Shown: piece after piece, positions 1 to 22,943 of the stretch | Numbering within the stretch: the first letter of the stretch is position 1 | Layout of the letters: each line of letters begins with the position of its first letter | DNA from: a virus | DNA: 22,943 nt | IMG/VR virus record: IMGVR_UViG_3300047444_000593 | Location: 1-22,943 of that record | Reading direction: 5' to 3' (one strand) | The notes under the pieces: generated by a model | Databases searched by the model: none | What the model was told of the DNA's origin: nothing | What the model saw: the letters and a program-made list of their open reading frames with translations, nothing else | Program-made: the position numbers and the translations under genes

Positions 1-2653
1 CCGTCAGCGTGGTCACCAGCAGGATGAACGGCTCCAGCAACCCGGGCAGGACCCCGATCACCGGGGACAGCGTCTCCCCAATCACCTGAGCCAGCACGGC
101 GATCACCGGGGCCAGCTGCTGGCAGAACGTGGACACCCCAGCCAGCAGGGGAGTCAGGATCGGCAGTGCCGCGGCGACCAGCTGCCCGATCACGCCGAGC
201 AGTGGGGCCGCCGCGACGGCCAGCGACGACAGGGCTTGAGCCGCCACCTGCAGCACGGGGCCGAGCGCGGCCAGCACGGTGGAGAGCGCGGGCCCGAGCG
301 CGGTGATCAGGGCCTGGATCCCGGGCGCCAGCGCGGAGATGACCGGGCCGAGCATCTGCAGCGCCTGCCCGAGCAGTGGAGCCGCGGTCGTCGCCAGCAG
401 CGACATCGTTTGGAACAGGGCCTGCAGGCCCTGCTGGACGGCCGGGCTGCCGAATGCCGCAGCCGCCGCCCCGGTGATCGTCTCCAGCGTGCTGATGAAA
501 CCGGCGCCATTCGCCTGGGCCGCGCCGAACACGTTGCTCACGATCGAGCCGACGTTGCCCAGCACCCGGCCCATCTGCGCGACCAGCTCGATGGCCTGCT
601 CGATGGACTGCTGCATGGCGCCCGAGTTGAACGACTCGGTCATCCGCTGCTGCACGCGGGTCAGCGCACCGCCGGCCGACGCCGACAGCCGATCGAAGCT
701 GGGGGCCGCTGCCGCGCCGACCTGCACCAGCCCCTGGATCACGGTGGCCGGCAGCTCGCTGAGGTGCGACAGGCCAGCCGACGCCGAGGCGAGCGCGCGC
801 CCGAGGGTGCCCGACTCGGCCAGCTCGGTGGCTGCCGTGCCGGTCTCCTTGGCCATGGTGTTCAGGTGCCCGGCGGCCGTCGTCAGCGCGCTGTGCAGCA
901 CCGGCAGGGTGGCGGTCGCGGTGGTCCGCAGGGTCTCGTCCAAGCCCTTGAACAGCTGCTGCTGCACGTCGAGTTTGAGGGCGTCCAGCTGGGGCTTGAG
1001 GCCGATCAGCTCCTGCACGAACGCGCGCGCCGACGGGGCCAGCTTGGCCATCGCCTCCGCCAGCGGGTCGACGGCTCCGGCCGCCCCGGCCGCCTGCTGA
1101 GCCAGAGCCTCCTGCGCGTCCGCGATCGAACGCAGCCCCTTTTCCGCGGTCTTCGCCTGCTCGGCCTGCGCGTCCGCCAGTGCCTGCCGGCGGTCGCCGA
1201 GTTCGCGCTCGGCCATCGCGACCCGGTCGGCGGCGGCGACCTGGGCGTCCGCGACGGCCTGTGTGCGGTCGCCGACTGTGCGGGTGGCGCTGTCGACCTT
1301 CTCCTGCGCGGTCACAACCCGCTGGCTGCCCTCGACGCCGGCGGCGTTGGCCTGCTCAACCTGGGCCTTGAGCCGGGCGTAGGCGATGCCCTGCTCATGC
1401 AGCCGCTGCGTCGCCTGGTCTAGCGCGAGGAGCGCGGCCGCCTTCTGCCGCTCCGTCGCGCTCGGGTCGGCCATGACCTTGTTGAGGGACTCCTGGGCCT
1501 CCTGCACCCGAAGCGTGTTCTCGCGCTGGTCGAGCCCCGAGTCGGTGAGCCGGTTGTTCAGGTCCTCCAGGTCCTGCGCGGCCCCCTTGCGGGCGTCGGC
1601 CAGCGCCTGCTGGGCGGACAACGCCGCCCTCTGCGCGTCCGTGAGCGACCGCTCCGCCTGCGCCACCGAACGGGCGGCCTGCACCTGCGCGTCCGCCGCC
1701 GCCTTCGTCGCGTCGCCCACCGACCGTTGGGCATCCGCTACCCGGCGCGCGGCCTGCTCGTTGGCGTCGGCGGCCTGCGTCATCGCGTCTTGCACCGCGC
1801 GCTGGGCCTTGGCCGCCTGCTGGGCCGCCCCGGCTGCCGCTGCGGCGCCGCCCTCCGCTGGGGCCCACGCCGCCTGCACGGCCGCCCCGATCCCGCGGGT
1901 GCCGATCTTGAGCGCACCGACCGCCGAGCCCACCGACAGGACGGCGGTAGCCGCGACCCCGGCGGCTGGCGCCATGTTGGCGAGCGCCGCAACGACGCCC
2001 GACAGCACGGGCACCAGCGCGCCAAGCGTGGCGGCCGTGGAAGCACCGGCAGCGGCCACCCCCGCCAGCGGCTGGACCGCGCCTGCCGCTCCCACCGCCA
2101 GCCGTTCCAGGCTCCGCCCAGCCCGGTCGGGACCGTCGGTGTCGCCGACGTGCTCGGCGACCTCATGCACAGCCTCCAGCTCGACGACGGCCTCGGTCGC
2201 ATCGACCTGGACCTCGATATCGGGCTCGACCTCATCGACCCGGCGCGCTGCCTCGCTGATCGCCGCGAGCGCTGCCGACGCCGCGCCGATCTGCGCCTGC
2301 ACCTCAACCGTGGGATGAGTCAGCGCCAGGCGCCCAAGGTGGGCCTCCAGCTGTTCCATCTCCTGGAGGGCCTTGGCGGTGGTGATGTCGACGCCGATGC
2401 GCTTGTCTGCGAGCGCCGCCAGCTTCCCGCGTAGCTCGGACAGCTCGCGGTCCACGGGGGACGTGTCGGCATTGACCTCGATCTCCGGCAGGGCCGCGAT
2501 CGCGACCCGGAGACGGTCGCGGATCGCATTGCCCAACCGCTCGCCGAGCGCGGTGCCTTGGCGCGTGGCGTCGGCCTGGGCACCTTCGAGCCCGCTCATG
2601 TCGATGTCCAGGCTGGTGACCAGCCGCGGCAGGTCGATCCGCTCTCCGGCCAT
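1..2653 (-). CDS. Tape measure protein (C-terminus beyond window)
   Basis: The frame is open from an ATG at 2653 to the window edge, giving 884 visible residues without a stop. AGGAGG lies 9 nt before the ATG. An N-terminal part (about residues 1-275) is followed by a long Ala/Gln/Asp-rich heptad region (about 278-514) with recurring ADAQ, AQAE and VGD units that should form coiled coil. After about residue 740 come repeated hydrophobic Leu/Ala/Pro segments. Length, Ala-rich helical repeats, late hydrophobic stretches and position directly after the tail assembly chaperone are the hallmarks of a siphovirus tape measure, which sets tail length and takes part in DNA passage. The family call rests on composition and synteny, not on a conserved motif. 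Full length is unknown because the gene continues left of base 1. Confidence 0.9.
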   Translation of the reverse strand, partial: MAGERIDLPRLVTSLDIDMSGLEGAQADATRQGTALGERLGNAIRDRLRVAIAALPEIEVNADTSPVDRELSELRGKLAALADKRIGVDITTAKALQEMEQLEAHLGRLALTHPTVEVQAQIGAASAALAAISEAARRVDEVEPDIEVQVDATEAVVELEAVHEVAEHVGDTDGPDRAGRSLERLAVGAAGAVQPLAGVAAAGASTAATLGALVPVLSGVVAALANMAPAAGVAATAVLSVGSAVGALKIGTRGIGAAVQAAWAPAEGGAAAAAGAAQQAAKAQRAVQDAMTQAADANEQAARRVADAQRSVGDATKAAADAQVQAARSVAQAERSLTDAQRAALSAQQALADARKGAAQDLEDLNNRLTDSGLDQRENTLRVQEAQESLNKVMADPSATERQKAAALLALDQATQRLHEQGIAYARLKAQVEQANAAGVEGSQRVVTAQEKVDSATRTVGDRTQAVADAQVAAADRVAMAERELGDRRQALADAQAEQAKTAEKGLRSIADAQEALAQQAAGAAGAVDPLAEAMAKLAPSARAFVQELIGLKPQLDALKLDVQQQLFKGLDETLRTTATATLPVLHSALTTAAGHLNTMAKETGTAATELAESGTLGRALASASAGLSHLSELPATVIQGLVQVGAAAAPSFDRLSASAGGALTRVQQRMTESFNSGAMQQSIEQAIELVAQMGRVLGNVGSIVSNVFGAAQANGAGFISTLETITGAAAAAFGSPAVQQGLQALFQTMSLLATTAAPLLGQALQMLGPVISALAPGIQALITALGPALSTVLAALGPVLQVAAQALSSLAVAAAPLLGVIGQLVAAALPILTPLLAGVSTFCQQLAPVIAVLAQVIGETLSPVIGVLPGLLEPFILLVTTLT

Positions 2654-2658
2654 CGGGG

Positions 2659-3311
2659 TCAGCCTCCTATCGGCATCTGGGCGAGGGCCATCAGGCCCTC
2701 GCGGGTGGCGTACATGCCCGGGTCGTCGTCGGGTTCGTCCTGCTCGACGGCACCGGTGGCGATGCGGTGCCGGTCGAGCAGGGCGTGCAGCAGGGCCGGG
2801 GACATTGCCCAGAACTCGCCCTCAGTGCGGCGGAGTTGGACGGTCCCGATGTAGATCAGGTCAGCCCAGGAGATCCGGTCGTCTCCGGGCTGCTGCCGTT
2901 TCCCGGGCTGCCGGCACCGAACGCCTCGACGAGGGAGGTCTGCATCGCGGTGGCGTACTCGCGGATGAGCTGGGGAGCGAGGAGGTCGCCGAGGTCGCGC
3001 CCATCGGACGACCGCTTGTAGACGATCTCCTCGACGGTGCGGGCGCCTGCGGCGTCGACTCGGTGGCGGACATGCGCGGTGAACCCGCCATCCGGGTTGA
3101 CGAGTCCGGCGCCGAGCAGGTCCATCAGCGGGCCGAACGCGGCGCCGTCGCCGGTCTGGTCGATGGCGCTCTGAATGCCGGAGACGGAGCCGAAGCGCTG
3201 CTCCAGCAGGGCCAGGCTGCGGAAGGAGTACCGCAGCCCGGCCGCGCTGCCGTCTGCCAGCGTGATGTCGATGGGCTGGACCAGGGCCGCGGCGGGCGTG
3301 AGAAAGCTCAT
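2659..3311 (-). CDS. Tail assembly chaperone, long form made by -1 frameshift
   Basis: Translation starts at ATG 3311 and reads 138 codons through AAC (2900-2898). It then slips back one base and continues 79 codons to a TGA at 2661-2659, giving a 217-aa fusion. The second part contains ISWADLIYIG, then TEGEFWAMSPALLHALLDRH, which resembles the Trp/Phe-containing C-terminal half (gpT-like) of tail chaperones. The short and long forms correspond to lambda gpG and gpGT; they coat the tape measure and recruit tail-tube subunits. The stop lies 5 nt before the tape measure ATG. The frameshift signal is described at 2862-2904. The -1 frame has no convincing independent start placed for a separate gene, which favours the fusion. 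Confidence 0.85.
2856..3311 (-). CDS. Tail assembly chaperone, short form (gpG-like)
   Basis: The zero-frame product is 151 aa from ATG 3311 (AGGGGA about 9 nt upstream) to TGA 2858-2856. It starts MSFLTPAAAL and carries a segment YSFRSLALLEQRFGSVSGIQ typical of the small acidic/helical tail chaperones encoded between the major tail protein and the tape measure. It lies 43 nt downstream of the major tail protein stop. Most ribosomes are expected to make this form, and a minority the 217-aa fusion. The last 13 residues, after the slippery site, are low in complexity and probably not conserved, as expected when the zero frame only needs to terminate. Confidence 0.88.
   Translation of the reverse strand: MSFLTPAAALVQPIDITLADGSAAGLRYSFRSLALLEQRFGSVSGIQSAIDQTGDGAAFGPLMDLLGAGLVNPDGGFTAHVRHRVDAAGARTVEEIVYKRSSDGRDLGDLLAPQLIREYATAMQTSLVEAFGAGSPGNGSSPETTGSPGLT
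2862..2904 (-). promoter_or_regulatory. Programmed -1 ribosomal frameshift signal
   Basis: On the minus strand the heptamer G GGA AAC (2904-2898) is in the X XXY YYZ phase of the chaperone frame. A 5-nt spacer (2897-2893) follows. Then comes a stem: CAGCCCGGAGA (2892-2882), an 8-nt loop (2881-2874), TCTCC (2873-2869), one bulged T (2868) and GGGCTG (2867-2862). This makes 11 paired bases with a single bulge. Slippery site, spacer length and stem match the classical architecture. The reading frame reached is the one that encodes the gpT-like part. Confidence 0.88.
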
Positions 3312-3354
3312 GTGGGTGTCCCCTGGGGTGAGATGGGTGGGAGGTGGCCGGGCG

Positions 3355-3924
3355 CTACGGGATGGCGACGGCGGTCTCGTTGAGGGTGATGCTCAGCCAC
3401 TTGCCGGTGCTGGCGAGCGGCACGGCGGAGACCTCGAAGCTCGGGATGCGGTAGTCGTCCTGCGCGAACCCGAGGTCGGGGAACTTCGAGAGCATGCACT
3501 TGGAGAGGGTGACGTGGACGTCCCCTCCGATCAGGCTGGAGCCGCCGGGCGGGGTGACGCCCTCGATCTTGAAGTAGGTCGGCGCGCTGGTGCTCGTCAG
3601 CTCCCAGACGGCCTTCTGCGCCGGGGTCGCGCCGGAGTCGGTCACGGCCCCGCCGAGCATCGCCGCGAGCGCGTCGAGGCTGAGCAGGGCGTGCTTCGCG
3701 GAGGCGGTGACCCCGTCGATGTAGCTGCTGGTGTCCAGCAGGGTGTTGTCGCCACGCAGGGTCTTCGACTGGATGGAGCCGGAGATGGCCAGCTCCTGGA
3801 TACCCGGGATGTCGATGCTGGTCGCGGCGTACGTGGCGGTACCGCCGACCGGGTCGCTGGTGAGTGCGGTGATCTTGCAGTCGACGATGCTGAACAGCTT
3901 CGTCACGTGGGAGAGGCCAGCCAT
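3355..3924 (-). CDS. Major tail protein (tail tube subunit)
   Basis: The product is 189 aa from ATG 3924, with GAAGGGAA just upstream, to TAG 3357-3355. It is beta-rich and begins MAGLSHVTKLFSIVDCKITA. The sequence has the tail-tube pattern of a short N-terminus, alternating Thr/Val/Ile strands, and segments such as TYFKIEGVTPPGG and PSFEVSAVPLASTGKWLSIT. The gene sits between head-tail joining genes and the tail chaperone, where siphoviruses encode the subunit that stacks in hexameric rings to form the tube. There is no obvious Ig-like C-terminal extension. The assignment is by synteny and fold-like composition; it could not be checked by alignment here. Confidence 0.82.
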   Translation of the reverse strand: MAGLSHVTKLFSIVDCKITALTSDPVGGTATYAATSIDIPGIQELAISGSIQSKTLRGDNTLLDTSSYIDGVTASAKHALLSLDALAAMLGGAVTDSGATPAQKAVWELTSTSAPTYFKIEGVTPPGGSSLIGGDVHVTLSKCMLSKFPDLGFAQDDYRIPSFEVSAVPLASTGKWLSITLNETAVAIP

Positions 3925-3925
3925 G

Positions 3926-4450
3926 TCAGTTCCCTTCGGGGTCGGTCTCGGCCGGCTGGCCGAGGGTGGGCGGAGTGGTCGGCGGGCTCGCCGGGTCCGG
4001 GTCGTCCTGGACCGGCGCCTCCTCGGCGGACGCCGGGGCGGGCTGCAGGAGTCCGAGGTCGGTCTGCATGTCGCGGATGGTCAGGCGCACAGCGGCCGGC
4101 CACTCCTTCGCGGCGTCGTACCGCTCGCTGCCGGCCTGCCACGGCAGCCATCCGCCCCACACGTACTGGCTGGTGCCGGGCAGCCCGGGCGGGCCCGGGA
4201 TGCCGAGCGCACCGGTCTTCCCCGCGTACCAGGCCGGCAGGCGCCACGCGGGCCACGTCGGGTCCATGTGCGCCGGGTCGGCGGGGTGCCACCAGCCCTG
4301 TGCCTCGACCAGCTCGCGGGGGTACCAGGTCTGGCCGTCGGGGGTGGGTTCGGCGACGGGGCCGGTCGGCGTCGGGTCGGTGGGGGTGCCGCCGGTGCCG
4401 GTGCCGGTGCCGGTGCCTGGCTCGGCGGGGTCGGTGGTGGGGGTGGTCAT
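3926..4450 (-). CDS. Pro/Gly-rich unknown protein in the tail operon
   Basis: The product is 174 aa. ATG 4450 shares its A with the preceding gene's TGA, which decides the start over a TTG one codon upstream. Three parts are visible: an N-terminal Thr/Pro/Gly tail with a (GT)n run coded by tandem hexamers (4394-4417); a Trp-rich middle (residues about 40-110) with WYPRELVEAQGWWHP and a short collagen-like GIPGPPGLPG; and an acidic Pro-rich C-terminus. The Trp-rich middle looks like the folded part. It lies between tail terminator and major tail protein, so a virion or tail-associated role is likely, but I recognise no family. The stop is 1 nt before the major tail protein ATG. Confidence 0.72.
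   Translation of the reverse strand: MTTPTTDPAEPGTGTGTGTGGTPTDPTPTGPVAEPTPDGQTWYPRELVEAQGWWHPADPAHMDPTWPAWRLPAWYAGKTGALGIPGPPGLPGTSQYVWGGWLPWQAGSERYDAAKEWPAAVRLTIRDMQTDLGLLQPAPASAEEAPVQDDPDPASPPTTPPTLGQPAETDPEGN
4394..4417. repeat. Four tandem GGTGCC hexamers in coding sequence
   Basis: Four exact head-to-tail copies of GGTGCC (plus strand) encode a Gly-Thr repeat near the N-terminus of the 174-aa tail-operon protein. The unit is two codons, so gain or loss of a copy would keep the frame and change only tail length. Confidence 0.9.
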
Positions 4451-4890
4451 CAACTGCCCTTCTGGAGAGTGCGGGTGACCGTGACAGTGATCACGTGGCG
4501 GGCGATGTTCTCGGTGATCGGCTCGCGGTGCGCGGCCGTGAACTGCACCGCGTCGATGTCACTGCTGCCGGGCCCAGGCACGACAGGCTGCGAGCACAGC
4601 CACATGACTCGCTCGGCGAGCTGGTAGTCCTCGGTGTTCGGCGCGCCGCCGCCGGCCTGTGTGCGGGCCTGCTGGACGACGTCGACCTGCACCAGCTCTT
4701 GGATGGTGACGACCCGGTTGGGGTCGCCGTAGTCGCCGTTCGCCGTGGGGTGGGGGGCGTAGTTGGTGCCCTCCTGCACGACGACGTACGGCAGCGGCTG
4801 TCCCTCGGCGGGGCCGTCGCGGAACACCGGCACGCCGTCGAGGAGCGGGGCCAGGTAGGCGCGGAACGATCCGGCCGTGGTGGCGGCCAT
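4450..4890 (-). CDS. Tail terminator / minor tail protein (gpU-like position)
   Basis: The product is 146 aa from ATG 4890 (ATGA overlap with the upstream stop) to TGA 4452-4450. It begins MAATTAGSFRAYLAPLLDGV and contains PLPYVVVQEGTNY followed later by RVVTIQELVQVDVVQQ. This 'modest N-terminal helix, PYVVV strand, then strands for hexamer packing' pattern is common in phage tail terminator/completion proteins of about 130-150 aa. Its place after a gp10-like protein and before the tail tube agrees with a protein that caps the tail at the head end. The frame is open further upstream to 5325, but that extension lies wholly inside the gp10-like gene and is rejected. Confidence 0.72.
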   Translation of the reverse strand: MAATTAGSFRAYLAPLLDGVPVFRDGPAEGQPLPYVVVQEGTNYAPHPTANGDYGDPNRVVTIQELVQVDVVQQARTQAGGGAPNTEDYQLAERVMWLCSQPVVPGPGSSDIDAVQFTAAHREPITENIARHVITVTVTRTLQKGS

Positions 4891-5318
4891 CAGCGGATGC
4901 CCTTCGCGTGCTGGCGGAGGAACGTCTCCGCCATGGCGACGGCCGGCCGCATGAACGGCTGGGCCCGGGTGCCGGGGTGGTTGACCCGGGCGACCGGGTG
5001 CGCGGCCCCCGGCCAGAACAGGGCCTTCTTGTCCTTGGGGACGATGACGTGCGGCGCGGTCCCGTACTCGACGTCCGTCGCGTACGTCACGTTGGTGCCG
5101 ATCGTCACGCTGAACCGGAACCGGCTGCCGGACGGCACCGCGACGATGCTCGACCGCAGCCGCCCCGTGTCGACCGCGCACAGCGACTTGGCGTGGTTGA
5201 CCATGTCGTTCGCGGCCCGCTGGGTTGCCTCCCGTGCAGCGCCTGACAGCCGGTCCAGCGTGGCGCGGAGGGCGCCCTGGAACTCGGTGCTGCGGACGGT
5301 GTAGTGGATGCCGGCCAT
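4890..5318 (-). CDS. HK97 gp10-like head-tail joining protein
   Basis: The product is 142 aa. ATG 5318 overlaps the upstream TGA (5320-5318), and the stop overlaps the next ATG. The sequence shows an N-terminal helix (LDRLSGAAREATQRAANDM), then KSLCAVDTGRLRSSI. This matches the strongly conserved 'vDTGrLr(s)Si' motif of the HK97 gp10 / phage protein family that sits at the head-tail interface. It continues with VEYGTAPHVI, another typical element, and a C-terminal NHPGTRAQPFMRPA segment equivalent to the common 'hpGt.a.PFlrpA' ending. This is one of the clearest calls in the tail-joining block. Confidence 0.9.
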   Translation of the reverse strand: MAGIHYTVRSTEFQGALRATLDRLSGAAREATQRAANDMVNHAKSLCAVDTGRLRSSIVAVPSGSRFRFSVTIGTNVTYATDVEYGTAPHVIVPKDKKALFWPGAAHPVARVNHPGTRAQPFMRPAVAMAETFLRQHAKGIR

Positions 5319-5998
5319 CACGCACCTCCGATCAGCTGGTGGTGGTTGAGGTAGGGGGCGAGGAGGACGTCCGCCGTCACCACGCCAGTGCCGGAGCGCG
5401 GCGGCGCCGCGCCGTCCTCCGCCCCAGCGGGCTCGATGACGACGTTGTTGCCTTCGTCGTCCACCTGCAGCCCGCCGGGGGCGATGCCTCCGCCCGGGGT
5501 GCCCTGTCCCGTCGTGACGGCCTGCACCCACGCCGCGACCTGGGCCGTCGCCAGGGCAACCCCGGGCGGAGGAGTCTCGTAGCCGTACGATCCGGCCACC
5601 GACGCCGTGGTGCCCCAGCGGCGCCACAGGTTCGGCCAGCCGCCGGAGTACGACTCCGCGCCGACGACCAGGTCATCCCAGCCGCACAGCGCCAGCTGCA
5701 CCGCGTCCACGCCACCGAGCGTCGCCGAGCTGGTGACCCGGTACGCGGACGGCGGGACGACGTAGTCGGTCGTCCCGGGCCCGGCGGACAGGGTGACCGT
5801 CGCCACGGTGCGGACGCGCCGGGGCAGCAGGATGCGCGCATCCGCACCGACCTCACCCACCACGGTCAGGTCGGTCGGCTCGAAGCACTGCTGCGTGTAG
5901 GCGTCCACCCGCTGCTGGGCGGCGAGGATCCACCCGATGACCTCCGGGTCGGTGCCGATGCAGCCTGCGGCGCGGGCCTGGGCGACGGTGCAGTACAC
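5318..5998 (-). CDS. Head-tail connector protein (gp6-like)
   Basis: The product is 226 aa from GTG 5998, with GAGGAGG 11 nt upstream, to TGA 5320-5318. The N-terminus MYCTVAQARAAGCIGTDPEV followed by WILAAQQRVDAYTQQ is the helical beginning usual for adaptor/connector proteins that attach under the portal. The middle is beta-rich (VTLSAGPGTTDYVVPPSAYR), and a second helical segment follows at VALATAQVAAWVQAV. Its length is near the upper end for the gp6-like family. It directly precedes the gp10-like gene with an overlapping stop and start. It could also be described as a generic head-tail adaptor; the call rests on motif pattern and gene order. Confidence 0.78.
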   Translation of the reverse strand: MYCTVAQARAAGCIGTDPEVIGWILAAQQRVDAYTQQCFEPTDLTVVGEVGADARILLPRRVRTVATVTLSAGPGTTDYVVPPSAYRVTSSATLGGVDAVQLALCGWDDLVVGAESYSGGWPNLWRRWGTTASVAGSYGYETPPPGVALATAQVAAWVQAVTTGQGTPGGGIAPGGLQVDDEGNNVVIEPAGAEDGAAPPRSGTGVVTADVLLAPYLNHHQLIGGA

Positions 5999-6004
5999 GA
6001 GGGG

Positions 6005-6268
6005 TCAGGCCTCCTCGGGGGCGTCAGCGGCCGTCAGCGCGCACATGACGCCGTCGGTGACGGTCGTCCCGGCGACGCAGTGCTGTACGGCGCCGCCGCC
6101 GGGGTGGGTGGTGTAGGCGGGCCCGGTGACTCCGCCGTCGGAGTGGAGGGCCTGGTAGGCGTCAGTCGGGGCGGGTCGGCCGACCTCGAAGCCGACCAGG
6201 CTGATCCGCTCCGGGCCCGCCGGGGTCTGCTCGGCGGCCGGCTCAACGGCGGTGGCCTTGGTAGCCAT
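6005..6268 (-). CDS. Small unknown protein in head operon
   Basis: The product is 87 aa from ATG 6268, which overlaps the TGA of the preceding gene (6270-6268), to TGA 6007-6005. The first 20 residues are Ala/Glu/Pro-rich and probably flexible. The rest (ERISLVGFEVGRPAPTD onward) has a few strands and two Cys (CVAG, MCAL). I recognise no domain. Tight overlap on both sides shows it is co-translated with the head genes, so a small virion or assembly role is plausible but unproved. Confidence 0.7.
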   Translation of the reverse strand: MATKATAVEPAAEQTPAGPERISLVGFEVGRPAPTDAYQALHSDGGVTGPAYTTHPGGGAVQHCVAGTTVTDGVMCALTAADAPEEA

Positions 6269-6483
6269 CAGCTACCTCCGATCACGCCGCGGGTCCGCAG
6301 GGCGGCCAGCAGTGCGTTGAACTCGGCCTGGGTGGGCGCGGCAGCCGAGTTGTTGACCACGGGCAAGGTGGTGCCGGACAGCAGCGCGGTGCCGCCGGCC
6401 ACGACCTGCACATCGACGGTGACCTGCCCGGAGCGGACGGTGCCGCCCTTGGTGAGGTTCACCTGCATCGGGACGCCGGCCAT
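6268..6483 (-). CDS. Small head-fiber-like / decoration protein
   Basis: The product is 71 aa. ATG 6483 overlaps the TAA of the major capsid gene. A beta-type N-terminal part (VNLTKGGTVRSGQVTVDVQV) is followed by AAPTQAEFNALLAALRTRGVI. This ending, 'TQAEFNaLLaaLRaaGvI', is characteristic of small head-fiber-type proteins encoded directly after capsid genes, where it forms a short trimerising helix. The product probably decorates the capsid surface. It is shorter than many family members. Identification is from motif memory plus position, so moderate confidence. Confidence 0.65.
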   Translation of the reverse strand: MAGVPMQVNLTKGGTVRSGQVTVDVQVVAGGTALLSGTTLPVVNNSAAAPTQAEFNALLAALRTRGVIGGS

Positions 6484-7796
6484 TACGGCAGCGCCTGGAA
6501 CGTGACCTTGGTGAACGCGGCCGGGGTGTGAACCGCCACGTTCGCCCTGCGCTCGGCCAGGATCACCAGGGTGTTGGCGATGAAGAAGTCCGCGTGACTA
6601 TCGCTCATCAGGATGGTGACGCCCTGCCGCTCCCACAGCGTCGCACCCATGCGGAACCCGCCCATCAGTGCGGTGCCCGCAGCCATGGCCACGGTGGTGA
6701 CGACCGTCAGCCCCCAGATCCTCGGCGGGCCGCCGGCGTCCTGGACGTTGGCGATGACGCGGAACTCGCCGGTGGCCGTGGTGTCGAGCTCGATGTCCTG
6801 CCAGTCCGACGGGTTGAGCACGACGGCGTCCGGCGGGTAGAGCGCCAGCTCCTGGACGGTCCTGGCCTTCCTGACCGTGATGAGCTTGGCGTCGGTGTTC
6901 CCGGACGGTGGCTGGTAGGCGTTGATGCCGGACGTGGTGAGGATGCCCTGCATCTGGGTGGTGCCGTTGCCGGTGAGGATCTCCCGGTCCATCTTGAAGT
7001 CGAGGCCGTACGTCAGCCGGCCGTTGATGTAGCCGACCAGCTGCCCGTTGTCGTCGGCGGCCTGCCGGGTGATCGGCACCCAGTGGGCGACCGTCTTCAG
7101 CGACGTGGTGATCAGATCGAACTGGAACGGGCCGCTCATCGGCTTGTTGGTGCCCTCCGGCACCACGGCGGCCTTGTTCCACGTGCCGGAGCCGGTGACC
7201 GGGCCGGACACGTCCCGCATGTACTCCAGGGTGGTGCCGTCCGAGGTCTGCCTGTCGAGGAGGTTGGCGATCAGCAGCGGGTAGTCGGGGTTCTGGGGGA
7301 TGACCCCCGGCTGCCGCTGGTTCTGCTTGAGCGGGGTGGCGGTGGTGACGGTGCCGGCCGGGGCGTCGCGGTGCTCGATGGCGATCTTGCCGACCATGCC
7401 CTGCGCCCGGTAGTGCTGCAGAGCGGCGGATCGGACGAACGCCTCGGCAGCGCTCACGGCGGGGTGCTGGCCGTCGTCGGGCTGCTGGCCGGGCTGCACC
7501 CGGGTGCCGGTGCCCTGCGGGGCGTCCGGCAGGGCGGCGGCCTGGAGGGCGCGGAGTCGGGCGTCGCGTTGCTGGGCCTGCTCGATCTGGCCGGTGATCT
7601 GGTCGGCGCGGGCGAGCAGCTCGTCCATGTCGCCGGAGTACGTGTCGTCGGCGAGGAGGCGGAGCACCTCGTCGCGCTGCTCGGTGAGCGTCGGCGCGCC
7701 ACCGGCGATGGGGTAGATCGGGTAGCGGCGGGTGGGGTCCTCGCCCCGGTGCGGCCGGCCCTTGCGGGTGCCGATCGCGCGGCGGGTGTTGCTCAT
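6483..7796 (-). CDS. Major capsid protein, HK97 fold with N-terminal delta domain
   Basis: The product is 437 aa from ATG 7796 (AGAGGA upstream) to TAA 6485-6483. Residues about 30-120 form a charged helical region (LTEQRDEVLRLLADDTY, ARADQITGQIEQAQQRDARL) typical of the HK97 delta/scaffolding domain that the prohead protease removes. The mature part shows family landmarks: EGTNKPMSGPFQFDLITTSL (E-loop/P-domain start), VAHWVPITRQAADD, MDREILTGNGTTQMQGIL and PDAVVLNPSDWQDIEL. No separate scaffold gene is present, agreeing with a fused scaffold. A start at 7892 is possible by frame but has no matching ribosome site and would add an Arg/Thr-rich tail unlike the family. Confidence 0.95.
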   Translation of the reverse strand: MSNTRRAIGTRKGRPHRGEDPTRRYPIYPIAGGAPTLTEQRDEVLRLLADDTYSGDMDELLARADQITGQIEQAQQRDARLRALQAAALPDAPQGTGTRVQPGQQPDDGQHPAVSAAEAFVRSAALQHYRAQGMVGKIAIEHRDAPAGTVTTATPLKQNQRQPGVIPQNPDYPLLIANLLDRQTSDGTTLEYMRDVSGPVTGSGTWNKAAVVPEGTNKPMSGPFQFDLITTSLKTVAHWVPITRQAADDNGQLVGYINGRLTYGLDFKMDREILTGNGTTQMQGILTTSGINAYQPPSGNTDAKLITVRKARTVQELALYPPDAVVLNPSDWQDIELDTTATGEFRVIANVQDAGGPPRIWGLTVVTTVAMAAGTALMGGFRMGATLWERQGVTILMSDSHADFFIANTLVILAERRANVAVHTPAAFTKVTFQALP

Positions 7797-7996
7797 CGCC
7801 GGTTCCTCTCGGTCCGTGGGACGTTGGCACGCCCCAGTGGTCTGGGTGTGCGTCCGTCTTTCACGGCCGGTGGGCGCCCCGGCGAACAGCACCCGTGGCT
7901 TGTACGTCCGGTACGGGCGGCCCGGATGTGGAGCACAGTACGACGGAGCCCGCCGGAGGCAGCTCGGCTACCAGCGGCGGGCCCGGGTGACGGGCG
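7797..7996 (-). promoter_or_regulatory. Capsid-gene leader region with candidate promoter
   Basis: This 200-nt gap is the longest in the head operon. In transcription order it contains the 13-mer GTGACGGGCGTCA (7987-7999, touching the protease stop), the 15-mer shared with the small-terminase leader (7958-7972), an imperfect GC hairpin directly after it, a TACTGT (7940-7935) that could serve as a -10 hexamer, and the capsid ribosome site. The TACTGT is identical to the proposed -10 of the gene at 16878. An extra promoter for the capsid would fit its high demand. No clear -35 was identified, so the promoter itself is tentative. Confidence 0.4.
7958..7972. repeat. 15-mer GGCAGCTCGGCTACC, copy A (capsid leader)
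   Basis: An exact match to copy B at 13063-13077. Read on the coding strand it is GGTAGCCGAGCTGCC and starts 24 nt after the protease stop codon. Confidence 0.8.
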
Positions 7997-7999
7997 TCA
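7987..7999. promoter_or_regulatory. GTGACGGGCGTCA site 1
   Basis: First of five identical 13-mers. The core TGACG-GG-CGTCA is a dyad with a 2-bp centre. It overlaps the TGA stop of the prohead protease gene (7999-7997) and lies about 190 nt before the capsid start. Confidence 0.6.
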
Positions 8000-8623
8000 G
8001 CGGCCTGCGGTGGCGAGTCGGAGACGGGCGGCGGCCCGGCGGCGGGCGGCCTGCTCGGCGAGGCGCGCGCGCTCGGCGGTGACCTGGGCGTCGAGGTCGT
8101 CGGCCGGCCCGTCGTCGAAGAGCGCGCCGAGCGCGGCCCGGACGGTCGTCAGCTTGGACCCGGGGACGGCGGCCATCCGCGCGGTGATCTGCGAGACCTC
8201 GACCAGTCGGGCGGACCGGATGTTGGTCATGGTGTCCTTGTACTCGTCGTCTGACATCTGGGCCAGCTTCTCGAAGGAGGGCAGGTCGGTGCGGACGAAA
8301 CCGACGCTCAGCTCAGGTGCCGACCCGGAGCGGGCCATCGCCCTTGCGTCGCGCCCGGCTTGGGTGTCGTCGTAGCGGCCCCCAATCCACAGGCGGTCGG
8401 CACGCTCCTCCGCGCGGAAGACGCCGACCGGGCGGGCCGGGTCGTGCATGAAGAGGAACGCAAAGTCGCCTCGGCTGCCCTTCTTGAACGTGCCGGGGTG
8501 GAACGTCGTGCCGTACGAGTCGACGACTCCATACCGGCAGGCGATCCCTTCGAAGCTCCCGTCCTCGCCGTCAGCGACGCGCCACTCGACGGCGTCCAGC
8601 TGCCGCAGCTCCAACTCGGCCAT
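7997..8623 (-). CDS. HK97-family prohead protease (S78)
   Basis: The product is 208 aa from ATG 8623, sharing bases with the upstream TGA. It is the capsid maturation serine protease that cleaves the delta domain. Visible features are FEGIACRYGVVDSYGTTFHPG near residues 24-44 (family N-terminal 'G.aa.yg..D.yGd...pGaF' pattern), the catalytic His in FMHDPARPVG (H60), the Ser in PELSVGF (S106), and an acidic residue in RLVEVSQIT (E142) as third member. The C-terminal 40 residues are Arg/Ala-rich and probably act as the scaffold-binding tail. The length is normal for the family, and position directly before the capsid gene is standard. The stop codon overlaps regulatory-motif site 1. Confidence 0.93.
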   Translation of the reverse strand: MAELELRQLDAVEWRVADGEDGSFEGIACRYGVVDSYGTTFHPGTFKKGSRGDFAFLFMHDPARPVGVFRAEERADRLWIGGRYDDTQAGRDARAMARSGSAPELSVGFVRTDLPSFEKLAQMSDDEYKDTMTNIRSARLVEVSQITARMAAVPGSKLTTVRAALGALFDDGPADDLDAQVTAERARLAEQAARRRAAARLRLATAGR

Positions 8624-8961
8624 CAGCTCTGTCCCTTCTTCAGTGCGTGCTCGGCGTACACCTCGGCGACGCCGTCCATCAGCCCGCGGTGCGCGGGCGA
8701 CAGGCGCGGCGAGTAGCGGTAGACGAGCATGCCGTCCGGCCGGGGCCGGTCCAGCTCGTAGACGATCCGGCCGTGGGCCATGGCCAGCGCGCGGGGCGGA
8801 TCGCCGGCCGGGTCGCGGCGGACGGCGATGCGAGTGCCGTCGTAGGGGCCGCGGCGGACCTCGGCGAGCGGAATGCCCGGCGGCCGGTAGGCGCCCCGGT
8901 ACTGGGCCTGCTCGGCGGCCTGGAGGATCGCGGGGACCTCGCCCCGCAGCAGGGTGGCCAT
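8623..8961 (-). CDS. Unknown protein between portal and protease
   Basis: The product is 112 aa from ATG 8961 (GAGGAG before it; the portal stop TGA ends at 8963) to TGA 8625-8623. It starts MATLLRGEVPAILQAAEQAQ and has a middle rich in Arg/Pro/Gly with IAVRRDPAG and HGRIVYELDRP. There are no Cys, no membrane segment and no motif I recognise. Constant linkage with the portal-MuF and protease suggests a small head-assembly protein, but this is inference from position only. Confidence 0.75.
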   Translation of the reverse strand: MATLLRGEVPAILQAAEQAQYRGAYRPPGIPLAEVRRGPYDGTRIAVRRDPAGDPPRALAMAHGRIVYELDRPRPDGMLVYRYSPRLSPAHRGLMDGVAEVYAEHALKKGQS

Positions 8962-8962
8962 G

Positions 8963-11251
8963 TCAGTTCTCCTCGTACTCGAACAGCAGGGTGCACCTGC
9001 AGTTGATCGACTGTGCGGCGGGGGCCGCCGGGTCGCCGGGCCACCGGGACTGGGTGGCGGTGAAGCGCTTGTTCAGCGGCACGGTGGTGCCGTTCGCGAC
9101 CCGGTGTGACTGCCGCGTCCGGGCGTCGTTGGTCGCGAGCCACTTCTTCCGCACGGCGCCAGCCTCCAGCGCGGCCATCACCGCGGCGGCGTTGTATGCG
9201 CCTACCGTCTCGGTGCGGGCGATCATCGTGGCCCGGTAGTCGGCGAGGTCCGTGAAGACCTTCTGCAGGCGGGCCCGCAGCTGGGGGATCGACTCGCCCT
9301 CCGCAACACCGTGCTGCAGCAGCTGCGACTCCAACACCTGCCGGGTGGTCGCGGTGACCCGTCCGGCCAGCTCATCGACCCGGTCAGCAAGGGCCTGCGC
9401 TACGTGGGGCTGCTCCAGGTCGAAGCCGTCCTGCACGCCCTCGCCGCCACGCTTCCACGCCCGGCGGACGAACGGCGCCAGCGCCTCGGCCGTACGCCGC
9501 TTCCAGTACCTGGGGTCGAACAAGTCCCGGGCGCGGATGCGCTCCTCCCAGCCATCCGGGCCCGACGCTACGTCCAGCTCGGTCATCTCGGCGGCCGACA
9601 CCTGCTCGGGGTCCGGGGTGACGATGCGGACCCGACCCTCGACGGCCAACGCGGCGGCCTGCCCGCGCAGCCCGGCGAGCCACTCGGCGGACCTCTGGGG
9701 CTTACCCATCAGCCGGTCGAAGTCCCGAAGGACGGCGGCGGCCTGCTCCTTCGCGAGGCGGCGGACGGCGGCCCGGCCCTCGGCCTCGATCGCGTCGTAC
9801 GCGTCCTGCACCTCCTGCGCTGACGGGCTGTTGACGCGCGTCACCTGCGGCGGGCCCGGGGCGATCGACAGCGGCCGGTGCGGCCCGGCGAGCGCGGCGG
9901 CGACCCGGGCGGCGAGCTGCTCGACCAGGTCATCGGTCGGCGTGGCCATCAGCGACAGCAGGCCAAGGTCAGCGCGGGCACCAGCGGCCGGGGCCTGCGC
10001 GGGGGCGAACTGGGCGCGGTACGGGGTGATGGTCTGGTCGCCGATGCCGCCGGGCAGGGCGGGCTGGCCGAGTTCGGCGCGGGCCTCGTCGATCGTCAGG
10101 AGGTCCGAGGCGGTGTTGTCCCGAACCCGGGTCGCGCGGGAGTCCTGGGTCTCCTGCAGCGCGTCGACGCTGTCGTAGTCCCAGCCGGCGTCTTCGGCGT
10201 CGGACGGGAGGAGCCGCAGGTCGACCTCGCTGGCGATGACGTCCAGCTTGGGCTTGATCGTGTCAGACCACAACGTCGCTTTGCTGGCCGCCCGGTTCTC
10301 GTAGGTCGCGCCCCCCATCAAGTAGTCCCGCGGTACGCCGAAGGCGAGCATGACCTCCGAGGCGTTGGCCATGCGGGACTCCAGGTAGTCCATCTCCTCG
10401 GCCGTCAGCCCGACCCGCGAGTACGACGGCGTCGACCCGGCCGAGCCGGGCGGGGAGGCGATCAGCAGTGCGCGGCCGGCGTTGGCGGGCCCTGCGACGC
10501 TGGACTTCCAGGAGGCTACTGCCTGGTTGTACGGGCCCTCGGCCATCTCGCCGAGGTACAGCACGCCGGTCGGGCTCGCGCCGTTCTTGTACGAGGAGCG
10601 CTGCCACTCGCGGGCGTAGGCGTCCATGTCGACCGCGTGCCGCGCGGCCTTCCACGGGGCGAGGCAGCCGAGCGGCTCGAAGGGGTGCGGGTACCGGATC
10701 CACAGCACCTCCTCAGGAAGGAGGGGGATGCGCTGCCCGTCGGACCGGGTGACGACGAAGCCGAGGATGTCGCGCGCGGTGGGCCGGTCGGCGGCCGGCC
10801 GGTCGACGACGACCTGCACGGGGTCGTAGATGTTGTGGACGGCCTGGACGTCGCCCTGCCGGGTCTCGCCGCGGTCGAGGTAGACGAAGCTCTGTCCCGC
10901 CAGCTCGGCCTGCTGCAGCAGGATGTTCTTGAACACCCGGGCGCTGATCTGCTCGTTGGGCCTCTTGTTGAAGAGGTGCGCGACCGGGTGCCCCACGATC
11001 TCGTCGCCCTCGGCGTTGCGCACGACCATGTCGACGGACGCGCCGTTGTCGGCGATCGCCGCGACGCACCGGTACGCCACCGCGCTGTTGGAGTAGCCGC
11101 GAGCCTCCGCGTCGAGGTCGAGCGTCAGCGTGCTGCCGGACGACAGCACGAGCGGCCGCCGGTCCCGCAGGGTGTCGAGGGCTGCGGGCGCGGCGGAGCG
11201 CCGTCCGAATAGGGCGTGACGGGCGTCAGCGAGGCGTCCCACCAGCGTCAT
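8963..11251 (-). CDS. Portal protein fused to a MuF-type minor head domain
   Basis: The product is 762 aa from ATG 11251 to TGA 8965-8963. Residues about 30-420 match HK97-type portals: YSNSAVAYRCVAAIADN, HPVAHLFNKRPNEQISARVF, EEVLWIRYPHPFEPLGCLAPW, and FGVPRDYLMGGATYENRAAS before a stem region. After a linker (about 420-560), the C-terminal part has the MuF/SPP1 gp7-like features MIARTETVGAYNAA and WLATNDARTRQSHRVANG and ends with SINCRCTLLFEYEEN; 'INCRC' is the common ending. Portals usually stop near 400-500 aa, so the extra 250 residues mark a fusion. GAGAGG abuts the ATG with no spacer, so a GTG three codons downstream (11242) is a possible real start. Motif site 2 lies in the first codons. 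Confidence 0.93.
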   Translation of the reverse strand: MTLVGRLADARHALFGRRSAAPAALDTLRDRRPLVLSSGSTLTLDLDAEARGYSNSAVAYRCVAAIADNGASVDMVVRNAEGDEIVGHPVAHLFNKRPNEQISARVFKNILLQQAELAGQSFVYLDRGETRQGDVQAVHNIYDPVQVVVDRPAADRPTARDILGFVVTRSDGQRIPLLPEEVLWIRYPHPFEPLGCLAPWKAARHAVDMDAYAREWQRSSYKNGASPTGVLYLGEMAEGPYNQAVASWKSSVAGPANAGRALLIASPPGSAGSTPSYSRVGLTAEEMDYLESRMANASEVMLAFGVPRDYLMGGATYENRAASKATLWSDTIKPKLDVIASEVDLRLLPSDAEDAGWDYDSVDALQETQDSRATRVRDNTASDLLTIDEARAELGQPALPGGIGDQTITPYRAQFAPAQAPAAGARADLGLLSLMATPTDDLVEQLAARVAAALAGPHRPLSIAPGPPQVTRVNSPSAQEVQDAYDAIEAEGRAAVRRLAKEQAAAVLRDFDRLMGKPQRSAEWLAGLRGQAAALAVEGRVRIVTPDPEQVSAAEMTELDVASGPDGWEERIRARDLFDPRYWKRRTAEALAPFVRRAWKRGGEGVQDGFDLEQPHVAQALADRVDELAGRVTATTRQVLESQLLQHGVAEGESIPQLRARLQKVFTDLADYRATMIARTETVGAYNAAAVMAALEAGAVRKKWLATNDARTRQSHRVANGTTVPLNKRFTATQSRWPGDPAAPAAQSINCRCTLLFEYEEN
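11216..11228. promoter_or_regulatory. GTGACGGGCGTCA site 2
   Basis: An exact copy of the 13-mer, 30 nt beyond the large-terminase stop and inside the first eight to twelve codons of the portal gene, where it encodes Ala-Asp-Ala-Arg-His. It is the only copy lying inside a coding region. Confidence 0.5.
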
Positions 11252-11258
11252 CCTCTCG

Positions 11259-12605
11259 TCAGGCCGCGGCGGCGTAGTTGCCGGCGGCGGTGAGCATCAG
11301 GTGTGTCAGGGCCCAGACGAGGGCGTCGAGGCGGTCGGGGGAGTCGGCGAGGCCGGGCACCCAGGTGGTGAGCTGGGTGGTGAGCTGCTCAGACGCGACG
11401 ACCATGTGCGCGGCGTGCTGCTCGAAGACTGCGGCGATCGGCTCGGCGCGGGTGAGCTTGCCTCGGGAGGCGCTCACGGTGCGGTAGTTGACGGTCGGGT
11501 CGACCTGCCGCACGACGGTGCCGATCCACTCGCCGCCGTTGTTGACCTCGGCCACGATCGCGTCCGCCCGGTGCGCGTGGTACGCCTCGACCGCCTTGCG
11601 CGCGGCATCGATCGGACGCATTCGGCCGGACAAGTCGTCGATCACGTAGCCGTGCTGGCGCATCGTGCCGTTGATGTCCGGCACCCGGGCGGCACCGAGG
11701 CCGGCCACGATGATGCCCATCTCGTCCGCCTCCTCCGTGGAGGTGGCGGCCGGGTCGATCGCGACGACGACCCGGGCGAGCGGCGGGGCGGCGCCGACGC
11801 GGGTGGCGTCGAGCAGGCCGAGCGACCACAGCGCGCCCTCAACGTCCGTCAGCACCTCGCCGTCCAGCTCCTGGCGCTCCAGGCGGGTGCCGGCGTACTG
11901 GGCCAGGAGCTTGGTGCGCATCATCTCGGGGAGGTGGGTGGCGTCGCGGGTGCGGCCGCGGGTGGTGATGACGTCGGCCCGGGCGAGGAGGTCGGTGATC
12001 TCCTTGCGCGGCTTCGGGGTGGTGCTCGCGATGTAGTGGGGGTTCGCCCCGATGCGCAGGCCCATGGCGGAGTGTGCGAGGGCGGGGCCGAGGTGGCGCA
12101 TCGCGGCGGCTTCCTCCAGCCAGACCAGGCACCTGTTTCCGCCGGAGCGGAGGCGTTCGACGTCGTCCGGGGTGTGCGCGCCGAACAGCTTGGCCTCGGC
12201 CCCGCTGGGCCACTTCGCGTAGGTGCCGCCGACGGTGGTCCGCAGCATCACCCGGGCGTCGTGCGCCTTGAGCCCTGACGGGCCGTTGACGGCCGATTCG
12301 ACGGCGTCGCCCTGCGTCGGGGCGATGATGCTCATGCGGTGGCCGCCCGGCAGCCGGGGGTCGCACGGCGGGCCGTTGACGTGCGCGACCATGTAGCGCG
12401 CGCAGCCGTCGGTTTTGCCCGTTCCGCGGCCTCCGAGTTGCAGCCACATGCCGTGCGTCTCGATCTCCCCGGGCGCCACCTGCCACGGGTACGGCGTCCA
12501 CCGGTCCCACCGGGCCTGCCACAGCCGGGCCGCCAGCTCCCGCTCCAGCACCTCCAGCTCTTCGGGGGTGTAGGTCTCCAGCTCGGCCAGCTGCTCGGGG
12601 GTCAC
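11259..12605 (-). CDS. terL: Terminase large subunit (ATPase-nuclease)
   Basis: The product is 448 aa from GTG 12605, overlapping the small-subunit TGA as GTGA, to TGA 11261-11259. It is the DNA packaging motor. The Walker A loop is GGRGTGKT (residues 58-65) and the Walker B with catalytic Glu is CLVWLEE (159-165). A STT coupling motif lies at 194-196. The RNase H-like nuclease has acidic residues in VVVAIDPAA (D284), DAIVAEVNNGG (E353) and SPDRLDALVWAL (D424/D427). All expected motifs are intact. Upstream in-frame extensions to 12890 lie inside the small-terminase gene and are rejected. Confidence 0.95.
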   Translation of the reverse strand: MTPEQLAELETYTPEELEVLERELAARLWQARWDRWTPYPWQVAPGEIETHGMWLQLGGRGTGKTDGCARYMVAHVNGPPCDPRLPGGHRMSIIAPTQGDAVESAVNGPSGLKAHDARVMLRTTVGGTYAKWPSGAEAKLFGAHTPDDVERLRSGGNRCLVWLEEAAAMRHLGPALAHSAMGLRIGANPHYIASTTPKPRKEITDLLARADVITTRGRTRDATHLPEMMRTKLLAQYAGTRLERQELDGEVLTDVEGALWSLGLLDATRVGAAPPLARVVVAIDPAATSTEEADEMGIIVAGLGAARVPDINGTMRQHGYVIDDLSGRMRPIDAARKAVEAYHAHRADAIVAEVNNGGEWIGTVVRQVDPTVNYRTVSASRGKLTRAEPIAAVFEQHAAHMVVASEQLTTQLTTWVPGLADSPDRLDALVWALTHLMLTAAGNYAAAA

Positions 12606-13018
12606 TGGCCGGCCTCGGCGATCTGCTCGGCCAGCGCCCGGATGCGGGCGATGCGCTCGTCGGTGGGCTCGGTCTTGATGCGTACGGGGGCGTCGAGGCC
12701 CCAGAGTCGGGCGTGCCGGTCCATGGCGCGGATGACGACTTCGGCGGCCCGGGCGTCGCCTGCTGCGGCCTTGGGGAGGAGGCCCTCCAGGATGGTCTCC
12801 AGGACGGTGATCTGCTCGCCGATGAGGGCGTCGCGGTCGGGGGCGGTCTCCTTGGCGCGCTCGCGCAACGCGGACTGGACGTACGTCCACGCGGTCTTGC
12901 GGTTGACGCCGAGGGCGTCACCGATCTGCTGGTAGGTCATGCCGTGTCGGCACCGCATCTCGACGGCGTCGGATGCCCGGAACTTGGCCTTGCTGATGTC
13001 GGCGCGCTGGTGCGGCAT
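12602..13018 (-). CDS. terS: Terminase small subunit (HTH DNA recognition)
   Basis: The product is 138 aa from ATG 13018 to TGA 12604-12602, overlapping the large-subunit start. A helix-turn-helix covers about residues 20-49 (GMTYQQIGDALGVNRKTAWT), with YVQSALRE continuing the recognition helix. After it come long helices suited to oligomerisation (EQITVLETILEGLLPKAA; IARIRALAEQIAEAG). This matches small terminases that bind the pac/cos site. GGGAGG (13031-13026) lies 7 nt before the ATG but inside the 3' arm of a 12-bp hairpin, so translation may be structure-controlled. Confidence 0.88.
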   Translation of the reverse strand: MPHQRADISKAKFRASDAVEMRCRHGMTYQQIGDALGVNRKTAWTYVQSALRERAKETAPDRDALIGEQITVLETILEGLLPKAAAGDARAAEVVIRAMDRHARLWGLDAPVRIKTEPTDERIARIRALAEQIAEAGQ

Positions 13019-13020
13019 GA

Positions 13021-13056
13021 AGAGACCTCCCTGCCCCGGAGGGTAGGGAGGTCTCT
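13021..13056 (-). terminator. 12-bp perfect hairpin covering the small-terminase ribosome site
   Basis: AGAGACCTCCCT and AGGGAGGTCTCT pair perfectly around a 12-nt loop (13033-13044). It lies 24 nt after the stop of the DUF2637 gene and 2 nt before the small-terminase ATG. It may be an intrinsic terminator without a U tract, as often in high-GC genomes, or a translational gate because GGGAGG is in the 3' arm. The sequence alone does not separate the two roles. Confidence 0.7.
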
Positions 13057-13062
13057 GGAAGG

Positions 13063-13077
13063 GGCAGCTCGGCTACC
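13063..13077. repeat. 15-mer GGCAGCTCGGCTACC, copy B (small-terminase leader)
   Basis: An exact match to copy A at 7958-7972. On the coding strand it begins 3 nt after the DUF2637 gene stop and 6 nt before the hairpin 13056-13021. Confidence 0.8.
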
Positions 13078-13080
13078 GGG

Positions 13081-13839
13081 TCATGCCGCGCGGAGCTGCT
13101 GCTCGGGCGGGTAGGTGGCGAGCCTCGGCTCCAGCCGTTCGACCTCGGCGCGCAGGGTGCCGCGGATCAGGCCGTCGGAGAGGATGCCGTGTCCTGCCTG
13201 CTCCAACGCGGTGCGCATGGCGGAGGTGCCGGGTCGGCGGCCGCCGTCGTACAGGCGGCGGATCACGGCACAGCGCGGGTCGGCGTAGGTGATCGGCGGG
13301 AGAGCGGGCGGCGCGGCCGGCCGCGGCGGAAGGACGGGGGCGGTGACGGCCGTCGGCTCCGTGTCGACGGACACCGGCCGCCGGTCGAGGGGAGGCTGGG
13401 GCTCGACAGTTCGGCCGACGAGAGCGCGGTACAGCTGGCGCATCAGCGCGGTGAACGCGAGCAGGGCGGCGGTTGGCGGGATCGCGGCGATGACCTGGGT
13501 GGTGGTGTCGACCTGGGCGCCGACGCTCACCACGTTGAGGACGATCGAGCCGGCCGAGCCGGCGGCGACGAGGATCATCGCAAGCCAGTCGAGGCGGCGC
13601 ATCAGGGAGGCGCGGAGCACGAGCAGTTCGCCGGAGATGACGAACGCATCGAGGGTGGCCGGCCACGCCCAGGCGCGGGCACCGGTGAGGTGGTGGTCGG
13701 TGGCGAGGTCGTGCAGGGACTCGTACGAGAGCCAGAACGCGACGGCGGTCAGCGCGATCGTGACGAGGGCGGCGCCGATGGTGAGGCCGAGGACGGCCTG
13801 CTGCCGGTCGGCGGCGCGGGTAGGCTGGGTGATGGCCAT
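13081..13839 (-). CDS. DUF2637 / SpdB2-like four-helix membrane protein
   Basis: The product is 252 aa. ATG 13839 is preferred, with AGGAG 11 nt upstream; a TTG at 13863 would add 8 residues. Four membrane helices are predicted by eye at about residues 16-37, 56-76, 84-106 and 116-137. The second has AWPATLDAFVISGELLVLR, a signature-like stretch of the DUF2637 family found on actinobacterial plasmids and phages, where relatives are called Spd (spread) proteins. A Pro-rich linker (about 145-180) leads to a cytoplasmic C-terminus (CAVIRRLYDGGRRPGTSAMR onward) that looks like a small winged-helix DNA-binding domain. This suggests a membrane-anchored DNA-binding protein. Its role in phages is not established. 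Confidence 0.8.
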   Translation of the reverse strand: MAITQPTRAADRQQAVLGLTIGAALVTIALTAVAFWLSYESLHDLATDHHLTGARAWAWPATLDAFVISGELLVLRASLMRRLDWLAMILVAAGSAGSIVLNVVSVGAQVDTTTQVIAAIPPTAALLAFTALMRQLYRALVGRTVEPQPPLDRRPVSVDTEPTAVTAPVLPPRPAAPPALPPITYADPRCAVIRRLYDGGRRPGTSAMRTALEQAGHGILSDGLIRGTLRAEVERLEPRLATYPPEQQLRAA

Positions 13840-13863
13840 GGGAGTGCATGCTCCTGTGGTCAA

Positions 13864-13899
13864 GGGCCCGCCCGGCGTTGCAGTCGCCGAGGTGGGCCC
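13864..13899. terminator. Imperfect GC hairpin before the DUF2637 gene
   Basis: GGGCCC at both ends (13864-13869 and 13894-13899) plus inner CC/GG and CGGCG/CGCCG pairs form a stem with one mismatch and one bulge around a 7-nt loop. It lies between motif site 3 and the DUF2637 ribosome site. It could attenuate or terminate transcription from the WhiB gene. On the plus strand a short T-rich stretch follows, though no plus-strand gene leads into it. Confidence 0.45.
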
Positions 13900-13926
13900 G
13901 TTCTGTTGTTGCTGGTCAGTCTACCG

Positions 13927-13939
13927 GTGACGGGCGTCA
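13927..13939. promoter_or_regulatory. GTGACGGGCGTCA site 3
   Basis: An exact copy of the 13-mer, 23 nt after the stop of the 170-aa WhiB gene and about 90 nt before the DUF2637 start. Confidence 0.6.
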
Positions 13940-13962
13940 ACGCGCCTACTGGGTGCGGGTGT

Positions 13963-14475
13963 TCAGGCGGCGAGGGCGGGCCGGGACCGGTACTCGCGGA
14001 GGCCGGCGGCGTGGGCCGCGCGGCACGGCCCGCACGCGGGGATGCCGAGCAGTACGTGCAGTTGGTAGCCGCGCGGGGTGGGGCCGTCGGGTCGCTGGTG
14101 CTGGGCGGTGAGGGCGGCGCGCCGGCCGGTGCGGATGCGGTCGGTGTAGGCCTGGTCGCAGACGCGGCAGCGTTCCTGGTTGCCGATGTGGCGGCGGCGG
14201 GCGTCCTCGGTGCCGCAAGGCGGGGCCGGGTCGACGGGCAGCCGGGGGAGGTCGGGGAGTTCGGTGCGGGGGGTGCCGCGGTCGTCGTCGGTGCGGCCGG
14301 CCCAGGTGCCCCATTCCTGGTGCTCGACGGCCCAGGTGTTGCAGGCCTGCCGGACGGGGCAGCGGGCGCACAGGTCGGTGGCCTGGTCGAGGGTGTCGGG
14401 GTCGTCGAACAGCTCGGGTTGGCCTGCGCAGGGGAGGAGGCCGGCCTCGGTGCGGGGGACGAACGTGGGCAGCAT
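13963..14475 (-). CDS. WhiB-like regulator with two extra Cys modules (first copy)
   Basis: The product is 170 aa from ATG 14475 (AAGGAGG 9 nt upstream). The WhiB domain has four cluster-binding Cys (C16, C36, C39, C45 in LCARCPVRQAC) and the turn motif GTWAG (56-60), so it should carry a 4Fe-4S cluster and bind RNA polymerase sigma factor. Unlike host WhiB proteins of about 80-130 aa, it goes on with two Cys/His modules: C87, H96, C103, C106 and then GYQLH140, C148, C151. The same design recurs in the protein at 20610-21149. Phage WhiB proteins are known in actinophages; the appended modules are probably zinc-binding, which is inference. Confidence 0.87.
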   Translation of the reverse strand: MLPTFVPRTEAGLLPCAGQPELFDDPDTLDQATDLCARCPVRQACNTWAVEHQEWGTWAGRTDDDRGTPRTELPDLPRLPVDPAPPCGTEDARRRHIGNQERCRVCDQAYTDRIRTGRRAALTAQHQRPDGPTPRGYQLHVLLGIPACGPCRAAHAAGLREYRSRPALAA

Positions 14476-14500
14476 GGGGTCGGCCTCCTTGGGGTGGTGG

Positions 14501-14513
14501 GTGACGGGCGTCA
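14501..14513. promoter_or_regulatory. GTGACGGGCGTCA site 4
   Basis: An exact copy of the 13-mer. It overlaps the TGA stop of the 210-aa gene (14513-14511) and ends 25 nt before the WhiB start codon. Confidence 0.6.
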
Positions 14514-15143
14514 GATGGGGCGGGGCTCTGCGGGGTGGGGCTGCACACGCACCTCGCCGATCGGCACCGAGGTGTCGCCGAACACCGGCATCTCCGCGAA
14601 GGTGGCGATCGGCCCGACGGGGAAGGGAAGGCGGCCCGTGCGGTCGACGGCATCCCGGATCAGGCCGAGGGTCGTCGGGTGCATGAGCACCTCTTGCGCC
14701 GGGTCGGTCCGGGTGATCCGGGTGGCAACGGATCGAATGGCGTCGTAGATCAGGCGGCCCCGTTCGATCTGCAGCTCGGCCTCGGCGCGCCGGGCCCTGA
14801 GCCGGATGATCTCCTCGGTGGCCGGTGTGCCGGTGAACGCGGGCCCCGGGTCGCCGTGATCGGCGGCCGAGGTCTGGGCCGTGCGCTCGCTGGCGGAACC
14901 GAGCAGCTGCCGTACGGCGGCGCGTGCAGCGGCGGCCGACGTGCAGGTCCGGCCCGGGTGGTCGATCTCACCGCAGTCCAGGCAGACGCGGACGAACCGG
15001 TGGGTGGGTACCAGCTGGATGGTGGTTCGGCGGGCGGCGCGGTTGGGCTGCGGGTCGGGTGCGTTGTCGGGGACGACGGTCTCGACGCGGCCGAGGGCGG
15101 TGTCCCAGGTGCGGCCGGGCCGCGGGGTGTGCTCGGTGGTCAC
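14511..15143 (-). CDS. Unknown protein with a CxxC zinc-knuckle-like motif
   Basis: The product is 210 aa from GTG 15143, overlapping the upstream TGA as GTGA, to TGA 14513-14511. The N-terminus is Pro/Arg-rich. Residues 54-67 hold CLDCGEIDHPGRTC (C54, C57, H62, C67), a probable metal-binding knuckle. A charged helical region follows (about 108-145, RLRARRAEAELQIERGRLIY), then a conserved-looking tail starting HPTTLGLIRDAVDRTG with several short strands. I do not recognise the family. It is co-transcribed with the 54-aa membrane protein and lies upstream of the WhiB gene. Confidence 0.75.
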   Translation of the reverse strand: MTTEHTPRPGRTWDTALGRVETVVPDNAPDPQPNRAARRTTIQLVPTHRFVRVCLDCGEIDHPGRTCTSAAAARAAVRQLLGSASERTAQTSAADHGDPGPAFTGTPATEEIIRLRARRAEAELQIERGRLIYDAIRSVATRITRTDPAQEVLMHPTTLGLIRDAVDRTGRLPFPVGPIATFAEMPVFGDTSVPIGEVRVQPHPAEPRPI

Positions 15144-15304
15144 TGGCGCTCCAGGGTGGTGACGAGATGGGCGAACTCGGCGTCGTAGTGGGCCTGCTCG
15201 GCGGTCGCGCGGTCGGTCTCGGCGTGGTCGCCGCGGATTGCGCCGAGCCAGTAGATGCCGACCAGGGAGCCGGGGCCGCAGATCGCGAGGATGACGAGAG
15301 CCAC
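15140..15304 (-). CDS. Small single-pass membrane protein
   Basis: The product is 54 aa from GTG 15304, with GAGGAG 8 nt upstream, to TGA 15142-15140. It starts MALVILAICGPGSLVGIYWL, one hydrophobic helix with no charged residue over about 20 positions, followed by a hydrophilic helical tail (DHAETDRATAEQAHYDAEF). The good ribosome site and the GTGA overlap with the next gene support it as real despite its size. Function is unknown; a small membrane partner of the phage's other membrane protein or a superinfection-related role would be guesses. Confidence 0.72.
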   Translation of the reverse strand: MALVILAICGPGSLVGIYWLGAIRGDHAETDRATAEQAHYDAEFAHLVTTLERQ

Positions 15305-15325
15305 GGTGTTCTCCTCAGGGTTGTG

Positions 15326-15348
15326 GCCGCCCGCGGGTTGCGGGCGGC
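15326..15348 (-). terminator. 9-bp perfect GC hairpin
   Basis: GCCGCCCGC (15326-15334) pairs with GCGGGCGGC (15340-15348) around a 5-nt loop. It lies between motif site 5 and the ribosome site of the 54-aa gene and is a candidate terminator or attenuator. No T tract follows. Confidence 0.6.
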
Positions 15349-15349
15349 G

Positions 15350-15362
15350 GTGACGGGCGTCA
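15350..15362. promoter_or_regulatory. GTGACGGGCGTCA site 5
   Basis: An exact copy of the 13-mer, 8 nt after the stop of the 139-aa gene and directly followed, on the coding strand, by the hairpin at 15348-15326. Confidence 0.6.
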
Positions 15363-15370
15363 GCGGGGTG

Positions 15371-15790
15371 TCAGTGGCCGTCGGGGTCGATGAGCTGGAG
15401 GCCGAGGGCTTCGCGGTGCTCGGGGTCGAGGACGAGCGCGACGGGCTTTCCGCCGTCGGTGCGGCAGCAGACGATGGTCGGCTCGGTGGGGTCGTCGGGG
15501 TGGATGACGGCGCGGTCCCAGGAGGCGACGATCGGGCCCGTGTTGGGCTCGCTGGTCGCGAGCGAGCGGATCTCCGCAGCGTCCATGCGGACGTGCCCGG
15601 CGGAACCGGGGCCGATGCCGGAGGCCGGCCCGTAGTAGGCGGCGACCCGGGCCTCGACCTCGCCAGCGATCCGGTCGAGGTGATCAGCGGCGCGGTGGAA
15701 CGCGGCGGACTCGACGTCGGCGTACTCGGGGCTCTGCGGGTCCTCGCCGGCCAAGAGCTCGGTGAGGAGGGCGTTTCGGGCGGGGTCCAT
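15371..15790 (-). CDS. Unknown 139-aa protein
   Basis: The product is 139 aa from ATG 15790 (GGAGA 5 nt upstream) to TGA 15373-15371. It is acidic. The first half is helical (NALLTELLAGEDPQSPEYAD; RIAGEVEARVAAYYG) and the second half beta-rich with TIVCCRTDGGKPVALVLDP. I recognise no family. Hairpins on both sides (15844-15819 upstream, 15348-15326 downstream) suggest it can be a separate transcription unit. Confidence 0.75.
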   Translation of the reverse strand: MDPARNALLTELLAGEDPQSPEYADVESAAFHRAADHLDRIAGEVEARVAAYYGPASGIGPGSAGHVRMDAAEIRSLATSEPNTGPIVASWDRAVIHPDDPTEPTIVCCRTDGGKPVALVLDPEHREALGLQLIDPDGH

Positions 15791-15818
15791 GTGGGTCTCC
15801 GTGGTGGGTGTGTGTGGT

Positions 15819-15844
15819 GGGCGGCCGGTGGGCGCCGGCCGCCC
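15819..15844 (-). terminator. 10-bp perfect GC hairpin after the 301-aa gene
   Basis: GGGCGGCCGG (15819-15828) pairs with CCGGCCGCCC (15835-15844) around a 6-nt loop. It begins 12 nt beyond the stop of the 301-aa gene and ends before the ribosome site of the 139-aa gene, the normal place for an intrinsic terminator in a GC-rich genome. A U tract is missing. Confidence 0.65.
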
Positions 15845-15856
15845 GGGGTGGGTGGG

Positions 15857-16762
15857 TCAGGCGCTGGTCTCGGCGTTCAGCCGGTCGGCCATGTCGTTGG
15901 CGGCGTATCGGCTGCCCATGCGGGCCTCCGGCTTGCCGGTGGAGGTGTCCACCACGGCGAAGCCGAGACGAACGGGCTCGACCACGTAGCGCGGCCCCTC
16001 GGGCTGGGGCTTGGCGTCCTTCGGCGGCTCGATGGGGTCCGTGGCCCGCACTTCGGTACGGTGCTCAATCACGCGGAACTGCCGGCGGGATCCCTCGATC
16101 AGGAACGCCTGCGCGCGAAGCGTGGCGGCTTCCTCGCTGCCATGGTCGCTGACGTAGGACCACGCGTCGGTGTTGTTCTTGCGGGACTGGAGCGTCCATG
16201 TGGTGTCGGTCCTGATGACGGTCTTGGAGGCGGGCTGCTGGGGGCGCGTGGGGCTCGTCGTCGGGGCGGCGGTGCTCGCAGCCTCGTGCATCGGCTTGTA
16301 CGGGGCCTTGCCCGACCCCTTGCAGATCTCCGCGCTCTTGTCCTGCGGAAGGCTTCCGGTCGATCCGGTGCGGCCACTGTCCTTCGCCCGTCGGTGCTGC
16401 TTCATCAGGCCGTCCTTGGTGAGCAGCCCCGACCACCGGCAGTACTCGCAGCTTCCATAGTTGGCCTCCTCCGCGGGCTGCTCGGGGGCCGCGCCGTACA
16501 CCTCGAAGGACTCGCAGGGCTGGAGCGGCTGCATGGAACGCTCAACGCGGGCGAGGTGGGCGTTCCATCGGGTCTCGCAGTTCCCGCAGAGGCGACCCGA
16601 GATGTCCTCGGACTGGTAGACGGTGGCGTCCGCGTTGCGGGTGATGGAGCTCCGGCACGCGGCCTGAAGGCGGCCGTCGGCGGTGCGGCGCAGGAAGGCG
16701 TGGGCCAGGTTGCCGGTGTTGCTGTAGGCCCACACGGCGTTCTCGTTGGTGGTGGTTTCCAC
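15857..16762 (-). CDS. Cys-rich unknown protein, first gene left of the divergent switch
   Basis: The product is 301 aa from GTG 16762, with AAGGAG 6 nt upstream, to TGA 15859-15857. The frame stays open to 17167, but that part crosses the operators and the divergent gene, so GTG 16762 is chosen. The N-terminal 110 residues contain H21, C36, and the pairs CGNC (C59, C62) and CEYC (C105, C108), suggesting zinc binding. The middle is Lys/Pro/Thr-rich and probably disordered. The C-terminal 120 residues have strands (TWTLQSRKNNTD; FRVIEHRTEVR; LGFAVVDTSTG). Codon use is less GC-extreme than its neighbours. Function is unknown. Its promoter lies between palindromic operators, so it is a likely target of the divergent repressor. 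Confidence 0.82.
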   Translation of the reverse strand: METTTNENAVWAYSNTGNLAHAFLRRTADGRLQAACRSSITRNADATVYQSEDISGRLCGNCETRWNAHLARVERSMQPLQPCESFEVYGAAPEQPAEEANYGSCEYCRWSGLLTKDGLMKQHRRAKDSGRTGSTGSLPQDKSAEICKGSGKAPYKPMHEAASTAAPTTSPTRPQQPASKTVIRTDTTWTLQSRKNNTDAWSYVSDHGSEEAATLRAQAFLIEGSRRQFRVIEHRTEVRATDPIEPPKDAKPQPEGPRYVVEPVRLGFAVVDTSTGKPEARMGSRYAANDMADRLNAETSA

Positions 16763-16789
16763 AGGGGTCTCCTTCGCCTTATTCGTCGC

Positions 16790-16860
16790 GGTGTACGTAC
16801 ACCGTAGCGTGTGGTGTACGTACACCGCAAGGGGTCGCGGGCTTCCGACGTACGTACACC
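16790..16860. promoter_or_regulatory. Three palindromic operators in a divergent promoter region
   Basis: GGTGTACGTACACC, a perfect 14-bp palindrome, occurs at 16790-16803 and 16813-16826. A 12/14 match, GACGTACGTACACC, is at 16847-16860. The centres are 23 and 34 bp apart, roughly whole helical turns (2.2 and 3.2), placing them on similar DNA faces. They fill the gap between the 301-aa gene and the divergent ribbon-helix-helix gene and overlap both candidate promoters. Cooperative binding by the adjacent ribbon-helix-helix protein is the simplest explanation. Confidence 0.85.
16801..16830 (-). promoter_or_regulatory. Candidate promoter for the 301-aa gene
   Basis: TTGCGG (16830-16825) and TACGGT (16806-16801) are spaced by 18 bp and could be -35 and -10. 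The expected start is near 16794, giving a leader of about 30 nt with AAGGAG. Operators 1 and 2 overlap this promoter. Confidence 0.5.
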
Positions 16861-16871
16861 CGGGGTACTGT
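16843..16871 (+). promoter_or_regulatory. Candidate promoter of the ribbon-helix-helix gene, leaderless
   Basis: TTCCGA (16843-16848) and TACTGT (16866-16871) are 17 bp apart. The -10 ends 6 nt before the ATG at 16878, and no ribosome site is visible, so the mRNA would begin at or beside the start codon. Operator 3 occupies the spacer, consistent with autorepression. Confidence 0.55.
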
Positions 16872-16877
16872 GTGGCC

Positions 16878-17093
16878 ATGCCGAACGCCCCGAAGACCCA
16901 GCACCGCTCAGTCCGCTTCGACAACGACACGTGGACCGACCTACTCGCCGCCGCCAAGTCGCAGAACACCGACCGGGCCAAGCTCCTGAATGAGTTCGCC
17001 GCCTGGTACCTGCGACGGCCGGGCGCAAAGCTGCCCGCTCGCCCCAACATCAGCGACTGGAGCGACCGAACCGAGGCACTTCCCGAGGCCTGA
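16878..17093 (+). CDS. Ribbon-helix-helix transcriptional regulator, divergent
   Basis: The product is 71 aa, ATG 16878 to TGA 17091-17093, and the only gene on the plus strand. Residues 9-14 (HRSVRF) form the expected DNA-contacting strand, 17-29 helix A (DTWTDLLAAAKSQ) and 31-45 helix B (TDRAKLLNEFAAWYL): the compact MetJ/Arc/CopG-type fold that binds palindromes as a dimer of dimers. The tail is Pro/Arg-rich. The palindromic operators directly upstream are the probable binding sites. As the lone divergent regulator between gene blocks it may act as an early-gene or lysogeny-type switch; which lifestyle decision it controls, if any, is not shown by the sequence. Upstream in-frame TTG (about 16746) would read through the operators and is rejected. 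Confidence 0.8.
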   Translation: MPNAPKTQHRSVRFDNDTWTDLLAAAKSQNTDRAKLLNEFAAWYLRRPGAKLPARPNISDWSDRTEALPEA

Positions 17094-17192
17094 CCCGCCC
17101 TGCCCCACAGCCGCCGGCCGATGCCGCGCGGCTCTTCGTGCTGCCCTGACGGGGACGGCTGCTGCATGCGTGGCTCCTGTGTGGCGGGGCTG

Positions 17193-17222
17193 GGGGGCGC
17201 GTGGCGGGCCGAGCGCGCCCCC
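17193..17222. terminator. 9-bp GC hairpin between convergent genes
   Basis: GGGGGCGCG (17193-17201) pairs perfectly with CGCGCCCCC (17214-17222) around a 12-nt loop. It lies in the 194-nt gap between the converging regulator gene and the nucleotidyltransferase gene and could end transcription from both sides. Nothing else was recognised in this gap. Confidence 0.55.
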
Positions 17223-17287
17223 GTGGTGTCCGTGGTCCGGTGCGGGGCTGTTCGGCCGTTAGGCGGGCGTCTGCGGGCCGCTGGGGG

Positions 17288-17635
17288 CTACAGGCGGCCG
17301 GGGGCGTCCGCGAGTCCGAGCGGGTTGCGGGCGCCGTGGTCGGGGACGTTGGCCTCGGTCATGGACTGGATCTGAAAGTCGATCGGCGCGGACTGGCCGG
17401 CGGTCTTGGCGATCAGGTCGGACAGGGCGATGTTGATCAGCAGCCCGATCCGGCCGTTGAAGTGGGCCGTCTCTTCGTCGGGCAGGATCAGTCGGAGGTC
17501 GATGTCCCGGTAGGCGGCGGTGCGTAGGACTGAGCCGACGAGGTAGACCGGGCATCCGAAGGCGGCGGTGATGGGCCGGCAAGCCCAGTCGAGGCGGTGG
17601 AAGTCGGGTGGGCTCAGGTAGCTGGCTCGGGTCAT
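17288..17635 (-). CDS. Nucleotidyltransferase-fold protein
   Basis: The product is 115 aa from ATG 17635 to TAG 17290-17288. It shows the minimal polymerase-beta-type nucleotidyltransferase signature: GS (G34, S35) in YLVGSVLRT, then the two metal-binding acids in YRDIDLRLIL (D44, D46) and a third acid in PIDFQIQ (D86). So the active site is complete in a very small protein, close to MNT-type enzymes. There is no HEPN partner gene next to it, as would be expected for a MNT-HEPN toxin-antitoxin pair. It may nucleotidylate a protein or RNA; the substrate cannot be told. It is the last gene of the early operon, 3 nt after its upstream neighbour. Confidence 0.75.
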   Translation of the reverse strand: MTRASYLSPPDFHRLDWACRPITAAFGCPVYLVGSVLRTAAYRDIDLRLILPDEETAHFNGRIGLLINIALSDLIAKTAGQSAPIDFQIQSMTEANVPDHGARNPLGLADAPGRL

Positions 17636-17638
17636 GGG

Positions 17639-18127
17639 TCAGGCCTCCGGCGCGCGCTGAACTGGCTCGGCGTCGTGGCCGTCGACGGGGTGCCGGTCGT
17701 GGGCCCACCATCCGCCGGTCGGGCAGTCGATGTAGCCGACCGGGCCGGCGCACACGGCGCAGGTGATCCGCAGGTCCCGGGCCTGGCTGGCGAGCCGCGC
17801 GTTCTCGGCCTCCAGTTCCTGGACCCGGGCGAGCAGGGCGGGCACGTCGGTGCGGGCCTGGGCGATGAACTGGGCGTCGTCGAGGGCCTGCTGGGCTGCC
17901 CACGCCTCGGCGTCCTCGCCCTCGTCGTGGGGGCAGAGGTTGGAGTCGACGTAGGTCTCGGCGTCGATCTCGGCGATCTCGCAGTCGGAGCGCCAGGTGC
18001 TGCGGCTGAGGGTGGCGAGGTTGGCGCCGATGTTGGCGTGGTCGCCGCCGTCGTAGACGCCCCAGGGTCCGGGGGTGGCAGCCTGCGCGCGGGCCTGGAT
18101 GGCGTCGAGGTCGGGGTGCTCGGTCAT
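17639..18127 (-). CDS. Ead/Ea22-like phage protein with zinc-knuckle tail
   Basis: The product is 162 aa from ATG 18127 to TGA 17641-17639. It starts MTEHPDLDAIQARAQAATPGPW and later has ALDDAQFIAQARTDVPALLA followed by a coiled coil (RVQELEAENARLAS). This 'ATPGPW ... DAqFIA.ARtDvPaLla' pattern is common in small accessory proteins of actinophages and resembles the Ead/Ea22 group of lambdoid early-region proteins. A C-terminal CAVC ... C ... WWAH (C123, C126, C135, H143) may bind zinc. The function of the family is not established. Confidence 0.75.
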   Translation of the reverse strand: MTEHPDLDAIQARAQAATPGPWGVYDGGDHANIGANLATLSRSTWRSDCEIAEIDAETYVDSNLCPHDEGEDAEAWAAQQALDDAQFIAQARTDVPALLARVQELEAENARLASQARDLRITCAVCAGPVGYIDCPTGGWWAHDRHPVDGHDAEPVQRAPEA

Positions 18128-18130
18128 GGC

Positions 18131-18643
18131 TCAGGCCTCCTGGGCGGCGTGGTAGGCGGCGATGTGGCTGGGGTGGAGGGGGCCGTCGAGGTAGGGGCCG
18201 ATGTCGCCGGCGATGCCGGCGGGGTCCTGGCTGGCGTCGATACGCTGGAGGGTCTGCTCGATGAGCCACAGGCGGACGCGGGCGTCCTCGGCCTGCTCGC
18301 GGAACCGGGTGTTCTCGGCGGCCAGGGCGTCGCGCTGGCTGGTGAGGCCGTCGATGACGGTGATGGTGTCGGTGTCGCCGCGCTGGCCGGCGAAGTTCAG
18401 GACGGACTCGGTGGCTCGCCAGTCCAGGCCGTCGGGGGTGGGCACGTCGGTGGGCTGCCATTCGCCGTTGCGGTACGCCTCGGTGACGCCGATGGCGCGG
18501 CGGTAGCGGATGGTGGTGTTGGCGGCGTCCCGGCCCTGGTGCCAGTTGTCGCGGTGCCCGCGGGACAGTTCGCACCTGAGGAGCAGGTGCCAGTGGGTGG
18601 ACGGGCAGCGGGTCTGCTCGCTGGCGGCGGGCTGGGTGTTCAT
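18131..18643 (-). CDS. Unknown early-region protein with coiled coil
   Basis: The product is 170 aa from ATG 18643 (overlapping the upstream TGA) to TGA 18133-18131. Residues 12-40 contain RCPSTHWHLLLRCELSRGH and a following HQGRDAANTTIRY. The Cys/His pattern C..THWH...C...GH is similar to small metal-binding motifs in other actinophage accessory proteins. A coiled coil (about 100-125, SQRDALAAENTRFREQAEDA) follows, as in the next gene. The C-terminus PSHIAAYHAAQEA is helical. No family was recognised. The similar coiled coils suggest that this and the 162-aa protein may be related in design. Confidence 0.72.
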   Translation of the reverse strand: MNTQPAASEQTRCPSTHWHLLLRCELSRGHRDNWHQGRDAANTTIRYRRAIGVTEAYRNGEWQPTDVPTPDGLDWRATESVLNFAGQRGDTDTITVIDGLTSQRDALAAENTRFREQAEDARVRLWLIEQTLQRIDASQDPAGIAGDIGPYLDGPLHPSHIAAYHAAQEA

Positions 18644-18858
18644 CGGGTGGTCTCCTCGGCGGTGGTGGCGTTGGCGATTCGCAAGTACTCGTCGTTGATC
18701 TGCAGGAGCTTCTTCCGGAGGCCCCTCCCGGTACTGCAGCGGCCAGCGAGGATGGTCTGCTGCTCAAAGCAGAGCCCGCACTTGGGGTCGTGGGCTTGAA
18801 GCTCGGCGATCGTTCGGTCCCACGCTGCCTGGAGTTCGTCGATCCGGTTGGTGGTCAT
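18640..18858 (-). CDS. Small Cys-containing unknown protein
   Basis: The product is 72 aa from ATG 18858, overlapping the preceding TGA as ATGA, to TGA 18642-18640. It is mainly helical (DELQAAWDRTIAELQAHD) with CGLC (C27, C30) and C41 between two helices, a probable metal-binding hairpin. It is basic in the middle (RGLRKKLLQ). No family was recognised. It is translationally coupled on both sides. Confidence 0.7.
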   Translation of the reverse strand: MTTNRIDELQAAWDRTIAELQAHDPKCGLCFEQQTILAGRCSTGRGLRKKLLQINDEYLRIANATTAEETTR

Positions 18859-19115
18859 CGTGGCGTCCGGGCGTTGAGGCGGGCCTCGTCACGAGCCTCG
18901 GGCAGGGACAGATTGGCGGTGGCGCTGACGGTGCCGTTGGTGAGGACCCAACCGTGGCTGAAGTGACCGCCGTCGCCGCCGGTGTTGAACGTCCATCCGA
19001 TGTGCCGCCGACTGCCGCCGGTCTCGTCGGCGTGGACAGCGCGGAGGTCGGTGGCGTTCAGGTGGGTGTGCTGGGCGTGGCGTGCTGCGTCGCGTGCGGT
19101 GCGAATGCGGGTCAC
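18855..19115 (-). CDS. Small unknown protein
   Basis: The product is 86 aa from GTG 19115, with GAGGAG 8 nt upstream, to TGA 18857-18855. An earlier in-frame start (19250) lies inside the previous gene and is rejected. The N-terminal half is helical and His-rich (ARHAQHTHLNATDLRAVHAD). The centre is Gly/His-rich (WTFNTGGDGGHFSHGWVL), followed by a beta strand and a helix. Several His could bind metal. No family was recognised. Confidence 0.68.
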   Translation of the reverse strand: MTRIRTARDAARHAQHTHLNATDLRAVHADETGGSRRHIGWTFNTGGDGGHFSHGWVLTNGTVSATANLSLPEARDEARLNARTPR

Positions 19116-19125
19116 GGTGGTCTCC

Positions 19126-19401
19126 TCAGGCGGCGGGGCGGGTCTGGTGGGTGCACTCGCCGAGCAGGCAGGCCCGGACGGTGTCGCGCCACTGGTCGGG
19201 GCTGACGAGGCGGTAGCGGACGCCGCGGCGATGCTCGCGCTCGCGGTCACGTCGGGCGCGGGTGAACGTCGTGGCGGCGGTCTCGTCGCCGAGCAGGCTG
19301 CCGGTGGCGCATCCGTTGGGCTCGTATCGGACCCAGCGGCACGCGGCGAGGGGGTGGTTGACGCCGTCGAGGGTGACGGTCAGGAGCAGGGGGCTGGGCA
19401 T
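19126..19401 (-). CDS. Small unknown protein
   Basis: The product is 91 aa from ATG 19401 (CGGAGA about 9 nt upstream) to TGA 19128-19126; a start at 19437 would overlap the initiator gene without a ribosome site. It shows a beta N-terminus (SPLLLTVTLDGVNHPLAACRW), a basic middle (RARRDREREHRRGVRYRL) and Cys in CLLGEC near the end. The strongly basic segment could contact nucleic acid, but no family was recognised. Confidence 0.68.
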   Translation of the reverse strand: MPSPLLLTVTLDGVNHPLAACRWVRYEPNGCATGSLLGDETAATTFTRARRDREREHRRGVRYRLVSPDQWRDTVRACLLGECTHQTRPAA

Positions 19402-19415
19402 GAGCGGGTCTCCGT

Positions 19416-20234
19416 TCAGGCGGCTTCGGGGATACATCCGGGGTGGCGGTCTGATCGGCCAGGGCGGGGCAGCATGTGCCGGCCGCAGACGGTGCAGGAG
19501 ACCCAGCCGGACACGGCGGGCGTGGTGTCGGCTGATTGGTCGTTTGCGGGTCGCGCGCCCGCGTGGACCTGTGGCTGAGGTGGGAGATCAGCCGCGTCGT
19601 GGTGGTGGAGTGGGTCCCTACCGGAGGTAGGTGTACTGGTACCCCCCGCCACGGACGCTGTCCGGATGGCGTCCACGGACGCTGTCCGGGAGCGTCCATG
19701 GACGCTGTCCGGATCCTCGGATGGCGTCCACGGACGCTGTCCGGAACCCCCGCCACGGACGCTGTCCGGAACGCAGTCCACGGACGCTGTCCGGATGGCG
19801 TCCACGGACGCTGTCCCGGTGAGGAGTTCCTTCATCTCGCGAGCCTTCTTTGCCGCATGCGCCCGCTTCTGTCGGGTCTCCGTGAACAGCGGCATGTGTG
19901 CTGCCCAGTCCAGGCGCTGACCGGTCGGCATCAGCAACTGGTAGGTCTGCGGGGCATTCGGCCGACGGCGGCGAGCCAGGATTCCGACTGCCACCAGCAC
20001 GGCCACAGCACGGGTCACGGTCTCTGTGGTGCACCCACAGAGCACGGCGAGGGTCTCCCGAGACGGCCACGCGTTGCCGCCGTCGGCGTCCGCGTAGGTG
20101 GCAATCCAGTACCCGACCTGTGCCACCCGGGCCTGATCCCGGTTCGCGATGCGGAGCGTCTCGGCACGGAGTGCGTTGATCCACGCGTTCCGCACAGACT
20201 GCACGCGCTGCTCGGCGGGTCTGTCAGTGGCCAT
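19416..20234 (-). CDS. Winged-helix replication initiator candidate with iterons in its linker
   Basis: The product is 272 aa from ATG 20234 (GGAG 8 nt upstream) to TGA 19418-19416. Residues about 35-100 form a winged helix-turn-helix (WPSRETLAVLCGCTTETVTR, then AVLVAVGILARRRR), as in HTH_36-type replication proteins of phages and plasmids. A basic helix (about 118-138) follows. Residues about 140-200 are a repetitive linker (TASVDAIR, DSVRG, GQRPW) produced because seven DNA repeats are read in all three frames without stops. The C-terminus has CTVC (C247, C250), H253 and C267, a likely zinc site. As in lambda O, an origin inside the initiator gene is suggested. A plain transcription factor cannot be excluded. 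Confidence 0.75.
   Translation of the reverse strand: MATDRPAEQRVQSVRNAWINALRAETLRIANRDQARVAQVGYWIATYADADGGNAWPSRETLAVLCGCTTETVTRAVAVLVAVGILARRRRPNAPQTYQLLMPTGQRLDWAAHMPLFTETRQKRAHAAKKAREMKELLTGTASVDAIRTASVDCVPDSVRGGGSGQRPWTPSEDPDSVHGRSRTASVDAIRTASVAGGTSTPTSGRDPLHHHDAADLPPQPQVHAGARPANDQSADTTPAVSGWVSCTVCGRHMLPRPGRSDRHPGCIPEAA
19649..19819. repeat. Seven iteron-like repeats, candidate replication origin
   Basis: Copies of CCACGGACGCTGTCCGGA on the plus strand start at 19649, 19673, 19696, 19728, 19753, 19778 and 19802. Four are exact (19649, 19728, 19753, 19778). The copies at 19673 and 19696 each have one change, and the one at 19802 differs in its last three bases. All are in direct orientation. 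Spacings are 24, 23, 32, 25, 25 and 24 bp. Each contains a dyad CGGAC-GCT-GTCCG. They lie within the linker of the winged-helix gene. Regular spacing near 24 bp, direct orientation and position match iterons bound by an initiator. Confidence 0.85.
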
Positions 20235-20273
20235 CGGTGGTACTCCAGAGCAGGGGTGGTGGAGGAGTTGGTG

Positions 20274-20309
20274 GCCTGGGGCGGGGGACAGGGCCGCCCC
20301 GCCCCAGGC
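20274..20309 (-). terminator. 13-bp perfect GC hairpin before the initiator gene
   Basis: GCCTGGGGCGGGG (20274-20286) pairs with CCCCGCCCCAGGC (20297-20309) around a 10-nt loop. It starts 11 nt after the stop of the 72-aa gene at 20321 and ends 39 nt before the initiator ATG. It is the most stable hairpin in the window. It probably terminates or attenuates recombination-operon transcripts before the initiator gene. No T tract follows. Confidence 0.72.
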
Positions 20310-20320
20310 GGTCTGGCGGG

Positions 20321-20539
20321 TCAGTCCGTCGGCGCGAGGACCTCGGCCACCGCCGCGTCCTCCAGCCGGTCGGCGACCTGGCGCAGGATGTACGCGGCCT
20401 GGGCCTTGGTGAGGCCGCTGCCGCCGTGCTCCAGGACGACGGTGGACCCGTTGGGCCCCGGAGCCGCGGGGCGGACGATCAGGAAGAAGAGGGCGTCGGT
20501 GCCGTCGATGACGGCCAGGCCGGTCTCGGGGGTGCTCAT
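20321..20539 (-). CDS. Small unknown protein
   Basis: The product is 72 aa from ATG 20539 (AGGAG 5 nt upstream) to TGA 20323-20321. It has a beta-rich first half (GLAVIDGTDALFFLIVRP; GSTVVLEHG) and a C-terminal helix (TKAQAAYILRQVADRLED). The second half resembles short phage proteins with a 'G.SglskaqaA..Lr.vAd.le' pattern, but I cannot name a family. It lies 70 nt after the WhiB-type gene and is followed by a strong hairpin, so it is the end of that transcription segment. Confidence 0.72.
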   Translation of the reverse strand: MSTPETGLAVIDGTDALFFLIVRPAAPGPNGSTVVLEHGGSGLTKAQAAYILRQVADRLEDAAVAEVLAPTD

Positions 20540-20609
20540 CGCATCTCCTGGGGGTTGGGTTCGGGGCAGGCTGCCCGCAGTGATGTTTCTGCTCTGGCGG
20601 CCAGGGCCG

Positions 20610-21149
20610 TCACGCCGCCGCCTTGGTGGTGCCGGTGGTGGCGAGGCGCCGGTCCGCGGCCGCGTTCGCGGCCTTGCACGGGTCGCAGGCCTCCTGGCCG
20701 TCCCGGCGGTGTCGCTGGTAGCCGCTGCGGGTCCCGCACTCGGCCGGCTCACGCCGTGCGGCGGCCTGCGCGGCCCGCTCGCGCTCGGCGGCACTGCACG
20801 CCTTGCACGGGGTGGTCCCGGCACGCCGGTGCCGCTGGTAGCCGGCCGCGTCCCCACAGCCCTCGACCGGGACACCAGGTTCGGCGGGGCGACGGGTCCG
20901 GGCGTAGAGGTGTGCTCGGGCCACGGGGGCCAGCCCACCGCGAATGCCGTGCCTGCCGGCCTCTCCCCGGTTGCCCTCGATGGCCATGGCGTCGGTCAGG
21001 CACTCTGCCCGTACGGGGCAGCGGTGGCAGATCGACGTGGCGTATGCGGTCTGAGCGATCCCGGTGGCGTCGGTGTAGCTGATGGGGAACCAGAGTTCGG
21101 GGTCCTGGCCGGTACCGGGGCCGCAGGCGGCCTGGACGCTCCAGCTCAC
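20610..21149 (-). CDS. WhiB-like regulator with two repeated Cys modules (second copy)
   Basis: The product is 179 aa from GTG 21149, overlapping the ERF gene stop as GTGA, to TGA 20612-20610. The WhiB cluster ligands are C9, C41, C44 and C50 (ICHRCPVRAEC), and the turn motif is GIRGG (68-72). Two near-identical modules follow, 40 residues apart: C98, GYQRH107, C115-x2-C118 and C138, GYQRH147, C155-x2-C158. Each keeps 17 residues between its first two Cys. The protein at 13963-14475 has the same layout. The ribosome site is weak, so translation is probably coupled to the recombination genes. Expected to be an iron-sulfur transcription regulator; targets are unknown. Confidence 0.87.
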   Translation of the reverse strand: MSWSVQAACGPGTGQDPELWFPISYTDATGIAQTAYATSICHRCPVRAECLTDAMAIEGNRGEAGRHGIRGGLAPVARAHLYARTRRPAEPGVPVEGCGDAAGYQRHRRAGTTPCKACSAAERERAAQAAARREPAECGTRSGYQRHRRDGQEACDPCKAANAAADRRLATTGTTKAAA

Positions 21150-21913
21150 TGGGCACCACCGCCGATGCGCTCCTGCCCGACCCGGTACAGCAGCGCGCCC
21201 AACTGCTCCTCGGCGCCGTGCTCGTTCGTCACGATGGTGCCGTGGAGGTTCTCCTGCTTGATCTCGTAGTTGATCTGGGCCAGCCGCTGGCGGCCGGTGG
21301 TCGGCCGCAGGATCTCGTCGAGGTAGTCACGGGCCGACCGGGTGGGGGCCTCGCCCCGCTCGATGCGCGTCGAGTCGGGGTCCGGGTCGCCGGTCGGCAC
21401 CATGGCGGCGGTCAGCAGCAGCACGCGCAGCGCGACGCTCTGAGCCTTCGCGGTCGCCTTGTCGGAGTAGTCGAGGGCCTCGCCCGCGGACTGCCACATG
21501 CCGGGCATCGTGTCGCCCTTGGGGCCGATGATCTGCCACGTCACGGTGACCGTGCACTCCCGCGCCTTGCCCGAGGTGCGGTACTCGGTGTCGACCTTGA
21601 CCGGGGCGACGATGATGCCGCGGGCCCGAGCGGCCGGGCCGATCGCGTTGACGGTGCGGTCGACGCCGCGGAAGTCGTAGTTGCCGGCGCCGTTGGAGCG
21701 GAACTGTCCGCCCTTGCCACCCTTGGCGATGGCCCGGACGTCCCTCATCAGGCGGTTCCACGCGATGTGCACGGGGACCTGGTCGGGGTCGCCCGGGCCG
21801 GGCTCGAACTCGTCGTGGTCGGGCAGCTCGACGTGGGGGGTGGTGGTGTGTGCCTGCTCGGGCGCGGGCTCGGCGGTGCCAGCCAGCATGGCGGCGTTCT
21901 CAGCCAGACCCAT
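21146..21913 (-). CDS. ERF-family single-strand annealing protein
   Basis: The product is 255 aa from ATG 21913 to TGA 21148-21146. After a flexible acidic N-terminus (1-45), residues about 46-190 show the ERF core: a first helix (AWNRLMRDVRAIAKGGKGGQ), GNYDFRGVDRTVNAIGPAAR (about 77-96), the strands TVTVTWQIIGPKGD, and a helix with DYSDKATAKAQSVALRVLLL. ERF proteins anneal complementary single strands in phage homologous recombination. The C-terminal 60 residues are variable, as usual. It directly follows the exonuclease gene (2 nt gap), giving an exonuclease-annealase pair like lambda Exo/Bet in function. Confidence 0.88.
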   Translation of the reverse strand: MGLAENAAMLAGTAEPAPEQAHTTTPHVELPDHDEFEPGPGDPDQVPVHIAWNRLMRDVRAIAKGGKGGQFRSNGAGNYDFRGVDRTVNAIGPAARARGIIVAPVKVDTEYRTSGKARECTVTVTWQIIGPKGDTMPGMWQSAGEALDYSDKATAKAQSVALRVLLLTAAMVPTGDPDPDSTRIERGEAPTRSARDYLDEILRPTTGRQRLAQINYEIKQENLHGTIVTNEHGAEEQLGALLYRVGQERIGGGAQ

Positions 21914-21915
21914 GG

Positions 21916-22943
21916 TCAGGACTCCTTGCGGGGCTTGAGGCGGAACTTCGGGTCGATGTCGAGGCGCTCGCCGCGGGTCGTGCGCACGCAGTCCGCGTAC
22001 GCCTCCGGCCAGCGCTCGGCGAGGCGCTCCAGGTCGCAGGTGGACCGCTCGGTCGGCTCCAGCGAGTACGCCCGCTGGTCGCCGAGGACGGCGGTCTGCG
22101 CGGCGCCGAGGTGGCGGAGCATCTCGGCCTGCGCGGCAGCCTTGCGGCGGCGGGCGGCCTGCTCGGCGAGGCGGTTCTGCTCGTAGTCGATGAGCGCGTC
22201 GTGCGCGCCCTCCGCCCGGTCGAGGTGCACGACGCCGTCCCGCTCGGGGTGCTGGCGCCGGTACATCTCGACCAGCCGCTCCGGGTTGCCGCTGTGCGGC
22301 GGCCGGACTCGGGCGAGGACGTTGTCAGCCCAGAACCGGCCGACGGCGGTGATGATGTCGGCCGTCACCCGGGTGTAGGCGTCGGCCCGGATGACGCCCT
22401 GCCGGTAGTCGTTGCCGCCGATGAGCACGGCGTAGTGCATGTGCCGGTAGCCGGTGACGGCCATCTGCCACAGCACCTGCGCGAGGACGTCGTCCGGCGC
22501 CCCGGTGTGCCAGCGCTCGGCCTTGAATGCGCTGCGGGTCTTGACCTCCAGCGCGCACGCCTCACGTCCGGCCTCGGGCAGTGGGCACTCGGCGACGCGC
22601 CGGTCAAGGGTGGCACGCATCCACGACTCGTCCTGATGAGCGACCAGGCCAACCCGGCGGACCACCGATCGGTTGCGGCGGGCCCACTCCCGGGCGACGG
22701 GCTCCTCGAACACCGTGCCCCAGTAGGCGGGTTCGCCAGCGTCGTCGACCAGCTCGCCGAGCTTGTCGAGGTAGACCCGGAGAGGGGTCGAGTAGTCGCC
22801 GTCGACGACGCCGAGGATCCCAGCGACGTCGCTGGAGCCGATGCCGTCGCGGCGGGCGGACAGCCACAGATCGCGGGGGGCGTCGGCGGGGAGGAGGAGC
22901 CGGGCGGTCGGGGTGATGCGCCGCCCGGCGGCCGGGGCCGAAG
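21916..22943 (-). CDS. YqaJ-type viral recombinase / exonuclease (start beyond window)
   Basis: The frame is open from the window edge (341 visible residues) to TGA 21918-21916, so the start codon lies to the right. Visible motifs are GIGSSDVAGILG (residues 33-44), the 'YSTPLRVYLDKLGE' segment, GTVFEEPVA with conserved Glu (79/80), a catalytic Asp in RATLDRRV (D113), and the ExK motif LEVKT (E132, K134), followed by QVLWQMAVTG. These are the signature parts of YqaJ/lambda-Exo-like nucleases of the PD-(D/E)XK superfamily, which resect double strands for annealing. The C-terminal 100 residues are a helical Arg/Ala-rich extension not needed for the fold. It lies 2 nt before the ERF gene. Confidence 0.9.
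   Translation of the reverse strand, partial: SAPAAGRRITPTARLLLPADAPRDLWLSARRDGIGSSDVAGILGVVDGDYSTPLRVYLDKLGELVDDAGEPAYWGTVFEEPVAREWARRNRSVVRRVGLVAHQDESWMRATLDRRVAECPLPEAGREACALEVKTRSAFKAERWHTGAPDDVLAQVLWQMAVTGYRHMHYAVLIGGNDYRQGVIRADAYTRVTADIITAVGRFWADNVLARVRPPHSGNPERLVEMYRRQHPERDGVVHLDRAEGAHDALIDYEQNRLAEQAARRRKAAAQAEMLRHLGAAQTAVLGDQRAYSLEPTERSTCDLERLAERWPEAYADCVRTTRGERLDIDPKFRLKPRKES

Follow-up and report, generated by a model that had tools for sequence, protein, structure and literature searches.

A likely replication origin formed by intragenic iterons in an initiator-like gene of streptomycete phages

Background

Phage lambda and some plasmids offer known examples of a replication origin placed inside a gene. 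In lambdoid phages, the four to six iterons of ori-lambda lie within the gene of the initiator O (PMC7466680). Plasmid pSK41 carries its Rep boxes centrally within rep, the linker encoded by this origin DNA being dispensable, and the Rep of plasmid pPR9, a hybrid with an HTH_36 N-terminal domain, supports a mini-replicon (PMC5703833). The origin-binding protein gp38 of phage SPP1 has the direct repeats of oriL within its own gene 38 (PMC6316719). In repABC plasmids the RepC origin is located in the coding sequence, and this oriV is set apart from iteron plasmids (PMC3155836).

Here we analyse a stretch of 22,943 nucleotides of viral DNA (hereafter "the window"; IMG/VR record IMGVR_UViG_3300047444_000593), for which a preliminary description had proposed a possible origin of replication, consisting of an iteron array, inside an initiator-like gene. 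In the open-access papers searched the protein family and its fixed repeat geometry are apparently undescribed, and no description of such an origin for temperate Streptomyces phages was found.

Results

Seven iterons inside a minus-strand gene

The window exhibits seven direct repeats of 18 bp (positions 19649 to 19819), all in the same orientation, inside a minus-strand ORF (19416 to 20234, 272 amino acids; Table 1). In ascending coordinate, the distances between successive repeat starts are 24, 23, 32, 25, 25 and 24 bp. The recomputed coordinates and spacings agree with the preliminary description, which had placed the copies mostly 24-25 bp apart with a 32-bp gap between copies 3 and 4. 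The 11-mer GGACGCTGTCC is common to all seven repeats and has no further occurrence in the 22.9 kb of the window. The internal CGGAC/GTCCG dyad previously ascribed to each copy is complete (CGGAC-GCT-GTCCG) in five of the seven; its outermost pair is lost in copy 3 (TGGAC) and copy 7 (GTCCC), counted by ascending coordinate. The codon phases of the repeats (1, 1, 2, 0, 2, 1, 1) occupy the three frames with no stop, as had been claimed, so that the same repeat DNA yields three different peptides.

No 14-mer occurred more than twice within 250 bp in any of 200 first-order Markov sequences of matched composition, against six occurrences of one 14-mer observed. When the gene was recoded synonymously, with an identical protein and the phage's own codon usage, a trial yielded at most five GGACNNNGTCC sites (mostly zero or one; 20,000 trials) and at most two 16-mer near-matches (3,000 trials), against seven observed in each case. 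Neither chance nor the encoded peptide explains the repeats. An Rfam search returned no match, and a scan for DnaA-box-like sites gave none for the window.

Table 1. Features of the initiator-like gene and its surroundings (positions in the window)
Feature	Position	Strand	Basis or remark
Initiator gene (272 aa), coding for a winged-helix N-domain, a disordered linker and a small Zn-ribbon-like C-domain	19416..20234	-	HTH_36, phrog_391
Winged-helix region, residues 1-140, presumed iteron-binding domain	19815..20234	-	AlphaFold model, Foldseek
Iteron-carrying linker, about residues 141-242, predicted disordered	19509..19814	-	AlphaFold pLDDT
CxxC...HxxC Zn-ribbon-like C-terminus	19434..19496	-	sequence pattern; model pLDDT about 65-70
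Iteron 1, nearest the 5' end of the gene; lacks the outermost dyad pair	19802..19819	-	
Iteron 2	19778..19795	-	
Iteron 3	19753..19770	-	
Iteron 4	19728..19745	-	
Longer gap (32-bp start-to-start) separating two iteron blocks	19714..19727	.	
Iteron 5, outermost dyad pair lost	19696..19713	-	
Iteron 6	19673..19690	-	
Iteron 7, last in gene direction	19649..19666	-	consensus YCCGGACAGCGTCCRYGG on gene strand
Least stable 40 bp of gene and flanks, candidate unwinding element	19603..19642	.	nearest-neighbour profile, z = 2.75
Second dyad CCTACC-TCC-GGTAGG, within unstable stretch	19617..19631	.	present in 25/27 genes
GGCTGA...TCAGCC inverted repeat and CACCTCAGCCACAG box	19569..19593	.	alignment of 22 genes
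Erf-like single-strand annealing protein, upstream, same early cassette	21146..21913	-	PF04404 E 8e-8; phrog_155 E 3.5e-21
RecE-like exonuclease, cut by window end	21916..22941	-	phrog_434 E 3.2e-70

An initiator-like winged-helix protein

Residues 43-86 of the protein match the Pfam family HTH_36 (E-value = 5.5e-8, 32.9 bits against a cut-off of 25). The AlphaFold model exhibits a winged helix in residues 11-140 (pLDDT mostly 77-95), followed by a linker with pLDDT mostly below 50 in residues 149-242. The two results bear out the earlier statement that the array lies in the coding sequence of a winged-helix protein. The top PHROGs match is phrog_391, "replication initiation O-like" (E-value = 2.1e-9), with matches to other replication-initiation families as well, and phrog_391 was matched by all 18 aligned relatives. 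In a Foldseek search, where no match reached an E-value of 0.001, the best rows were MarR-type regulators, many of them listed alongside the N-terminal domains of pSK41-type Rep (4pql and 4pt7; probability 0.98-1.00, E-value = 0.008 to 0.03). The same two Rep entries rank first, with a marginal E-value of 0.02, in a profile search of PDB sequences. In VIA-align they obtain Z scores of 6.7 and 6.5, tied with other winged helices, many of them unrelated (all Z scores were below 8), and LexA is among the rows. The modelled fold thus agrees with an initiator and is not proof of one. The protein had been described as unrelated-looking when set beside lambda O; this has to be revised, given the O-like profile matches and the resemblance of its winged helix to the N-terminal domain of pSK41-type Rep. 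The C-terminal Zn-ribbon-like domain may contact the replication machinery of the host.

The array in relatives

Scanning DNA for the repeat pattern revealed many arrays, but such a scan selects for the repeat itself. Protein-only searches, with patterns placed in the winged-helix domain, yielded 33 relatives. Bacterial genomes of Streptomyces, Kitasatospora and Peterkaempfera contributed 13 loci and viral contigs the other 20, the same phage being represented more than once in some cases; where named, the hosts are all streptomycetes. The closest relative, from Kitasatospora (L055), is 79% identical. In every one of these relatives (33, some redundant) an array is present in the linker between the winged helix and the C-terminal domain, two relatives ending at a contig boundary after the array start. 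The arrangement that the preliminary description proposed to look for in related phages is thus found throughout this set, and its counter-example, an intact gene with the repeats missing, was sought and encountered in none of the 33.

A tblastn search with the window protein against phage and plasmid collections gave no match at an E-value of 1e-3, and cultured phages were reached only with more divergent relatives as queries. In Streptomyces phage Chymera, the hypothetical protein gp45 (L089:3335-4417) carries six repeats built around GGGGACAGTGCCCC; gp39 of Raleigh and Darolandstone has three or four repeats of GCGAATCGTCCGCGAATC, and gp53 of Chickadee four repeats of AAACGTGGACACTCAGATGACCA. 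In all of them the repeats separate an N-terminal domain from a distinct domain at the C-terminus. Matches to initiation families were obtained for the Raleigh-type proteins and for that of Chickadee; Chymera gp45 matched none of the phage families searched, and its C-terminus resembles that of L086, which has a GGAACCCGTTCC array. Gp39 of the Streptomyces phages Raleigh (L090:2377-3327) and Darolandstone (L088:3377-4327) is annotated as "mucin-2" despite its initiation-family matches and linker repeats, a label that is probably a misannotation. A helical C-terminal domain, common to the Raleigh-type phages, replaces the Zn-ribbon in two relatives, L083:5012-5368 and L087:8610-8996; its model in L083 (mean pLDDT of 55) was too poor for a structure search. 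The occurrence of Zn-ribbon and helical C-termini within the family, the latter also in Raleigh, points to modular exchange.

Conserved geometry with changing repeat sequences

In 22 genes compared, and counting from the last copy, the sites at 0, -24 and -47 hardly vary. Upstream of the -47 site comes a gap of 32-33 or 45 bp (32-34 or 45 bp in most relatives), beyond which lies a second block with three or four sites mostly 24-25 bp apart. The earlier suggestion that the longer gap marks a functional division of the array gains support from its recurrence in relatives at this same place, reckoned from the 3' end of the gene. The family exhibits three types of iterons, GGACAGCGTCC, GGAACCCGTTCC and GGAAGGCGTCC, and the spacing of 24, 25, (25), 32-34, 23 and 24 bp is kept among them. 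Iterons of the GGAACCCGTTCC type occur in five relatives with a spacing of 24, 25, 34, 23 and 24 bp (one of them with a degenerate fifth site), and those of the GGAAGGCGTCC type in L065 at 24, 25 and 32 bp, followed by the contig end. The geometry is thus conserved while the recognition sequence changes. The GGAC and GGAAC classes of iterons are separated by a change of R59 to N or Y in the HTH and by A94 in the wing. We regard these changes as candidates for specificity residues and not as proof, because they are carried by only five sequences from one lineage.

Selection on the DNA

Over 15 gene pairs, the difference at four-fold degenerate sites amounts to 3-28% for the array as compared with 27-60% for the winged-helix region, the array value being the lower one in all 15. 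Synonymous sites of the array are usually 2-9 times more conserved than those of the winged-helix region, whereas the peptides of the array are the less conserved in eight of the 15 pairs. The segment past the array exhibits mostly intermediate four-fold differences. This synonymous constraint, together with the recoding trials falling short of the observed counts, substantiates the earlier proposal that selection acts on DNA rather than on peptide. As nothing but a linker predicted to be disordered is encoded by the array, the DNA there would be free to evolve for binding, the resulting peptides being tolerated.

An unstable stretch and a second dyad

In 14 of 22 genes, including that of the window, the least stable 40 bp set in 18-24 bp past the first base of the last iteron; in the remaining eight, another nearby stretch is less stable. 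This unstable stretch is only about 40% AT in a phage of 73% GC, and is less pronounced than the AT-rich tract of lambda. The dyad within it reads CCTACC-TNC-GGTAGG across relatives and is absent from two divergent ones. Among its 20 distinct versions, five of seven pairs exhibit changes on both sides, no standard change is one-sided, and 96% of the dyad cells pair, a level that shuffles and slid controls did not reach. The clearest case of compensation is L069, where CCACCCC/GGGGTGG stands in place of CCCTACC/GGTAGGG and the peptide is altered. The second dyad may serve as a protein site, or it may be extruded as a hairpin. Further downstream, the CACCTCAGCCACAG box also codes for a conserved PQPQ peptide. 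The single-strand fold of the 3' region is only mildly, and not clearly, better than that of shuffles (z = -1.67). A slightly AT-richer element (GCAAACGACCAATCA on the gene strand, 19533-19547) is also located downstream of the iterons, and similar ones are seen in many relatives.

Genomic setting

Iteron sites number 7.25 per kb inside the gene and 0.09 outside. On 14 whole relative contigs the exact core occurs at a single place per contig, or is absent where the relative has another iteron type. Eight of the 14 carry a tyrosine integrase, so that these phages are temperate at least in part and the relatives probably integrate. Searches of the 14 relatives for a DnaB helicase and for an IstB/DnaC-type ATPase as loader found neither; the phages therefore probably use the host helicase. 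The GC skew at the array exhibits a step from about -0.05 to -0.13 without a change of sign; for this reason, and because the surrounding genes run one way, it is not counted as evidence. A WhiB-like protein gene (20610-21149) lies upstream of the initiator gene in the early cassette, in the same direction.

Discussion

The sequence itself establishes the array, the constraint on its DNA, the fixed geometry of the copies, the presence of the second dyad and an initiator-like protein family. The proposal of a possible origin in an initiator-like gene is strengthened by the O-like match, the presence of the array in every relative, the DNA-level constraint, the geometry and the single place per contig. 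Judged from these sequences, the locus is very probably a theta-type origin of a probably temperate streptomycete phage, with intragenic iterons bound by the product of the same gene. We infer iteron binding, a melting site, helicase recruitment and origin activity as follows. The winged-helix N-terminal domain would bind the seven iterons through their dyad core GGACAGCGTCC, and an ordered nucleoprotein complex would form on the two blocks, one with four copies and one with three, each of fixed spacing. Such a complex would strain and open the adjacent weak stretch holding the second dyad, after which the C-terminal domain would recruit the host replicative helicase and primase machinery. A bolder version, in which this is a GC-rich origin that employs a compensated dyad, not an AT-rich tract, for opening or priming and a C-terminal domain that recruits the host helicase with no phage loader, is one that we put forward tentatively and hold to be rather doubtful.

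Winged-helix proteins are often repressors, and the repeats might be binding sites of the same protein serving regulation (autoregulation or a transcription roadblock) rather than initiation. MarR-type regulators as the best Foldseek rows, LexA among the VIA-align rows and the WhiB-like gene upstream, which places regulators nearby, would fit such a role. However, the array is located in the middle of the gene with six to seven main sites in a fixed geometry, and the phage-protein matches are to initiation families, not repressor families. We consider a regulatory role improbable. A centromere-like partition array maintaining an extrachromosomal prophage would fit with some actinophage prophages being plasmids and with direct repeats beside repA that can be parS (PMC7157519). 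Against it, a tyrosine integrase in eight of the 14 relatives makes integration probable, and the array lies within an initiator-like gene; this explanation is very unlikely. Phages use short palindromes as operators or packaging signals, and the repeats might be dispersed sites of this sort (stoperators, for example) that cluster here by chance; we reject this as barely credible, the exact core being confined to a single in-gene cluster in whole relative contigs of 36-43 kb having the same iteron type. A peptide repeat or a slippage-born tandem repeat devoid of DNA function, as the low-complexity, predicted disordered linker might suggest, is rejected with near certainty, since the same DNA in three frames gives three peptides, synonymous sites are constrained, and the spacing outlasts changes of the repeat sequence.

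An intragenic origin thus being the preferred explanation, the locus gives temperate Streptomyces phages of this family a specific proposed replication origin that can be put to the test. Its fixed geometry combined with three recognition types in a single family would permit direct tests of initiator-iteron coevolution. With no gene for DnaB or an IstB-type loader found, it offers a simple system for the recruitment of an actinobacterial helicase by a phage initiator, and the array with its gene could serve as a small Streptomyces replicon module.

Comparison with known systems

By analogy, lambda O/ori, SPP1 gp38/oriL and pSK41 Rep are, on the best reading, working analogues of the proposed origin. 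The likeness to lambda O/ori lies in the mid-gene iterons with dyads, the N-terminal DNA-binding domain (presumed here), the early-gene position and the O-like profile. The present array differs in its spacing of about 24 bp, its two blocks and the longer gap, in that a compensated dyad and no true AT-rich tract was seen, and in that no IstB/DnaC-type loader was found in 14 relatives.

The SPP1 gp38/oriL system resembles it in that the repeats of the presumed origin are inside the initiator's own gene. In contrast, SPP1 possesses the loader gp39, the DnaB-type helicase gp40 and a second origin, whereas the searches for DnaB and for an IstB-type loader found neither in the present phages.

With pSK41-type Rep it shares the central repeats in the part of the gene that codes for a linker, and the fold of its N-terminal domain resembles 4pql and 4pt7. 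The dispensable ori-encoded linker of pSK41 matches the predicted disorder here, and HTH_36, known from pPR9, is also found in the N-terminal domain of the phage initiator. The RepA_N family (PF06970) of pSK41 was however not matched here at a Pfam E-value of 0.05, and the C-terminal domain, DnaD-like in pSK41, is here a Zn-ribbon pattern or a helical domain with an uncertain model (L083).

RepC likewise has an intragenic origin, and RepC profiles weakly match the winged helix, far below the curated cut-off. Unlike the oriV of repABC plasmids, the phage array has recognizable iterons.
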